Source of the DNA: Haloterrigena gelatinilytica
Lineage (GTDB): Archaea; Halobacteriota; Halobacteria; Halobacteriales; Natrialbaceae
Length of the DNA stretch: 64,000 nucleotides
Direction of reading: 5' to 3'
Assembly: GCF_013342145.1 (NCBI RefSeq)
Contig: NZ_JABUQZ010000001.1
Span: forward strand, 310,001-374,000
Notes under the pieces: generated by a model
The model's input: the letters and a program-made list of their open reading frames with translations, nothing else
Database searches by the model: none
Told to the model about the DNA's origin: nothing
Part shown: positions 1 through 64,000 of the stretch, piece by piece
Position numbering within the stretch: the stretch's first letter is position 1
Layout: each line of letters begins with the position of its first letter
Translations under genes and position numbers: made by a program

Positions 1-2
1 GC

Positions 3-2291
3 GGGGGTACGGACACGGACGCCGGCGTCGAAACCGAAACCGGCACCGGAGCCGATACGGCCGACGACCCGCGGACGCTCGAGGTGACGGTCCGCCCCGT
101 CCGCGACGATTCGGGGGCCGTCGTCTCCCTGCTCGCGCGGGCGAACGACGTCACCGAGCGCGCCCGCCTCGAGCGGGAGCTGCGCGAGTCGGAGGAGCTC
201 CACCGGGTGACGCTGAACAACATGACCGACACGGTCCTCATCGCGGACGACGACGGGGAGTTCACCTACGTCTGTCCGAACGTCCACTTCATCTTCGGCT
301 ACACCGACGAGGAGATCTACGAGATGGGGACGATCGACGACCTCCTGGGCTCGGAGCTCTTCGATCGCGAGGAACTGGAGCGGGAGGGCGTGCTGACCAA
401 TATCGAGTGTACGGCCACCGACAGGGCCGGCCGCGAACACACGCTGCTGGTCAACGTCCGCGAGGTCTCGATCCAGGGCGGGACGACCCTCTACAGCTGT
501 CGCGACGTCACGACGCGCAAGCGCCGCGAGGAGGCCCTGACCGCCCTCCACCGGACCGCGCGGGAACTGCTGTACGCCGAGAGCGACCGCGAGATCGCCG
601 ACCGCGTCGCGGCCGACGCCGCCGACGTGCTCGACCTCGAGGCCAGCGGCGTCTACCTCTTCGACAGTGACGAGAACGTTCTCGAGCCGGTCGCGGCCTC
701 GCCGGGGATGAACCGCCTCCACGGGCCGCTCTCGCGGCACCCGGTCGGCGAGGACAGCGTCTCGGGACGGGCTTTCATCGACGGCGAGTCCCGGTTCTTC
801 GCGGACGTCCGCGACGCCGAGGCGCTGGCGGATCCGACGACCGATATCAGGGGCGCGGCGGTCGTTCCGCTTGGCGATCACGGCGTCTTCCTCGCGGGGT
901 CGTCGGAACGCGACGCGTTCGACGCTGTCGACCGCGAACTGACCGACCTGCTGGCGGCGACGGCCGAGGCCGCCCTCGACCGGGTCGAACGCGAGCGGTC
1001 CCTCCGCGAGCGCGACCGGGAACTCAAGCGCCAGAATCGGCGGCTCACGCGACTCGATCGGATCAACGAGATCATCCGCGAGATCGACGCGGCGCTGGTC
1101 CGGGCCGAGACCCGCGAGGAGATCGAGACCGCCGTCTGCGAGCGACTGACCGCGGCCGACCGGTTCGCGTTCGCCTGGATCGGAACGACCGACGCCCCGG
1201 GCGAACGACTCGAGCCGAACACCCACGACGGGACCGGCCGCGGCCGGGACTACCTCGACGGCGTCTCGCTCTCGCTTTCCGAGGCGGCAGAACCCGCGGC
1301 CCGCGCGGCGGCCGACGGCGAGGTGACGGTCGTCTCGAACGTCGCCGACGGGCTCCGCGAGGAGCCGTGGCGCTCGGCGGCGCTCTCCCGGGAGTACCAG
1401 TCCGTCGCGGGCGTGCCCCTGGCCTACGACGAGTTCGCCTACGGCGTGCTGGCCGTCTACGCGGACCGCCCCGACGCCTTCGACGAGGTCACGCGAAGCG
1501 TCCTCGCGGAACTGGGCGAGACGATCGCCTCCGCCATCGCCGCCGTCGAGCGCAAACGGGCGCTGCTGACGGACTCCCGGACCCGCCTCGAGTTCGACGT
1601 CGGCGACGACGGTTTCGTCTTCTCGCGGCTGGCCCGGCGGGCCGACTGCGTCCTCTCGTTCGACGGCGGCGTCCGCCTCCACGAGGACGGCGCCGCGGTG
1701 TTCGCGACCGTCGAGGGCGCCCCGGCGGACGCCGTCGTAGCGGCAGCCACCGATCTCGTCGCCGTCGAGGGCGCTCGAGCGGTCGGTGCCGGGGACGGCG
1801 AGACCGAGGCCGAGGCCACGGACGATCACGGGGGGACGGTCCTGCTCGAACTGGCGCCGCCATTTCTGGCGCTGCGCCTCGCGGACCACGGCGTCGTGCT
1901 CCGCAGCGTGGAGGCGTCCCCCGACGGCGCGCGCGTCGTCGTCGACGTTCCGCCGACCGTCGACGCGGGGAACAGCGTCGACGTCGTCTCGAACGCGTTC
2001 GACGACGTCGACCTCCACGCCAAGCGGACCGTCGACAGAACGACCGCACAAGACCTCCGGAGCGAACTGCTCGAGCGACTAACCGAGCGACAGCTCGAAG
2101 TGGTCCAGCTGGCCTACTACGGCGGCTACTTCGAGTCGCCTCGGGAGCAGTCCGGTGAGGAGATGGCCGACGCGCTCGGCATCTCCTCGGCCGCGTTCTA
2201 CCGTCACGTGCGGGCGGTCCAGCGGAAACTCTTCGTTCTGCTGTTCGACGAGCTCGGCCTCCCGGCAAACGCTGCGCCAGGGGTTGAATAG
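3..2291 (+). CDS. PAS/GAF/HTH_10 sensor-regulator, 5' end outside window
   Basis: The reading frame is open from position 3, so the true N-terminus lies upstream. Counting from the GTG at 84, a PAS domain covers about residues 35-145, a GAF domain about 155-300, a short charged coiled stretch about 300-330, a second GAF about 335-490, then a bacterio-opsin-activator-like sensor region. The C-terminus (about 665-725) is a typical HTH_10 module starting LTERQLEVVQLAYYGGYF and containing the recognition-helix segment ISSAAFYRHV. Such proteins are cytosolic one-component regulators thought to sense redox, light or small molecules. No phospho-acceptor histidine or HATPase domain is seen, so it is not a kinase. 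The ligand and target genes are unknown. Confidence 0.9.
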   Translation, partial: GGTDTDAGVETETGTGADTADDPRTLEVTVRPVRDDSGAVVSLLARANDVTERARLERELRESEELHRVTLNNMTDTVLIADDDGEFTYVCPNVHFIFGYTDEEIYEMGTIDDLLGSELFDREELEREGVLTNIECTATDRAGREHTLLVNVREVSIQGGTTLYSCRDVTTRKRREEALTALHRTARELLYAESDREIADRVAADAADVLDLEASGVYLFDSDENVLEPVAASPGMNRLHGPLSRHPVGEDSVSGRAFIDGESRFFADVRDAEALADPTTDIRGAAVVPLGDHGVFLAGSSERDAFDAVDRELTDLLAATAEAALDRVERERSLRERDRELKRQNRRLTRLDRINEIIREIDAALVRAETREEIETAVCERLTAADRFAFAWIGTTDAPGERLEPNTHDGTGRGRDYLDGVSLSLSEAAEPAARAAADGEVTVVSNVADGLREEPWRSAALSREYQSVAGVPLAYDEFAYGVLAVYADRPDAFDEVTRSVLAELGETIASAIAAVERKRALLTDSRTRLEFDVGDDGFVFSRLARRADCVLSFDGGVRLHEDGAAVFATVEGAPADAVVAAATDLVAVEGARAVGAGDGETEAEATDDHGGTVLLELAPPFLALRLADHGVVLRSVEASPDGARVVVDVPPTVDAGNSVDVVSNAFDDVDLHAKRTVDRTTAQDLRSELLERLTERQLEVVQLAYYGGYFESPREQSGEEMADALGISSAAFYRHVRAVQRKLFVLLFDELGLPANAAPGVE

Positions 2292-2382
2292 TGAACCCCG
2301 GCTAACCGTCGACGCTAGTTATCCTACGAATATGCCTATCCTAATATCCTTATTATTCCTAAGTGCCGTGACCGATCTCTCC

Positions 2383-2523
2383 ATGAAAGACGTTCCACTC
2401 ACTCCCGACGAGGAATCGACCTACGAGTGCTTCGACTGCGGAACCGTCGTTCGCGCGCCGTCGGGAACGACCTGCCCCGACTGCGGCGGTGACATGCGTA
2501 ATCGCGGTACACCGATCGAGTAA
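2383..2523 (+). CDS. Small rubrerythrin-like zinc-ribbon protein
   Basis: A 46-residue protein with two CxxC knuckles (CFDC and CPDC) that form a rubredoxin/rubrerythrin-type zinc ribbon, ending in MRNRGTPIE. Small proteins of this kind are common in haloarchaea and are often labelled rubrerythrin-like domain proteins; their role is not known. The ATG at 2383 follows an AT-rich stretch (about 2335-2362) that could be its promoter. It ends 15 bases before the glutamate dehydrogenase start on the same strand, so the two may be co-transcribed. Its size and complete motif argue that it is a real gene and not the tail of a longer frame. Confidence 0.8.
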   Translation: MKDVPLTPDEESTYECFDCGTVVRAPSGTTCPDCGGDMRNRGTPIE

Positions 2524-2538
2524 CCCAATTCCGACTTC

Positions 2539-3858
2539 ATGGCTTCGAACCAGCAGTCGACGGCGCCACCCGAAGAGCACCGCTCGGTCGAGTCGACCGA
2601 ACCCGAAACCGCCCTCGAGACCGCGCGCAGACAACTCGATCGCGCCGCGACCCACCTCGAGATCGACGACGCCGTCCTCGAGCGGCTCAAACACCCCGCG
2701 GCGGTCCACGAGGTGGCCGTCCCGCTCGAGCGCGACGACGGGAGCGTCGACGTCTTCACCGGCTACCGCGCCCAGCACGACAGCGTCCGCGGGCCGTACA
2801 AGGGCGGCCTTCGATACCATCCGGAAGTGACGCGCGACGAGTGCGTCGGCCTCTCGATGTGGATGACCTGGAAGTGCGCGGTGATGGACCTCCCCTTCGG
2901 CGGCGCGAAGGGCGGCGTCGTGGTCGACCCCAAGTCGCTGTCCGACGCGGAGACCGAACGGCTCACGCGCCGGTTCGCCCAGGAGATCCGCGACGTGATC
3001 GGACCGACGACGGACATCCCCGCCCCCGACATGGGGACCGGTCCGGAGACGATGGCCTGGCTGATGGACGCCTACAGCATGCAGGAGGGCGAGACCATCC
3101 CCGGCGTCGTCACCGGCAAACCCCCCGTCGTCGGCGGCTCCCACGGCCGCGAGGAGGCGCCCGGCCGCAGCGTCGCCATCGTCACGCGCGAGACCTGCGA
3201 CTACTACGGCTACCCGCTCGAGGACGTCACCGTCGCCGTCCAGGGCTTCGGGAGCGTCGGCGCCAACGCGGCGCGCCTGCTCGATGATTGGGGTGCGACC
3301 GTCGTGGCCGTCTCGGACGTCAACGGCGCCGTTTACGACCCCGACGGGATCGACGTCGCCGACATCCCGTCCCACGACGAGGAGCCCGAGGCGGTCACCG
3401 CCTACGCCGCCGCCGTCGGCACGGACGTCGATCGGCTCTCGAACGACGAACTGCTCGAACTCGACGTCGACGTCCTCGTGCCGGCCGCCGTCGGCAACGT
3501 GATCACCGCGGACAACGCCGACGCGATCGACGCGGACGTCGTCGTCGAGGGCGCCAACGGCCCGACCACGTTCGCCGCCGACACCATCCTCGAGGAGCGA
3601 GGGATTCACGTGGTCCCCGACATCCTCGCCAACGCCGGCGGCGTGACGGTCAGCTACTTCGAGTGGCTCCAGGACATCAACCGCCGCGCCTGGAGCCTCG
3701 AACGGGTCCACGAGGAACTCGAGACCGAGATGGTCGACGCCTGGTCGGCCGTCCGCGACGAGGTCGAGGCGAAGGACCTGACGTGGCGCGACGCGGCTTA
3801 CGCCGTCGCGCTCTCGCGGGTCGCCGAGGCCCACGAAGCGCGCGGGCTCTGGCCCTGA
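2539..3858 (+). CDS. gdhB: Glutamate dehydrogenase
   Basis: A 439-residue Glu/Leu/Phe/Val dehydrogenase that interconverts glutamate with 2-oxoglutarate plus ammonia. The dimerisation/substrate domain carries [13 protein letters not shown] (about residue 85) and [13 protein letters not shown] with the catalytic lysine (about 115). The Rossmann domain has the dinucleotide loop [12 protein letters not shown] (about 235). The length is normal for the archaeal hexameric enzyme, with an acidic N-terminal extension of about 30 residues typical of halophiles. The ATG at 2539 sits shortly after the zinc-ribbon gene stop. It is probably cytosolic and central to ammonium assimilation or glutamate breakdown. 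NAD versus NADP preference cannot be read safely from sequence. The symbol follows common haloarchaeal usage; paralogues exist in these genomes. Confidence 0.95.
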
Positions 3859-3939
3859 CGACGGGTCGCTCTCCCAGTTCGCCCTCCCGGCGCGGTCGGG
3901 TCACCGTTTCAAGGCCGTGGCGAGCGTACCACGACGGGC

Positions 3940-4737
3940 ATGACCGCCCAGGGAACCATCACGATCGTTCCGAGCGTCCACTTCTCGCCGACCCACCGGC
4001 GTCGGGTCCGGTCGACGATCCGCGAGACCGAACCGGACGTCGTCGCCGTCGAACTCGACGACCAGCGCTACGACCGCCTCGAGGAGCGAAGCGGCCGCAG
4101 CCCCCTCGAACTGGCCCGGGAGTTACCGCCGGCGACGGCGGCGGCCTACACCGTGTTGCAGGCGGTCCAGCGGACGGTCGTCCGGCTGTACGGGCTCGAT
4201 CCCGGCCAGACCGACATGGAGGCGGCCGTCGAGACCGCGGCCGAACTGGACATAGACGTCGCGCTGATCGACGATCCGATCGCGGAGACGCTCTCCGCGC
4301 TCGCCGACCGCGTCGGACCGGAACTGCTCCCGAAGCTGTTCGCGCGCACCCAGCGGATGGGACCGGACCGACAGGCCAAACAGCTCGAGCTGCTGACGAC
4401 GTCGTTCGAGGAGATCACCAGCGGCGAGGACGTCCAGCCGGCGATCGAACAGATGCGGCTGCTCCTGCCGGAACTGACCGAGATCATGATCGACCGCCGC
4501 GATCGATCGATGGGCCGGCGGCTTCACGCGCTCCGCCGCGAGGGCCGCGACGTCGTCGCCGTCGTCGGCGCGGGCCACCATCTGGGTATCAAACGAACGC
4601 TCGAGGACCTCGAGGCGCGGGACCGCGATGCGGACCCGCTCGCGTCGGCGGAGACCGAGTTCCGGGAGTTCGACGCGGACGCGACCGTACCGATCCGTTC
4701 GCCCGCCCGGAGCGTCACCCGGATCCCGATCGACTGA
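3940..4737 (+). CDS. TraB/GumN-like domain protein
   Basis: A 265-residue soluble protein. It starts with the TraB-type core TITIVPSVHFSPTHRRRVRSTI followed by PDVVAVELDDQRYDRL, and near the end has DVVAVVGAGHHLGI, the conserved G-x-G-H-x-x-G of the TraB/pheromone-shutdown family. Many archaeal TraB proteins carry a C-terminal membrane domain; this one lacks it and instead ends in an acidic, variable tail. The family has been proposed to act as metal-dependent proteases or peptidase-like enzymes, but the substrate is unknown. It stands alone between gdhB and a convergent phosphoribosyltransferase gene only 7 bases away. Confidence 0.8.
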   Translation: MTAQGTITIVPSVHFSPTHRRRVRSTIRETEPDVVAVELDDQRYDRLEERSGRSPLELARELPPATAAAYTVLQAVQRTVVRLYGLDPGQTDMEAAVETAAELDIDVALIDDPIAETLSALADRVGPELLPKLFARTQRMGPDRQAKQLELLTTSFEEITSGEDVQPAIEQMRLLLPELTEIMIDRRDRSMGRRLHALRREGRDVVAVVGAGHHLGIKRTLEDLEARDRDADPLASAETEFREFDADATVPIRSPARSVTRIPID

Positions 4738-4744
4738 CGGCCTC

Positions 4745-5374
4745 TCAGCGCTCGAGGTACGCCATCGCTTCCTCGTCGGTCACCTGGCCGAACCCGCGGT
4801 AGAACTGGCCGACCGCGCGGAACGACTCGGGCGTCTCGAGAGCGATCACCTCGTCGGCTTCGCGCTCGAGGTCGGCGATACCGCGGGGCGAACCGACCGG
4901 GACCGCCAGCGCGACGTACTCGGCGCCGGAATCCTGCACCTGTCGGAGACAGGCCGTCGCGGTCGCGCCGGTCGCGACGCCGTCGTCGACGACGACCGCG
5001 CGCTTCCCCTCGAGGTCGGGCAGTCCCGAACGGTCCGGCGGCCGGTAGCGATCCGCTTTTTCCGCGGCGTTTTCGGCCTCCTCTTCGCGGATCTCTTCGA
5101 GGTAGTCGTCGGAGACGCCGAGTCGCTCGAGGAGGTCGTCGTTGTACCAGACGCTGCCGTCGCTGGCAACCGCGCCGATCGCCAGCTCGGGGTTCCCCGG
5201 CGCGCCCATCTTCCGGGCGACCACCACGTCGAGGTCGGCGTCCAGCGCGTCCGCGACCGGCCGCGCGACCGGCAAGGCGCCGCGAGGAATCCCGAGGACG
5301 ACGTCGGCCTCGAGGCCGCGGGACTCGAGTTCGGCGGCGAGCCGTTCGCCGGCGTCGGTTCTGTCGTCGAACAT
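4745..5374 (-). CDS. Phosphoribosyltransferase family protein
   Basis: A type I phosphoribosyltransferase of 209 residues from the ATG at 5374. The PRPP-binding signature is KRAVVVDDGVATGATATA (hydrophobic stretch, then DDG-x-ATGAT). An N-terminal hood region has PRGALPVARPVADAL and the pyrophosphate loop ARKMGAPGNPELAIGA. This architecture matches stand-alone PRTase-like proteins in archaea and actinobacteria that are annotated only as phosphoribosyltransferase; the nucleobase or other acceptor is unknown. A start seven codons upstream (GTG at 5395) is possible, but MFDDRTDAGERLA is the usual N-terminus of the family. It converges with the TraB-like gene. Confidence 0.85.
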   Translation of the reverse strand: MFDDRTDAGERLAAELESRGLEADVVLGIPRGALPVARPVADALDADLDVVVARKMGAPGNPELAIGAVASDGSVWYNDDLLERLGVSDDYLEEIREEEAENAAEKADRYRPPDRSGLPDLEGKRAVVVDDGVATGATATACLRQVQDSGAEYVALAVPVGSPRGIADLEREADEVIALETPESFRAVGQFYRGFGQVTDEEAMAYLER

Positions 5375-5488
5375 ACGATGCACTACGACGGCCACGTACT
5401 ATGCCTTGGTGTGGCACACGACGGGATCGAACAGTGTCGGAGTCCACACTTCCCTCAACTCGAAGGCGAACCGAAGCGTTCTGCCATC

Positions 5489-5640
5489 GTGGCAACGGGG
5501 ATTGCCACACCCTCCCCAACCGATTTCTGCTCGCGGGCCAACGGCCCGTCTGTTCACGGGCGCGAAGCGCCCGTTCACATGGTATGCGAGACCTTCGGTC
5601 TCGCACTACTCGCATGGTTCGCGGAACCGAAGGTTCCGCG
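5489..5640. repeat. Cluster of tight inverted repeats with mostly 3-base loops
   Basis: This gene-free stretch (5396-5857) holds a tandem series of perfect hairpins. They are: 5489-5508 with arms GTGGCAA/TTGCCAC and a 6-base loop; 5534-5548 with arms CGGGCC/GGCCCG and loop AAC; 5556-5574 with 8-bp arms and loop GAA; 5585-5605 with 9-bp arms and loop TTC; 5620-5640 with 9-bp arms and loop GAA. A weaker 5-bp hairpin follows at 5650-5663. It lies between the divergent starts of the phosphoribosyltransferase and NAD(P)HX dehydratase genes, so it is not a simple terminator. Confidence 0.8.
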
Positions 5641-5857
5641 CTAACGCTCACGCCTGTCGGCGTTCGCTCATCCCTCGTGCGGTATCGTCGATCGGTCCTC
5701 ACCGTCGTTCGGACCGATCGACAGCGCACGCTACCGCCCGGTTTCTCGGTTCGAAGCGCGCCGCTTCCGCTTGCACCGATACGAACCGAACCGAGGGCCG
5801 AAAACGACCGGAACTCGCCTGCCGAACGGCTACCCGTCCCGCTTCTCGAGGTGCGGT

Positions 5858-6631
5858 ATGGGACGACTGCAGCGAACGCTCTCGAACATCTCCGAGGAAG
5901 AGATCGACAACGGCCGGATCGGCATCGTCGCCGGGGCGATCGAGTACCCCAACCAGCCGGCGCTCGTCGGCCGCGCGGCGCTGCGAACCGGCTCCGATCA
6001 CGTCCGGACGTTCGTCCCCGATCCGATCTACGAGATCGTCGCGGGGCAGGATCCGAACCTGCTGGTCGATCGCTACGCGGGCGAACAGTTCGAGGAGAGC
6101 GCGGTCGAACGAACCCGCGAGATGAGCGAGTGGGCCGACGCGCTCGTGATCGGCCCCGGCCTCGTCGACGCCGAACCCGAGGCCGTCTGCGAGGCGATCG
6201 ACACCGTCGACGTCCCGATGGTCGTCGACGCCCTCGCGCTCGAGCCGTCGCTCGATGCCGACCTCTCGAACACGGTGTTGACCCCCAGCGGCGAGGAGGT
6301 CGGACCGATCCGCGACGAGTACGGTTCGCTCGACGAGTTCACGACGGAGACCGGCGCCGTCGTGGCGTTGACCGGCGACGTCGACGAGATCGTGGCCGAC
6401 GGCGAGCGACTCGAAAACGAGACGGGGACGTCCGCGATGACCGTCGCCGGCACCGGCGACACGATGGTCGGCATCATCGCCTCGCTGCTCGGCCAAGGGA
6501 CGGACCGGCGCGAGGCGGCCGAACTGGGCGCGTGGATCCTCGGAAAGTCCGGCGAACTGGCGACGGCCGACCACGGACCGGGCGTCGTCGCGACCGACGT
6601 GATCGAACGCATTCCGGACACGATCCGCTGA
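5858..6631 (+). CDS. NAD(P)HX dehydratase-like (YjeF C-terminal/ribokinase fold) protein
   Basis: A 257-residue protein of the ribokinase-like fold that matches the C-terminal dehydratase half of NnrD/YjeF. Visible are GRIGIVAGAIEYPNQPALVG (substrate/nucleotide loop), ADALVIGPGL, NTVLTPSGEEVG (the LTP motif), VVALTGDVD and the hallmark TVAGTGDTMVGIIASLL with the catalytic aspartate of GxGD. Family members repair hydrated NADH/NADPH using ATP or ADP. The epimerase half found in the bifunctional archaeal protein is absent, and no separate epimerase gene lies nearby. The ATG at 5858 begins MGRLQRTLSNISEEEI; sequence upstream in the same frame belongs to the hairpin region. Confidence 0.82.
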   Translation: MGRLQRTLSNISEEEIDNGRIGIVAGAIEYPNQPALVGRAALRTGSDHVRTFVPDPIYEIVAGQDPNLLVDRYAGEQFEESAVERTREMSEWADALVIGPGLVDAEPEAVCEAIDTVDVPMVVDALALEPSLDADLSNTVLTPSGEEVGPIRDEYGSLDEFTTETGAVVALTGDVDEIVADGERLENETGTSAMTVAGTGDTMVGIIASLLGQGTDRREAAELGAWILGKSGELATADHGPGVVATDVIERIPDTIR

Positions 6632-6730
6632 GGTCGAACTGGCGCCGATCCGCTGCGAACGGAACGCGTTCCCGACCGGCCCCCGCCACGGGAAACCATT
6701 ACCTCTCGCTCCGTCGTCACGTCGAGTGAG

Positions 6731-7411
6731 ATGTCCGACTCGACCCCCGAATCCGCGACGCGACCGTCAGACGAATACGAGGTCGACCACCCGCTCTTCG
6801 CCGCCTGCTACGACCTCCTCCCGGAACCGGAGGCCCTCGAGGCCGAGCGCGGCTACCTCGCTCGGGATCTCTCGGGACGGGTGCTCGAACTGGGCTGTGG
6901 CACCGGGGACATGTTCCCGTTCGTCGTCGACGGCGCCGCGGGCGATCTCGAGTACCACGCGATCGAACCGGACCCGAACATGCGCAAGCGGGCGGCCGAG
7001 GCCGCCCGTGAGGCCGGACTCGCGGTCGACCTCCGAGACGCCCGCGCCGAGTCGCTGCCTTACCCCGACGACAGCTTCGACGTCGTCCTCGCCGGCGTCG
7101 TCTTCTGTACCGTCCAGGATCCCGACGCGGCGCTCGAGGAGGTCGTCCGGGTGCTGAAACCGGGCGGCGAGTTCCGCTTCCTCGAGCACGTCGGTGCCGA
7201 CGGCTGGCGCGAGACCGGCCAGAAACTGCTCGATCCCGTCTGGCACCGCGTCGCGGGGGGCTGTCACCTCACCCGCGACACGGTCGCGCGCTTCGTCGGC
7301 CACGAGGCGCTGACCGTCGAGGAGATCGATCGCGTCGATGCCAGCGTCTTCCCGGCAGCGCCGGTCGTCCGGGGCACGCTCCACCGACGGCAGGACGGCG
7401 TTCTCGAGTGA
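6731..7411 (+). CDS. Class I SAM-dependent methyltransferase
   Basis: A 226-residue soluble methyltransferase. Motif I is RVLELGCGTGDMFPFV, the acidic residue that binds the SAM ribose lies in EYHAIEPDPNM, the acidic loop is DARAESLPYPDDSFDVVL, and post-motif III is VLKPGGEFRFLEHV. This matches the Methyltransf_11 group (UbiE/menaquinone-like and phospholipid N-methyltransferase relatives), but the methyl acceptor cannot be assigned. The ATG at 6731 follows the sequence GTCGAGTGAG and precedes a charged N-terminus. It stands alone between same-strand neighbours about 100 bases away. Confidence 0.85.
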   Translation: MSDSTPESATRPSDEYEVDHPLFAACYDLLPEPEALEAERGYLARDLSGRVLELGCGTGDMFPFVVDGAAGDLEYHAIEPDPNMRKRAAEAAREAGLAVDLRDARAESLPYPDDSFDVVLAGVVFCTVQDPDAALEEVVRVLKPGGEFRFLEHVGADGWRETGQKLLDPVWHRVAGGCHLTRDTVARFVGHEALTVEEIDRVDASVFPAAPVVRGTLHRRQDGVLE

Positions 7412-7520
7412 GAGGGTATCGACTGCTCGAGACGGTCACGGCGCCGCTTTCGGCGGACTCGATCGAACCCCGGATCCTGCAGGTGGAACCGTTTCCCGCG
7501 CGTCCGTGGTAGGCGCCCCT

Positions 7521-7799
7521 ATGTCCGAACCGGATCGAGAGCCGACGGAGAAGCCGACGACCTCCAAGGAGGAGGCCGAGTCGGAGACGAAGTGGATGAC
7601 TCGCAACTGGATCGGGATCGCGGTCGTCTCGATCCTGGGCCTGTGGCTGCTCGTGCTCGGCGCGATGCAGGCGACCGGGCTGGTCGATATCTTCGCCCCG
7701 ATCGCCGACTCCGGAGCCGCGCAGTGGGGCGTGTTCTTCGCCATGGCGATCGTCCTGATCATCCTCGCCGGCTGGAGCTGGAAGGCCATCGCCGGCTAA
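7521..7799 (+). CDS. Small two-helix membrane protein, unknown function
   Basis: A 92-residue protein. A charged, Lys/Glu-rich cytoplasmic head of about 25 residues is followed by a transmembrane helix (about 29-52, IGIAVVSILGLWLLVLGAMQ), a short loop and a second helix (about 68-88, WGVFFAMAIVLIILAGWSW). No catalytic motif is visible. The ATG at 7521 gives a coherent start; an in-frame extension upstream would run through non-coding-like sequence. I do not recognise the family, and the neighbours give no clear hint. Confidence 0.7.
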   Translation: MSEPDREPTEKPTTSKEEAESETKWMTRNWIGIAVVSILGLWLLVLGAMQATGLVDIFAPIADSGAAQWGVFFAMAIVLIILAGWSWKAIAG

Positions 7800-7858
7800 G
7801 GACCTCGCCGACGCGGCGGCCGATCCGCGCCGCTTCGCAACCGATCCGTTTCTCGCCG

Positions 7859-8695
7859 TTACTCGCCGTCCGCTTCCAGCACCTCTCGATTCCGGATCCA
7901 CGCGTCCGCGCCGAACTTGCGGTCGGCGAGGTCGCGGGCCGCCTCGAGTTCGGCCTCCCGCCACGTCGATTCGTCCGCGTCACACCACTCCCCCAGCGCC
8001 GTCGCCAGCGTCTCGACGGCCGCCTCGCGATCGATCCCCGCCTGCTCGCGGACGCTCGTCACGCGGTCGGCGAACGTCTCCGGCTCGAGATCGGTATCGA
8101 AGACGCCGACGTGGCGCTCGGGCTCGAGGTCGTAGCTGATCGACCCGTGCTGGATGACGACGTCGCGCTGGCGGTACTGTGCGTTGCCGCTGATCTTCTT
8201 CGCCGCCGCGCCCGCGTCGGCGGGCGCGACCACGTCGTGGGCCGGGTTGATGTCCCGCAGGTAACAGGAGGGCTGGTAGATCGACGCCTGCTCGGTCGCG
8301 GCGAAGTCGGCGTCGACGCCCATCTCCCGGAGCCCCTCGAGGACCGGCTCGCAGAACAGTCCGTAGCAGTCCATCAGGTCGCCGGGCACCTCCTCGGCGG
8401 GCGCGACGATCGTGTAGGAGATGTCCGCGTCCCGATCGTGGTAGATCCCGCCCCCGCCGGTCTGGCGGCGCGTGACGTCGATCCCCTCGCGGTCGCAGTA
8501 CTCCCAGTCGACGGTGTCGGCGTCCTGTCGGTACCCCAGCGACAGCGTGCTCGGCTCCCACGAGTAGACTCGAACCGTCCGCAGGTCGTCCTCGAGGGCC
8601 GTTTGCGCCGCGATCTCCTCGAGAGACATCTGGACGGCACCCTCGCGGGGCTCGTCCCGGATCAGCCGCCACTCCCGATCGGCGAGGTCGTTCAT
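7859..8695 (-). CDS. lplA: Lipoate-protein ligase / lipoyl-octanoyl transferase family
   Basis: A 278-residue BPL_LplA_LipB catalytic domain. The glycine-rich lipoate-binding motif is RRQTGGGGIYHDRD (about residue 95-108), and the catalytic lysine lies in KKISGNAQYRQ (about residue 165-175). It would attach lipoate or octanoate to E2 or GcvH proteins, serving 2-oxoacid dehydrogenase or glycine cleavage complexes; a fused E1 component is encoded at 33395. Start chosen at ATG 8695 (MNDLADREWRLIRDEP), which fits the family N-terminus; the frame runs upstream to 8815 through unlikely sequence. A separate C-terminal accessory domain is not seen, so whether it activates free lipoate alone is uncertain. 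Confidence 0.85.
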   Translation of the reverse strand: MNDLADREWRLIRDEPREGAVQMSLEEIAAQTALEDDLRTVRVYSWEPSTLSLGYRQDADTVDWEYCDREGIDVTRRQTGGGGIYHDRDADISYTIVAPAEEVPGDLMDCYGLFCEPVLEGLREMGVDADFAATEQASIYQPSCYLRDINPAHDVVAPADAGAAAKKISGNAQYRQRDVVIQHGSISYDLEPERHVGVFDTDLEPETFADRVTSVREQAGIDREAAVETLATALGEWCDADESTWREAELEAARDLADRKFGADAWIRNREVLEADGE

Positions 8696-8869
8696 ACGCC
8701 ACCGGTCGCCGGCGACCGTGTTAGTGGTTGCGTCGTCTCGCTGCCGATCGACGGACGGCCACCGTCGTTGGTCCGTATCGCATCTCCGGTGAGCCAGAGT
8801 GCGATCCCATAACAACTCGGTAGATTAAATTAGGAACTACTATTATCAACAGGTGGTGTTTTATTATAA

Positions 8870-9907
8870 ATGCTGGATCAGCGCCGTCGAACCGTCCTGA
8901 AGCGCGGTACCGCAGTCGCATCGCTCGGCCTCTCGACGGCCGGCTGCCTCGATTCGCTCGCCGGAAGCGGCGGCCTCGAGTCGCTGTCGGTCGCGTACGT
9001 GCCGATCTATCCGAACATGCACCACTACGTGATGAGCGAGGAGGGGCTCTACGACGACGTCTCCGCGGACGTGACGCCCGAACGGTTCGCGTCGGGGCCG
9101 GACGTCGTCAAAGCCTTCGCCGGCGACGAAATCGACGTCGCCTTCTTCGGCATCACGCCGGCGATGGTGCTCGTCGATCGCGGGAAAGCGGCGGGCGTTC
9201 TGACCGTGAACTCCTGCGAGGGATTCCGCGTGATGGGAACGTCGGCGTTCGCGACCCTGTGCGACGAGCACGGTCGCGACGCGTTCTCGCGGTTCGAGTC
9301 TCGAGAGGGACGAAAACCGCGGATCGGTGCGGCACCCGACGGCAGCGTTCCCGACGTGGTGTTGCGCTACTGGATCGAGCGAGACCTCGACCTCGGCGAG
9401 CTGGACTCGGTCGTCTCGAAATCGACGGTGCCGCCGGCGAGGACCCCGCAGGCGATGGCGTCGGGCGACCTCGACGCGACGATGATTCAGGAACCGTACG
9501 CGACCGCCATCGGCGACGGCGACGGCGATTTTCAGTCGGTCGCGTGGTCGGGCGACGTCTTCCCCGACCATCCCGTCACCGTCATGTTCGCCCAGGAGCG
9601 CGTCCTCGAGGCGACGGACCTTTCGAGGGAACTCGTCTCGGCGCACCTCGAGGCGACCGAGTTCATCCGCGAGAACCCGGAGACGGCCGCCGAACACGCG
9701 AGTGCGGTCATCGGCTCCGGGACGAGCGACGAACGCGCCGCGGCGGCGATGGAGTCGAAGGCGGCGAACTTCTACTCGGACCCGCACCGGATCACCGATC
9801 CGACCGAACGGATCGCGGAATACGTCGCCGACGTCGGCAACACCGACGCGGTGGTCTCGACCGAGGAACTGTTCCACTTCGACGCGTACGACGCGGTTCG
9901 CGAATGA
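8870..9907 (+). CDS. ABC transporter substrate-binding lipoprotein (NMT1/SsuA-like)
   Basis: A 345-residue exported binding protein. The N-terminus has a twin-arginine-like RRRTVLKRG followed by a hydrophobic stretch and the lipobox STAGC with the lipid-anchoring cysteine near residue 27. The mature part follows the NMT1/SsuA/TauA pattern: SVAYVPIYPNMHHYVM, an IDVAFFGITPAMV segment and DATMIQEPYATAI. Family members bind nitrate, sulfonates, taurine or thiamine-precursor-like ligands; which one is not predictable here. It overlaps the permease gene by ATGA at 9904-9907, so they are translationally coupled. An AT-rich run (8820-8869) with TTTTATTATAA next to the ATG forms the promoter region. 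Confidence 0.85.
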   Translation: MLDQRRRTVLKRGTAVASLGLSTAGCLDSLAGSGGLESLSVAYVPIYPNMHHYVMSEEGLYDDVSADVTPERFASGPDVVKAFAGDEIDVAFFGITPAMVLVDRGKAAGVLTVNSCEGFRVMGTSAFATLCDEHGRDAFSRFESREGRKPRIGAAPDGSVPDVVLRYWIERDLDLGELDSVVSKSTVPPARTPQAMASGDLDATMIQEPYATAIGDGDGDFQSVAWSGDVFPDHPVTVMFAQERVLEATDLSRELVSAHLEATEFIRENPETAAEHASAVIGSGTSDERAAAAMESKAANFYSDPHRITDPTERIAEYVADVGNTDAVVSTEELFHFDAYDAVRE

Positions 9908-10743
9908 GCGTCGACATCGACCTCGAGGCGGACGGTCGGACGGCGCGACTCGCTGGCGGCGATCCGATCCGACTCGTCCGCGGGACGGTCGGGATCGCCG
10001 CCTTCCTCACCCTCTGGTGGCTCGCCGCGCGGGCGACGACGCCGTCGTATCTCCTCCCGGGCCCGGTCGCGTCGGCGGGCGCGTTCGTCGACCTCTTCGT
10101 CCGGCGGACCGCCGTCGACCTCCCGGTCGCGGGAACCACGGCGGTCCCGGTCGGACTGTACAAACTCGGCCAGAGTCTGTTTCACTACGTTCCCGGTCTG
10201 GTCGTCGGGAACGCCGCCGGAATCGCGGTCGGCGTGGCGATGGGCTGGTCGACTCGCGTCGACGACTACCTCCGGCCGGTCGTCCGACTCCTCCGACCGG
10301 CTCCGCCGCTGGCGTGGGTGGTCTTCGCCATCCTCTGGTTCGGGATCCACCACACCGGCGCGGCGTTTATCGTCTTCATCGGCGCGTTCTGGATCACCCT
10401 CTACGGCGCCTACAGCGGCGTCGAGGGCGTCCCGAGGGAGTACCTCGAGGTCGCGTCCGTGCTCGGCGTCGATTCCGATCGAACGCTGCTCCGAAATCTC
10501 GTTCTCCCGACCGCCGCACCGAGCATTCTCACTGCCGTTCGAACGAGCATCGGTCGGTGCTGGATGATCGTCGTCGGCGCGGAACTGTTCGGCGCGCCCG
10601 GCGTCGGCTACGAGATCATCAACGCCTCGAACAACCTCGCGCTGGACACCAGTATCGCGTACATGTTCCTCATCAGTATCGTTTACGTCGGCATGGACGT
10701 CGCGTTCCGCGCGGTCGAACGGAGGGTTCTCGCGTGGCAGTGA
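9904..10743 (+). CDS. ABC transporter permease (SsuC/TauC-like)
   Basis: A 279-residue inner-membrane permease of the BPD_transp_1 family with about six transmembrane helices. The coupling-loop (EAA) region is EYLEVASVLGVDSDRTLLRNLVLP, and the pattern GVAMGW, then RPAPPLAWVVFAILWFG, is typical of the SsuC/TauC/NrtB group. It starts in the ATGA overlap with the binding protein. The expected third gene, the nucleotide-binding subunit, is missing: the next gene is a halocin-like precursor more than 200 bases away. It must either borrow an ATPase encoded elsewhere or be non-functional. Confidence 0.85.
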   Translation: MSVDIDLEADGRTARLAGGDPIRLVRGTVGIAAFLTLWWLAARATTPSYLLPGPVASAGAFVDLFVRRTAVDLPVAGTTAVPVGLYKLGQSLFHYVPGLVVGNAAGIAVGVAMGWSTRVDDYLRPVVRLLRPAPPLAWVVFAILWFGIHHTGAAFIVFIGAFWITLYGAYSGVEGVPREYLEVASVLGVDSDRTLLRNLVLPTAAPSILTAVRTSIGRCWMIVVGAELFGAPGVGYEIINASNNLALDTSIAYMFLISIVYVGMDVAFRAVERRVLAWQ

Positions 10744-10758
10744 CCCGTTCTGAACGGG
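10744..10758. terminator. Hairpin directly after the permease stop
   Basis: Arms CCCGTT/AACGGG with loop CTG begin on the base after the TGA of the permease gene. It resembles the three-base-loop hairpins elsewhere in this window. No T-run follows, so a termination role is only inferred from position. A frame opening with GTG at 10734 runs through it to 10844 (36 codons) and shows no ATPase motif. Confidence 0.35.
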
Positions 10759-10975
10759 AACTCGTTCGACGAAAACTGTCGGTCCGAGCGTCTCCTGTTC
10801 GGTGGGGCGCTCGTGTTGACCGATCGTCGACGACGAACCGGTAGCTCCGTCGATTCGGAATCGACATCGATACGTCAGGTTCTAATTACGGACAGTACGT
10901 CGCTATGCAATATATTATATTCTATCTCCACCTAGTGTAAAATATGTCTCCATACAGTAATGAGTGAAATACAGT

Positions 10976-11815
10976 ATGGTAGATCAAAAATTCAATGTGG
11001 GTGGAAGAGACATCCTGAGAGGAATCGGCGCGACCGGTAGCATCGGTGCCATCGGAATCGGAACCGTTCAGGCGCGAACCGACGACGAGTCGGTCCCGGA
11101 ACGAGAAGTCGCCGAAATCCTCCGGAAAGCGGTATCCCGTGCCGCCCTCGAGACCGCCGGTCTCGATCAACCCGATCCGACGGAAGCGAGGCGAGTTACC
11201 GTCTCCGGTCCGGGACACGTCACGGAAGAGTGGATCGCCCTTCCGGTTGGCGATGACGAAACGTTTAGCTACAATCCCGAAAAGGAAATCGCCGAGATCG
11301 AGCGTAATTCGAACTCGCTCGTGCGTGCGACGGCTCACGACGGCGACGTGATCGTCGAGGACCTCCTGCTGGGAGAGGCCGTCACCGAGGACGCCATCGA
11401 AACGCTGGAGTCGAGCGACGAGTTCGAGCAGGCGCTCAACAATGCCGGTGTCGTCGAGGTCGAACTCGAGGACGCGGCCGCCAACTTCGATCGCGAATCC
11501 GGGACTACTCGAGCGTTCGTTCCCGTTACGAACGCAGGCGGTTCCGAGTCGACGTTGTTCGTCGAGATCGCTCCGGACGATAGCCTGGAGGCCGTCTACG
11601 GGCTTCCCGCCGACACGAGTGGTGTGGGGCTCGCAGACTCCGACGGGATCGAATGCTGGATCGGCTGCCTCGGGTTCGGTCTCACCTGCGCGAACGTGTG
11701 TACGCCGTGTGCCTCCGTACCGACGGCTCCTACGTGTGCACCGTGTGCCGTCTGCGTCGGTGCTACCGCTGCGGCGGCGTGTGCACGTGAGTGTGACATT
11801 CCCGAGTTCTGGTAG
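10976..11815 (+). CDS. Halocin-C8-like precursor (immunity domain plus Cys-rich peptide)
   Basis: A 279-residue protein with three parts. Residues 1-34 look like a Tat-type secretion signal with a weakened motif (GGRDILRG, then a Gly/Ile-rich hydrophobic core). Residues about 35-220 are an acidic globular domain. Residues 221-279 are a compact tail with ten cysteines (227, 231, 238, 242, 245, 254, 257, 260, 269, 273). This plan and length match the halocin C8 precursor, which is about 283 residues, is cleaved into an N-terminal immunity protein HalI and a C-terminal antimicrobial peptide with ten cysteines. The assignment rests on architecture; sequence identity was not measured. ATG 10976 was preferred over GTG 10964. 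Upstream (10908-10925) is AT-rich, as for a promoter. Confidence 0.72.
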   Translation: MVDQKFNVGGRDILRGIGATGSIGAIGIGTVQARTDDESVPEREVAEILRKAVSRAALETAGLDQPDPTEARRVTVSGPGHVTEEWIALPVGDDETFSYNPEKEIAEIERNSNSLVRATAHDGDVIVEDLLLGEAVTEDAIETLESSDEFEQALNNAGVVEVELEDAAANFDRESGTTRAFVPVTNAGGSESTLFVEIAPDDSLEAVYGLPADTSGVGLADSDGIECWIGCLGFGLTCANVCTPCASVPTAPTCAPCAVCVGATAAAACARECDIPEFW

Positions 11816-12106
11816 CCGGTAGACACCGATCGGAGCAAACCGATCGCGACGGCGCCGGACGCGTGACCACCGTTGAATCAGTGTCGACTCGACTGCGCTA
11901 ACGTGTGTAATCGGGGGCACCCGTCCGGTGCCTCGAGTACCGTCCCCGCTGCGAACCGCACGCTCGCCGCCCCGAGCAAGATGTCTTCGGGAATCGATCG
12001 ACCACCGCAGCGATCGCGGTTCGATCATCGACTCGGCAGCGTCGTTTGTGGGCTCTCCGTCGCCGCTTCGTTCGTATCGCTCGGTACGGATCGAACGCCG
12101 GACACG
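11816..12106. other. Intergenic, with a partial echo of the halocin Cys-rich coding sequence
   Basis: This 291-base gap between convergent genes holds no full ORF with family features. At 11888-11909 there is a 22-base segment that matches 11681-11702 in the halocin tail at 18 positions; both read CANVC in the sense frame. It may be a decayed duplicate of the peptide-coding end. Confidence 0.35.
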
Positions 12107-13735
12107 TCACAGTCGATACGTCCGGAACCGTCGGACCGCAATTCGGAAGGCGATTCTCGAAACGCCGGCAGCGACGAGTACCGTCAGTAGAAGTGAGCCG
12201 AGTCGAACGGCACCCATCGATAGTCCGGTCGCTCCCGCGGCTTCGTACACTGACGGTGCGTTTCCGAGGACCGCCGGTAGGGTAACGAGCGAGACGATTG
12301 CGAAGACGGCACCGAGTCGGACGAACGACACCGATCCCGTTTGCGCGTACACCGGAACGTCAGTGAAGAAAAACGGAACGGGGACGAATTCGTCTCGATC
12401 AGCGTCCATTCCGGTCGCGACACAGACCGCGGCAGTACACGCGCAGACGGCTACGCCGACCAGTACGACTCCGACCGTCTCCGCGATGCCGGCAGCGCTC
12501 GCCAGTCCCAGCGGAAGTACGACCATCGTGACGAGCGGCAGTCCGATTCCGAGCGCGGCCAGAAGCAGACCACCGACGAACTGTCGCCCGTCGACCGTCG
12601 TAAGCAGCAGCGGGAGAGTGCGATACTCGACGCCGATCGGATCGACACTGGGAACGATACCGGCCGCGAGGCCGAGGCACATTCCGATCAGCAACAGCAG
12701 CGGTAGTCCAGCGATACTGAACACCGGAAGCAGGATCACGGCCGCGAACAGGAGGACGTATCCCGTCGATAGAACGCCGCGCGGGACGCGCCGCTCCGTG
12801 AGCCATCGCGCCCGCGCGACCATGAGCGTAGGCCGCGAAACGCGATCGATGAGACACCGTTCCAGTCGCCCCTCAGCGAGCAGTGACTTCGAACCGCAAG
12901 CGGCGGTTTTGTCGACCGGTTCCGTTTCCCATATTCGTCGGGCCAGCGCAGCCGTCTCGCCCGCGAACAGCGGTACCCCGACGAGTACGGTTCCGAGCGC
13001 ACTCAGTCCGTGCCACGGATCGACCGTCGCCAGGTCGTTCGCGCCCAGAAGCGCGAGGTCGACGAACCACGCTACCGGTAGGCCGTCGAGCCACGCGAAC
13101 GGAACGAGGACGGACACCGAGAGCTCTCGAAGAACGAGTACGACGACGAGTAGCGGGATCCACCCGAAGACGACGAGTAGATCCCGATAGCGGCCGCCCT
13201 GAACGAGTCGCCGTCCGACGAGCAGGATGGCGAGCCGCCCTGCGGCGCCGAGCGTGACTGCGAGCGTTACCAGTCCCGTTACCGCAACGACGATCATGAC
13301 GGCTACCGTCGGGGATCGGAGCCCGAGCGCCAGTCCGACTGCGACGCCGATCGTCGGCGCGGCGAGTGCGGCGAACGCTCGAGCAGTGACGAACAGGAGG
13401 AGACCAACAGCGGCGACCCTCGTCGAAACACCGGTGAGGAGAAATTCCGGCTCGAGTCGTTCGAACCGCGTTCGGACCAACACTGCGCTTCGCCAGATCA
13501 CGACACCGAACGCGACGGTGGCGACGACCCACAGGTCGTCGACCCGTGCGACCGCTCCCGAAGCGAGATCGCGCCCGAACGAGTACGCGATCCAGCAGAG
13601 ACCGACAGCGAGAACGGATAACGCGACGTGATACCCGCGTCGTGTGATTTCGGAACTACTGGAGTCGCGGCGGTGGCGCGTCCACTCGATACGAGCGATC
13701 AATCCGCTGTGTCGGAGGCACGTCGGGACGTTCAT
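12107..13735 (-). CDS. Large multi-pass membrane protein, possibly an ABC-2-type export permease
   Basis: A 542-residue protein with roughly 12 predicted transmembrane helices in two halves (about residues 35-225 and 320-540), separated by a soluble segment around 245-315. The middle reads like the haloarchaeal ABC-2 permease pattern: a short charged segment, DRVSRPTLMVARARWLTERRVPRGVL, before a helix block. No nucleotide-binding motif is present and no ATPase gene is next to it. It converges with the halocin-like gene. In known halocin C8 loci, membrane transport genes accompany the precursor, so a role in export or self-protection is plausible but inferred. ATG at 13735 chosen; GTG at 13747 is an alternative. 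Confidence 0.6.
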   Translation of the reverse strand: MNVPTCLRHSGLIARIEWTRHRRDSSSSEITRRGYHVALSVLAVGLCWIAYSFGRDLASGAVARVDDLWVVATVAFGVVIWRSAVLVRTRFERLEPEFLLTGVSTRVAAVGLLLFVTARAFAALAAPTIGVAVGLALGLRSPTVAVMIVVAVTGLVTLAVTLGAAGRLAILLVGRRLVQGGRYRDLLVVFGWIPLLVVVLVLRELSVSVLVPFAWLDGLPVAWFVDLALLGANDLATVDPWHGLSALGTVLVGVPLFAGETAALARRIWETEPVDKTAACGSKSLLAEGRLERCLIDRVSRPTLMVARARWLTERRVPRGVLSTGYVLLFAAVILLPVFSIAGLPLLLLIGMCLGLAAGIVPSVDPIGVEYRTLPLLLTTVDGRQFVGGLLLAALGIGLPLVTMVVLPLGLASAAGIAETVGVVLVGVAVCACTAAVCVATGMDADRDEFVPVPFFFTDVPVYAQTGSVSFVRLGAVFAIVSLVTLPAVLGNAPSVYEAAGATGLSMGAVRLGSLLLTVLVAAGVSRIAFRIAVRRFRTYRL

Positions 13736-13747
13736 CTCGGAAATCAC

Positions 13748-14052
13748 TCACTATCGCGGGACAGGGACGTTCCGAACTCGAGGCGAGGACGGCCGAAATC
13801 GTTCTCGGGGCGCTTCGTATCGGTTACCGGTCGACGGCGATCGACGTCGCTACGCCGAGGGTTCACATCAGTTCGCAACCGAAATTCTCGCCCGGAGCAG
13901 TAAATTTCTTTCGGAAAGGAACCGTTCGTATTGATGTCTGGCCGTGGTTCGAGCGCAGGCCGACGAAACCGGGGACCAATCGCGTTCGACGACCGTAGGT
14001 CGTCCGGAACGGTCGAGTCGATTCCCATCGGATCGTCTCGAGAGGAGAGCGA
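13748..14052. other. Intergenic stretch with no convincing gene
   Basis: This gap upstream of the zinc-ribbon remnant and of the divergent membrane gene contains only short overlapping frames without recognisable motifs. The expected N-terminal membrane part of the remnant is not seen here in any frame. Confidence 0.4.
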
Positions 14053-14356
14053 GACCCGCTCGTCGCTTCGCTTCTCGTCTCCGCGCTGTTCGTCGATCCG
14101 GCAGTGGGCGAGGAACTCACGACCGGAACGCCGACCCGCGAGTCGCTGGTCGCCGTCGCACCGATGCTGGTCGTCGTGGGACTCAAATCCTCGACGGTAC
14201 TTGCTCGCTCGCATGGACACACGAGCGCGGCCGTGAGCACGTACGGTCGTCCCCGACGAGGTCGACGTGATCGCCTGCCATCACTGCGGCGAGTCCCTCG
14301 ACCCGGACCTCGAGTTCTGTCACTGGTGTACGCGGCCCGTCGAGAACGGGGCGTGA
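14053..14356 (+). pseudogene. Frameshifted remnant of a membrane/zinc-ribbon protein
   Basis: Two pieces of a known haloarchaeal protein plan lie in different frames. From 14053 one frame reads DPLVASLLVSALFVDPAV and then ESLVAVAPMLVVVGL, two membrane-like helices. From about 14240 the next frame reads VVPDEVDVIACHHCGESL and then FCHWCTRPVENGA, a zinc ribbon with two CxxC knuckles ending at TGA 14354-14356. The frames join only if a shift occurs after the in-frame TGA at 14234-14236. Upstream the first frame hits TAG near 13998, so the N-terminal part is lost. Small proteins with an integral membrane N-terminus and a C-terminal CxxC...CxxC ribbon are widespread in haloarchaea; this copy appears broken. 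Confidence 0.5.
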
Positions 14357-14582
14357 CCGCGTCGCGGCGACCGACGACTGAAGCCGCCCGTTCGAGATCG
14401 AGTACGTTAATTCTATATCGCAATATGTGATTTACCAGGCCGAGGTATCCACGCAGTTACTGCCACGCGCCACACGAGCGGCATCGAGCCTGCGCATCCG
14501 TTTCCATCGCGGATACCGCAGCCACCGTGCCCAGTCGCCCCACGTCACGACGTTTTTACGTACTCACCGGCTATCCCGGGCT

Positions 14583-15494
14583 ATGGTGCGGAACGTCGCC
14601 GGGGAACTCCCGGCGCTCGAGGACGAGGACTTCTATCTCCTCTCGGGGGTCGAACAGGGAATGCGCTTCTCGGAGTGGGTCCAGCGGGAGAAGCTCCCGA
14701 AGTTCGCCAGCCTGACCGAAGAGGAGGTCGACTACCGGCTCGAGCGCTGTCTGAAACGCGGGTTGATCGAGAAGAAGACGATCCAGTACGAGGGCTACAC
14801 CCTCCAGTTCGAGGGGTACGACGCGCTTGCCCTTCGCGCGCTCGTCGAACGCGATACCATCGGCGAGTTCGGCTCGCCGCTGGGCGTCGGCAAGGAGAGC
14901 GACGTCTACGAGGTGCGCTCGTACAAGCCCCTGGCCCTGAAGTACCACCGCGAGGGGTACACGAACTTCCGGGAGGTCCACAAGGAACGCGACTACACCT
15001 CGGAGAACGACCACGTCTCGTGGATGTACACCGCCCGGAAGGCCGCCGAGCGGGAACACGATATCTTAGAGGAGCTCTACCCGGACGTCTCGGTCCCCCA
15101 GCCGATCGATCAAAATCGCCACGCCATCGTCATGGAGAAGATGGACGGCGTCGAACTCTCCCGGACGCGACTCGAGGCCGATCAGGTGCTGGGGGTCCTC
15201 GATCTGCTCGTCTCCGAGATCGCTAACGCGCACGCGAACGGGTACGTCCACGCGGACATGAGCGAGTACAACGTCTTCGTCAACGAGGAGGGCGTGAAGA
15301 TCTTCGACTGGCCCCAGGCCGTGCCGACCGACCACGAGAACGCCGGCGAGTTCCTTCGCCGAGATCTGACGAACATCGTGGGCTACTTCCGCCGGAAGTA
15401 CCCCCAGCACGTCCCCGACGACATCGACAGCGACGACCTCGCCGACTCGATCGAGGACGAGTCGTTCGAGACGATCACCGAGTTCGTCGCCTGA
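14583..15494 (+). CDS. rio2: RIO2-type serine/threonine protein kinase
   Basis: A 303-residue kinase with the Rio2 layout. A winged-helix domain (1-85) is followed by a RIO kinase core. The nucleotide loop is GVGKESDVY (101-109), the ATP-binding lysine is K120 in LALKYHREG, the catalytic loop is HADMSEYN (223-230, D225 and N230), and the metal-binding aspartate is D242 in FDWPQ. Rio2 acts in late small-subunit ribosome maturation in archaea and eukaryotes. The start at ATG 14583 gives MVRNVAGELPALEDED, usual for archaeal Rio2. TTTTTACGT at 14552-14560 lies at TATA-box distance, consistent with a leaderless mRNA. Confidence 0.95.
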   Translation: MVRNVAGELPALEDEDFYLLSGVEQGMRFSEWVQREKLPKFASLTEEEVDYRLERCLKRGLIEKKTIQYEGYTLQFEGYDALALRALVERDTIGEFGSPLGVGKESDVYEVRSYKPLALKYHREGYTNFREVHKERDYTSENDHVSWMYTARKAAEREHDILEELYPDVSVPQPIDQNRHAIVMEKMDGVELSRTRLEADQVLGVLDLLVSEIANAHANGYVHADMSEYNVFVNEEGVKIFDWPQAVPTDHENAGEFLRRDLTNIVGYFRRKYPQHVPDDIDSDDLADSIEDESFETITEFVA

Positions 15495-15929
15495 CGGTCC
15501 GGTCGACTCCTCGCGGCGTCCGTGCGCGAACTCCGCTTGCATCGCCGATTCCAGTTCTCGAGTCCCTTCGGTCGCGGAGCGCGTTCGGTCTCGAGACGCA
15601 GCGTCGTCCGAGATCGGGAGACACACCTCTCGCCTCGCCGCTGCCGCTCGTTTTCCAAAAGTCGCGTACCGGAGAGCTCGGAAGCCGACGAGCAGGTGCT
15701 TGACGTCGGATAGTACCAACCGGCGCGAATCAAATACGGCGTTCTCGAGGACGGCAAACCATATATCGATATACGAAACCCAGCATTTCACGATCGTCAG
15801 AGTTTCGGAGGATAGTCTAGTTTTCGTCAAAGTCTCCGCCATTTTGTGGACCTATTTCCCGTTTCACCAGTAATGTCTCGTCTTTTGGATGGGGTTATCG
15901 AGAGAATATGAAATATTGGACAGATTCTG
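15495..15929. other. Gene-free gap between rio2 and the IS element
   Basis: No gene with supporting motifs was found on either strand. A reverse-strand frame starting near 15842 overlaps rio2 and shows no family features. G+C falls towards the IS, and the region may be the left junction of the transferred block. Confidence 0.4.
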
Positions 15930-17650
15930 GCGGTGGTGAACAGTGTTCCCACTCCAGGACAGCGGACCCAGCAGGGTTCAGTCCGCTAGTCGGGCGGAAT
16001 CAACGCTGAGACGACGATCTCGACGCATTCACCAGCAGTCACCACAGGTGCATAGTCCATCGGTCCATCCACGTCAGCTTTCAGCAGGAAATCGGTGAGC
16101 CGCCATATGTTGTAGAGGAGTACGGCGAACACGAAGTAGAACAACCGCACCCGGTAGTCCTTCGAGGAGGTCTTCGCGAGGAAGTCGTGCTTGATGCTCT
16201 TGTATTCGTTTTCGATCTGCCAGCGGCGGCTGTATCGGCGACAGACTGTCTCTGCCTCCTCCGGTCCGACCCTGAGGTTCGTCGCGAAGACTGCTGTGCC
16301 ATCGCCTTTCGTCGAGGGCACGTACAGGAACCGCATCTGGTGGCTTCCCGCTTCGACGTGGACGGAAGCTGTTTCCACGGCGACCTCCTGTTCGTCCTCG
16401 TCCATCGTCTCGATGACCTCCCGCTCCGTGCTGTTGATTCGCTTCGGGATGAGGTAGTTCACGCCGAGATTCGACAAGGTCTGAAACACGTGCTGTGAGT
16501 CGAATTCGCGGTCGCACAGCACCGTCTCGATTGGGACGTGGTCTTGGGCTCGTTTCACCAGTCGTCGGACGACACGATGGATCTTGTTTGGCGGATTCTT
16601 ATCCCACTCCGAACTCTCCTTGATCGGCTCTACCCCCAAGACCAACGGGATATTCTGCCCGATGATCGACAGCGTCGCGAATTTGAAGGCTCGACAGTCC
16701 TCGTCTTTCGTGCCGCTGACCATCGACATCCCTTCAACGTCGCCGTAGTACGGGATGTTCGTGATGTCGATCGCGGCCGTCACCGGTCGTCGGAACGTTG
16801 CTTCAGACTCGATGACCGAGAGCAGCCGGTCGGTCGCCGCGTCGAATCCCTCTATCAACGTCTCGGGGTCGAACTGTTTGACCGTTCTGAGGTGTGTATC
16901 ACCGTGTGGTCCACTGTCCGGCCCGTGCCGATACTGGAAGCGGTTGGCGCCCTGGGGTGTGCCACAGCCGACCATCCCCATGAACGTCTGTAACTCGAAG
17001 AATTGGGTATCCTCGTAGGTGGCGTTCGCGCCACGACTGGAGTCGAATCCGTCGAAGCCGTGGTCACGAGCCAGCCGGGTCGTCCGCTGGATCTGCTCGG
17101 CAGTGAACTCGAGTGGGATGTCCTCGGCCGGCTCGTCCGGGAACGCACTCGGGTCTCGGTCTTGGGTCACCACCTCGGCTTTCGGTCGGGCTTCGGGTAC
17201 GTTGATGTCACGGTCGTGAATCTCTTTGACGACGTAGTGTGCGGCCGTGGTGACGAACGTCCTGGTGGCGTCGTCGAAGCGGTTGTGCCAGGTCCGCGAG
17301 AGCACCGATTCGCCAGGGATTTTCTCGAGGCCAAACACGCTTGCAAGTTCAGGATACTTGCTGAGCTCGCGATAGCTCTCGCCCGTGAGTTCCCGGTACA
17401 GGAACAATCGCACTATCCCCTCGAAGGAATGAGGGGCTGGATGCCACTCGGGATAGCCGTCATCAAGTGCATCGAACGAGTCCTTCAGCATTCGAAGAGC
17501 GTTACAAAACGATTGCCCGCTTTCGAGCGCCGTCCTGAGTTCCACCCCAACAAGGTACGCTTCAGTCAACAGCCGTCTCTGACCAACCATAATCGTCACC
17601 CAACAAGCCAGTCAGACAAGCGACGTGCTCCACGGTCACTCCGCCACCGC
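15930..17650 (-). mobile_element. IS element with IS4-like DDE transposase, ends tentative
   Basis: A complete transposase gene fills most of this interval. Candidate terminal inverted repeats are GCGGTGGTG at 15930-15938 and CGCCACCGC at 17642-17650 (reverse complement GCGGTGGCG, 8 of 9 matching). Similarity beyond that is weak and no clear target-site duplication was found, so the ends are provisional. A 7-bp hairpin (AGCGGAC/GTCCGCT at 15961-15967 and 15981-15987) overlaps the transposase stop codon. Confidence 0.5.
15986..17590 (-). CDS. IS4-like DDE transposase
   Basis: A 534-residue transposase. The catalytic triad can be placed as D in AAIDITNIPYYG, D in VLCDREFDSQHV and E in WQIENEYKSIKHDF, the last within the Y-x2-R/K-x3-D/E-x6-K style signature of IS4 relatives. 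The C-terminus RVRLFYFVFAVLLYNIW is the usual helical tail. The N-terminal 150 residues contain the helical DNA-binding part. The gene is intact, so the element may be active. ATG 17590 was chosen; GTG 17599 is possible. The exact IS name needs an ISfinder search. Confidence 0.88.
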   Translation of the reverse strand: MVGQRRLLTEAYLVGVELRTALESGQSFCNALRMLKDSFDALDDGYPEWHPAPHSFEGIVRLFLYRELTGESYRELSKYPELASVFGLEKIPGESVLSRTWHNRFDDATRTFVTTAAHYVVKEIHDRDINVPEARPKAEVVTQDRDPSAFPDEPAEDIPLEFTAEQIQRTTRLARDHGFDGFDSSRGANATYEDTQFFELQTFMGMVGCGTPQGANRFQYRHGPDSGPHGDTHLRTVKQFDPETLIEGFDAATDRLLSVIESEATFRRPVTAAIDITNIPYYGDVEGMSMVSGTKDEDCRAFKFATLSIIGQNIPLVLGVEPIKESSEWDKNPPNKIHRVVRRLVKRAQDHVPIETVLCDREFDSQHVFQTLSNLGVNYLIPKRINSTEREVIETMDEDEQEVAVETASVHVEAGSHQMRFLYVPSTKGDGTAVFATNLRVGPEEAETVCRRYSRRWQIENEYKSIKHDFLAKTSSKDYRVRLFYFVFAVLLYNIWRLTDFLLKADVDGPMDYAPVVTAGECVEIVVSALIPPD

Positions 17651-17760
17651 GAGAGATGCTGTCGACTCGTTCAGTACAGAGGGTGTATTAGTCATTCATC
17701 AGAACTGGACCTATTGGGTTGCGTGATAACCAGTATGAGATCAGTCTTTGAGTGTTACAT

Positions 17761-18090
17761 ATGCCAATGTTCGAAGAGTGGACACTGTGGCTACATATCG
17801 AAGGGGACATAGCTCTCTTTGCTGGCGTCGGAGCGCTCATGACGAAAAAAGGCGGGTTACGATACACCAGGCGGAAAGTATTCCTCGTCTCGATAGGTGG
17901 CGTCGTCGGCATGGTATTCATTCTTCTACCCCTTGACCCCACTCCGTTCCGAGTAGCTCTTCCGCTTGTGGCTATCTTCAAAGGCTACCTCGCATTCTCG
18001 GGATCTCGAGCGTTCTCCCACCCCCGGATAGGCGTTTTGGGGTGTCCGATGGAGAGACCTCCTCCCTTTGAAGGTAATTCGGTAAGCTAG
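17761..18090 (+). CDS. Small hypothetical membrane protein
   Basis: A frame of 109 residues from ATG 17761. It has three hydrophobic segments (about 10-30, 43-60 and 67-83) separated by short charged turns such as MTKKGGLRYTRRKV. The last 25 residues are polar and proline-rich and look less protein-like, so the C-terminus may be frameshifted or eroded. No family is recognised. It sits just outside the IS in the low-G+C block and could be a leftover of the transferred segment. Confidence 0.4.
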   Translation: MPMFEEWTLWLHIEGDIALFAGVGALMTKKGGLRYTRRKVFLVSIGGVVGMVFILLPLDPTPFRVALPLVAIFKGYLAFSGSRAFSHPRIGVLGCPMERPPPFEGNSVS

Positions 18091-18162
18091 TTTCGAACGA
18101 ACTCTCCTACATCTCTTGTGTCTTCCTACGGATTAATATCTCGAGGTACTCTACCTTGGACT

Positions 18163-19302
18163 ATGCCTGCTTGGACGACGGATGAGATGGCGCCGGCGCT
18201 TTATCAGCCGGTCGAGGACCTAGAAACTCCGGCCTTGCTCGTCGACATCGATGCGATGGAGCGTAACATCGAAGAATACGTCGCATTTGCCGACGAGAAC
18301 GGCGTAACGCTCCGTTCCCACATCAAGACGCACAAGAACGCCGAACTCGCAGCACTCGAGGACGAGATGACCGACGGTGGTGGAATCTGTTGTCAAACGC
18401 TGGGCGAGGTGGAAACGATGGCGCGAAACGGGATCGACGATATCTACCTATCCTATCAGGTTGTCGGCGAGCAAAAACTCGACCGATTCTGCTGGCTCTC
18501 ACAGAAGGTCGAGAGATTGGCAACGACGGTCGACTCAGCCGCGACGATAGACCTTCTTCAGGACGCCGCTCAAGACCACGATATAACGGCCGACGTCATA
18601 CTCGAAGTCGACGTGGGATTGCACAGGACTGGCGTCGCTCCTGGCTCAGAGGCCGTTGCTCTCGCGGAACGAATCGACGAGGCGGCCAATCTGGAGTTCG
18701 ACGGCATCCTCGCGTACGAGTCGCACGTAAAGGCTGAAGCGGAGACCAAATCGGAATTCGACGAACTGTGCAGGGAGACGATGGAGCTTGCCGAGGACGT
18801 AGTCGACGACATCGAGGCCGCTGGAATTCCCGTGGACGAGGTGAAGGTCGGCGGGACGGCGACGTCGAGGTACAGTGGCAAGCATCCGGTGGTCACAGAA
18901 ATCAACCCCGGGATGTATCCCTTCAACGACGTTGGCGAACTCGAACTCCGCCCGTGGGAGGTATCGAAGGACGACTGCGCAGCAACGGTCATCACGACGG
19001 TCATCTCCGTTCCGGACGACGACCGGCTCGTCGTCGACGGAGGCAGCAAGACGTTCTCCTTGGACAAACCACAGATGCCGGTCCCGAAGAATCGGGACGA
19101 TATCGAATACGCCAACGCCAGTGAGGAACATGGGTGGATCGACACCAGCAACTCGGACGAGTCCTTTGCAGTGGGCGACCGGCTGGAGTTCATCGTCCCC
19201 CACGTCTGCACGACGATCAACCTCCACGACCTCATCATCGGCGCCCGAGACGACCAGGTCGAGGAGCTATGGGAGGTGCAGGCGAGAGGGAAGGTCCGCT
19301 AA
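18163..19302 (+). CDS. D-threonine aldolase / D-serine dehydratase-like PLP enzyme
   Basis: A 379-residue fold-III PLP enzyme. The N-terminal alanine-racemase-like barrel starts LETPALLVDIDAMERNI and carries the PLP lysine in LRSHIKTHKNAELAAL (about residue 60). The C-terminal domain has a metal-site signature VPHVCTTINLHD with His and Cys, as in zinc- or manganese-dependent D-threonine aldolase and DSD1-type D-serine dehydratase. It probably splits D-3-hydroxy amino acids or deaminates D-serine; the two cannot be told apart by eye. Codon use and G+C are lower than in flanking chromosomal genes. It forms a block with convergent asparaginase and a threonine-synthase-like gene. ATG 18163 chosen; ATG 18187 is an alternative. 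Confidence 0.85.
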   Translation: MPAWTTDEMAPALYQPVEDLETPALLVDIDAMERNIEEYVAFADENGVTLRSHIKTHKNAELAALEDEMTDGGGICCQTLGEVETMARNGIDDIYLSYQVVGEQKLDRFCWLSQKVERLATTVDSAATIDLLQDAAQDHDITADVILEVDVGLHRTGVAPGSEAVALAERIDEAANLEFDGILAYESHVKAEAETKSEFDELCRETMELAEDVVDDIEAAGIPVDEVKVGGTATSRYSGKHPVVTEINPGMYPFNDVGELELRPWEVSKDDCAATVITTVISVPDDDRLVVDGGSKTFSLDKPQMPVPKNRDDIEYANASEEHGWIDTSNSDESFAVGDRLEFIVPHVCTTINLHDLIIGARDDQVEELWEVQARGKVR

Positions 19303-19340
19303 CAGCAACGAATGAATTCGGGCTAGTCGGCACCGAATCG

Positions 19341-20309
19341 TTACTCCCTTGCGGGTCGGTCAAACACGGTCTCGACGCTGCTACCAGCGAGCGCGACAAC
19401 CGTCGCGATTCTCGTCTTCTGGAGATTTCGCTCGCTGAAGTAACAGCCCAAGTCCAACAGTGTCTGCTCACTACCGCGGTAATCATAGGTCGACCTGGCG
19501 AGTCTCCCCTCCGTGCAACGCGTCGTAGCTACAAGTGGGAGATCCTCTCGTGCGAGGGCTTCCAGCGGGGGAATGATTCCTGGCGGAATGTGGCCCGAAC
19601 CGGTAGTTGCCAGTACTACCGCCTCGAAATCACCCGGTTCAGGTATTTGCGAAGGGGGCATCTCTGCTGTCACCGTGAGGGCAGCGACCTCGTTCGTCAG
19701 TGTCTCCGGATCGACGTCGATTGTCGGAGTCGGATCGACGCTGGCTCGCCATCGGATCGTCTCTTCGTCGTGAACGGCGAGCGGGCCCAGCTCGGGCGAC
19801 TGGAACGTATCTAGTCTCATCGAGTGGGTCTTCGTGACGAGCTTGGCTGCGTGAACCTGATCATTGAAAGTGACAAGGACTCCACGTCCCCGAGCACCGT
19901 CGCTCGTCACCGTTCGAATGGCCGTGAGGAGATTGGCTGGACCATCAGGACTCGCCAGCGATGGATTCCGCATCGCGCCCGTGAATACGACAGGCGTATC
20001 GCCATCATAACAGAGGTCCACGAAGTACGCTACCTCTTCGAGGGTGTCCGTCCCCTGTGTAACAACGATACCATCCACTGTATCATCACGGTCATACTCG
20101 GCTACCAGCTCACTGAGCTCGTGCATCTGGCTGATTGAGACCTGCGGACTGGGAATATTCGAGAAGTCGTCTGTAGTCAACTCGATGTCATCGCTCAGCC
20201 CTGGGACGCTTGCGATGAGGTCTTCACCGGTCAATTCAGGACTGGCTCCACCACCAGAGTCCTTGGTTGAAGCTATCGTCCCACCGGTAGAAATGACAAC
20301 GACTGACAT
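19341..20309 (-). CDS. L-asparaginase
   Basis: A 322-residue asparaginase/glutaminase-family enzyme that hydrolyses asparagine to aspartate and ammonia. Both catalytic threonine motifs are present: VISTGGTIAST at residues 4-14 and VVTQGTDTLEEVAYF at about 82-96. The conserved VFTGAMRNPS and the lysine segment VHAAKLVTKTHS are also present. No signal peptide is seen, so it is cytosolic (type I-like). It lies on the opposite strand within the low-G+C block, convergent to the D-threonine-aldolase-like gene and divergent from the threonine-synthase-like gene (190 bases apart). Confidence 0.9.
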   Translation of the reverse strand: MSVVVISTGGTIASTKDSGGGASPELTGEDLIASVPGLSDDIELTTDDFSNIPSPQVSISQMHELSELVAEYDRDDTVDGIVVTQGTDTLEEVAYFVDLCYDGDTPVVFTGAMRNPSLASPDGPANLLTAIRTVTSDGARGRGVLVTFNDQVHAAKLVTKTHSMRLDTFQSPELGPLAVHDEETIRWRASVDPTPTIDVDPETLTNEVAALTVTAEMPPSQIPEPGDFEAVVLATTGSGHIPPGIIPPLEALAREDLPLVATTRCTEGRLARSTYDYRGSEQTLLDLGCYFSERNLQKTRIATVVALAGSSVETVFDRPARE

Positions 20310-20499
20310 TGAGGGTGCTTTCGACGCGTGTCTCTAATATCCTCTCATTGCCTTACTCGGGACGTTGCTGGGAGAGAACGATCAGTGCGTCCTCTTTCTA
20401 CCAGAGCCGCTCCAAGGGATGAGACCGCTTCCGTCTTCGGTCAAGACGTCGCGCTACCGCTATCGGTATTCATATGATTCCCAGTGACAAAGTAAGAGT

Positions 20500-21579
20500 A
20501 TGACTACCCCAGAACTTGTCTGTTCCTCGTGTGGCCGGATATACAGTGATCAGTGGCGGTGTGAGTGTGGCGGTGTCCTTGATTTCGCTCAGCAACCGCT
20601 TCCGGAGCACGACCGGCCAGACCCCGGTCAGTTCGACACGCGAGACGGACTCTGGTCTTTTGATATGTTCATTCCCGTCGAGAAAGGTCCCTCTCTCGGC
20701 GAAGGAATGACGCCGCTGATCCCATCATCGACCTGGGACGCTCAATTCAAACTCGAATACGTCTCCCCGACAGGGAGCTTCAAGGATCGGGGTGCAACCA
20801 CGACGATTAGCCATGCGATAGCGTGTGGCGCAGATCGAGTCGTGGAAGATTCGTCGGGGAACGCTGGTGCTGCCATCGCAACTTACGCAGCTCAAGCAGG
20901 TATTGATGCGGAGATTTATGTCCCGGCGTCGGTGAAACAGTCGAAGCTCCGAGCGATCGAACGGGCTGGTGCGACGCCTGTTCGAATTGAAGGCGGGCGC
21001 CAAGCTGTGACTGATGCCTGCATCAATGCCGTCGAATCTGGCGACGCGTGGTACGCGAGTCATTCGTGGAGTCCAGCGTTCTTCGCAGGAACGGCGACGT
21101 TTGCGTACGAAGTCGCACTCCAACGTGACTGGAGCGTCCCTGATGCGATTGTGATGCCACTCGGTCATGGGACCCTGTTCCTGGGCGTGTACCGTGGTTT
21201 CGAGGCGTTGTCTGAAGCGGGATGGATCGATTCAGTTCCGCGTCTACTCGGTGCGCAAGCCGCCGGTTACGCTCCGATTGCGAGCGAACTCCATGAGGTT
21301 CCCGAGGGTGAGAACGATGTCGCGGACGGCATCCAGATCCGGGAGCCGACGCGGAAACAACAGCTCCTAGATGCGATCGCTGCGACCGACGGTGATGCGA
21401 TTGCGATTCCGGAGGAAGCCGTGCAGACGGAGTTAGATCGCCTCCACAGGAAAGGGTTCTACGTGGAACCAACCTCTGCAATCGCACCTGCGGCACTTGC
21501 GACGTATCGAGAAAGCGGAACGCTTGCGCGAGATGCAGACGTGGTGATGCCCCTCACTGGACATGGGATGAAGACGTAA
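20500..21579 (+). CDS. Threonine synthase-like PLP-dependent enzyme
   Basis: A 359-residue fold-II PLP enzyme. An N-terminal zinc-ribbon-like segment (CSSCG then CECGG) leads into the catalytic core with the PLP lysine in PTGSFKDRGATTTI (about residue 95). Next come the asparagine loop EDSSGNAGAAIATYA and a phosphate-binding glycine loop near MPLGHGTLFLG. The C-terminus ends in MPLTGHGMKT, typical of threonine synthase. It may be a true threonine synthase or a threonine/serine dehydratase-like paralogue. Its context with D-threonine aldolase and asparaginase suggests amino-acid turnover. The codon use is less GC-biased than the rest of the window. Confidence 0.85.
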   Translation: MTTPELVCSSCGRIYSDQWRCECGGVLDFAQQPLPEHDRPDPGQFDTRDGLWSFDMFIPVEKGPSLGEGMTPLIPSSTWDAQFKLEYVSPTGSFKDRGATTTISHAIACGADRVVEDSSGNAGAAIATYAAQAGIDAEIYVPASVKQSKLRAIERAGATPVRIEGGRQAVTDACINAVESGDAWYASHSWSPAFFAGTATFAYEVALQRDWSVPDAIVMPLGHGTLFLGVYRGFEALSEAGWIDSVPRLLGAQAAGYAPIASELHEVPEGENDVADGIQIREPTRKQQLLDAIAATDGDAIAIPEEAVQTELDRLHRKGFYVEPTSAIAPAALATYRESGTLARDADVVMPLTGHGMKT

Positions 21580-21915
21580 TCTGACGGAGCATTCATTGAG
21601 ATGTCTGCGCTCTGTTTCCAATGTAGTTTTGGAACACAATCTGTATCAAGGTTAGTTCCACTGGTAAATTCGCAAATGTACGGAGCAGGTGGTCCACTAC
21701 GAATCACGCCGAAAGAAAGGCACACAACAAATCCATTCTCCGAGGCTGTGACGATCGTTGACGTCGATCGCTCCGCCGGTCCTTCGGAGTTCGGCGACCG
21801 AGACGGCCGAAGTTCTCTCTTCGACGGTCGATCAACTCGGTTCGTACCGCTCGGAAGCGCGCGTCGCACCGGTCGACTAGATATCGGCTTATGAGGGGAT
21901 TCCCTACGGACGAGT
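21580..21915. other. Gap at the right edge of the low-G+C block
   Basis: No gene is supported here. The left half is AT-richer and resembles the amino-acid block; from about 21745 composition returns to the high-G+C chromosomal style. The junction of the transferred block may lie here. No direct repeat marking an attachment site was found. Confidence 0.4.
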
Positions 21916-22536
21916 ATGAGCGGTCAGCCCGAAACCGAACAACGAATCAGAGAGGCCGCGTTTCGCGCGCTCGTCAAACACGGGTACGCGGACCTCTCGA
22001 TCAAGGATATCGGCGACGAACTGGGCCAGAACCCGTCGCTGATCTACCACTACTTCGATAGCAAAGACGAATTGTTACTGTCGATGCTCGACGTCTTCGT
22101 CGAGATATTCCTCGGCCAGCGGGCCGAGGAGCCGATCACCGACGCGGAGACGGAACTTCGGCGGTTCGTCGGCCAAATTCTGCACCCGGAACCGGCGCAG
22201 GTCGAAGCGGTGATGTCCGCCCCGCCGTCCGATATCGAGACGGCGATCGCGCGGGTTTTCGTCGAACTGTGGGCGCACGCGACGTGGGACGACGACTTCC
22301 GCAGTAAAACGACGGCGGTAGAGGACGGGCTCCGAGACGCGGTCGCGCGGATCATCCGCGCCGGTATCGAACGCGAGCAGTTCCGACCGGTGGATCCCGA
22401 ACAGACCGCGGATCACCTCCTCTTCCTCCTCAAACAGGGGATCCACACGCAGACGACGACGGATCGCTCTGACGCCGTCGATCAGGTGCAGACGATCGTC
22501 GACGAAATTCTCGCCGATATCTCCCGCGAGAACTAG
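21916..22536 (+). CDS. TetR-family transcriptional regulator
   Basis: A 206-residue regulator. The N-terminal HTH follows the TetR pattern: RIREAAFRALVKHGYADLSIKDIGDELGQNPSLIYHYFDSKDELL, with recognition helix around PSLIYHYF. The C-terminal ligand domain (about 60-200) is all-helical and acidic. TetR proteins usually repress neighbouring genes and release DNA on ligand binding. The next gene is a cytochrome P450 and the one after an SDR, both with the same palindrome at their promoters, so this protein is the prime candidate to bind it. No copy of that palindrome is seen before its own start. Confidence 0.92.
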   Translation: MSGQPETEQRIREAAFRALVKHGYADLSIKDIGDELGQNPSLIYHYFDSKDELLLSMLDVFVEIFLGQRAEEPITDAETELRRFVGQILHPEPAQVEAVMSAPPSDIETAIARVFVELWAHATWDDDFRSKTTAVEDGLRDAVARIIRAGIEREQFRPVDPEQTADHLLFLLKQGIHTQTTTDRSDAVDQVQTIVDEILADISREN

Positions 22537-22701
22537 CGAACGACCAGTTCCGATTTCGTCTGGATCGCATTCGGTCGCTACGTTGACTCGACTCGAGTCC
22601 CTTCGATCCGTCTCGAGTCCGTCGCCGCGACAGCGATGGTTCTCCCGCGTATTAGATCGAATTCCACGGCCGGAGGACGCCACCAAAAGAGCTATGGCTG
22701 A

Positions 22702-22717
22702 TTAATTAGTCAATTAA
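22702..22717. promoter_or_regulatory. TTAATTGA-type inverted-repeat operator at the P450 start
   Basis: The sequence TTAATTAGTCAATTAA forms a 16-bp inverted repeat ending 3 bases before the P450 ATG at 22721. Its right half (TCAATTAA) is the exact complement of the half-site TTAATTGA seen at the SDR promoter; the left half differs at one base. Placement on the expected transcription start of a leaderless mRNA fits repression. Confidence 0.65.
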
Positions 22718-22720
22718 CTC

Positions 22721-23950
22721 ATGCAGTCCCCCGATTCAGTCGTCGGCGTGGGCCGGTCACCGAACGCGATCCGAAGCCGCGAGGGGCAGCTCTCGCCGTT
22801 CGAGTGGTACGCCGAGATGCGAGCGGAGAGTCCGGTCCACTTCGACGAGCAGCGAGAGACGTGGGACGTGTTCCGGTACGAAGACGTCGAGCGCGTGCTC
22901 AGAGACCACGATACGTTCACGGCGAACCGCGCGTTCGACCCCGAGAAGGCCTCGAACGACGGCGACAGCGACGGTGACGAGGACCTCCCGATGCTGCAGA
23001 CGATGATCTCGACCGACCCGCCGGAACAGACCCGACTCCGCGGGGTCGTCGACGAACGATTTCAGCCCGGCGCCATCCGGGAGTATCAGCCGCGAGTGGA
23101 GGCGGTGACGGCGGAGTTGTTGGACGACCTCGAGGGCGAGGACGGGTTCGACTTCGTCGACGAGTTCGCGATTCCGCTTCCCGTCATCGTGATCGCCGAA
23201 CTGCTGGGGATCCCCGCCGAACGCCGCGAGGAGTTCAAAGCCTGGTCGGACGCGCTCGTCGCGCGACCCGAAGACGACACCGAGGAGGAACTGGAACGGG
23301 TGCAACGGGAACAGGAGCGGGCCCAGCGGGAGATGGGCGGCTACTTCGCGACGCTGCTGGAAGAGCGCGACGGCGGCAGCGGGGACGATCTGATCACGCT
23401 CGCGGCGAACGCGGAGGAGCTGACCAGGGGCGAGCAGATCGGGTTCTGTATGCTGTTGCTCCTCGCGGGCAACATCACGACGACGAATCTCCTCACCAAC
23501 GCGATCTGGTCCGTCGAGGAGGCAGAGGTGACGGACGCGATCCGAACCGGAGCGGTCGACCGTCGACGGGCCATCGAGGAGGTGCTCCGATACCGGTCGC
23601 CGATCCAATCGCTGAAGCGGATCGCCGTGGAAAACGTCGAGCTACACGGGCGACGGATCGAGACCGGCGACGTCGTCACGCTCTGGCTGGGCGCCGCGAA
23701 CCGCGATCCGGACGTCTTCGACGCGCCCGAGGAGTTCCGGCCCGAGCGGCATCCGAACCGCCACATGGCGTTCGGGACGGGGGTTCACTTCTGTCTCGGC
23801 GCCCACCTCGCGCGGATGGAAGCCGACGTCGCCCTGGGGCAACTGCTCGAGCGCTTCGACCGACTGGACGCGGATCTATCGGATCTCCAGCCGTTGAACG
23901 GTCTCTACGGTCTCGAGTCGCTTCCCTGCGACGTGAGGAAGAACGCGTAA
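22721..23950 (+). CDS. Cytochrome P450
   Basis: A 409-residue soluble P450 of the bacterial/archaeal CYP type. The heme loop is FGTGVHFCLGAHLAR with the iron-ligating cysteine at about residue 358. The K-helix ExxR motif is in EEVLRYRSP, and the partner arginine segment is PERHPNRH. The I-helix reads LLLLAGNITTTNLL, with asparagine where an acidic or His residue is more common, but the following threonines are kept. The B-C region has an acidic insert (DGDSDGDEDL). It would use a ferredoxin encoded elsewhere. The substrate is unknown; neighbours are a TetR regulator upstream and a convergent SDR, which suggests oxidation of a hydrophobic alcohol, steroid-like or xenobiotic compound. Confidence 0.93.
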   Translation: MQSPDSVVGVGRSPNAIRSREGQLSPFEWYAEMRAESPVHFDEQRETWDVFRYEDVERVLRDHDTFTANRAFDPEKASNDGDSDGDEDLPMLQTMISTDPPEQTRLRGVVDERFQPGAIREYQPRVEAVTAELLDDLEGEDGFDFVDEFAIPLPVIVIAELLGIPAERREEFKAWSDALVARPEDDTEEELERVQREQERAQREMGGYFATLLEERDGGSGDDLITLAANAEELTRGEQIGFCMLLLLAGNITTTNLLTNAIWSVEEAEVTDAIRTGAVDRRRAIEEVLRYRSPIQSLKRIAVENVELHGRRIETGDVVTLWLGAANRDPDVFDAPEEFRPERHPNRHMAFGTGVHFCLGAHLARMEADVALGQLLERFDRLDADLSDLQPLNGLYGLESLPCDVRKNA

Positions 23951-24026
23951 TCCGACCGCGGCACCGATACCGCCGAATCCTCGGATAGTTGCGTGTTGAG
24001 TGTTCCCCGACGGGGAGGGCCGGCAG

Positions 24027-24797
24027 TCAGTCCGCGGCCTGCCCGCCGTCGACCGGGAGCGTGTGCCCGGTGATGTAGGAAGCGTCGTCGGAACAGAGGA
24101 ACGCGACCGCGCCGGCCATCTCCTCCGGTTCCGCGATTCGGTCCATCGGAACGTCGATCATCGCCGACGTGTCGAACGCCATGCTCGAGGGGTCGCCGTC
24201 TCCCGACATCCCGGACTGGATGTTCGTGTTCGTCGGTCCCGGTGCGATGGCGTTGACCCGCACGCTCCGCGTTGCGTACTCGAGCGCGACCGTCTTCGTG
24301 AGTCCGACGACGCCGTGTTTACTGGCGGAATAGCCGGCGAGGCCGCCCATCCCGACGAGCCCGGACTCGGAGGCCGTGTTGACGATCGCCCCGCCGCCGC
24401 GTTCCGCCATGACGGGAAGTTCGGCCTTCAGACACGTCCAGATTCCCTTCAGGTTGACCTCGAGGAGCGCGTCCCAATCGTCGGCGTCGATGTCGGCGAC
24501 GTCCGCGAATCCCGTGAGGATTCCCGCGTTGTTGTGCGCGAAATCGAGGCTCCCGTACGCGTCGAGCGCGACGTCGACCATTCGCTCGACCGACTCGAGG
24601 TCGGAGACGTCGACGTCGACGAACGTCGCGTTACCGCCGGCGTCCTCGATCAGATCGACCGTTTCGCGACCGGTCTCCTCGTCGACGTCCGCGACGACGA
24701 CGTTCGCCCCCTCGTCGGCGAAACGCTTCGCCGACGCGCGCCCGATTCCGGATCCGCCGCCCGTTACCACGGCCGTCTTCCCGTCTAACCCGTTCAT
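24027..24797 (-). CDS. SDR-family oxidoreductase
   Basis: A 256-residue classical short-chain dehydrogenase/reductase. It has the cofactor loop TGGGSGIGRA, the acidic VVADVDEE that favours NAD(H), NNAG, catalytic serine in NTASESGLVG, the active-site YSASK and the C-terminal HTLPVDGGQAAD. Similar enzymes are annotated as glucose 1-dehydrogenase or 3-oxoacyl reductase, but the substrate is not predictable. It converges with the P450 gene and shares its operator type, so the two probably act on the same compound, for example P450 hydroxylation followed by alcohol oxidation. That link is inference. Confidence 0.92.
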   Translation of the reverse strand: MNGLDGKTAVVTGGGSGIGRASAKRFADEGANVVVADVDEETGRETVDLIEDAGGNATFVDVDVSDLESVERMVDVALDAYGSLDFAHNNAGILTGFADVADIDADDWDALLEVNLKGIWTCLKAELPVMAERGGGAIVNTASESGLVGMGGLAGYSASKHGVVGLTKTVALEYATRSVRVNAIAPGPTNTNIQSGMSGDGDPSSMAFDTSAMIDVPMDRIAEPEEMAGAVAFLCSDDASYITGHTLPVDGGQAAD

Positions 24798-24812
24798 GAG
24801 TAGTCCTCGGTG

Positions 24813-24832
24813 TTAATTGATTGTTCAATTAA
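24813..24832. promoter_or_regulatory. TTAATTGA inverted-repeat operator upstream of the SDR gene
   Basis: TTAATTGATTGTTCAATTAA is a perfect 8-bp inverted repeat with a 4-base spacer (TTGT), located 16-35 bases upstream of the SDR ATG on the minus strand. It covers the expected TATA/transcription start zone. Its half-site matches the P450 operator at 22702-22717. Confidence 0.7.
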
Positions 24833-25094
24833 TATAGTCCTTCGCTTCGGACGTCTCGTCGCGACTCCACTATCGGTTCGATCGCGAGCGGACCCCGTCG
24901 CCCGACGGAGCGATATCGAGCAGCGACCGCCGAGAGGACGGCCGAGGGGACGACGCCGAATAAGCAGGAACCGAGCACCGCCGAGTTCGCGTCCTCACGT
25001 GCCGCTCGAGGAGTCCGGGAACGAACCGAGTCGGCGTTCGACGGAAAGATCAGAAGTGTTAAACCGACGTACCCCTGATATCGAGGTGAACACA
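24833..25094. other. Gap between the SDR promoter and the 5S rRNA gene
   Basis: No protein gene is supported. The right end carries GTGTTAAAC (about 25056-25064), which could be a TATA-like element for the 5S transcript, but this is weak. Confidence 0.35.
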
Positions 25095-25133
25095 CCGACG
25101 CAGGCGTTATCGCGGTTCGATTCCGCGGGTCGG
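25095..25133 (+). ncRNA. tRNA-like processing element before 5S rRNA
   Basis: The segment can fold as an acceptor-like stem (CCGAC at 25095-25099 with GTCGG at 25129-25133) stacked on a perfect T-arm: CGCGG at 25111-25115, loop TTCGATT at 25116-25122 and CCGCG at 25123-25127. There is no D-arm or anticodon arm, so it is not a tRNA. In Haloferax volcanii, tRNase Z is known to make the 5' end of 5S rRNA by cutting after such an element; the 5S gene starts 2 bases downstream here. Confidence 0.72.
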
Positions 25134-25135
25134 AA

Positions 25136-25257
25136 TTACGGCGGCCACAGCGGCGGGGTTCCACCCGTACCCATCCCGAACACGGACGTTAAGCCCGCCT
25201 GCGTTTCGGCGAGTACTGGAGTGCGCGAGCCTCTGGGAGACCCGATTCGCCGCCACC
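25136..25257 (+). rRNA. rrf: 5S ribosomal RNA, stand-alone copy
   Basis: About 122 bases match the haloarchaeal 5S pattern. The 5' strand has GGCGGCCACAGCGG, then CCGTACCCATCCCGAACACG, then AGTACTGGAGTGCGCGAGCC, and the 3' strand CGCCGCCACC pairs with the 5' end. No 23S or 16S sequence precedes it in this window, so it is not part of an rRNA operon here. Ends were set by comparison with remembered haloarchaeal 5S molecules and may be off by 1-3 bases. Confidence 0.93.
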
Positions 25258-25453
25258 CACTCATACTCCATTTCCACCGATAACTAGATTCGCATAGCCG
25301 GTTGGCCGTCGCTCGTGGCCAGTGCCTTCCCGTTCCCCGTCGTTCGGCCCGAGAGACGGTGCGTTCGAACCGCATCGCGGTTCTGAGACCGTCGCTGAAG
25401 GAGATCGGAGCCGCCCGAAGCGGACTCGGACCGCAGTCTCGAGCGGCGACGCG

Positions 25454-26347
25454 CTAGCGGTCGTCGTTGAGCGGTTCCAGCGGTGTGATATGCAGTCCGT
25501 GTTCACTGGTCGTCACCGCCGCTTCGATCTCGAAGACGTCGGCGAGGAGCCGTTCGGTGATCACCTCCTCGGGCGGTCCCCGGGCGTACATCGTTCCATC
25601 CTTCAGCGCGACGATGTTGTCGGCGTACCGCGCCGCCTGGCCGATGTCGTGAAGGACGAGCACGACGGTCATCCGGCTCTCGTCGCGGAGCGTCTCCACG
25701 ATCTGCATCACCGCTAACTGGTGGTGCGGGTCGAGGAACGTCGTCGGCTCGTCCAGTAGCAACACGTCCGTGTCCTGGGCGATCGCCATCGCGATCCAGA
25801 CGAGTTGCTTCTGGCCGCCGCTCAGGCTGTCGACGTCGCGCTCGCGGAGGTGTTCGATGCCCGCGAGCTCGATGGCCTCGTCGACGGCTTCCCGGTCCTC
25901 GTCCGACGGCGATTCGAAAAACCCCGTGTAGGGGTAGCGCCCGCGCTCGATGAGGTCCTCGACCGAGATACCGGAAGGGACGACGTTCTCCTGGGAGAGC
26001 AGTCCGACCTTGCGCGCGAACTCCTTCGATCCGAACTCGTCGATGGACCGCCCGTCGAGGAAGACGGTTCCCTCGTCAGGCGAGATCTTGTCTGCCAGCC
26101 CCTTCAGGAGCGTGCTCTTCCCGCTCCCGTTCGGACCGATGAGTGCGGTCACTTCGTCCGGAGGGACGGCGATCGACTCGCCGTCGATGACGGGGTCGTC
26201 AAGCCCGGGGTAGCCGAGGACGAGGTCCGTCGCCCTGAAATCGGCCGCTTCCGTGTCCGATGCGGCTCGCGTGGCGTCAGTAACGGCTGACTCGGTGGCT
26301 CCGTCGACAGACTCCCGCTCGACCTGCGGCGGTTCTCCCTTCGTCAT
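25454..26347 (-). CDS. Iron/siderophore ABC transporter ATP-binding protein
   Basis: A 297-residue ABC ATPase of the FecE/FepC/BtuD group. It has Walker A GPNGSGKSTLLKGL, Q-loop LLSQENVVPSG, signature LSGGQKQLVWIAMA, Walker B VLLLDEPTTFLD and the switch histidine in VLVLHDIGQAARYA. An unusual, acidic N-terminal extension of about 40 residues precedes the core. It is the last gene of a binding protein-permease-ATPase operon on the minus strand; its ATG overlaps the permease TGA by one base, so translation is coupled. It powers import of ferric siderophore, heme or cobalamin-like ligands. Confidence 0.93.
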   Translation of the reverse strand: MTKGEPPQVERESVDGATESAVTDATRAASDTEAADFRATDLVLGYPGLDDPVIDGESIAVPPDEVTALIGPNGSGKSTLLKGLADKISPDEGTVFLDGRSIDEFGSKEFARKVGLLSQENVVPSGISVEDLIERGRYPYTGFFESPSDEDREAVDEAIELAGIEHLRERDVDSLSGGQKQLVWIAMAIAQDTDVLLLDEPTTFLDPHHQLAVMQIVETLRDESRMTVVLVLHDIGQAARYADNIVALKDGTMYARGPPEEVITERLLADVFEIEAAVTTSEHGLHITPLEPLNDDR

Positions 26348-27459
26348 CAGACTTCACCCAAGTTCTCTTTCTTCCGCATCAGGTAGAGGAAGTACGGACC
26401 GCCGACGATGCCGGTGATGACGCCCACCGGCAGCTGGACGGGGCTCAGGGCGAGCCGGGCGCCGACGTCCGCGCTGACCAACAGCGCCGGTCCGAGGAAC
26501 AGACAGCCCGTGAGCAGCGGCTTCGAGTCGCTACCGAGGATGTTGCGGACCATGTGCGGGACGATGAGCCCGACGAACCCGATGAGGCCCGCGACGGCGA
26601 TGGCTGCGGCCGTCGAGAGGACGCCGATACCGGCGATAGCGAACCGCACTTTCTCGACGGGCATCCCCAGCGAATCCGCCCGGTCTTCGCCCAGTAACAG
26701 GACGTCCAGCTCCTGCGTGACGGCGAACGCGAGCACCATCGAGAGCACCGTGAACGGGAGCGCGATGCGCACTTCCTGCCAACCGGCGTTCATGAGCGTC
26801 CCGGAGAGCCACGCCTGCGCGGCCATCGCGATGCCGAGGTCGTCGATGAAGAAGAAGAGCGCACGTTGGACGGATCCGAAGACGGTCCCGACCACGACGC
26901 CCGCCAACACCAACCGGACCGGACTGGTGCCGTTCTTCCACGCGATGGCGTATACGAGTAGGAACGCGAGCCCGCCGCCCAGTGCCGCGAATACCGGCAG
27001 GAACGGCATGAGGTCGTAGAACGCCGTCAGCGTGAGGAGCACGACCAGGCCGGCCCCGTCGCTGACGCCGAGGATGTACGGGCTGGCGAGTTCGTTGCGC
27101 GTGACGATCTGGAACAGCGCGCCCGCGACCGCGAGGTTCGCGCCGACGAGGACGCCGACGAGAATGCGGGGCAGGCGGAGGTTCCACACGACGATCTGCC
27201 GGGGGGACAGCCACTCCGGGACCTCCGCGCCGAGGAGCGCCCACCGCCAGACGTCGAGGCTGAACAGCATCTCCGCGTCGAAGACCGTCCGCCACGCTTC
27301 GCCCAGCGTCAGCGGGTACGAGCCGAAGCTCACCTGCAGTATCGTCGATCCGAGCAGGACGGCGAGGCTGCCGACGACGAGCACCGCGAGCTTCGACGTG
27401 GCGTATCGGTCACTGGCCTCCGCGCGTAGCTTCGCGAGTCGGTCGAATACCTGTACCAT
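26347..27459 (-). CDS. Iron/siderophore ABC transporter permease (FecCD family)
   Basis: A 370-residue integral membrane protein with about 8-10 helices. Family markers are NLRLPRILVGVLVGANLAVAGALFQ near the start and the C-terminal GLIGFVGLIVPHMVRNILG coupling region. It begins at ATG 27459 (MVQVFDRLAKLRAEA), 5 bases after the binding-protein stop; the frame is open further upstream only as antisense of the binding protein gene. It pairs with the downstream ATPase as a BtuCD/FhuBC-type importer. Confidence 0.93.
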   Translation of the reverse strand: MVQVFDRLAKLRAEASDRYATSKLAVLVVGSLAVLLGSTILQVSFGSYPLTLGEAWRTVFDAEMLFSLDVWRWALLGAEVPEWLSPRQIVVWNLRLPRILVGVLVGANLAVAGALFQIVTRNELASPYILGVSDGAGLVVLLTLTAFYDLMPFLPVFAALGGGLAFLLVYAIAWKNGTSPVRLVLAGVVVGTVFGSVQRALFFFIDDLGIAMAAQAWLSGTLMNAGWQEVRIALPFTVLSMVLAFAVTQELDVLLLGEDRADSLGMPVEKVRFAIAGIGVLSTAAAIAVAGLIGFVGLIVPHMVRNILGSDSKPLLTGCLFLGPALLVSADVGARLALSPVQLPVGVITGIVGGPYFLYLMRKKENLGEV

Positions 27460-27463
27460 CTCG

Positions 27464-28615
27464 CTAGAAGTTCCCGTTGATGATGTCGCTGACCTCTTGG
27501 CGGTCGAACAGCTGTTCGTCCTCGGGAACGTCGCGGACGGGGCCCGGCCACTCGCCGAAGCGGTCCGGCCAGACCTGTTTGGCGATCGCCTCCGTGGCGA
27601 AGAGGTCGACGATCGGACCCATGTACTGCCCGCCGGACCGGATGACGTTCCCTTCCTGAACGGCGGTGAGCTCCTGCCCGTTCGCATCGTTCTCGAACGG
27701 TTCGACGATCTGGTCAACGAAGTCCTCGTGCGTGTCGGACGTCAGCGAGCCGACGACGCAGATGTAGTCGGGATCGTGCTCGAGCAGTTCCTCGTACCCG
27801 ACACTGCCCCCGCTCGGGATCTCCGCGTCGTAGCCGTCTTCGAGGCCGAGCCGATAGAGCGGCTTGGTCTGGTTGTGGTACTGGTGGAGGGGCGAGGGGA
27901 AGAACTGCCCGGACGTCGGGTCGACGCCGCGCCACAGCGCGACGACCGAGGGGCGTTCGTCTTCGGGCGGCAGTTCGGACTCGATGTTCGACATGAACTC
28001 CTCGTGCAGCGACGCCCATTCCTGATAGCGCTCCTGGCGCTGGAAGACCGTCGCGATCTTCTCGAAGACGTCGTAGAGTTCGTAGTACGTGTCCTGTTCG
28101 TTTCCGAACGGATGGGTCGGTCCGAACCGGATCCCCGACGCGAGGAACGGGCCGGTCGCGTCTTCGATTTCCTGGATGTCGGAGTCGTCCCAGTCGGTGA
28201 ACCGTCCCAGGCCCCGGGGGTCGATGAGGTTCACGTCCGGATTAGCGGCGTAGAAGTTCTCCTTATCGTAGCCGGACTCGGAACCGGTCGCGAGCGCGTC
28301 GATCTCGTCCTCGTTGAACGTGACGTCGGGGAGGATGTCGTACATCTTCCGCGGCGCCCGCGCCATGTCCGTCGCCGCCACCGGCTGCTTGCCGAGGGCC
28401 ATCCCGATGTCCAGATACACGCTCGGGATCACCGAGTACGTCTGCGGGACTTCTTCGAAGGTGAACTCGCCGTGAGGCGCGATCTCGACGGTGTAGGGTT
28501 CGACGTCCTCCGCCGAACTGTCGGACTCGTCGTCGCCGCCACCCCCCGTACAGCCGGCGAGCGCGGTTGCGATCAATCCCGTACCTCCTGCGAGCAGTTG
28601 TCGTCGTCCTACCAT
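27464..28615 (-). CDS. Iron/siderophore ABC transporter substrate-binding lipoprotein
   Basis: A 383-residue exported binding protein. It opens MVGRRQLLAGGTGLIATALAGC: a twin-arginine-like start, hydrophobic core and lipobox LAGC with the anchor cysteine at 22, followed by a Gly/Asp-rich linker. The remainder has the FecB/FhuD-type two-lobe pattern with a long connecting helix; segments such as AANPDVNLIDP and LLEHDPDYICVV are characteristic. It is the first gene of the operon and its ATG lies 4 bases from the GTTTAGG-type operator, so it is probably iron-repressed. Confidence 0.9.
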   Translation of the reverse strand: MVGRRQLLAGGTGLIATALAGCTGGGGDDESDSSAEDVEPYTVEIAPHGEFTFEEVPQTYSVIPSVYLDIGMALGKQPVAATDMARAPRKMYDILPDVTFNEDEIDALATGSESGYDKENFYAANPDVNLIDPRGLGRFTDWDDSDIQEIEDATGPFLASGIRFGPTHPFGNEQDTYYELYDVFEKIATVFQRQERYQEWASLHEEFMSNIESELPPEDERPSVVALWRGVDPTSGQFFPSPLHQYHNQTKPLYRLGLEDGYDAEIPSGGSVGYEELLEHDPDYICVVGSLTSDTHEDFVDQIVEPFENDANGQELTAVQEGNVIRSGGQYMGPIVDLFATEAIAKQVWPDRFGEWPGPVRDVPEDEQLFDRQEVSDIINGNF

Positions 28616-28618
28616 ATA

Positions 28619-28637
28619 GTTTAGGCAGCCCTAAAAC
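28619..28637. promoter_or_regulatory. Candidate iron box before the siderophore operon
   Basis: GTTTAGGCAGCCCTAAAAC is an inverted repeat directly before the binding-protein ATG at 28615. The arms GTTTAGG and CCTAAAAC with a 4-base centre are identical to the element at 29946-29964. The TTAGG/CCTAA core resembles DtxR/IdeR-type iron-regulator boxes. The regulator itself is not identified. Confidence 0.7.
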
Positions 28638-29023
28638 ATCTTAGTGATTCCCTCTGTGACGTGTAACACGCCGTGTACACTATATCGAAGCGTGTTCGGA
28701 GCGGGCGACGGCGGATCGACACCGCGGCGGCGCTCGGAACCGAATCGGTGCCCTCCTCGATACCGTATCCGTGATCACCGATATCACTGCTCCGAGCGTG
28801 TCTCACCTGGGAGAGGAGGACGGGAGACTCGATTCGCTACTCGTCGTTCGCTCGTCGCCGTTCGGACGGCGCTCGAGAACGGCCCCGCGATGGTCGATCG
28901 TCGGTCCCCTCTCACGACGGGGATCGGTCGATCCGAAAAGTGGCCGTAGACGCGGGACGCGGCCGTCGACGTCGGTACTGACGGAGAAATCGATCCGGAT
29001 CGGGGGAGAGCTCCCGCTCTCGA
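28638..29023. other. Gap between the siderophore operon promoter and the regulator stop
   Basis: No gene is supported in this roughly 390-base stretch. Near the regulator stop there is a short inverted repeat GGGAGAGCTCCC at about 29003-29014, which could fold after transcription of the regulator gene. Confidence 0.4.
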
Positions 29024-29920
29024 TCACTCGACGCCGACGGTTCGGGCCGGCGAGTCGACCGGATCAGCGTCGCGCAGCCGCTGCTCGAGCGGGGCGGCCG
29101 CGGCGCGCTTCTCGCGGAACAGGTCCCGCGCCCAGTCGACGACCGCGGGATGCGTACAGCGGAGCACGTCGAAGCCGCCGTTGTCCGGGGTCACGGCGGA
29201 GAGGAAGACCGTCTCGTCGACAAGGTCGACGTTACAGGGGACCGTCTCGTCGATGCTGTAGTAGACCGACTGGTCCGTGCGACGCTCGATCTCCCGCCAC
29301 CGGTCGACGAGTTCCGGGTTCTCGAGCGCGACGGCGCTCGCGTTCCGATCGAAGACGACCTCGGCGTCCGGCCGGTCGCCGGCGGCCAGCGTCTCGCCGT
29401 AGGTGTACATCGGGAGGCTCGTAAAGGAGTCGACGACGGCCCGGACGGTCGTCGCGCGGCCGACGGCGTCGGCCACGACGCGCATCCCGGCCAGCGGATC
29501 GGCGCTGTCGGCGGCGACGAGTTCGGCCTCGGCGAGACAGCGGAGTTCGAAGGCGAACCACTCGGTCGGCAGGGAGTCGACGACATCGGGATACTGCTGC
29601 CCGACGGTGATCGTCTCGAGGAGGCGGTCGAACTGCTCGTAGACGTCCCGGCCCGTGTTCGTGATCGCGTAGCCGCCGTCGGCGTGGTCCCGGTCGACCC
29701 AGCCGCGCTCGCCCAGATCCCCCAGAATCCGGCTCAGCGTTACTCGAGTGACGTCGGTCCCCGCCATCAACTCTTCGCGCGTGCGTCGGTCGTCCGCGAG
29801 CAACTCGAGGACGCGAACGCGGTGCTCCGACCGCGCGAGAAACGCCGCGCTCTCGATGGCGTCGCTCGTCGCGTTCGTCCCCCCTCCTGACGGTCTGTCC
29901 GTCGATACGTTCTCGCTCAT
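29024..29920 (-). CDS. Winged-helix transcriptional regulator with FilR1-type domain
   Basis: A 298-residue regulator. The N-terminal winged helix (about 25-95) reads RVRVLELLADDRRTREELMAG then VTRVTLSRILGDLGERGWV. The C-terminal two thirds resemble the FilR1 middle/DUF1724-like ligand domain (TVRAVVDSFTSLPMYTYG, DAEVVFDRNA, DETVFLSAVTPDNGGFDVL). Such haloarchaeal proteins are mostly uncharacterised; related FilR1 controls methanogen physiology. It sits upstream of the siderophore operon on the same strand, with the same operator before its own start, so it is either a co-regulated partner or the regulator. ATG 29920 chosen; GTG 29929 is possible. Confidence 0.8.
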   Translation of the reverse strand: MSENVSTDRPSGGGTNATSDAIESAAFLARSEHRVRVLELLADDRRTREELMAGTDVTRVTLSRILGDLGERGWVDRDHADGGYAITNTGRDVYEQFDRLLETITVGQQYPDVVDSLPTEWFAFELRCLAEAELVAADSADPLAGMRVVADAVGRATTVRAVVDSFTSLPMYTYGETLAAGDRPDAEVVFDRNASAVALENPELVDRWREIERRTDQSVYYSIDETVPCNVDLVDETVFLSAVTPDNGGFDVLRCTHPAVVDWARDLFREKRAAAAPLEQRLRDADPVDSPARTVGVE

Positions 29921-29945
29921 TGTCGGCACCTGTTACCATCATCTT

Positions 29946-29964
29946 GTTTAGGCCCACCTAAAAC
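29946..29964. promoter_or_regulatory. Second candidate iron box, before the winged-helix regulator
   Basis: GTTTAGGCCCACCTAAAAC matches the arms of the siderophore-operon element exactly and differs only in the 4-base centre. It lies 26-44 bases upstream of the regulator ATG at 29920, where a TATA element would be expected. Confidence 0.7.
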
Positions 29965-30128
29965 CTGTCGTCTAGTGAAGCGATCGAGCCGTCCCCGTTC
30001 CGACATCTCTATCGGAGAGTACGCATCCAGAATACCGGCCGTACAGCGTCGTCGCAGCTACGACCGAATTCGAACGGTTTTCCGGTGACACGGTGGCGAC
30101 TTATTCGGTTATCAGACTCTCGTACAAC

Positions 30129-30143
30129 CCAACCAATGGTTGG
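30129..30143. promoter_or_regulatory. Perfect 15-bp palindrome upstream of a membrane-protein gene
   Basis: CCAACCAATGGTTGG has 7-bp arms around a central base and lies 33-47 bases before the ATG at 30176. This is about where a TATA box or an operator overlapping it would be. No second copy was noticed in the window. Confidence 0.45.
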
Positions 30144-30175
30144 TTTGATTACACTCGCGTTCGTACCCGTCATAT

Positions 30176-30709
30176 ATGGGTGAGAATAACACCCACGACC
30201 TCGACGGCGTCGGCGTCTGGGGTGGCGGCTTCACCGGCGGACTGGTCGGCGGCATCGCCATGGGGCTGGTCCTCCACCTCGGCGCGGGCCAGATCGAACT
30301 GCTCGGCGCGCTGATCGCCGGTCCCGAAACGGCGGTCGGCGTCGGCTGGACGGTCCACATGATCTTGAGCGTCCTGTTCGGGCTGACGTTCGCCGCCCTC
30401 GCCTCGCGGCGAACGGTCCAGGACCTGGTGGACTCGTTTAGCGACTACCTCGTCGTCGGACTGGTGTTCGGGGCCCTCCTCGGACTCTTCGCCGGCGGGT
30501 TCCTGTTCCCGCTGGCGATGCAGCAGGCGGGCGTCGCGGCGTTGCCGCTGCCGTTCCTCCCCGTTCCGGGCGTCGCGGGGGAACTGGTCAGCGCGCTCCT
30601 GTTCGCGATCGGCCACCTGGTCTACGGACTGGTCCTCGGTGCCGTGTTCGCGACGGTCAACGGCATCGTTCCAGGCGGCGTCAGCGAGCGCGTCCCGCTC
30701 GAGCGGTGA
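30176..30709 (+). CDS. Hypothetical four- to five-helix membrane protein
   Basis: A 177-residue protein. After a short polar head with two glycine-rich turns (GVWGGGFTGGLVGGIAMG), hydrophobic segments lie at about 18-38, 55-75, 92-116, 125-140 and 145-166. It ends in a basic/acidic tail. It has no signalling domain or catalytic motif. Haloarchaeal homologues of this style are sometimes mislabelled histidine kinase because of fused relatives; nothing here supports that. Function unknown. Confidence 0.75.
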   Translation: MGENNTHDLDGVGVWGGGFTGGLVGGIAMGLVLHLGAGQIELLGALIAGPETAVGVGWTVHMILSVLFGLTFAALASRRTVQDLVDSFSDYLVVGLVFGALLGLFAGGFLFPLAMQQAGVAALPLPFLPVPGVAGELVSALLFAIGHLVYGLVLGAVFATVNGIVPGGVSERVPLER

Positions 30710-30824
30710 TCGATCCCCGAACCCTCCTCGTTTTTCGACGCGGCGTGGCCTCGTAGTTCGAAGCCCTTATACTCGAGAGTTCGGAAGATAGGGTAGACTC
30801 GCTGGGTCGCGGGCGCCAGCGGGC

Positions 30825-30850
30825 ACCTGTACGGCACCGCCGCCACAGGT
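30825..30850 (+). promoter_or_regulatory. Leader hairpin upstream of L15e
   Basis: ACCTGT (30825-30830) can pair with ACAGGT (30845-30850) in the roughly 140-base stretch between a TATA-like CCTTATACT (about 30759-30770) and the L15e start. A GGTGATT element just before the ATG at 30917 looks like a Shine-Dalgarno, which would fit a leadered mRNA. An autoregulatory role is speculation. Confidence 0.3.
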
Positions 30851-30916
30851 CGGGATGTGATCCGCGGGGACGGACCCCGGTCGGGATTGAACCAGGAAAC
30901 GCCCGCGGTGATTACG

Positions 30917-31507
30917 ATGGCAGAAAGCTTCTACTCCCACATCAAGGACGCATGGAAGGACCCCGACGACGGCAAGCTCGGGGAACTGCAGTGGCAGCGA
31001 AAGCAGGAATGGCGCGACCAGGGCGCAATCGAGCGCATCGAACGCCCGACGCGACTGGACAAGGCGCGCGAACTCGGCTACAAGGCCAAGCAGGGCATTA
31101 TCGTGGTCCGCGTTGCGGTCCGCAAGGGGACGGCCCGGAAGGAACGCTTCACGGCCGGTCGCCGTACCAAGCGCCAGGGTGTCAACCGCATCGGGCGGCG
31201 CAAGAACATCCAGCGCATCGGCGAAGAGCGCGTCTCCCGAAAGTACCCCAACCTGCGGGTGCTCAACAGCTACTGGGTCGGCGAAGACGGCAGCCAGAAG
31301 TGGTTCGAAGCGATCCTCGTTGATCCGAACCACCCGGCGATCGAGAACGACGACGATCTCAACTGGATCTGCGACGACGACCACACGAACCGCGCGTTCC
31401 GCGGTCTCACCAACGCCGGGAAGTCCAACCGCGGCCTCAACAACCGCGGCAAGGGCGCCGAGAAGGTCCGTCCGTCCAACAACGGCGGACAGGGTCGCGC
31501 GAAGTAA
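30917..31507 (+). CDS. rpl15e: 50S ribosomal protein L15e
   Basis: A 196-residue archaeal/eukaryotic-type ribosomal protein. The opening MAESFYSHIKDAWKDP, the RNA-binding TRLDKARELGYKAKQGIIVVRVAVRKG and SRKYPNLRVLNSYWVGEDGSQKWFE are all classic L15e. The C-terminal basic tail (RGLTNAGKSNRGLNNRGKG) is also conserved. ATG 30917 is preceded by a GGTGATT Shine-Dalgarno-like sequence. It is a stand-alone gene here. Confidence 0.97.
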   Translation: MAESFYSHIKDAWKDPDDGKLGELQWQRKQEWRDQGAIERIERPTRLDKARELGYKAKQGIIVVRVAVRKGTARKERFTAGRRTKRQGVNRIGRRKNIQRIGEERVSRKYPNLRVLNSYWVGEDGSQKWFEAILVDPNHPAIENDDDLNWICDDDHTNRAFRGLTNAGKSNRGLNNRGKGAEKVRPSNNGGQGRAK

Positions 31508-31618
31508 CGACCGGTCGGTTTCGACGATCCGAACCTCGATTTTTCTGCGACTCGCCTCGCGAGCGACGGCCACGCGAATCGACGAGCGACTGCGTCCCCG
31601 CCTATCGACACCGCCGTC

Positions 31619-33157
31619 TCACCGCTGAGCGCCGCTCGGCGCGACGTCTATTTCGTCGCCCGTCGCGAACTCGCCCGCTTCGGCGCGTTCGACGGCCGCC
31701 TGAACGTCGACGTATCCCGCTCCGACGGACTCCGCGGTGTACGATTCGTGTCGCCGCTCGTCGGCGGTCGCCTCGAGCGTCGCGAGCACGTCCATCGGGG
31801 CGGGCGCGTCGCCGTTGCGCTCGATGGCGGCGTCGTAGACTAAGGCCGCACAACCGGCGGTGACGGGACAGGACATGCTGGTCCCGGACGCGGGCCCGTA
31901 GTAGCGTTCGTCGTCCGGTTGAAGCACGTTAATGAGGTCGAACCGATCGAGCGTACTCATTACGGCGTCACCTTTGGCGACGACGCCGTTGCGGTAGATC
32001 CCCAGCGGGCCGTCGATCTCGTCCGCGGGGACGCCGTCGTGAAACGCGGCGAGGTTCTCGTAGGCCGCCGCGCGGTCGTAATTGTCCTCGTCGTACGAGC
32101 CGTCCTGCGGGCGACCGCGCGACGAGAAGTCCGCGACCGCTCCCTCGGCGTCGGTCGCTCCGACCCCCAGAACGTGCGGCGCCTTCGCGTGCTGGTTCAG
32201 CGTTCCCGTATCGGGGCCGTCGTTACCCGCCGCGAAGACCGAGAGGATCCCCTCTTCGTGAGCGTGCCACGTCGCGACGTTGAGGGGATCGTCGGGGAGG
32301 AAGGGACGGCCGACCTGCCCCGAGCCGTACGAGTTCGAGACGATCTGAATATCGTGATCGCCCGCCCGCTGTCGGCGGATCAGATCGTCGTACGCGGCGA
32401 CGGTGAACGCGATCGCCGGACCCGCGCTCGTCGAGTACATCGTCAGATCGACGTCGGGGGCCATTCCCGCGTACTCGCCGTCGCTCTCCGACCCGGTTCC
32501 GCCGATGCTTCCCGCACAGTGAGTGCCGTGGCCGTTTAGGTCCGTATCGGCGGTGTCGACGTCGTGCCACCAGAGGGGTTCGTCTTGAATTCCCGGAATC
32601 CCTACGTACTGATAGTTCGCCTCGAGGTTCGGCCGCAAATCGGGGTGTCCGCCGCCGATTCCCGAATCGATGACCGCGACGTGGACGTTCTCGCCGGTGT
32701 ATGGCGTCTCGAGACCCGCACCGGCCTGCACGGCGTCCGCGTTCGTGTCCTCGCGGGCGTCGTCGTTGTGGAACTCCAGTTCGTAGTTCGAAGAGACGTA
32801 CCGCACCGGCTCCCAGTCGGCGACGGTCTCGACCAGCGACCCCGGGAGTTTGGCGTAGCCGACGGGGAGGGTGTCGAAGCCGATCGCGAACTCGACGTCG
32901 AGTTCCTCGAGGCGAACGACGTGCTCGGTGTCCTCGAAGACGATCACGACCTCCTGGAGGGCGTCGCTCTCGGGATCGAGCGCGTCGTCGACGAAGGCGC
33001 CGCCGGCCTCGAATACGCCCTCGAGCGCCTCGCCGACGGACTCGCCGTCGAAGGCCGCGCCGGTTCCGGAGAACGCGACCGAACCGGCGATACCGGTGCC
33101 GACGCTCCTGAGTACCGTCCGCCGAGTCGCTCGCTCCGTGGAATTGTCCTCAGTCAT
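31619..33157 (-). CDS. Secreted subtilisin-like serine protease (S8)
   Basis: A 512-residue protease. The N-terminal Tat signal is TRRTVLRSVGTGIAGSVAFSG. A propeptide-like region (about 40-140, I9-inhibitor style) precedes the catalytic domain. The triad is D in HVAVIDSGIGGGHPDL (about 163), H in LNGHGTHCAGSIGG (about 212) and S in GTSMSCPVTAG (about 433); the oxyanion asparagine is in FAAGNDGPDTG. It is very acidic, as expected for a halolysin-type enzyme acting outside the cell in high salt. It lacks the long C-terminal extension of some halolysins. Upstream of the ATG (33180-33230) is a strongly AT-rich promoter region. Confidence 0.93.
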   Translation of the reverse strand: MTEDNSTERATRRTVLRSVGTGIAGSVAFSGTGAAFDGESVGEALEGVFEAGGAFVDDALDPESDALQEVVIVFEDTEHVVRLEELDVEFAIGFDTLPVGYAKLPGSLVETVADWEPVRYVSSNYELEFHNDDAREDTNADAVQAGAGLETPYTGENVHVAVIDSGIGGGHPDLRPNLEANYQYVGIPGIQDEPLWWHDVDTADTDLNGHGTHCAGSIGGTGSESDGEYAGMAPDVDLTMYSTSAGPAIAFTVAAYDDLIRRQRAGDHDIQIVSNSYGSGQVGRPFLPDDPLNVATWHAHEEGILSVFAAGNDGPDTGTLNQHAKAPHVLGVGATDAEGAVADFSSRGRPQDGSYDEDNYDRAAAYENLAAFHDGVPADEIDGPLGIYRNGVVAKGDAVMSTLDRFDLINVLQPDDERYYGPASGTSMSCPVTAGCAALVYDAAIERNGDAPAPMDVLATLEATADERRHESYTAESVGAGYVDVQAAVERAEAGEFATGDEIDVAPSGAQR

Positions 33158-33394
33158 TGTCTTTCACGAATGCCTGAAGCATCTATTATCCAAGTAATAT
33201 AATAGGTAATAAAAAGATATTGGAAACCCAACCTTACGGGAGCTCCGAGCACGTCGATGAGTCGCCGGCGGTAGTCGGTTCGGACGGTCCGAGAGCGTCC
33301 GGCGATCGGCGCGGAGCGCGATGGCCGCCTCGAGCGCCGCGGAGCGTGCGATAGCCGACTCGAGCACTAAGTGGCCGTCCGTCGTACCGCCCGT

Positions 33395-35506
33395 ATGCCA
33401 CGATCGACGGTCGCCGACTTCTCGATCGATCGCGTCCAGATTCTCGATCAGGACGGCCGCGTCGACGAGTCCATGGAGCCGGACCTCGAGGGGGAGCGGT
33501 TGCGCGAGTGGTATCGGACGATGAAGCTCTCCCGGCGCCTCGACGAGCGGACGATCGCCCTCCAGCGCCGGGGCGAACTGGGAACCTTCGCGCCGGCGAC
33601 GGGCCAGGAGGCCGCGCAGGTCGGCAGCACCGCCGCGCTGGCCGACGACGACTGGACGGTGCCGGCCTTCCGCGAGCACCCCTCGGCGCTGGCCCGCGGG
33701 CTCTCGCCGCAGGGGGTCTTCGAGTACGCGATGGGGCTCGAGGAGGGCGGCGAACCGCCCGACGACGTGCCGATCATGCCGCCGGCCATCGCGGTGGGGT
33801 CCCAGCCGCTCCACGCCGCGGGGATCGGCTGGGCCCAGGCGATGACCGACAGCGACCGGGTCGCCCTGACCTACTTCGGCGACGGTGCGACCAGCGAGGG
33901 CGAGGTCTACGAGGCGATGAACCTGGCGGGGGTCTACGAGGCCCAGACGATCTTCTGCTGTCAGAACAACCAGTACGCCATCTCGACGCCGCTGGAGAAA
34001 CAGACGCGGGCCGCGACGCTCGCCCAGAAGGCCGTCGCCGCGGGCATCGAACCGATCCAGGTCGACGGCAACGACGTGCTGGGCGTCTACGCGGTCACGA
34101 AGGAGGCCAGGGAGCGCGCCCTGCGAGGCGTCCCGACGCTGATCGAGGCGACGACCTACCGGCGGGAGATGCACACCACCGCGGACGACCCCTCCGTCTA
34201 CCGCACCACCGAGGAAGAGGAGGAGTGGGAGCCGCTGGACCCGATCCTGCGCTTCGAGCGGTACCTCCGCGACCGGGGCGTCCTCGACGACGAAACGGTC
34301 TCGGCGATCGAGGACGAGATCGAGACCGAACTCGAGGACGCCCTCGAGGCGGCCCGCGAGACCAAAGCGAACGCCGACCCGGTCGACATGTTCGACACCG
34401 CCTACGCGGAACTCCCCGACTACCTCGAGCGCCAGCGGGAGGCGTTCACCGGCGGCGCCGACGGCGAGATCGCGCCGCCTCGAGCGGCGGAGGGGGCCCG
34501 CGGCGACGGCGGGACGGCGACCGACTCGGGCGTCACGGAGGGGGTCGATCGGCTGAACATGGTCGAGGCGATCCGCGAGACCCTGCACGCGGAACTGGAC
34601 CGCGACGAGGACGTGGTCGTCTACGGGCAGGACGTCGGCGTCGACGGCGGCGTCTTCCGGGCGACCCAGGGGCTACTCGACGCGTTCCCCGGCCGCGTCC
34701 ACGACGCACCGGTCGCGGAGGCCGGCATCGTCGGACTGGGCGTCGGCCTCGCGGCCGCGGGCTACCGACCCGTCGCGGAGATCCAGTTCGCCGGCTTCAC
34801 CTTCCAGGCGTTCGACCAGATCCACCAGCACGTCTCGCGCCTGCGCAGTCGCTCGCGCGGGAAACTCACCTGCCCCATGGTGATCCGCGCGCCGTACGGG
34901 CTGGGCGTGAAGGCCCTAGAGCACCACTCCGAGAGCTACGAGGCCGGCTACGCGCACATCCCCGGTCTCAAGACCGTGATTCCCTCGACCGCGCGGGACG
35001 CCGCCGGACTGCTCCGGTCGGCGATCCGCAGTCCCGATCCCGTCCTGTTCTTCGAACCGATGCCGCTGTACCGGGCGGCTCGGCGGCCCGTGCCCGCCGA
35101 TCACGTGACTCCGCTCGGCGAGGCCCGCGTCGTCGAGGAGGGCACCGACGTCACGGTCGTCACCTGGGGCGCGATGGTCCGGGAGGTCGAAGGCGCCCTC
35201 GAGGAGAGCGAGGCGTCGGCCGACGTGATCGACCTGCGGACGATCAGCCCGATGGACACCGAGACGGTCCGCGAGTCGGTCCGGAAGACCGGCCGGTGCG
35301 TCGTCGTCCACGAAGCGCCGCGCTCGGGCGGGTTCGGCGCCGAGGTCGCGGCCCGCATCTCTGACGAGGCGGTCTGGCACCTCGAGGCACCGATTGAGCG
35401 CGTCGCCGGCTACGACGTCCCGGTGCCGCTGCCGGGCCGCGAGGAGGCGTACCGGCCCGACCAGGAGCGCATTCGGGGGGCGATCGAACGCGTCGCGTCG
35501 CCGTAG
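33395..35506 (+). CDS. Fused E1 alpha-beta 2-oxoacid dehydrogenase
   Basis: A 703-residue fusion of both E1 subunits of a pyruvate/branched-chain 2-oxoacid dehydrogenase. The alpha half (about 1-345) has the ThDP motif YFGDGATSEGEVYEAM and CQNNQYAIST. A Gly/Ala/Asp-rich linker (about 355-385) follows. The beta half (about 390-703) has LNMVEAIRETLHAEL, YGQDVGVDGGVFRAT, EIQFAGFTFQAFDQI and a transketolase C-terminal domain near DVIDLRTISPMDTETV. Most haloarchaeal E1 enzymes are separate genes. No E2 or E3 gene is adjacent. The lipoate ligase at 7859 could serve its E2. The start ATG 33395 gives MPRSTVADFSIDRVQIL. Confidence 0.92.
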   Translation: MPRSTVADFSIDRVQILDQDGRVDESMEPDLEGERLREWYRTMKLSRRLDERTIALQRRGELGTFAPATGQEAAQVGSTAALADDDWTVPAFREHPSALARGLSPQGVFEYAMGLEEGGEPPDDVPIMPPAIAVGSQPLHAAGIGWAQAMTDSDRVALTYFGDGATSEGEVYEAMNLAGVYEAQTIFCCQNNQYAISTPLEKQTRAATLAQKAVAAGIEPIQVDGNDVLGVYAVTKEARERALRGVPTLIEATTYRREMHTTADDPSVYRTTEEEEEWEPLDPILRFERYLRDRGVLDDETVSAIEDEIETELEDALEAARETKANADPVDMFDTAYAELPDYLERQREAFTGGADGEIAPPRAAEGARGDGGTATDSGVTEGVDRLNMVEAIRETLHAELDRDEDVVVYGQDVGVDGGVFRATQGLLDAFPGRVHDAPVAEAGIVGLGVGLAAAGYRPVAEIQFAGFTFQAFDQIHQHVSRLRSRSRGKLTCPMVIRAPYGLGVKALEHHSESYEAGYAHIPGLKTVIPSTARDAAGLLRSAIRSPDPVLFFEPMPLYRAARRPVPADHVTPLGEARVVEEGTDVTVVTWGAMVREVEGALEESEASADVIDLRTISPMDTETVRESVRKTGRCVVVHEAPRSGGFGAEVAARISDEAVWHLEAPIERVAGYDVPVPLPGREEAYRPDQERIRGAIERVASP

Positions 35507-35567
35507 GCGCCGCTTCCGTCCCGTCGCCGGCCCGACGTTTATTTCGAGGGGCGGCGTACTAGCGGTC

Positions 35568-36002
35568 ATGGTCGCACACGTTCTCGTTCCCGTCGACGAC
35601 TCGAACCAGTCGAGCGAAGCCCTCGAGTTCGCCTGCGAAGAGTATCCCGACGCCCGCATCACGGCGCTGCACGTCCTCGACCCGGGCGATTTCTACGCCG
35701 CGACCGGCATCGAAGGCGGCGCCGTGGCGAACTACGACGAACTCCAGGAACACCACCAGGACCGGGCGGAGGCGATCCTCGAGTCGGCGCGCGAACAGGC
35801 CGCCGACCACGGCGTCGAGATCGAGACGGACCACGTCGTCGGCGGGATCTCGCGATCGATCGTCGACTACGCCGCCGAACACGACGTCGACCACATCGCG
35901 ATCGGGAGCCACGGCCGCACGGGCGCGAGCCGGATCCTGCTGGGCAGCGTCGCCGAGAAGGTGGCTCGCCGCTCGCCCGTTCCGGTGACGATCGTCCGCT
36001 GA
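35568..36002 (+). CDS. Universal stress protein (UspA family)
   Basis: A single-domain Usp of 144 residues. The start HVLVPVDDSNQSSEAL supplies the first ATP contact. The C-terminal nucleotide signature G-x2-G-x9-G-S is present in IAIGSHGRTGASRILLGSV followed by SPVPVTIVR. It is a cytosolic, ATP-binding stress protein; the specific role is unknown. It is about 60 bases downstream of the E1 fusion on the same strand and could share its transcript. Confidence 0.93.
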   Translation: MVAHVLVPVDDSNQSSEALEFACEEYPDARITALHVLDPGDFYAATGIEGGAVANYDELQEHHQDRAEAILESAREQAADHGVEIETDHVVGGISRSIVDYAAEHDVDHIAIGSHGRTGASRILLGSVAEKVARRSPVPVTIVR

Positions 36003-36110
36003 GCGGTCGGGGGAGCAACGGCTCGAGTCCTGATATCTCAGTATGAGCGACCGCAACAGCGGGCGCTCCGTAGCGTAGCGAACGGCGAAAACGGCGCCCG
36101 GTGGATCGGT

Positions 36111-36560
36111 TCAGGCGGAGACGGTCTGGCTCTCCCGCTCGGACTCCGCGGACCGCATATCCAGGTCGGCCCGCAGCGCCTCGATCGCGTCCTCGGGGTC
36201 GGTCTCGGAGTCGAAGACGCGGTCGAACCCGAGTTCGCGGAAGAACGCGCGGGTCTCCTCGAAGTCGTCCTGACCGACGGCGAGATTGCCGCCGATGTAG
36301 GTCGTGACGTCCTCGAGGTCGGCGTCGGCGAGTTCGCCGTGGAAGCCCTGACAGTCCTGTTTGGCGTGACCGTAGAGCGAGGAGACGAGTACCGCCGCGG
36401 CGTCGTGTTCGGCCGCGGCGTCGACGAACTCCGTCTGGGAGGTCTGGACCCCGAGGTTGACGACGTCGAACCCCGCGGCCTCGAACGCTTGCTCCAGGAT
36501 GGTGATCCCGACGACGTGGGCGTCGGAGCCGATCACGCCGAGGATGACTGTCTTCGTCAT
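36111..36560 (-). CDS. mamA: Methylaspartate mutase small subunit (B12-binding)
   Basis: A 149-residue cobalamin-binding protein. It carries the base-off B12 motif GSDAHVVG (DxHxxG) at about residue 12-19 and the later SSLYGH and GGNLAV segments of the B12 fold. It pairs with the large subunit (MamB/GlmE) to convert glutamate to methylaspartate in the haloarchaeal methylaspartate cycle for acetyl-CoA assimilation. The large subunit and methylaspartate ammonia-lyase, often clustered with it, are not adjacent here. The C-terminus is an acidic extension. A 12-bp palindrome at 36601-36612 lies upstream. The subunit could belong to another mutase, but length and motifs fit best. Confidence 0.85.
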   Translation of the reverse strand: MTKTVILGVIGSDAHVVGITILEQAFEAAGFDVVNLGVQTSQTEFVDAAAEHDAAAVLVSSLYGHAKQDCQGFHGELADADLEDVTTYIGGNLAVGQDDFEETRAFFRELGFDRVFDSETDPEDAIEALRADLDMRSAESERESQTVSA

Positions 36561-36600
36561 GGTCGTACCACCACAAACTGGCGGGAGCACAATAAACCTA

Positions 36601-36612
36601 ATGATTAATCAT
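36601..36612. promoter_or_regulatory. Perfect palindrome upstream of mamA
   Basis: ATGATTAATCAT is a perfect 12-bp palindrome 41-52 bases upstream of the mamA ATG, just upstream of a TATA-like TTTATTG on the minus strand. An activator or repressor site is plausible. Confidence 0.4.
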
Positions 36613-36670
36613 GTGGCAATGGTTCGCACGGTTTCCCCGGTGGGAGACTCATCGGTCAACGACGACCGAA

Positions 36671-36750
36671 CGGAACGCAGTCAGCGATGAACGCGCGGAA
36701 CGCGGTCAGCGACCGGCGAACGCGGCGAGCGATCGATGAACGGAACGACT
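36671..36750. repeat. Imperfect short tandem repeats downstream of gfcR
   Basis: Units related to CGGAACGCAGTCAGCGATGA recur about three times (starting near 36671, 36696 and 36717) with point differences and small length changes. They lie in the non-coding space between gfcR and mamA. Confidence 0.5.
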
Positions 36751-36770
36751 CGAGACGGCCGTCGGATCGC

Positions 36771-37481
36771 TCAAACCGTCGTGAGGGCGTCGACGGGCGC
36801 GTCGGTGTGGCTCCGGGCCCGCTGGATGCCGTCCTCGCCGGCCGCGATGAGCGCGAAGACGCCGGCGACGTCGGCGTCGGCGGTGTCGACGATGTCCAGT
36901 AGGAGTTCCTGGGTCTCGCCCGAGCGGATGAGGTCGTCGACGACCAGCACCGACTCGCCGGCGTCGATGGCCGATTCGGGCAGGTAGTAGGTGAGTTCGA
37001 TCCCCGACTGGAGGCGCTCGCGGGCCTCGATGAACTCCTCGACGGCGGTCTCCTTGCTCTTCTTCGCGTAGGCACAGCGCGTCCCGTAGTAGCTCGCGAG
37101 CGAGGCGGCGAGCGTGATCCCGTCGGTCGCCGCGGTGAGGACGACGTCGGGCCGATCGAAGTCGAACGCGTTGGCCACGACGGGCGCGACGAGGTCGAGA
37201 AACGACTGGTCGAAGACCGCCGCGCTGTTGTCGACGTAGCCCTCGTCGTCGACCCGGATGCGGGCCTCGAGTTCGCCGGCCAGCGCCTCGCGGCCGAGGT
37301 CCTCGACGACCTGGCGTGCGCGCTCGGTTCCCGGCAGCACGTGCCCGTTGACGTACCGATTGAGGTCGCCCGCCGGCAGTCCCGTCGTCTCGGCGAGTTC
37401 GTCGTAAGTCCGGGTCTCCTTCAGCATCCGCAACACGTCGACGGCCCGTAACTGCAGGGCTGCCTTCTCGGCTCTGTTCAT
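36771..37481 (-). CDS. gfcR: GfcR-like PRTase-domain transcriptional regulator
   Basis: A 236-residue protein with an N-terminal helix-turn-helix (about 5-60, LRMLKETRTYDELAETTGLP) fused to an inactive-looking type I phosphoribosyltransferase domain. The PRPP loop is ESVLVVDDLIRSGETQELL (about 170-188). This is the plan of GfcR, the haloarchaeal activator of glycolytic and gluconeogenic switching genes, and of PurR-like archaeal regulators. It probably senses a phosphorylated sugar or PRPP. The ATG at 37481 overlaps a 13-bp palindrome, a possible autoregulatory site. The frame continues upstream to 37604 but without family similarity. Confidence 0.85.
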   Translation of the reverse strand: MNRAEKAALQLRAVDVLRMLKETRTYDELAETTGLPAGDLNRYVNGHVLPGTERARQVVEDLGREALAGELEARIRVDDEGYVDNSAAVFDQSFLDLVAPVVANAFDFDRPDVVLTAATDGITLAASLASYYGTRCAYAKKSKETAVEEFIEARERLQSGIELTYYLPESAIDAGESVLVVDDLIRSGETQELLLDIVDTADADVAGVFALIAAGEDGIQRARSHTDAPVDALTTV

Positions 37482-37491
37482 ATCGGATATG
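37479..37491. promoter_or_regulatory. Palindrome overlapping the gfcR start codon
   Basis: CATATCGGATATG has perfect 6-bp arms around one base and includes the ATG of gfcR. For a leaderless transcript this is the transcription start, so bound protein would block it. Autoregulation is inferred. Confidence 0.4.
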
Positions 37492-37590
37492 CACGATTCC
37501 GCAAGTATGGGGGTTTCGATCGGATTCCGCGTCGAGATAGCCACGTCCGTGATCAGCGGCCGCGAATCGGCCGAATCGGCCGGGTCACTT

Positions 37591-38310
37591 CTATTTCCCC
37601 GCATCGAGGGCGGTCGCGTTCGTCTCGTCCCCGAGGAAACCCCGCCCGCGCTGTCGGACGAGTCGCTGCATCACCCGCGCCTGCGCCTTTTGGAGGAGCG
37701 TTCCGGCCGTGCTCGCGGCACAGTTCAGCCGCTCGGCGACGGCCTCGAGCCCCGCCTCGCGCGGAACCGCGTAGTAGCCGACCGCGACCGCGGCCGCAAC
37801 GGCCTCGAGCTGGCGCTCGGTGAGCCCACCGGTCAGCGGCGCGTGCCGGCGGTCGTACTCCCCGATCGCGCGAACGGTGACGTCGATCTCGTCGGGGAGC
37901 CCCTCGAGCATCGCCCGCAGGTCCTCGCCGGCGCCGACGACGGTCATGTAGAACGCGGCCTCGGAGTCGTAGATCACGGGCGGGACGACAACGAGATCGA
38001 GCGCGGCGAACGACTGGCGCCAGCGGACGTCTTCCTCGCGGGTCTCCTGACAGATGTAGACGTAAAAGGAGTCCTCGTCGATCGGCGTGAGATCGTACCA
38101 GCGGACCGAGTCGACGGCCTCGATCGCCGCCTCGTACGCCTCGCGGTCGGCTTCGGCGTAGAACAGTTCGTACTCGCGGTCGCCCTCGGGGCCGAGGATG
38201 TTCCACGTGCGCAGTTCCTCGTAGCGGACGGCGTCCTCCTCGCGGATGAACCGCTGCATCGGGTGAAGCATCCGGTCGGGCTGACGGAGCCGAACGTCGA
38301 GGTACTTCAT
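37591..38310 (-). CDS. HTH_10 (bacterio-opsin activator-type) regulator
   Basis: A 239-residue regulator. The N-terminal half (1-160) is the ligand-binding beta-rich domain common to haloarchaeal HTH_10 proteins (KYLDVRLRQPDRMLHPM). The C-terminal HTH begins LTERQLEAVAAAVAVGYYAVPREAGLEAVAERLNCAAS and ends QKAQARVMQRLV. ATG 38310 chosen; GTG 38325 adds five residues. The ligand and targets are unknown. It is upstream of gfcR on the same strand, separated by about 110 bases, and divergent from the membrane methyltransferase-like gene. Confidence 0.87.
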   Translation of the reverse strand: MKYLDVRLRQPDRMLHPMQRFIREEDAVRYEELRTWNILGPEGDREYELFYAEADREAYEAAIEAVDSVRWYDLTPIDEDSFYVYICQETREEDVRWRQSFAALDLVVVPPVIYDSEAAFYMTVVGAGEDLRAMLEGLPDEIDVTVRAIGEYDRRHAPLTGGLTERQLEAVAAAVAVGYYAVPREAGLEAVAERLNCAASTAGTLLQKAQARVMQRLVRQRGRGFLGDETNATALDAGK

Positions 38311-38488
38311 CGGCGGTGGGTTCACGACAGCACCGGGCTACATATAAATCCCCTAGTGTGTCCGTGAGAAGCGACAGCGCGATCGCCGGCCGACGTGAAG
38401 ATATGACGATCGATCCCGGACAGCTGTCGACAGTCGATCCAGTACGGATGCAGACGCTCGAGCCGTCGATGGCGGCGGTGATGCACCG

Positions 38489-39109
38489 ATGACCGACGCG
38501 CTGACGAGTGCCGTCTTCGTCGCGGGTGTCGGCCTCGCGCTCGCGAACTTCACGGGAATCGTCGCCAGCGCGTTGGGGCTGGTCTCGTACTGGCCGCCGG
38601 GCGAGCGAGACTGGACCTACTACGTCCACTGGGGCATCTCGCACTCGCTCAACGTCGTCGTGCTCGCGCTCACGTACCTCAGTTGGAACAGTCTCGGCCT
38701 GCCGCGGGTCCCGTCGCTGGCCGCGGGCGCCGCGCTGTTCGTCGGCGGCTACGCCGTCGCCATCGCGGCCGGCCTGGACCTCGGCGTCGAGGAAACGAAG
38801 GGATTGGCCGGCGACCTGCGAACCGGCGGCTGGTATCGCTACTCGAGGAATCCCCAGTACGTCGGCTACGTCGTCGCGACCGTCGGCTTCGCGCTGGTGG
38901 CGAACTCGACGCTGGTGGCCGTCGTCTGCGCGATCTACCTCGGCTGGTGGCTCTCGCTGCCGTTCGCCGAGGAGCCGTGGCTTCGCGAGCGGTACGGCGC
39001 AGAGTACGAGCGGTACTCCGAGCGCGTGCCGCGGTTCGTGGGGAGACGGACCGTTCGCGCACTCGTCGGGAATCGGGCAGACGAAACGGCGGTCGGCGAC
39101 GGCGGGTGA
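38489..39109 (+). CDS. Isoprenylcysteine methyltransferase-like (ICMT/PEMT) membrane protein
   Basis: A 206-residue integral membrane protein with about five helices. The conserved C-terminal SAM/active region is GWYRYSRNPQYVGYVVATVG followed by EEPWLRERYGAEYERYSERVPRFV, the NP-x-Y-x-G and E-E-x-x-L-x-x-x-Y-G-x-x-Y-x-x-Y motifs of the ICMT/phospholipid methyltransferase superfamily. It probably methylates a lipid or prenylated substrate at the membrane, but the acceptor is unknown. It converges with thrS, 6 bases away. Confidence 0.85.
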   Translation: MTDALTSAVFVAGVGLALANFTGIVASALGLVSYWPPGERDWTYYVHWGISHSLNVVVLALTYLSWNSLGLPRVPSLAAGAALFVGGYAVAIAAGLDLGVEETKGLAGDLRTGGWYRYSRNPQYVGYVVATVGFALVANSTLVAVVCAIYLGWWLSLPFAEEPWLRERYGAEYERYSERVPRFVGRRTVRALVGNRADETAVGDGG

Positions 39110-39115
39110 CCGCGA

Positions 39116-41071
39116 TCAGTCCTGCAGGAAGTCCGGCTGCGTCCGCTGTTCCTCGATTTCGTCCTCGAGGTGCTGCTTGAAGTCCTCGATTTCGACGTCG
39201 TACTCCTGGTCCTCGAAGCGGTCCCGAACCGAGATGTTGCCGTCCTCCTCCTCGTTGTCGCCGACGATGATCTGGTAGGGGACCCGATCGTCGTGGGCCG
39301 CGCGGATCTTGCGCTCGAGCGTGGAGTCGCGGCCGTCGACCTCGACGCGGAAGTCGTCGAACTCGTTGGCGACCCGGTGGGCGTAGCCGAGGTTGTCGTC
39401 CGAGATGGGCAGCACGCGGACCTGCTCGGGCGCGAGCCACAGCGGGAACCGACCCTCGTAGTGCTCGATGAGCATCATGAAGAACCGCTCGTAGCTGCCG
39501 TACAGCGCGCGGTGGATCATGACCGGGCGGTGTTCCTCGTTGTCCTCGCCGACGTAGTTGAGGTCGAACCGCTCGGGCATGTTGAAGTCCAGTTGGACCG
39601 TCGGGCCGTCCCACGAGCGGCCGATGGCGTCCTCGAACGCGAAGTCGATCTTCGGCCCGTAGAACGCGCCGTCGCCCTCTTCGACCTCGTAGTCGTGGGC
39701 GCGGTTCTCGAGGACGTTCTCGAGTTGCTCCTCGGCGCGGTCCCAGATCTCGTCGGAGCCGACCGACTTCTCGGGGCGCGTCGCGAGGGCCATCTCGTAC
39801 TCGAGGTCGAACGTCTCGAGGACGTCGGTGATCATGTCCATGATCTCCTCGACCTCCTGTCTGATCTGGTCGGGCCGGATGAACAGGTGGCCGTCGTCGA
39901 TCGTGAACGCCCAGACTCGCGAGAGCCCCGAGAGTTCGCCGCGCTGTTCCTTGCGGTAGACCTTCCCGTTCTCGGCGTACCGGATCGGGAGGTCGCGGTA
40001 GCTCCAGGACTGGTCCTGGAAGATGGCGGCGTGGCCGGGACAGTTCATCGGCTTCAGACCGAACTCGTCGTCGCCGACGTCGAAGATGAACATGTCGTCC
40101 TGGTAGTTCTCGTAGTGGCCCGAGCGGTGCCAGAGATCCGTCTTGAAGACGTGGGGCGTCTCGACGTAGTCGTAGCCCGCGTCCGTGTTGAGGTCCTCGA
40201 CGAAGTCCTCGAGCTCCTTCAGGACCGTCTTGCCCGGCGGGTGATACAGCGGCAGTCCGGGGCCCGTGACGTCCTGGATCGAGAACAGGTTCATCTCGTT
40301 GCCGATCCGGCGGTGGTCGCGCTTCTCGGCTTCCTGCTTGCGCTCGAGGAAGTCCTCGAGGTCGCTCTCGTCCTCGAAGGCCGTCCCGTAGATGCGCGTC
40401 TGCATCGTGTTCTCCTCGTCGCCGCGCCAGTAGGCGCCCGCGATCTCGAGCAGTTCGACGACGCCGATTTCGCCCGTCGAGTCGACGTGCGGGCCGGCAC
40501 AGAGGTCCTCCCACTCGCCCTGTTTGTAGAAGGAGACGGTGTCGTTCTCGTCGGCGAACTCCTCGAGCAACTCGAGCTTGTAGGGCTCGCCCTCGAGGCG
40601 CTGTTCGGCCTCCTCGATCGAGACGTCCTCGCGCTCGATCTCGTAGTCCTCGGCGATGATCTCCTCGATTTCGTCCTCGAGTTCCGCGAGGTCCTCCTCG
40701 TCGACGTCGAGGTTATCGAAGTCGTAGTAGAAGCCCTCGTCCGTCGGCGGGCCGATCGCGAGTTTGACCTCGTCCTCGTCGTACAGACGCTCGACGGCCT
40801 GAGCGAGGCAGTGGGCCGCGGAGTGGCGCATGACCTCGAGGTACTCCTCGGAGCCGTCGGTGACGATTTCGAGTTCGACGCCGTCGTAGACGGGTTCCTC
40901 CTTGGCGACGAGTTCGCCGTCGAGTTTGCCGGCGACCGTGTCGCGGCCGAGACCGGGGCCGATCTCGTAGGCGCAGTCCTCGACCGTCGCGTCGGACGCG
41001 ACCTCGAGTTCGGAGCCGTCGGGCAGTACGACCGTTATCCGTTCCTGTGACTGGGAATCTGATTCTGACAT
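39116..41071 (-). CDS. thrS: Threonyl-tRNA synthetase
   Basis: A 651-residue class II synthetase with the bacterial-style layout. The TGS domain is at about 10-75 ([19 protein letters not shown]). The editing/SAD domain has [11 protein letters not shown] (HxxxH, about 85-95), then [23 protein letters not shown]. In the catalytic core motif 2 is around [19 protein letters not shown], motif 3 near GRDSTLERK is replaced by the anticodon domain, and [14 protein letters not shown] is the start of that C-terminal domain. It is the housekeeping enzyme charging tRNA-Thr. No T-box-like leader is seen in the 226 bases upstream. Confidence 0.97.
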
Positions 41072-41298
41072 GGGTAGTGTGACTGTGGGTAGTGCTGTGG
41101 CTGTCGCTGGTCTGGGAACTTCGGTGAGAAGTTCGGTCGGGCGTCCGCCGTGGCCGCTCGGCTGCGGGTCGATTCCGACGCAGCCGGCGGTAGGTGTGGG
41201 TTAGAAGCGGGCGTAAGCCCCTGTAAAGCGGACACCTACCATCGTGGATGCGAATTGTCTCGAGCGGGCTAAAAACCTTCTGATGGTGTGTCGGTCCG

Positions 41299-43440
41299 TC
41301 AGAACTGGTCAATAGTCGTGGCGATCGTCTCGTCGCTACCGATCTCGTTCTCGAGATCCGTCGGCTCCGGAGCGGGAAACGTCAGTACCGGATTCTCGTC
41401 GGTGACGCTCTCGACGAGTCGCTCGAGTTCGTTGAAGACGCCGTTTTTGTCACCGGTTCCTGTCATCTGACACCACGCTCGAGTCCGGGTCATCCCCACG
41501 AACGCCTCGTTTCGGGGACTGACGCGGTTATCGTGCCAGTACGGGTCCTCGAGGTACTCGAGATTCAGCAGGTAGACGGACGCCGCTTCGTTGCCCTTCG
41601 CGCGATTGACTCCGGAAATCGTCACTTCGTCCTGTTTCGCGAAGACGCTCTTGTTGCCGTTCCAGACCAGATTTGCGTCGAGCGACCGTTCCGCGAGAAG
41701 GTCGGCCAGTCGTCTGCCGATCGATCGAATGTTGCGGATCGGTCCGAGCGGAATCGCGAGGACGTCCTCGGGATCGAGACCGTGGTCTTGCACGTCCCAG
41801 GCGATCGCATCAGCGACGGCTACCAGTTCGTCGGCTTTCTCCTCGAACGAATCGAATCCGACGAACGGTTTCGCCTCGGGATTATCGGATAACGGATGAG
41901 GCGAGTGCTCCGTCGGTCGACGGATCGACACCGGTTCACCCGTTCGTCGGAAGTCCCCCTCGAGCACCTCGTAGCCGATATCCTCCCAGCCGTCTTGAGT
42001 CGTAATCGCCTGCACGGCACCGCGGTCGCTCGTGAGACCCATTCCGAAGACGTGTGCCAGCATTAGCACCGAGCGCGGGGTCCGGTAGGACTTGCGCATG
42101 ATGTGGCTCTTCTGGATCCCACCGGGGTAGGAACTGCGCAGATCGACTGCCGGCTCCCCCTCGTCGTCCGTCCCGAAGATATGTTTCGGACTCGGCGCCG
42201 ACAGACTCGTGAGGTTCTGTGCCTCGTCGTAGGCCCAGATCAGTCGCTTCGGCGGCTTCAACGCCTCGTAACACATCTCGTAGAACGCCGGCTCCATGTC
42301 CTGTGCCTCGTCGATGAGTATCGCGTCGTAGCGCTCCTGAATCGGTGCGTCGTCCACGAGTTGCTGACAGCAGGCCTCGAGTAACTCCCCCGGACCGCCG
42401 TCGCCGAACTCGTCCTGAGCGGAGCCGACGTGGTGGGGCGTGACGCCCGCATCCTGTGCGATCTTGTAGTACATTCCGTGTTCGCTCTTTCCACCCCATC
42501 CGTGCAGTACCTCGAGGCGCTCCCAGTCGGGTTCGCCGCCGCCGAAGTCGGCGTAGAACCGCTCGACGGAGTTTTGGATCGTCTGATAGAGACTTCGAGT
42601 GTTGAACGTGATCGCGATCCGCCAGTCGGGGTGGTTAGCGTGCATGGCCGCGGCCTTCCGTGCGAGGAGGGCGGTCTTTCCCGAGCCAGCGATGCCGCGG
42701 ATCTGCTGTGGCCCGTCAGGGATCTGAATGCCGATCTCCTCCTGGCGCTCGTCGAATCGTTTCAATCCCTTCTCGACTGTCTCGTACAGCCCCGCCTTCG
42801 TGTCTTCCTCGGAGAGCACCGGTCCCCGATCATTACTGATCGCCTGGCCACCGCCGAGCACCGCTCGAGCGTCGGCATACTGCTCCGTCGTCAGTTCGGT
42901 GTCGCCGGGTAACGATTCGAAGACTTCGCGGAGCGACGACGCCGTGAGGTCATCTCGCAGAATCACGCGCGGTGCGGATGGCCCGTCGCTGAACCCGCGC
43001 TCCTCCCACTCCTCGCGAGTGATATTCGGGAGCGCGACGATCGGCGTCATCGCGATATGACAGTTGCCGCGTTCGTCGGCCAGCGACGGTTCGCGCATCA
43101 TCGGAGACCGAATACGGAACCCCTGGTCCCGCGCCTGCGAGTACGGTGCCGCGTGATCCTGTGTCGTTCCGTTCAGCGACCATCGGGCGCCCTCGATCGC
43201 CTCGATGTGGTCGATTTGATACCCCTTGCACTCGATGACGGCGAGCCCGTATCGCCTGTGCAGCAGAACGAAGTCGGCCTCTCGGTCGAGGTCGTCGTTC
43301 TGCTGATCGACGATCGGATAGCGATAGTAACAGACGCCGATATCGTCTGCCGTGAAACACCCCTTGAGTCGATCCCAGACGGCTAACTCGGCATCCACGC
43401 CGGCCCCGGTAGAGTCGTATTCGGCCGAGATGAATTTCAC
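41299..43440 (-). CDS. NERD-nuclease/superfamily 1 helicase fusion
   Basis: A 713-residue protein from GTG 43440. An N-terminal NERD domain has a PD-(D/E)xK-like site (D56 in DREADFVLL, E70 and K72 in VIECKG). A UvrD/Rep-like helicase follows: Walker A GIAGSGKTALL (249-259), Walker B DEAQD (377-381), RSSYPGGIQKSHIMRKSYRTP, and a C-terminal motif V-like NRAKGNEAASVYLLN. NERD-helicases occur in DNA repair and in anti-phage defence. No defence neighbour is seen. The same frame runs upstream to 43983, but that part is antisense to the HAD gene. An upstream start inside 43441-43577 cannot be ruled out. Confidence 0.85.
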   Translation of the reverse strand: MKFISAEYDSTGAGVDAELAVWDRLKGCFTADDIGVCYYRYPIVDQQNDDLDREADFVLLHRRYGLAVIECKGYQIDHIEAIEGARWSLNGTTQDHAAPYSQARDQGFRIRSPMMREPSLADERGNCHIAMTPIVALPNITREEWEERGFSDGPSAPRVILRDDLTASSLREVFESLPGDTELTTEQYADARAVLGGGQAISNDRGPVLSEEDTKAGLYETVEKGLKRFDERQEEIGIQIPDGPQQIRGIAGSGKTALLARKAAAMHANHPDWRIAITFNTRSLYQTIQNSVERFYADFGGGEPDWERLEVLHGWGGKSEHGMYYKIAQDAGVTPHHVGSAQDEFGDGGPGELLEACCQQLVDDAPIQERYDAILIDEAQDMEPAFYEMCYEALKPPKRLIWAYDEAQNLTSLSAPSPKHIFGTDDEGEPAVDLRSSYPGGIQKSHIMRKSYRTPRSVLMLAHVFGMGLTSDRGAVQAITTQDGWEDIGYEVLEGDFRRTGEPVSIRRPTEHSPHPLSDNPEAKPFVGFDSFEEKADELVAVADAIAWDVQDHGLDPEDVLAIPLGPIRNIRSIGRRLADLLAERSLDANLVWNGNKSVFAKQDEVTISGVNRAKGNEAASVYLLNLEYLEDPYWHDNRVSPRNEAFVGMTRTRAWCQMTGTGDKNGVFNELERLVESVTDENPVLTFPAPEPTDLENEIGSDETIATTIDQF

Positions 43441-43581
43441 GGCTTGTGTCAGGAATCCGTACGGGATAAACCAATCGGCTGTCGTCGGACTTCGTAGACC
43501 TTCTCTCTCCGCCGTCCAGTATTCACTGCCCGACGGTTCCGTGACCGATACTCGTTTTTCCGTCCCCGTTGACGACCGCGT

Positions 43582-44289
43582 ATGACCGCCGAAGCCGTTC
43601 TCTTCGACTTCGACAACACGCTCTATCCCTACCCGCCGTGTCACCGGGCGGGAAAAGCGGGCGCCCTCGAGGCCGCCCGCGAACGGGGGTACGACGTCGA
43701 CGCCGACACCTTCGACGCGCTGTACCGGGACGGCCGCCGGGAGGTGAAACGCGAACTCTCCGGTACGGCCGCGACGCACAACCGGTTTTGCTACTTCAAA
43801 CGCGCCCTCGAGCGCCTGACCGGCGAGCCCCGACCCGGCGACGCGCTCGCGCTCGGCGAGGCCTACTGGGAGGCGTACGTGGACGCGATGGAACTCTTCC
43901 CGGGCGTCGCAGAGACGCTCGCGACCCTGCGCGATCGCGGGATCGACGTCGGGATCGTGACGAACCTCACGACGCGAATCCAACTCGAGAAACTCGAGGC
44001 GCTCGACCTCGCGGATTCGATCGATCTCCTGTTGACCTCGGAGGAGACCGGCCGCGAGAAGCCGGGCTCGGTCATGTTCACGCTGGCGCTGTCGCGACTC
44101 GAGGCGCGTCCCGGAGAGGCGGTGATGGTCGGCGACGACCTCGAGGCGGACGTCGGCGGCGCCAACGCCGTCGGCCTCGAGACGGTGCTGTTCAACGGCG
44201 ACGTCGACGCGGACGAGTCGCTCGAGGGCGACCGCGAGCCCGACCGGCGGATCGACGACTTCGCCGCGGTGCTGGAGGCGATCGAATGA
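43582..44289 (+). CDS. HAD-superfamily hydrolase
   Basis: A 235-residue HAD phosphatase. Motif I is [12 protein letters not shown] (nucleophile D and acid D), motif II is the threonine in IVTNLTT, motif III the lysine in [10 protein letters not shown] and motif [14 protein letters not shown] helical cap lies between about residues 18 and 100. The stop overlaps the ATG of the class II aldolase (ATGA at 44286-44289), so the two are coupled and probably act in one pathway on a phosphorylated sugar or deoxyribose-like compound. Confidence 0.9.
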
Positions 44290-44930
44290 TCCTCGAGCCC
44301 CAGCGACGGGCGGTGGTCGACCACGCCCCGGAACTCGCCGCGCTGACGCCGGGCCGGACGGGCAACCTGAGTGTTCGCGACGGCGAGGCCGGCGACGCCT
44401 TCGCGATCACGCCGACCGGCGTTCCCTACGACGGCTTCGACGCCGCGGACGTCCCGGTCGTCGGCGTCGACGACGGCGAGCGGCGCGACGGCGCGATGGC
44501 TCCGAGCAGCGAGGTGCCGATGCACGCCGCGATCTACCGCCGCGAGGACGTCGGCGCGATCGTCCACACCCACTCGCCGTGGTCGACGACGCTGGCGGTC
44601 GCCCGCGAGCCGCTGCCGCCGATCCACTACATGATCGTCGCGGTCGGCAAGCGCGTCCCCGTCGCCGAGTACGCGCCCTACGGCACCGACGAGTTGGCCG
44701 AGAACATCGTCCGGGCGATGGACGAGGCCGAGGCGACCGCGACGCTCATCGAAAACCACGGCCTCGTCGTCACGGCGTCGGACCTCGAGACCGCGCTCGA
44801 GAACGCCCACCACGTCGAGAGCCTGGCTCGGCTGTACCTCCAGACCCGCGCCGCCGGCCTCGAGCCGCGGACGCTTTCGGACGCCCAACTCGAGACGGTC
44901 GTCGAGCAGTTCGAGTCCTACGGACAGTAG
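44286..44930 (+). CDS. Class II aldolase/adducin family protein
   Basis: A 214-residue zinc-dependent aldolase-like enzyme of the L-fuculose-1-phosphate/ribulose-5-phosphate epimerase group. The metal ligands are HTH in [10 protein letters not shown] and a later His in IENHGLVVT or AHHVES. The phosphate-binding start is [11 protein letters not shown] and the catalytic acidic segment [15 protein letters not shown]. Translationally coupled with the HAD gene; a HAD phosphatase plus class II aldolase pair is known from 5'-deoxyadenosine and 5-methylthioribose disposal, among other pathways, so that is one option, not a proof. Confidence 0.88.
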
Positions 44931-44958
44931 TCGTCGGTACCGTCGGTCGCCGGGGGTC

Positions 44959-45483
44959 TCACTGCGAGTCGAGCAGGTCGCTCGCGGTCACCAACGCCTC
45001 CATTTCCACGCCGGCCTCCTCGACGGTCTCGCGGCCGCCCTCCTCGCGGTCGACGACGACCAGCGCGCGCTCGACGGTCGCGCCCGCCTCTCGAAGCGCC
45101 TCGACGGCCTCGACGAGGCTCGTCCCCGTCGTCACGATGTCCTCGACGACGACGACCTCCTCGCCGTCCTCGAGTCGCCCCTCGATCAGGTTCCCGGTGC
45201 CGTACTCCTTGCGCTGCTTGCGCGCGATGACGTAGGGGACGCCGGCCGCGACGCTCGTCGCGGCGGCCAGCGGCACCCCGCCAAGCGCGACGCCGCCGAG
45301 CTTGTCGTCGGCCGCGAGTCGGTCGGCGAACGCCTCCGCGACGGCCTCGAGACAGTCGGGATCGGTCTCGAAGAGGTACTTGTCGACGTAGTACTCGCTG
45401 GTGCCGCCGTGGGAGAGTTCGAACTCGCCGAACTTGACCGCTTCCGCGTCCCGCAGGGCCGCGATGAGTGCCTCGTTCGTCAT
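44959..45483 (-). CDS. pyrE: Orotate phosphoribosyltransferase
   Basis: A 174-residue OPRTase that makes OMP from orotate and PRPP in pyrimidine synthesis. It has [15 protein letters not shown], the catalytic loop [18 protein letters not shown] and the PRPP motif [21 protein letters not shown]. Length and order match archaeal stand-alone PyrE. The ATG at 45483 ([19 protein letters not shown]) is the family start; the frame is open further upstream through a basic non-coding stretch. Confidence 0.95.
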
Positions 45484-45591
45484 TGCTCGAAGGGCCGCGC
45501 CGAACCGAAATAAGCGGTGTGGAACGGATCGACGGCCGCGCCGACGTCCGATGCGCATACCTTTTTGTTCCGCCGATGAGTGTCAGGTGAT

Positions 45592-46551
<960 letters not shown>

Positions 46552-46614
46552 CGGGACGTCGACTCGATCGGTAGCGGTCGTCCCGAGAGCGAAGGCGTCC
46601 GAACCGACGACGGG

Positions 46615-47409
46615 CTATTGCCTGCCGAGGAACGACTCGATTTCCGCCGCGATCGGTTCCGGTGCTTCGGCGGGGCCGCTGTGGCTGATCCCGTCGAACT
46701 CCGCGAAGCGACTGTGCGGCAGCGCGTCGTGGACGGCGCGGGCGCTCTTCCGGAGGAAGTCGGGGCCGTCGGTGCCGGTCAGCACGAGCGCGGGGGCGTC
46801 GACGTCGAGCGAATCCGGGAGTCGGTACCGCTCGACGGCACGGTTCATCCGCAGGACTTCCTCGGCGAGGTCGACGCAGTCCGGCCAGACCGGCCACTCG
46901 GCCAACCAGGCGTCGAGATCGTCGATTCCGTCGGGATGGAGGACCAGTTCTACGTAGCGTTTCACCGCCTCGCCGCGTCGGCCGTCTTCGATGAGCGCCT
47001 CCATCCGATCGGCGAGATCGGCTCGTTTCCGGAACTCGTCGGGGAGCACCGCCGGTTCGTAGGCGACGACCGCGTCGACCGCCGCGTCGGTCGCGGCCTC
47101 GAGCGCGGTGAGCGCGCCGTAGGAGTGCCCGAAGAGGATCGGAACGCCGTCGACGTCGTCGGCGAGCGCCCGGACGTACCGGGCTTCGCGTTCCGGGACC
47201 TCGTCCGCGCTCGTCTCCGCCGGGTCGTCGAGGCACGTGCCGAAGCCCGGCCGCTGGGGGACGATCGTCGTGTACTCCTCGAGGTGGGGGACGACGGGCG
47301 TCCAGTACGCTCGAGGGGCCATCCCGCCGTGGAGCAGGATCAACGGTCGACCGTCGCCGCGTCGTTCGTACTCGACTCTCCGACCGTCTTCGGATCGCGT
47401 CGTCTGCAT
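46615..47409 (-). CDS. Alpha/beta-fold hydrolase
   Basis: A 264-residue serine hydrolase of the abhydrolase_1/6 type. The oxyanion region is LILLHGGMAPRAYW, the nucleophile is in GHSYGALTAL (about 93), the acid in LVLTGTDGPDFL and the final His in FDGISHSGPAEAP. A lid domain lies in the middle (about 130-190). Substrate unknown; no neighbour suggests a pathway. It converges with the esterase gene. Confidence 0.9.
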   Translation of the reverse strand: MQTTRSEDGRRVEYERRGDGRPLILLHGGMAPRAYWTPVVPHLEEYTTIVPQRPGFGTCLDDPAETSADEVPEREARYVRALADDVDGVPILFGHSYGALTALEAATDAAVDAVVAYEPAVLPDEFRKRADLADRMEALIEDGRRGEAVKRYVELVLHPDGIDDLDAWLAEWPVWPDCVDLAEEVLRMNRAVERYRLPDSLDVDAPALVLTGTDGPDFLRKSARAVHDALPHSRFAEFDGISHSGPAEAPEPIAAEIESFLGRQ

Positions 47410-47583
47410 GGGTCGCTACCGAGGGAGGCGACCGGGCTAAGTCGTTCTCTCAGTGATCCGGCCGTTTAAGTCGGGGGTCGGGCAGACACCAAAGTCGGCC
47501 GTCGATCGCTCGGCCGGCGAACGGATCCGTCGCTCGCCTGATCGTTTCGATGTCCCCATTTGCCTCGACGGAAACGATGTCGT

Positions 47584-48270
47584 ATGAGCCTCGTCGCCGA
47601 ATTCGAGATTCGCTGCGATGCGCTCCCGCTCGTCGGGGTCGCGGCGGCGGTGCCCGACGCGACCGTCCTCCTCGAGTTGCAGTACAACCACGGGAATCGG
47701 CCGCCGTTTATCGCCACCGTGACCGGAGGGTCTCGAACAGCGACCGAGACCGCGTTTACCGACGCCGTCGACGTCGAGGACTGGACCCTGATCGGACGGG
47801 CCGGAGAGACGCGTCGCTATCAGCTCACGCCGGCGTTGAGCTTCGAAGAACAGCTCGGCGACGAGATCGACGACCTCGCGGGGCTCGAGGCCCTCGCCAC
47901 GGTCGACGCCGTCATCGAACGGATCGAGGTGGAACCGAACGGGTGGCGACAGACGGGATGGTTCGCCGATCGGGACGCCTTCACCGCGTTCTCGTCGTTC
48001 TGGCAGCGAAACGCCGGGTTCCGCTTGCACCGTCTCACTCGCGACCGGACGCCCGCGCCGCCGGGCGAGGGGCTCACCGACTGCCAGCACGAGGCGCTCC
48101 GGACGGCCTACGAACTGGGTCACTTCGACGTCCCGCGGCGCGCGTCCCTCGAGGAGGTCGCCGCGGAACTGGACATCTCCGCCTCCGCGGTCTCCGAGCG
48201 CCTCCGTCGGGCGCAGACGCGACTCATCCGAGAGACGGTCGCGACGACGTGGCCGCCGCTCTCGACGTAA
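47584..48270 (+). CDS. HTH_10 (bacterio-opsin activator-type) regulator
   Basis: A 228-residue regulator. It opens MSLVAEFEIRCDALPLVGVAAAVPDATVLLELQ, the usual N-terminal domain of haloarchaeal HTH_10 proteins, and ends with the HTH LTDCQHEALRTAYELGHFDVPRRASLEEVAAELDISASAVSERLRRAQTRLI. ATG 47584 chosen over an in-frame upstream start at 47560. The ligand is unknown. It is divergent from the alpha/beta-hydrolase gene (about 175 bases apart). Confidence 0.9.
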   Translation: MSLVAEFEIRCDALPLVGVAAAVPDATVLLELQYNHGNRPPFIATVTGGSRTATETAFTDAVDVEDWTLIGRAGETRRYQLTPALSFEEQLGDEIDDLAGLEALATVDAVIERIEVEPNGWRQTGWFADRDAFTAFSSFWQRNAGFRLHRLTRDRTPAPPGEGLTDCQHEALRTAYELGHFDVPRRASLEEVAAELDISASAVSERLRRAQTRLIRETVATTWPPLST

Positions 48271-48374
48271 CGGTCGGTGCCACCGTCGAGTACGGGCGAC
48301 GATCGAGCGGGTTCCACGCGCAGTCTCGACCGGAACCCAAAAGCATCTACCGACGGCCGATATTGCGATACAGC

Positions 48375-49664
48375 ATGGACGTCTCTATCATCGGCAGCGG
48401 CTACGTCGGCACCACCATCGCCGCCTGCCTCGCCGACCTCGGTCACGACGTGCTGAACGTCGAGATCGACGAGGACATCGTCGCGACGATCAACGCGGGC
48501 GAAGCCCCGATCCACGAGTCGGGCCTCGAGGAGCGCATCGCCGAGCACGCGGGAACGAACCTCCGCGCGACGACCGACTACGACGAGATCCGGGAAACCG
48601 ACGTCACCTTCCTCTGTCTCCCGACGCCCCAGACCGACGACGGCGCGCTCGATCTGGCGCCCATGCGGGCGGGCGCCGAGTCGCTGGGGCGGACGCTCGC
48701 CGAGAAGGACGGCGACCACCTCGTGGTCGTCAAGAGCACGGTCCTCCCCGGTACCACGGAGGAGGTCGTCGCCCCGATCCTCGAGGAGGAGTCCGGCCGC
48801 CGAATCGGCGACGGGCTCGAGATCGCGATGAACCCCGAGTTCCTGCGGATGAGCACGGCCGTCGAGGACTTCCTCGAGCCCGATAAGGTCGTGATCGGCG
48901 CCTCGAGCGAGGGCGCCGGCGCGACGCTGCGAGAGCTCTACGACCCGATTCTCGAGCGCGAGGAGACCGACCTCGTCGAGACCGACGTCCGGGAGGCGGA
49001 ACTCATCAAGTACGCCAACAACGCCTTCCTCGCGTCGAAGGTCTCGCTGGTCAACGAACTGGGGAACGTCGCCAAGGAGTACGGCGCGGACGCCTACGAG
49101 GTGCTCGCGGCGGTCGGGCTCGACGACCGCATCTCCGAGCGGTTCATGCGCTCGGGGCTGGGCTGGGGCGGCTCCTGCTTCCCGAAGGACGTCAACGCCC
49201 TGCGGGCCGGCGCCCGCGAGCAGGGGTACGACCCCGACCTGCTCGACGCCGTCGTCTCGGTCAACGACGAGCAACCCCGCCGGCTCGTCGCCCTGCTCGC
49301 CGAGCACGTCCCGCTGGAGGGAGCCCGCGTCGCGGTGCTGGGCCTCTCCTTTAAGCCCGGAACCGACGACGTGCGCAAGTCCCGCGCGCTCGACGTGATC
49401 GAGCACCTCCGCGAGCGCGGCGCCGAGGTCGTCGCCTACGACCCGGTCGCGATCGAGAACGTCCGGCCGGACTACCCCGAGATCGAGTACGCCGACTCCG
49501 CGGACGCGGCCCTCGAGGGGGCCGACGGCGCGGTCGTCGCGACCGACTGGCCCGAGTTCGACGACCTCGCGTTCGACGGGATGGCGAACCGCGTGCTGGT
49601 CGACGGCCGCCGGATCGACGTCGACCGGGACGCCCTCGAGGTCTACGAGGGACTCACCTGGTAG
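48375..49664 (+). CDS. aglM: UDP-glucose/nucleotide-sugar dehydrogenase
   Basis: A 429-residue nucleotide-sugar dehydrogenase. The NAD-binding start is VSIIGSGYVGTTIAACLADLG, with FLCLPTPQTDDG, the substrate segment NPEFLRMSTAVEDFLEP, KYANNAFLASKVSLVNEL, the catalytic cysteine in GWGGSCFPKDV (about 262) and the central/C-terminal LGLSFKPGTDDVRKSRALDV. It oxidises UDP-glucose to UDP-glucuronate; in Haloferax AglM supplies hexuronates for S-layer N-glycans. The aglJ gene is next on the same strand, supporting that role. GDP-mannose dehydrogenase is an alternative activity. Confidence 0.9.
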   Translation: MDVSIIGSGYVGTTIAACLADLGHDVLNVEIDEDIVATINAGEAPIHESGLEERIAEHAGTNLRATTDYDEIRETDVTFLCLPTPQTDDGALDLAPMRAGAESLGRTLAEKDGDHLVVVKSTVLPGTTEEVVAPILEEESGRRIGDGLEIAMNPEFLRMSTAVEDFLEPDKVVIGASSEGAGATLRELYDPILEREETDLVETDVREAELIKYANNAFLASKVSLVNELGNVAKEYGADAYEVLAAVGLDDRISERFMRSGLGWGGSCFPKDVNALRAGAREQGYDPDLLDAVVSVNDEQPRRLVALLAEHVPLEGARVAVLGLSFKPGTDDVRKSRALDVIEHLRERGAEVVAYDPVAIENVRPDYPEIEYADSADAALEGADGAVVATDWPEFDDLAFDGMANRVLVDGRRIDVDRDALEVYEGLTW

Positions 49665-49800
49665 CGCCGATACCGATGATGGAGTCGCTCGAGTCGGGTC
49701 GCCGAACCGCGACGCGCGACGGGCCGTCTACGGGAGCCGTTATAACACGCGTATTACGCAATCAGTATCCTTTTGCGGCCGCGCACGGGAATGATCGTCG

Positions 49801-50823
49801 ATGGGAAATGACGCGGTTCGCGCGGACGCGATGCTCTCGAGCGGCGACGGCGAGGTCATCGCGATGAGTTCCGAGACGCGGGAGATCGCTCCCGACGACG
49901 TTTGCGTCCTTATTCCGACCCTCGACGAGGCGGCGACGATCGGCGACGTCATCGACGGTTTCCACGAACAGGGCTACACGAACGTCCTCGTCGCCGACGG
50001 CGGGAGCGACGACGACACTCGGGAGATCGCCCGCGATTGCGGCGCCCACGTTTTCGTCCAGTCCGGCGACGGGAAAGGCCAGGCCGTCCGCGAGGCGATC
50101 GAATACGTCAACGTCCCCTACGTGGTGATGTTAGACGGCGACGGAACCTACGACCCCGCCGACGTCGACGCCATGATCGAGCCCCTCTCGCGGGGATACG
50201 AGCACGTGGTCGGCAACCGGTTTGCCAACATGGACGACGACGCCATGAAGGCGTTGAACGGCTTCGGCAACCGGATGATCAACCGCTCGTTCAGCGTCAT
50301 TCACGGCGCCGACTACGAGGACATCCTCTCGGGGTACCGAGCGTTCACCGTCGACTCGTTCGACCGGCTCTCGATCGACTCGGACGGCTTCACCCTCGAG
50401 ACGGAACTCGCCGTCGAGTGCGTCAAACACGGTATCGACACGACCGTCGTACCGATCAGTTACCGCGCCCGTCCCGACGAGTCGGAAACGAACCTCCACC
50501 CGATCAAGGACGGCGGCACGATCATCCTCGCGCTGTACTCGCTGGCCAAGACGAACAACCCGCTGTTTTACTTCGGCAGTTTCGGCGTCGGCGGGATCCT
50601 CTTCGGCGGTGCGATCGCGTCGTACGTCCTCTGGGAGTGGGTGCAGTACCAGATCGGCCACGAGATCATGGCGCTGGTCTCCGCGGCCGCGATCTTGCTT
50701 GGCGTTCAGTTGCTCATCTTCGGCGTCCTCTCCGATATGCTCCTCTCCTTGCACCGCGAGCAACGGCGCCGCCTCGAGCAGATCACTCGCAAGAGCCGCG
50801 AGCGAGACGACGACGGACGATAG
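49801..50823 (+). CDS. aglJ: Dolichol-phosphate glycosyltransferase AglJ
   Basis: A 340-residue GT2 enzyme. The catalytic domain begins DVCVLIPTLDEAATIGDVI and contains DGDGTYDPADVDAM, FSVIHGADYEDILSGYRAFTVDSF and AKTNNPLFYFGSFG, all characteristic of AglJ. Two membrane helices at about 262-282 and 290-312 anchor it. AglJ adds the first sugar to dolichol phosphate in haloarchaeal N-glycosylation. The start could also be ATG 49864 (MSSETREIAP); the first 21 residues are variable. It follows aglM by about 136 bases with an AT-rich promoter at 49740-49770, so it probably has its own promoter. Confidence 0.93.
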   Translation: MGNDAVRADAMLSSGDGEVIAMSSETREIAPDDVCVLIPTLDEAATIGDVIDGFHEQGYTNVLVADGGSDDDTREIARDCGAHVFVQSGDGKGQAVREAIEYVNVPYVVMLDGDGTYDPADVDAMIEPLSRGYEHVVGNRFANMDDDAMKALNGFGNRMINRSFSVIHGADYEDILSGYRAFTVDSFDRLSIDSDGFTLETELAVECVKHGIDTTVVPISYRARPDESETNLHPIKDGGTIILALYSLAKTNNPLFYFGSFGVGGILFGGAIASYVLWEWVQYQIGHEIMALVSAAAILLGVQLLIFGVLSDMLLSLHREQRRRLEQITRKSRERDDDGR

Positions 50824-50827
50824 CGCG

Positions 50828-51157
50828 TTAAAAGGGCAGCATCGAGCGAACCTGCTGGAAGACGCCGTTCGAGTTGTTCCGCCGATACTCCTCGAACGGC
50901 CCGTGCAGTTCGTTCAACAGTTCCTGGCGCGAGCGAAACTCCTCGGTGTCGACTTCCGCGAGCATCTCGCTCAGCGCGACGTCGTTTCCGTGGACGTTGT
51001 ACGGAACGCGTTCGTGGCCGAGTTCGGCCGCGACGTCGTCCTTGGTCGCCGGAAACGATAGCTCCGCGTCCTTGAGACGAGCGTCGACGGCGGCGATACC
51101 GAACTCGACGCTCTCGGGTTCGTCGTCGTCTCCGCTCGATGGTGGCCGGACTCCCAT
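50828..51157 (-). CDS. DUF5789-family small protein
   Basis: A 109-residue acidic protein. The core VEFGIAAVDARLKDAELSFPATKDDVAAELG and the end REELLNEL-type GPFEEYRRNNSNGVFQQV fit a conserved haloarchaeal family known as DUF5789, with no known function. The segment VPYNVHGNDVALSEMLAEV is part of the conserved domain. ATG 51157 chosen; the frame is open upstream to 51205. It converges with aglJ, 4 bases away. Confidence 0.75.
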   Translation of the reverse strand: MGVRPPSSGDDDEPESVEFGIAAVDARLKDAELSFPATKDDVAAELGHERVPYNVHGNDVALSEMLAEVDTEEFRSRQELLNELHGPFEEYRRNNSNGVFQQVRSMLPF

Positions 51158-51326
51158 ACGATCACGTACCGTGTCCGGCCGCAAAACCGCTACGAAGACG
51201 ACCACGGAATCGCGCTCTCAGTCGCGGTCGAATCGCGCTCCCGATTCGGGAGCAAAGCGACGCTGCCGGACCGCGACGGACGTCCGCTCCCGACACGCAT
51301 TTGTCGCCGGCGATGAAGACACCTGT

Positions 51327-51536
51327 ATGACCGAATACACCACGGTCTCGATTCCGAAGGATCTGGCCGACCGCGTCGAGGAGACGATCGACGGCACCAG
51401 CTTCCAGAGCACGAGCGACCTCGTCCGGTTCCTGCTCCGGAGCATCGTCATCCAGCACCAGAAGGAGGGCGAACTCACCGAAGCCGAGTTCGAGGAGATC
51501 ACCGAACAGCTTCGCGGCCTCGGCTACCTCGAGTAG
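51327..51536 (+). CDS. CopG-type ribbon-helix-helix protein, CdrS-like
   Basis: A 69-residue ribbon-helix-helix protein. The strand YTTVSIPKDLADRVEETIDG is followed by the helix pair STSDLVRFLLRSIVIQHQK and a short acidic tail ending QLRGLGYLE. As remembered, this is very close to CdrS, the RHH cell-division regulator of Haloferax encoded near ftsZ2; no ftsZ is seen here, so it may be CdrS or a paralogue. It is likely a small DNA-binding regulator. It is divergent from the DUF5789 gene. Confidence 0.85.
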   Translation: MTEYTTVSIPKDLADRVEETIDGTSFQSTSDLVRFLLRSIVIQHQKEGELTEAEFEEITEQLRGLGYLE

Positions 51537-51724
51537 CGCGGGCGTCACCGCTCTCGAGTCTCGAGTCAGTGCGCTCGAGTCGTCGGGCCGATGCTCGCCC
51601 GGGAGCGTTGCGAGACCGAGCGGTACGAGACGGGCCGTGACAGCACGATCACCGCTACCTCGTCAGCACAGGCACGGCTATTATCCGTTTCGAGGCCCTA
51701 GTTCACACTGGAGGTCGAAGACAG

Positions 51725-51880
51725 ATGCCACACGTCCCGGACTTCCCATCGCCGTCGGACGACGCTGACGACGATCGTAAGCCGGAGCGTCGGAGCATCA
51801 TCGATCGAATAATCGGTGACGGACACGGGCCGACGAGCGCCGCACCGCGACCGGAACCGGTTCCGGCCTCGTTCTGGTAG
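51725..51880 (+). CDS. Possible 51-residue acidic/basic peptide gene
   Basis: ATG 51725 opens a short frame that reads MPHVPDFPSPSDDADDDRKP, then a basic helix-like RRSIIDRIIG and a proline-rich end, to TAG 51880. No known motif. Halophile-style composition supports coding, but the size makes chance possible. Confidence 0.35.
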   Translation: MPHVPDFPSPSDDADDDRKPERRSIIDRIIGDGHGPTSAAPRPEPVPASFW

Positions 51881-51933
51881 CGGTCGCGCGCTCACAGCGC
51901 GTTCGGATTCGATACTTCTTCCCGCCGCCGCAG

Positions 51934-52359
51934 TCAGTCGGTCAGCGACTGGTCCGGCGGTCGCGCGTCCACGACCTCGAGGGGCTGGCGCCGACCGCGG
52001 CGATCGAAGGCGCCGAACGACCGGTCGTCGAGCTCCCAGGGCGGAACGGCGACGAAGATCACTTCGGCAAGGTCGTCCCGTCTGGTCACCTCGAGCTCCC
52101 GAAGCGGGTGCGAGACGAACTGCCCCTGCGTCTGGCGGGCCGGGGTCGTGAGATCGACGCCGAAGACGGCGTTGAGGGCGTTGTCGGGGTCGGGAAGGAA
52201 GAAGTCCGTAAAGACCGGCGTCTCGGGCGACAACTCGGTCGTCGTGCCCTCGAGTTCGCCGGCGGGCGTCACCGAGACGCCGGTCGTCACGCGGTCCGGA
52301 TCGGCGTCGCTGGCGAGATCGAGGAGCACGTCGACGAGGGCTCGCGTGATGTAGACCAC
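51934..52359 (-). CDS. Conserved haloarchaeal hypothetical protein
   Basis: A 141-residue soluble protein. Notable segments are VYITRALVDVLLDLAS, TPVFTDFFLPDPDNALNAVFGVDLTTP and EVIFVAVPPWELDDRSFGAFDR. The regular beta/alpha pattern and strong codon bias mark it as a real gene, and similar proteins are remembered from other haloarchaea, but I cannot name a family or function. It begins at ATG 52359 (MVYITRALV). Confidence 0.7.
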   Translation of the reverse strand: MVYITRALVDVLLDLASDADPDRVTTGVSVTPAGELEGTTTELSPETPVFTDFFLPDPDNALNAVFGVDLTTPARQTQGQFVSHPLRELEVTRRDDLAEVIFVAVPPWELDDRSFGAFDRRGRRQPLEVVDARPPDQSLTD

Positions 52360-52521
52360 TACTCTCGATAAGTACCGATCGTAGTTAGTTGTACCCCCAC
52401 GGACGTCACCGAAACCGATGCCGAAACAGGATACGAGCGATTCGACGGTGCTGGAACGCGATGCGAGCGCTTCGATCGTATCGATACCGCCTTCGGCGGC
52501 GGTAGTAACTGGTATTCGTCG

Positions 52522-53205
52522 TTAGATCGGCAGCAACTGCCACGCCATCCCCGCGTACACCTGCGGCGCGCGCCGCCGGGCGTTCTCGAGGGCGTCCGCG
52601 AGCGCCGCCGGCGCGTCGGTCGCGATCCCCGGGCCGTGCCCGACGAGGATCCGTTCGGGCGAGAAGCCGCCCAGTTCCTCGCGGGGCGGGACGGGCCGGC
52701 GCATCGGGTGGACGCCGAGCCGTTCGCTTCCGGCGCGGAAGTACGCGGCCGTGCCGACCGACTCGGGAACGACGAGCGTTCCGTCCTCGGGATCGTAGAG
52801 GGCGACCTCCTTCCAGAAGCGATTGTCGACGATCGTGTGGGCCTCGATTCCCGTGTCGGAGAGTTCGTCCGAAAAGCGGGCGACCGGCGCGTCGAGGTCC
52901 TCGGTGACGCCCTCGAAGATCCGCGGGAGATAGACCGGCACGTTGTGCCGGTCGGCGATCGCTTCGGCGTCCCGCGTGTGGCGATCGAGCAGCACGACGA
53001 CCCCCCGTACGTCGCCGAACTCGGCGACCAGTTCGTCGAGCCCCGCGGCGTCGACGGGATCGACGAGCCAGACGTCCCCGTCTACCTCGAGGGCGTGGCT
53101 CGCCCGTTGCATCTCCTCGTCGGGATGGGCGATCCAGCCGACGCCGCCGTCGAAACGGTCGATCTCTCGGAACTCGGTCGCGCTCTCGTCGACGCGGAAC
53201 GGCAT
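52522..53205 (-). CDS. Metallo-beta-lactamase-fold-like hypothetical protein
   Basis: A 227-residue soluble protein with the order of beta-strands of an MBL-type domain: WLVDPVDAAGLDELVAEFG, then GVVVLLDRHTRDAEAIADRHNVPVYLPR and, near the end, SPERILVGHGPGI. The usual HxHxDH metal site is reduced to DRHTRDAEA, so zinc hydrolase activity is doubtful. It may be an inactive or divergent MBL protein. ATG 53205 chosen over 53238. Confidence 0.7.
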   Translation of the reverse strand: MPFRVDESATEFREIDRFDGGVGWIAHPDEEMQRASHALEVDGDVWLVDPVDAAGLDELVAEFGDVRGVVVLLDRHTRDAEAIADRHNVPVYLPRIFEGVTEDLDAPVARFSDELSDTGIEAHTIVDNRFWKEVALYDPEDGTLVVPESVGTAAYFRAGSERLGVHPMRRPVPPREELGGFSPERILVGHGPGIATDAPAALADALENARRRAPQVYAGMAWQLLPI

Positions 53206-53392
53206 ACCGACGACTACGACGGCGGCGCGTAAAAGCATGTCAGGGCGTCGGATTCACGCCCGGCCCCAGAACGCGAAGCGTTTTGGTGTGCGAACGAGAG
53301 CTTCGCTTTCGTTAACGGCGTAAACGACGGGGACTCTCTCCCTGATTCAGGTAGGCAATGACACTATGTCGCCGCCCCGCGTACGTCCGGCC

Positions 53393-54076
53393 ATGCTCAC
53401 CGGGCTGTCCTGGCTCGCACTCGAGGCCAAATACCTCGAGCCGGCGCGGTCGTTCTACGAGGAGACGCTGGAGTTGGCCTGCACCGCGGCGCGCGAGGAC
53501 GAACTCGTCTTCGCCGCCGGCGAGACGGACCTCGTGGTTCGCCGGCCCGAAACCGTCCCGCGGGGCGGGCTCCACACTCACTACGCGTTCTCGATCCCCG
53601 ACGACGAGTACGACGACTGGTGGGACCGCCTGAGCGCCGAGTACGACCTCGAGGAGGCCCGGTTCGGCCCCGCGAAGTCGCTGTACCTGTACGACCCCGA
53701 CGGCAACTGCGTCGAACTCGGTCAGCAGGGCGTGAAGGGCCCCGGAATCGACGGGATCTTCGAGGTCGTCCTCGAAGTCGAGGACCTCGAGCGCGCGGAG
53801 TCGTTCTACGCCGCGCTGGGATTCGAGACGGTCGACGGCGGCGACGAACGAAAGCGGATCCGGATGAACGGCCCGATGGCGCTGGAGCTCTGGGAGCCCC
53901 ACCTCGGCATCGCCGACGCCCGCGGCGGCGTCCACGTCGATCTGGGGTTCGAGAGCACCGAACCGACCGCGGAACTCGAGGCGGTCAGCGATCGCGTCCG
54001 GCGCGTCGACCGCGTCGACGACGAGGAGGTCGTCGTCCGGGATCCGGACGGCCATTTCCTGACGTTCACGAAGTGA
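53393..54076 (+). CDS. Two-domain VOC (glyoxalase-like) protein
   Basis: A 227-residue protein with two VOC/glyoxalase I-type modules. The first (1-115) begins GLSWLALEAKYLEPARSFYEETLELA and ends SLYLYDPDGNCVELG. The second (about 120-227) has EVVLEVEDLERAESFYAALGFETV and VVVRDPDGHFLTFTK. Such repeats build ring-cleavage dioxygenases, glyoxalases or antibiotic-resistance proteins; the substrate is unknown. ATG 53393 preferred; ATG 53366 adds nine residues. Confidence 0.85.
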   Translation: MLTGLSWLALEAKYLEPARSFYEETLELACTAAREDELVFAAGETDLVVRRPETVPRGGLHTHYAFSIPDDEYDDWWDRLSAEYDLEEARFGPAKSLYLYDPDGNCVELGQQGVKGPGIDGIFEVVLEVEDLERAESFYAALGFETVDGGDERKRIRMNGPMALELWEPHLGIADARGGVHVDLGFESTEPTAELEAVSDRVRRVDRVDDEEVVVRDPDGHFLTFTK

Positions 54077-54151
54077 GGAACGCGAGTCTCTCGGAGACGG
54101 GTCGGCCATTGACTGGTCAGCGAGCCGCGGTGGAGGCGGTAGCGACGACCG

Positions 54152-55738
54152 CTACGGTCGACTGTCCGGCGGTTCTTCGCTGTCGGCTCGAGGCGGGCGA
54201 GTCCGTGCCGACTCCCGGGCCTCGGTGCGCGGCAGCGTGAAGTAGAACGTCGCGCCCTCGTCGGGTTCGGAGTCGACCCAGATCTTCCCGCCGTGGCGCT
54301 CGACGATCCGCTGGCACAGCGCCAGTCCGATGCCCGAGTCCGATCCCTCCTCGGACGTGTGGGCGGTTTCGAAGACGTCGAAGATCCGCTCGGACTGCTC
54401 GGAATCGATCCCGATTCCCTGATCGGCGATCGCGAACCGCCACTCGTCGCCGGTTCGTTCGACGCCCACGTGCACCTGTGGCGGCTCGTCCCCGCTGTAC
54501 TTGAGCGCGTTCGAGAGGAGATTGCGGAACACCTGCGCGAGCTGGTCGCCGTCCGCGGTCACCGTCGGGAGTTCGTCGACGGTGATCGTCGCGTCAGTTT
54601 CCTCGATCCGCGGCTCGAGGTCCGTGAGCACGTCGTCGAGAACCGCCGCGGCGTCCGTCGGCTCCAGGGGGTCCCCGCGGGTGGTGACCCGGGAGTACTC
54701 GAGGAGGTTCTCGATCATCGCCCGCATCCGGTCGGCGCCGTCGACCGCGAAGTCGATGAACTCCTCGGCCTCCTCGTCGAGGTCCGCCCGGTAGCGGTCC
54801 TCGAGCAACTGGAGGTAGCTCGAGACCATCCGCAGGGGTTCCTGCAGGTCGTGGGAGACGGCGTAGGCGAACTGCTCTAAGCGCTCGTTCGACGCCTCGA
54901 GCTGGTCGACGCTTTCGGCCAGCTCCTGTTGGGTCCGTCTGAGTTCCGTCACGTCGGTGTAGAGCGCGAACGCCCGCTCGCCCTCCTTCCCGACCTCGTA
55001 GGGGATCACGCGGAGCTTGTAGTGACCGCGGCCGTCGGGGCGGTCGACGGTGACCTCGTCCCGGTAGATCTCGTTTTCCGCAACGTGGGTCGCGACCGCC
55101 GCTTCCGTCTCCGTCTCCCGGAGCGGAACGACCTCGAACAGGTTCTTGCCCTGAGCGTCCGCGCTCGTGTGGTCGACGAGGTCCTCGAAGACGGCGTTGG
55201 CGCGATCGATCGTCGGCTCGCCGTCCGCGTACTGGATATCCGCGGCCGCGGACGGCGCGTTCTGGAACAGCGACTCGAACCGCCGCTTCTCGGTTCGGAT
55301 CTCGTCCTCGATCGCCTCGAGATCGGCGATAGAGCGTTTCCGGCGGGCGGTTTCGAAGCCGACGATGACGCCCGCTATCCCCCCGACGAGCGCCACGAAG
55401 ATCGCCTGGAACAGGATCACGTCGAACTCGATCGTCGCCTCCGGTACCAGGTACTGATGCGACGCGTATCCCCCGGACGACAGCCCCGCGAGCACGTACC
55501 CGGCGACCGTATAGCGACCGATGATACCGACCCCGTTCGGCGCGTCGACGTTCGCGAGCGCGTAGTAGCCGATGCAGCCGAAGGTGAGCGAGAGCACGAC
55601 CAGCGACCACTGCCCGACTATCGACAACAGCAACTGCGTTTCGTGAATCCGCACGTGATAGACGGAGACGGCCAGCGAGAAGAGAAAAACCGTCGCGACG
55701 ATCGCAGCTCCGAGCCAGCTCGGAAAACGCCAGTCCAT
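54152..55738 (-). CDS. Membrane-bound PAS histidine kinase
   Basis: A 528-residue sensor kinase. Four or five transmembrane helices (about 8-30, 37-58, 70-90, 105-127) are followed by a linker, a PAS domain (about 155-265), HisKA with the phospho-acceptor His in AYAVSHDLQEPLRMVSSY (about 295), and HATPase_c: N-box NALKYSGDEPP, G1 ADQGIGI and G2 GSDSGIGLALC. It should autophosphorylate and pass phosphate to a response regulator; none is adjacent, which is common in haloarchaea. The membrane sensor part resembles 4-5TM domains of haloarchaeal kinases. Confidence 0.93.
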   Translation of the reverse strand: MDWRFPSWLGAAIVATVFLFSLAVSVYHVRIHETQLLLSIVGQWSLVVLSLTFGCIGYYALANVDAPNGVGIIGRYTVAGYVLAGLSSGGYASHQYLVPEATIEFDVILFQAIFVALVGGIAGVIVGFETARRKRSIADLEAIEDEIRTEKRRFESLFQNAPSAAADIQYADGEPTIDRANAVFEDLVDHTSADAQGKNLFEVVPLRETETEAAVATHVAENEIYRDEVTVDRPDGRGHYKLRVIPYEVGKEGERAFALYTDVTELRRTQQELAESVDQLEASNERLEQFAYAVSHDLQEPLRMVSSYLQLLEDRYRADLDEEAEEFIDFAVDGADRMRAMIENLLEYSRVTTRGDPLEPTDAAAVLDDVLTDLEPRIEETDATITVDELPTVTADGDQLAQVFRNLLSNALKYSGDEPPQVHVGVERTGDEWRFAIADQGIGIDSEQSERIFDVFETAHTSEEGSDSGIGLALCQRIVERHGGKIWVDSEPDEGATFYFTLPRTEARESARTRPPRADSEEPPDSRP

Positions 55739-55967
55739 ACGATTGTTTGCTACTTGTATCAGTTATAGATTGGGTCGAAAGCACCGTAGAGACTGTTTAA
55801 CTCGCTGCCATGCACCGAGCGGGCGTCGAATCGTTGAACGGTCTCCGACGACCGGGGACCCCTGTGATGAGCACGCCCCTAGAGCCGGTTGCCGCCGGCC
55901 CGATACGCCCGCAGACTGCAAGCCCGCTATTTATCGAACCGAGCGCTGTCCCAACAAACGGATCGCC

Positions 55968-56465
55968 ATGAGCATCGACTCAACCGAAGACCTCTTCGTA
56001 TCCGGCCTCAAGCACGCGTATTACACCGAACAGCAACTCGTCGACGCCCTCGACGAACTCGAGCAGACCTCCTCGAGCGAGGAACTCAAGAGCGGGTTCG
56101 CCGAGCACCGCGAGGAAACGAAGACGCACGTCGATCGCATCGAGCAGGTGTTCGACCAGCTCGACGCCGACGCCGAAGCCGAGGAAGACCCCGTCGTCGA
56201 GGGGATGATCCAGGCCCACGAGGAGTTCATGGATCAGGATCCGAGCGAGCAGGCCATCGACCGATTCAACATCGCCGCCGGCCAGAAGTCCGAACACTAC
56301 GAGATCGCCACCTACGGCAACCTCATCCCGATGGCCGACCAGCTCGGGATGGACGACGCCGCCGACCTGCTCGAGGAAACCCTCCGCGAGGAGCAAGACG
56401 AGCTCGACACCCTCTCCGAGAAGGGCGAGCAGTTCGACTACGGCGAACTCGAAGCGTCGAACTGA
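55968..56465 (+). CDS. DUF892/YciE-family ferritin-like protein
   Basis: A 165-residue helical protein. It begins MSIDSTEDLFVSGLKHAYYTEQQLVDAL and has FAEHREETKTHVDRIEQVF and AAGQKSEHYEIATYGNLIPMADQLG, the YciE/YciF-type ferritin-like pattern with Glu and His at metal-ligand spacing. Its role is unknown, with stress response suggested for bacterial relatives. ATG 55968 is the family start. It is divergent from the histidine kinase gene. Confidence 0.9.
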   Translation: MSIDSTEDLFVSGLKHAYYTEQQLVDALDELEQTSSSEELKSGFAEHREETKTHVDRIEQVFDQLDADAEAEEDPVVEGMIQAHEEFMDQDPSEQAIDRFNIAAGQKSEHYEIATYGNLIPMADQLGMDDAADLLEETLREEQDELDTLSEKGEQFDYGELEASN

Positions 56466-56516
56466 CGGCGTCGACCCGCGCGACCCTCGCTTTTTCTCGA
56501 TCGCGAGACGACGAGA

Positions 56517-56807
56517 CTACAGTCGATCCGTGTTCACGTCGACGCCCGGCGGCGTCACCAGTAGGAACCCGCGGAAGTGAACGAGGTTTCCGCCCGACTC
56601 CCTGATGTCGCGAGCGAAGCCGGCGGCCAGTTCGTTGACGTCGCCCTCGACGTTGAGGACGAGCACGTTCCCCTTCGAGATCGCCTCGAGCCACTCCTCG
56701 GCGGGCGTCTCCCCGTCGAGGACCCCGAGGACGATACTGCCCTCGATCTCGAGTTCCTCATCGATGTGTTCCTCGACGGTCCGGAGGTCGAGGTCGAAAT
56801 CGCTCAT
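56517..56807 (-). CDS. DUF5779-family small protein
   Basis: A 96-residue protein. It opens MSDFDLDLRTVEEHIDEELE and continues with SIVLGVLDGETPAEEW and NLVHFRGFLLVTPPGVDVNTDRL. This fits a conserved haloarchaeal family remembered as DUF5779, with unknown function. The pattern VLVLNVEGDVNELAAGFARD suggests a small alpha/beta fold. ATG 56807 chosen; the frame upstream to 56891 runs into the GC-rich hairpin region. Confidence 0.8.
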   Translation of the reverse strand: MSDFDLDLRTVEEHIDEELEIEGSIVLGVLDGETPAEEWLEAISKGNVLVLNVEGDVNELAAGFARDIRESGGNLVHFRGFLLVTPPGVDVNTDRL

Positions 56808-56847
56808 AGGGGGTGCGTCGAACCGGGACGAGAAAAACGTTCGCCTC

Positions 56848-56957
56848 CGAACTTTTGCTCTGCGGGCGCGCCTTCGGCGCGCCCTCGGCAAAACTTCGAT
56901 GAAAAGCCTGCGTCACCCCCTCAGCCGCGCCTGCGGCGCGGCCTCGAGGGTTCCTCG
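56848..56957. repeat. Second cluster of three-base-loop hairpins
   Basis: 56864-56884 is a perfect 9-bp hairpin with loop TTC. It lies inside a larger inverted repeat whose outer arms at 56848-56858 and 56888-56898 match at 10 of 11 positions. 56924-56942 is a perfect 8-bp hairpin with loop TGC. 56945-56957 is a 5-bp hairpin with loop GTT. The design matches the cluster at 5489-5640. It lies between the DUF5779 gene start and the stop of the ferritin-like gene on the same strand. Confidence 0.7.
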
Positions 56958-57020
56958 GCCCGCTCACTCACTCCGTTCGCTCGCGGCTGCAGTCGCGTGC
57001 CCGACTCGAGTTCGAGACGC

Positions 57021-57476
57021 TCAGTCCATCGGAAACTCCTTCTGGAACCCGCGGAACTCCGTGCGGTGGGCCTCCTCGTCGGTGAGGATCGTCACCGCCA
57101 CGTCCTCCGTGACCGGGTCGTTCGCGTCGTCGGCGGCCTCGATCAGCGATCGGTAGGTCTCGATCGCATCGTTTTCGGCCTCGAGGACGCCCTCGATGAC
57201 CGACTGGACGTCGGTGGTGTCCTCGGGCGGCTGGAGGCTGTGCTGTTTGGCCTGGAACTGCTCGGAGCCGGGCGGGGACTCGTCGAGTTGCTTCAGGCGC
57301 TCGCCGAGCATCCGCGCGTGATCGAGTTCCTCCTGGATGTCCTCCTCCAAGCTCTCCTTGACCTCCTCGGCGTGGATGCCATCGAGGACGATCGCGTTCG
57401 AGAGGTAGTTCATCACGGTCTCGAGTTCGTCGTTGTAGGCCTCCGTCAGGAGGTCCGTAATCTCGTCGGTCGTCAT
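57021..57476 (-). CDS. Ferritin-like domain protein
   Basis: A 151-residue four-helix-bundle protein of the ferritin/rubrerythrin superfamily. The first ExxH-type site is EEDIQEELDHARMLGERL and the second TILTDEEAHRTEF; a Glu in EAENDAIETY completes a likely di-iron centre. The start MTTDEITDLLTEAYNDELETVMNYLSN is usual for this group. It may store or oxidise iron or detoxify peroxide; the exact role is unknown. ATG 57476 chosen. Confidence 0.88.
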   Translation of the reverse strand: MTTDEITDLLTEAYNDELETVMNYLSNAIVLDGIHAEEVKESLEEDIQEELDHARMLGERLKQLDESPPGSEQFQAKQHSLQPPEDTTDVQSVIEGVLEAENDAIETYRSLIEAADDANDPVTEDVAVTILTDEEAHRTEFRGFQKEFPMD

Positions 57477-57644
57477 GCCGACCGACCTACCACAGCGAGC
57501 GGTAAAACCCTGCACCGCGCGCCTGCATGACGCGTTTATGGACGCCCGGCCGTTCGTCACCGATCCGCAGGGCGCGGCTACGTTCGCCCGCACGATGCCG
57601 CGCTGAGGGCGGGCGTTTAGAGATATATAGACGAATGGGCGCTA

Positions 57645-57860
57645 ATGAACCGATATAATCGAAATGTTCGTCTCGGTTCGAATCAGGAGGGCGAATTCTA
57701 CCCGACTGTCAACCGGCGAGCGCGCGCCAGCGAGTTTCGGTCGTCGTCAGTTCGCGATCGGGGTCGATTCGAGTCGATCGCGGTCTCGTTCGCTCTCGAT
57801 CGAAGTATGATAATAGGAGGTAATAGGATGGGAAAGGCCGTTGGTGTCGTGCGGTTTTAG
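57645..57860 (+). CDS. Possible small ORF with its own promoter
   Basis: ATG 57645 opens a 71-residue frame with no recognised motif, rich in Arg and Ser, so weak as a protein. In its favour, TTTAGAGATATATAG (about 57617-57631) lies at the right distance for a TATA box of a leaderless transcript. A second ATG at 57828 (MGKAVGVVRF) follows a strong Shine-Dalgarno-like sequence. Confidence 0.25.
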   Translation: MNRYNRNVRLGSNQEGEFYPTVNRRARASEFRSSSVRDRGRFESIAVSFALDRSMIIGGNRMGKAVGVVRF

Positions 57861-57920
57861 ACCTCCATCGGATGTTGTGGGTTGTGATGACTTGGCACTC
57901 GAGAGTCGAGACAGCGGTAT

Positions 57921-57930
57921 CTTTATATAC
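57921..57930 (+). promoter_or_regulatory. TATA box of leuA
   Basis: CTTTATATAC is a good haloarchaeal TATA element. Its centre lies about 31 bases before the ATG at 57957, so transcription should start at or a few bases before that ATG, giving a leaderless mRNA. Confidence 0.65.
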
Positions 57931-57956
57931 CTCGTCGCCCGTCGAATTCAGATACA

Positions 57957-59190
57957 ATGTCTTCACAAGACGATTCGTCCTCTGACACCAGTCAGGGGGG
58001 TCGAGTTCTTCCAGGGCACGTTAGATTCCACTGACGAAATAGAGTCAGCACGTGTCTTCGATACGACCCTCCGGGACGGCGAGCAGTCGCCCGGAACTTC
58101 GTTCTCCTACGACGACAAACGGCAGATCGCGTCCATCCTGGACGACATGGGAACCCACGTCATCGAGGCGGGCTTCCCGGTCAACTCGGACGCGGAATTC
58201 GAAGCCGTTCGCGATATCGCGTCGTCGACGCAAACGACGACCTGCGGGCTAGCCCGCGTCGTCGATGCGGACATCGAGGCCGCACTCGATTCGGGTGTCG
58301 AGATGGTGCACACGTTCGTCAGCACCAGCGACGTCCAGATCGAGGACTCGATGCACGCGACGCGAGACGAAGTCGTCGAACGCGCAGTCGAATCGGTCGA
58401 GCGCGTCACTGAGACGGGAACCACCTGCATGTTCTCGCCGATGGACGCGACGCGAACTGACGAGCAGTTCCTGATCGAGATCATCGAGGCCGTCAGCGAG
58501 GCCGGCGTCGACTGGATCAACATTCCGGACACCTGCGGCGTCGCCACGCCGACGCGGTTCCGGGCCATGATCGAGAAGGTCTGTGCCCACACCGACGCGC
58601 GGATCGACGTCCACACCCACGACGACTTCGGGCTGGCCACCGCCAACGCCCTGGCCGGCATCGAAGCGGGGGCCGATCAGGCGCAGGTCTCGGTCAACTC
58701 CATCGGCGAGCGCGCGGGCAACGCCGCCTACGAGGAGTTCGTGATGGCCGTCGAGTCGCTCTACCAGACCGACACGGGGATCGACACGACGCGCATCACC
58801 GAGCTCTCGAACGTCGTCGAGGAGAAAAGCGGGATGGCGACGCCGGGCAACAAGCCCGTCGTCGGCGACAACGCCTTCTCCCACGAGAGCGGCATCCACG
58901 CCGCCGGCGTCATCGAGAACTCCGACACCTTCGAGCCCGGCGTGATGACCCCGGAGATGGTCGGCGCCGAACGCCGCCTGATCCTGGGCAAGCACACCGG
59001 CACCCACTCGGTGCGGGAACGTCTGGACGAGCTGGGCTTCGAACCCACCGACGACCAGGTCCGGGCGGTCACCCGCCGGGTCAAGGACTTCGGGGCCGAG
59101 AAGCGCCGCGTCACCGTCGACGACTTGGAGCGCTTCGCCGAAGAGGCTGGCATCGAACGCCAGTCCGAAGAGGAGGAGGTGCGCGTCTAA
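57957..59190 (+). CDS. leuA: 2-isopropylmalate/citramalate synthase, apparent frameshift near the start
   Basis: The enzyme frame runs GVEFFQGTLDSTDEIESARV, then FDTTLRDGEQSPGTSFSYDDK (the HMGL-like metal/catalytic motif), DVHTHDDFGLATANALAG and GNAAYEEFV, ending at TAA 59190. It condenses acetyl-CoA with 2-oxoisovalerate (leucine pathway) or pyruvate (isoleucine pathway). About 400 residues, without the regulatory C-terminal domain of longer LeuA. The promoter-spaced ATG at 57957 reads MSSQDDSSSDTSQGG and is in another frame; removal of one G from the G6 run at 57995-58000 would join the two exactly. No good in-frame start exists downstream of the TATA box. Listed as one gene with a frameshift. 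Confidence 0.88.
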
Positions 59191-59320
59191 GGGATGTCCT
59201 CCCCGTTTGCCACCGTTCGCGAGCCCCTGCTGTCGCGCTCGAGCGGGCCGACCAGCAATACTTGCAACGGCTTGAAAACTCGCAAGGGTTATGTCACTCG
59301 AGGGTCCTACGAGAACGATA

Positions 59321-59416
59321 ATGACGGTCCGCGCTTCACTGTCGGCTCGCAGTCCGGTCGACACCAGCGCGCTCGCTCCGATTCGTATTGTAGGGGCGCC
59401 TACGCCCCGCATCTAG
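59321..59416 (+). CDS. Possible leader peptide upstream of ilvB
   Basis: ATG 59321 opens a 31-codon frame ending TAG at 59414-59416. The C-terminal half reads LAPIRIVGAPTPRI, and about nine of the 31 residues are Leu, Ile or Val. Its last codons lie in two mutually exclusive hairpins. Position between leuA and ilvB suggests a translation-coupled attenuator for branched-chain amino acids. This is inference; such leaders are not well established in haloarchaea. Confidence 0.4.
   Translation: MTVRASLSARSPVDTSALAPIRIVGAPTPRI
59390..59408 (+). promoter_or_regulatory. Two mutually exclusive stem-loops in the ilvB leader
   Basis: Stem A pairs GTAGG (59390-59394) with CCTAC (59399-59403). Stem B pairs GGGGCG (59393-59398) with CGCCCC (59403-59408). 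They share bases and cannot form together, as in attenuators. A ribosome paused in the leader ORF would favour one of them. Confidence 0.4.
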
Positions 59417-59525
59417 TACCTCGTAGCTTCGGACCCGAATTCGTCGCACCGTTCTCACAGCGACAGCAAATCCAGCAGATGACAGCATACCCGACATCCA
59501 CAGCGATCGACAGCCGCCACGCGGC

Positions 59526-59532
59526 GGGAGGT
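59526..59532 (+). promoter_or_regulatory. Strong Shine-Dalgarno of ilvB
   Basis: GGGAGGT lies 5 bases before the ATG at 59538. Most genes here have none, so it indicates that ilvB is translated from a transcript with a real 5' leader or from a polycistronic mRNA. Confidence 0.65.
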
Positions 59533-59537
59533 AATCG

Positions 59538-61352
59538 ATGAGCGAACGCGCAGCAAAGGTCACACCGGCAGACGAGGAGGAACAGGACGACGACCAGATC
59601 ACCGACAGCGCGGCCCCGGACGCGGCCCAGGAGATCGACGCCGAGTCGGAGACGACGCCGGCGCCCGTCACCAGCGGTGCCGAAGCGGTCGTCCGCGCGC
59701 TAGAAAACGCGGGCGTCGAACACGCTTTCGGCGTGCAGGGCGGGGCGATCATGCCCGTCTACGACGCCCTCTACGACTCGGACATCTACCACGTGACGAT
59801 GGCCCACGAGCAGGGCGCGGCCCACGCGGCCGACGCCTACGGCATCGTCTCGGGGAAGCCGGGCATCTGCCTGGCGACCTCCGGGCCGGGCGCGACCAAC
59901 CTCGTCACGGGGCTGGCCGACGCCGACATGGACTCGGATCCGATGGTGGCCCTGACGGGGCAGGTTCCGACGGAGCTCGTCGGCAACGACGCCTTCCAGG
60001 AGACCGACACGACGGGCGTCACGACGCCGGTCACGAAGGATAACACCTTCTCGAGCGACTCGGACACCGTCGGTAGCGACGTCAGCGAGGCGTTCGCTCT
60101 CGCCGGCGAGGGCCGGCCGGGTCCGACGCTGGTCGACCTGCCGAAGGACGTGACCAACGGCGAGACCGACCGGGAGCCCGACGCGCCGTCGGTGCCCGAG
60201 ACCTACGAGGTCCAGGAGCGAGCCGACGAGGAGATCGTCGCGGCCGCGGCCGAGCGCATCGAGAACTCGAACAAGCCCGTCATGCTGCTGGGCGGCGGCG
60301 TCATCAAGGGCGAGGCCAGCGAGGCCTGCCGCGAGTTCGCCGTCGAACACGAGATTCCGGTCATCACCACGATGCCCGGCATCGGTGCGTTCCCCGAGGA
60401 CCACGAGCTCTCCTTGGAGATGGCGGGGATGCACGGCACCGGCTACGCCAACATGGCGATCACCCACTGCGACACGCTGATCGGGATCGGCACGCGGTTC
60501 GACGACCGCCTGACCGGCGGCATCGAGACCTTCGCGCCCGACGCGGAGCTCATCCACGTCGACATTGACCCCGCGGAGATCTCGAAGAACATCCACGCGG
60601 ACTACCCGCTGATCGGCGACGCCGCGACCGTCGTCGAACAGCTGACCGCGGCCGTCGACGAGTCGCCCGAGGCCACGAAGTGGCGCGCGCAGTGCCAGCA
60701 GTGGAAGTCCGACTACTCGATGGCCTACGACGCGCCAGAGGACGAGCCGCTCCAGCCGGAGTTCGTCGTCGAGGCCTTGGACGAGGCGACCGACGACGAC
60801 ACCATCGTGACGACCGGCGTCGGCCAACACCAGATGTGGGCCTGCCAGTACTGGACCTACACCGAGCCCCGCACGTGGGTCTCGAGTCACGGACTCGGGA
60901 CGATGGGGTACGGACTGCCGGCGGCGATCGGCGCCCGGATCGCGGCCGACGACGATCAGGACGTCGTCTGTTTCGACGGCGACGGCTCGTTCCTGATGAC
61001 GCTGCAGGGTCTCTCGGTTGCGGTCCGCGAGAATCTGGACATCACGGTCGCCGTGCTCAACAACGAGTACATCGGGATGGTCCGACAGTGGCAGGACGCC
61101 TTCTTCGAGGGCCGCCACTCCGCCTCGGACTACCACTGGATGCCGGAGTTCGACAAGCTCGCCGAGGCCTTCGGCGCGGCCGGCTTCCGCATCGACGACT
61201 ACGACGAGGTCGCCGACACCATCGAGGAGGCGCTTTCCTACGACGGCCCCTCGGTGATCGACGTCCACATCGATCCCGAGGCCAACGTCTTCCCGATGGT
61301 TCCAAGCGGCGGCGACAACGGACAGTTCGCTCTGACGGAGGACCAACTATGA
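59538..61352 (+). CDS. ilvB: Acetolactate synthase large subunit
   Basis: A 604-residue ThDP enzyme. After an acidic N-terminal extension of about 45 residues, the ThDP-activating Glu is in MAHEQGAAHAADAYG, the FAD/central domain has PVMLLGGGVIKGEAS, and the cofactor motif is CFDGDGSFLMTLQGL then AVLNNEYIGMVRQWQ. It makes acetolactate and acetohydroxybutyrate for Val, Leu and Ile. It overlaps ilvN by ATGA (61349-61352), so translation is coupled. A strong Shine-Dalgarno and a possible attenuator precede it. Confidence 0.97.
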   Translation: MSERAAKVTPADEEEQDDDQITDSAAPDAAQEIDAESETTPAPVTSGAEAVVRALENAGVEHAFGVQGGAIMPVYDALYDSDIYHVTMAHEQGAAHAADAYGIVSGKPGICLATSGPGATNLVTGLADADMDSDPMVALTGQVPTELVGNDAFQETDTTGVTTPVTKDNTFSSDSDTVGSDVSEAFALAGEGRPGPTLVDLPKDVTNGETDREPDAPSVPETYEVQERADEEIVAAAAERIENSNKPVMLLGGGVIKGEASEACREFAVEHEIPVITTMPGIGAFPEDHELSLEMAGMHGTGYANMAITHCDTLIGIGTRFDDRLTGGIETFAPDAELIHVDIDPAEISKNIHADYPLIGDAATVVEQLTAAVDESPEATKWRAQCQQWKSDYSMAYDAPEDEPLQPEFVVEALDEATDDDTIVTTGVGQHQMWACQYWTYTEPRTWVSSHGLGTMGYGLPAAIGARIAADDDQDVVCFDGDGSFLMTLQGLSVAVRENLDITVAVLNNEYIGMVRQWQDAFFEGRHSASDYHWMPEFDKLAEAFGAAGFRIDDYDEVADTIEEALSYDGPSVIDVHIDPEANVFPMVPSGGDNGQFALTEDQL

Positions 61353-62014
61353 AACGAGGACTCGAGGGACCACCGCCGGAGGACCGACCGACCCCCGCGG
61401 GTCGACGCAACAAGCAGGGTATCCGCATCGACCCCGAGGTCGAAGCGACCCACGAGCCCCGGCGCACCGTCATCTCGGCGCTGGTCGCACACGAGCCCGG
61501 CGTGCTCTCGGACGTCTCGGGACTATTCTCGAGGCGCCAGTTCAACATCGAGAGCCTGACCGTCGGGCCGACGAAAGACGAGGACCGCGCGCGGATCACG
61601 GTCGTCGTCGAGGAGCCCGATCCGGGCATCGACCAGATCAAGAAACAGCTGCGAAAGCTCGTGCCGGTGATCTCGGTGCGCGAACTCGAGCCCGACGCGA
61701 TGCAGCGGGAGCTGGCGTTGATCAAGGTCGACGCCGAGGATCCCGCGCAGGTCAGCGCCGTCGCGGACATGTACGACGCGACGACAGTCGACTCGAGTCC
61801 CGAGACGGCGACCTTCGAGATCACGGGGGCGCGCCAGAAGATCGAGGCGGCGATCGACACGTTCGGCCAGTTCGGGATCCGAGAGATCTCCCGAACCGGG
61901 ACGACGGCGCTCGCCCGCGGCACCGAGGAGACCGCGGCAGCCGTGAACGCGACTGAATCGACCGCCACCGAGGCGAACCACGACAAACCATACCAGACAG
62001 CTAACGATGACTGA
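61349..62014 (+). CDS. ilvN: Acetolactate synthase small (regulatory) subunit
   Basis: A 221-residue regulatory subunit. An N-terminal basic/acidic extension of about 38 residues precedes the ACT domain: [42 protein letters not shown], with the effector-binding region. The second ferredoxin-like domain (about 110-185) reads [22 protein letters not shown]. It should confer valine feedback control on IlvB. The C-terminal 30 residues are a variable Thr/Ala-rich tail. It overlaps ilvC by 8 bases. Confidence 0.95.
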
Positions 62015-63065
62015 CGAATTCACCACCGACATCTACTACGACGACGACGCAGACGTATCGACGCTCGACGACGAGACCGTGGCCGTGCTGGGCTACGGCA
62101 GCCAGGGCCACGCTCACGCGCTGAACCTCCACGACAGCGGGGTCGACGTGGTCGTCGGCCTGCGCGAGGGGTCGTCCTCGCGCTCGGCCGCCGAAGCCGA
62201 CGGTCTCGAGGTCGCGACGCCGGGCGACGCCGTCGCCCAGGCCTCCTACGTCTCCGTGCTGGTGCCCGACACCGTCCAGCCGGACGTCTACGAGAACGCC
62301 ATCGAACCCAACCTCGAGGCGGGTGACACGCTGCAGTTCGCCCACGGGCTGAACATCCACTACAACCAGATCCAGCCCCCCGAGGGCGTCGACGTGACGA
62401 TGGTCGCGCCGAAGAGCCCGGGCCACCTCGTCCGGCGGAACTACGAGAACGACGAGGGGACCCCCGGCCTGCTGGCGATCTACCAGGACACCACGGGCGA
62501 CGCCGAAGAGCGCGCGCTCGCCTACGCGAAGGGGATCGGCTGCACTCGCGCCGGCGTCATCGAGACGACGTTCCAGGAGGAGGTCGAGTCGGACCTCTTC
62601 GGCGAGCAGGCCGTCCTCTGTGGCGGCGTCACCTCGCTGGTCAAACACGGCTACGAGACGCTGGTCGACGCGGGCTACTCGCCCGAGATCGCCTACTTCG
62701 AGTGTCTCAACGAGCTCAAACTGATCGTCGACCTGATGTACGAGGGCGGCCACTCCGAGATGTGGGACTCGGTCTCCGACACCGCCGAGTACGGCGGCCT
62801 CTCGCGCGGCGACAGGATCGTCGACGAGAACGTCCGCGAGAACATGGAGGAGACCCTCGAGGAGATCCAGAACGGCGAGTTCACGCGCGAGTGGATCGTC
62901 GAGAACCAGGCCGGCCGACCCAGCTACACCCAGCTTCGACAGGCCGAGAAGAACCACGAGATCGAACAGGTCGGCGAACGGCTGCGCGACCTGTTCGCCT
63001 GGGCCGAGGAGGAAGAACAAGCGGAAGACGAAGACGAGTCCGTCCAGGTGCAGGCGGACGACTAA
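62007..63065 (+). CDS. ilvC: Ketol-acid reductoisomerase
   Basis: A 352-residue class I enzyme that isomerises and reduces acetolactate with NAD(P)H and Mg. The dinucleotide loop is [17 protein letters not shown], followed by [11 protein letters not shown], the cofactor-specificity loop. The metal ligands lie in [22 protein letters not shown] and [17 protein letters not shown]. The last 25 residues are a highly acidic extension beyond the normal length, typical of halophiles. It overlaps ilvN and is followed after 16 bases by the small duplicated protein. Confidence 0.97.
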
Positions 63066-63081
63066 CGAGGGGACACCACCA

Positions 63082-63363
63082 ATGAACGAGAACGAAACGA
63101 CATCCGAGACGATGGCCGACGTCAGCCACACCAACCCCTACACGGGGGAGACGGTCGGTCGGCTGTTCAGTCGCGGGCCGACGGTCGTCGCCGACGGCGG
63201 GACGGACGGCCGCGAGCGAGCCGCGACCGACTCGAGCGAACGCACGGACGAGCAACCGAACGACACGATGGCGGACGTGGATCACACGCCGCCACAGGAC
63301 GCCGAAGACGCGAACCGCGTCTTCGAGCGCGGACGGGACCACCCCGTAGAGGACGAGGAATGA
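63082..63363 (+). CDS. Small internally duplicated protein between ilvC and leuC
   Basis: A 93-residue acidic protein. Two copies of a short motif are visible: [20 protein letters not shown] and [20 protein letters not shown] (about residues 11-30 and 63-82), each followed by RG. The spacer is polar and Gly/Asp/Glu-rich, suggesting disorder. It has no known catalytic motif. Its stop overlaps the leuC ATG (ATGA at 63360-63363), and it follows ilvC closely, so it is part of the operon. A role in the assembly or control of the pathway is possible but unproven. Confidence 0.8.
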
Positions 63364-64000
63364 GCGAGGGAACACTGTACGACAAGGTCTGGGATCGACA
63401 CAAAGTCACCACGCTGCCGACGGGACAGGATCAGCTGTTCGTCGGACTCCACCTCATCCACGAGGTCACGAGTCCGCAGGCGTTCGGGATGCTCCGCGAG
63501 CGCGACCTCGAGGTCGCCTATCCGAAGCTGACTCACGCGACGGTCGACCACATCGTCCCGACGGCCGATCAGTCCCGACCCTACGAGGAGGACGCGGCCG
63601 AGGAGATGATGGCCGAACTCGAGCAGAACGTCCGCGAGGCGGGCATCGAGTTCTCCGACCCGACGACGGGCGATCAGGGGATCGTCCACGTCATCGGCCC
63701 GGAGCAGGGACTGACCCAGCCCGGCAAGACGATCGTCTGTGGCGACAGCCACACCTCCACCCACGGCGCCTTCGGCGCGCTCGCGTTCGGGATCGGCACC
63801 AGCCAGATCCGCGACGTGCTCGCGACGGGCACGGTCGCGATGGAGAAACAGAAGGTCCGCAAGATCCAGGTCGACGGCGAACTCGGCGACGGCGTCGAGG
63901 CCAAGGACATCATCCTCGAGATCATCCGTCGTCTGGGCACCGAGGGCGGCGTCGGCTACGTCTACGAGTACGCCGGCGAGGCCATCGAGAGCCTGGGGAT
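63360..64000 (+). CDS. leuC: 3-isopropylmalate dehydratase large subunit, 3' end outside window
   Basis: The first 213 codons of an aconitase-family enzyme. It starts [20 protein letters not shown] and includes [28 protein letters not shown] and the [4Fe-4S]/substrate segment [26 protein letters not shown] with a cluster-ligand cysteine. Together with leuD it isomerises 2-isopropylmalate in leucine synthesis. The remaining cysteines and leuD/leuB should follow downstream. Its ATG overlaps the stop of the small duplicated protein. Confidence 0.95.

Follow-up and report, generated by a model that had tools for sequence, protein, structure and literature searches.

A small haloarchaeal family of candidate bacteriocin-like precursors with a halocin C8-like layout and a conserved permease neighbour

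To our knowledge, genes have been assigned to only a few archaeal peptide antibiotics. Halocin C8 has been described as the best characterised archaeal peptide antibiotic; its precursor, ProC8, is a protein of 283 residues that is exported by the Tat pathway and cleaved into HalI and the 76-residue halocin C8 (PMC11509114). Haloarchaeal antagonists that are released by a protease are also known (PMC12893001). Here we analyse a 64,000-nucleotide stretch of Haloterrigena gelatinilytica DNA (the window, meaning the whole of that stretch), in which an open reading frame had been read as a halocin C8-like precursor. The frame lies where this original prediction had placed it, and its product is close in size to ProC8 (279 against 283 residues). 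We propose, with moderate confidence, that it is a member of a small family of haloarchaeal precursors which resemble those of bacteriocins and work in the manner of halocin C8. The features of the locus are as follows:

10976..11815, + strand: precursor gene, 279 aa, from the ATG at 10976 to the stop at 11815; relatives found
10976..11083, + strand: degenerate Tat-type signal (residues 1-36), with GGRDILR replacing the RR motif; from alignment and nucleotide comparison
11093..11368, + strand: leader half 1 (residues 40-131), two helices followed by strands; predicted, AlphaFold2 model
11369..11611, + strand: leader half 2 (residues 132-212), two helices followed by strands, with the element order of the ProC8 N-domain; predicted, from models
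11648..11812, + strand: ten-cysteine tail (residues 225-279), the presumed mature peptide; from cysteine count, alignment and dN/dS
12107..13747, - strand: ABC-2-like multi-spanning permease, 546 aa, the presumed immunity partner; homologues lie beside family genes

An in-frame GTG upstream, at 10964, is a possible alternative start for the precursor gene. All ten cysteines of the protein are confined to its last 53 residues (CWIGCLGFGLTCANVCTPCASVPTAPTCAPCAVCVGATAAAACARECDIPEFW), which confirms the predicted count of exactly ten in the tail, and the string TPCASVPTAPTCAPC quoted with that prediction is found in the protein. The tail is rich in Pro, Thr and Ala, unlike halocin C8, as had been foreseen, and it is also shorter (about 53 against 74-76 residues). 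The proposed three-part layout of export signal, immunity-like middle and tail holds overall, but the twin arginine is missing from the signal, and the middle is not a halocin C8 immunity domain by sequence: a Pfam search of the precursor gave no match at E<=1, PF22862 (Hac8_like_N) included.

An NCBIfam search of the precursor at E<=1 likewise gave no halocin match, missing TIGR04449 (cut-off 24 bits), and the window locus gives no match in a whole-genome search with TIGR04449, whose cut-off is exceeded by a further two loci in this genome, at 60 and 46 bits. The better-scoring of these two matches TIGR04449 at E 3e-15 and PF22862 at E 2e-41. The genuine TIGR04449 precursors of this genome lie at C1:3540097-3540306 (L018/L034) and C1:3967819-3968031 (L019/L035), and the tail at the former is closely similar to halocin C8. 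The cysteines of the window precursor are spaced 3,6,3,2,8,2,2,8,3, as against 2,7,3,7,13,7,8,8,5 in the HalC8 of the better-scoring locus (counted by hand), and a profile-profile comparison of the tail with halocin C8 gave a probability of about 1%, which establishes no homology. When the second half of the leader was compared with the HalC8 N-domain by hhalign, the score of 17.3 beat 100 of 100 column shuffles; because other real families used as decoys score equally high (up to 17.4), it was rejected as proof, and leader homology to the HalC8 N-domain is unproven. As judged from these comparisons, the window precursor falls outside the defined halocin C8 family, and sequence comparison leaves its homology to halocin C8 unproven. 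A lack of similarity of either domain in profile searches was what the original prediction had said would count against it, and at the sequence level no such similarity was found; the gene neighbourhood nevertheless speaks for a precursor of the bacteriocin type. The layout, the size, the number of cysteines, the shared permease and regulator context and the predicted topology of the leader support the proposed microhalocin-like variant; membership of the halocin C8 family is not supported.

Among 392 haloarchaeal genomes, nine carry ten near-full-length genes of the precursor family (two of them in G327), and damaged copies comprise one interrupted gene (G154) and two tail remnants (G184 and G189); TIGR04449 is present in 53 of the same genomes. 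The distribution of the family is patchy, and the nearest named relative of the window precursor is from Haloterrigena salina (95%). Every one of the ten cysteines is kept in each of the ten aligned family sequences, at identities down to about 26%. In comparison with Natrinema altunense, dN/dS is 0.08 for the tail, below that of the leader (0.36) and of the signal (0.55), which identifies the tail as the constrained part. This value and the invariance across all ten relatives together indicate that the ten-cysteine pattern is not due to chance. Two sub-types are told apart by a C2-C3 spacing of 6 or 11, and the PTxPTCAPCAVC segment flagged earlier is typical of the sub-type with a spacing of 6.

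Most matches of the full-length family profile that are confined to the N terminus appear to reflect the Tat signal, and none of those tested was retained after signal removal at the strict database size. Proteins found via N-terminal similarity alone (L050, L052, L053, L060 and L065) have Tat-like starts and 8-12 cysteines near the C terminus. They resemble the precursor family in these two respects, but similarity in leader or tail is undetectable once the signal is removed; they possibly represent a larger pool of antimicrobial precursors. We further note a 321-residue protein at L032:12294-13259 (minus strand), about 3.4 kb from a family member, which has a Tat-like start, a ten-cysteine tail and no convincing family match, and which is a candidate for another precursor.

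The permease gene lies 291 bp downstream of the precursor gene and is convergent with it. A Pfam search of its 546-residue product gave no match, and its name comes not from a family model but from ATPases in the neighbourhood and from the large number of membrane spans. A homologue lies within 3 kb of eight of the ten near-full-length precursor genes, and the three degraded copies each have one within the same distance; the exceptions are G110 and G007, and in the latter a near-full-length precursor stands without a permease in its vicinity. Since about one to three such permeases were reported per genome of about 4 Mb (at most three candidates being scored in each), this proximity is unlikely to have arisen by chance, with the reservation that the relatedness of the loci keeps them from being independent observations. 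An ABC ATPase adjoins six loci (five near-full-length and one remnant), the nearest models being of the DrrA and lantibiotic-protection types with scores below their curated cut-offs. A FilR1-type regulator, composed of HVO_A0261_N and FilR1_middle domains in the two examples scanned, lies near seven of the ten precursor genes. Across 7 loci, no significant correlation was seen between the identities of the precursors and those of the permeases (Mantel p 0.11). Nothing matched in searches of PADLOC, PHROGs, plasmids, phages and viral contigs. Near the locus, the window contains a transposase-like open reading frame (15986-17599, minus strand) that by eye belongs to the same family as the L032 frames at 5030-6655 and 10205-11827.

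The same types of neighbour are found beside halocin C8 genes. Of twenty halocin C8-type loci, some of which are close relatives, eight have a clear permease match nearby and one a weak match, and a regulator homologue, in several cases a weak match, lies near twelve; both neighbours are present at the halC8 locus in the window's own genome (L034). The precursor family and the halocin C8 family have a common genetic module, and a conserved cluster around halC8 may already have been published. At L117:7896-12185, two such permeases flank an ABC ATPase, and a FilR1-type regulator homologue and a halocin C8-like precursor with 12 cysteines lie further downstream.

The damaged copies bear on the role of the permease. 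G154 has an interrupted precursor beside a permease that reads through intact; in G184 and G189 the precursor is reduced to a tail remnant, again beside an intact permease. This combination in three genomes, two of the cases coming from one genus, suggests that the transporter is the immunity component and is kept after loss of the toxin.

In the AlphaFold2 model of the window precursor (pLDDT 69), the leader consists of two successive helix-helix-strands units, and in that of the ProC8 of the same genome (pLDDT 67) it runs strand-helix-helix-five strands. The alignments given to AlphaFold2 for both models included proteins from loci found in the genome searches. Compared by element order in models of modest quality, the leader is predicted to match that of ProC8, doubled. 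The internal repeat seen by sequence is limited to a single 24-column local match, so the doubling rests on the model. Foldseek searches with the predicted models gave no match at E<=0.001, and no solved fold clearly matches the predicted structures. VIA-align matches with Z 5-6.5 (NTF2-, cystatin-, PepSY- and BLIP-like) fall below the stated noise level and were discarded, and the one match from a PDB sequence search (E 0.36) was disregarded.

The likeness in size, cysteine number and Tat-like start, the permease superfamily and regulator type held in common and the similar predicted order of leader elements could also mean that the precursor is a genuine halocin C8 family member whose leader and tail have both diverged. 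We consider this unlikely, as neither TIGR04449 nor PF22862 gives a match at E<=1, the cysteine spacings differ, no tail homology emerges from profile-profile comparison and the hhalign scores are not above those of decoys. A different possibility is that the product is a secreted cysteine-rich signal or other non-toxic peptide, which the FilR1-type regulator would sense or the ABC transporter would handle. Conservation of regulator and transporter near the precursor would agree with such a role, and one halocin is reported to promote DNA uptake, going by the title of a paper cited in PMC10105419. The patchy distribution, the halocin C8-like layout and the intact permeases beside broken precursors fit a toxin with its immunity better, and a non-toxic peptide is in our judgement similarly improbable.

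A separate question is the state of the window copy itself. Its signal reads VGGRDILR, where the Natrinema altunense counterpart has SKRRDILK; the twin arginine, kept in nearly all relatives (e.g. NRRKLLK and KRRDILK), is GR in the window precursor, and the export signal there is therefore degenerate. Neither an ATPase nor a FilR1-type regulator was found beside the window precursor, and the genome holds no close copy of the regulator (best 28% identity). Compared with H. salina, dN/dS is raised in the precursor (0.41) and the permease (0.84), with 0.03-0.32 in four other genes (small counts), and the H. salina counterpart itself has, as assembled, a one-base shift at the start-codon region and RK in place of RR. 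The window locus is thus reduced, with no adjacent ATPase or regulator, the twin arginine lost and both dN/dS values raised; the precursor locus may be decaying in Haloterrigena, and the window copy may no longer make an active peptide. The broken copies in three other genomes also agree with the view that the window gene, irrespective of the function of the family, is an inactive remnant, but its open reading frame is intact, all ten cysteines are retained and the precursor dN/dS of 0.41 is still below 1. We regard this as a serious possibility, short of an even chance, and it is compatible with our preferred reading of the family as bacteriocin-like precursors.

Under that preferred reading, a Tat-type signal would export the folded precursor, and an extracellular protease would free the ten-cysteine tail, presumably stabilised by disulfides, as the active, putatively toxic peptide. 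The leader, with its two predicted units of helix-loop-helix and beta-sheet, would shield or neutralise the peptide. Protection of the producer would fall to the ABC-2 permease next to the precursor gene, working with an ABC ATPase whose gene lies either close by or at another locus. A bolder version, which we put forward as tentative and rather doubtful, is that the family constitutes a second class of ten-cysteine halocins, with peptide and leader sequences independent of halocin C8, two tandem helix-loop-helix neutralising units and immunity through a dedicated ABC-2 transporter. On this version, halocin C8, whose loci carry the same transporter superfamily, would also have a second immunity based on a transporter. 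The family may already be described in the Makarova 2019 survey of archaeal antimicrobial peptides. A separate family that follows the scheme of halocin C8 and has a transporter conserved beside it provides concrete new candidates, and makes transporter-based immunity to archaeal bacteriocins, beyond the single-gene HalI model, directly testable.

Among described systems, the family is most readily compared with halocin C8 and with HFX_0892. Like ProC8, its members are precursors of about 280 residues with a Tat-type start, a leader and a C-terminal tail of ten cysteines, and, like halocin C8 loci, their loci have the same permease superfamily and regulator type close by. They differ from halocin C8 in that the leader unit appears doubled and in that an ABC ATPase more often adjoins the precursor gene. 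HFX_0892, which is activated by halolysin, is likewise a secreted haloarchaeal precursor, and the activation by an extracellular protease that we propose would be as in HFX_0892; its active part, however, is the N-terminal region, unlike the presumed active C-terminal tail of the precursor family (PMC12893001).
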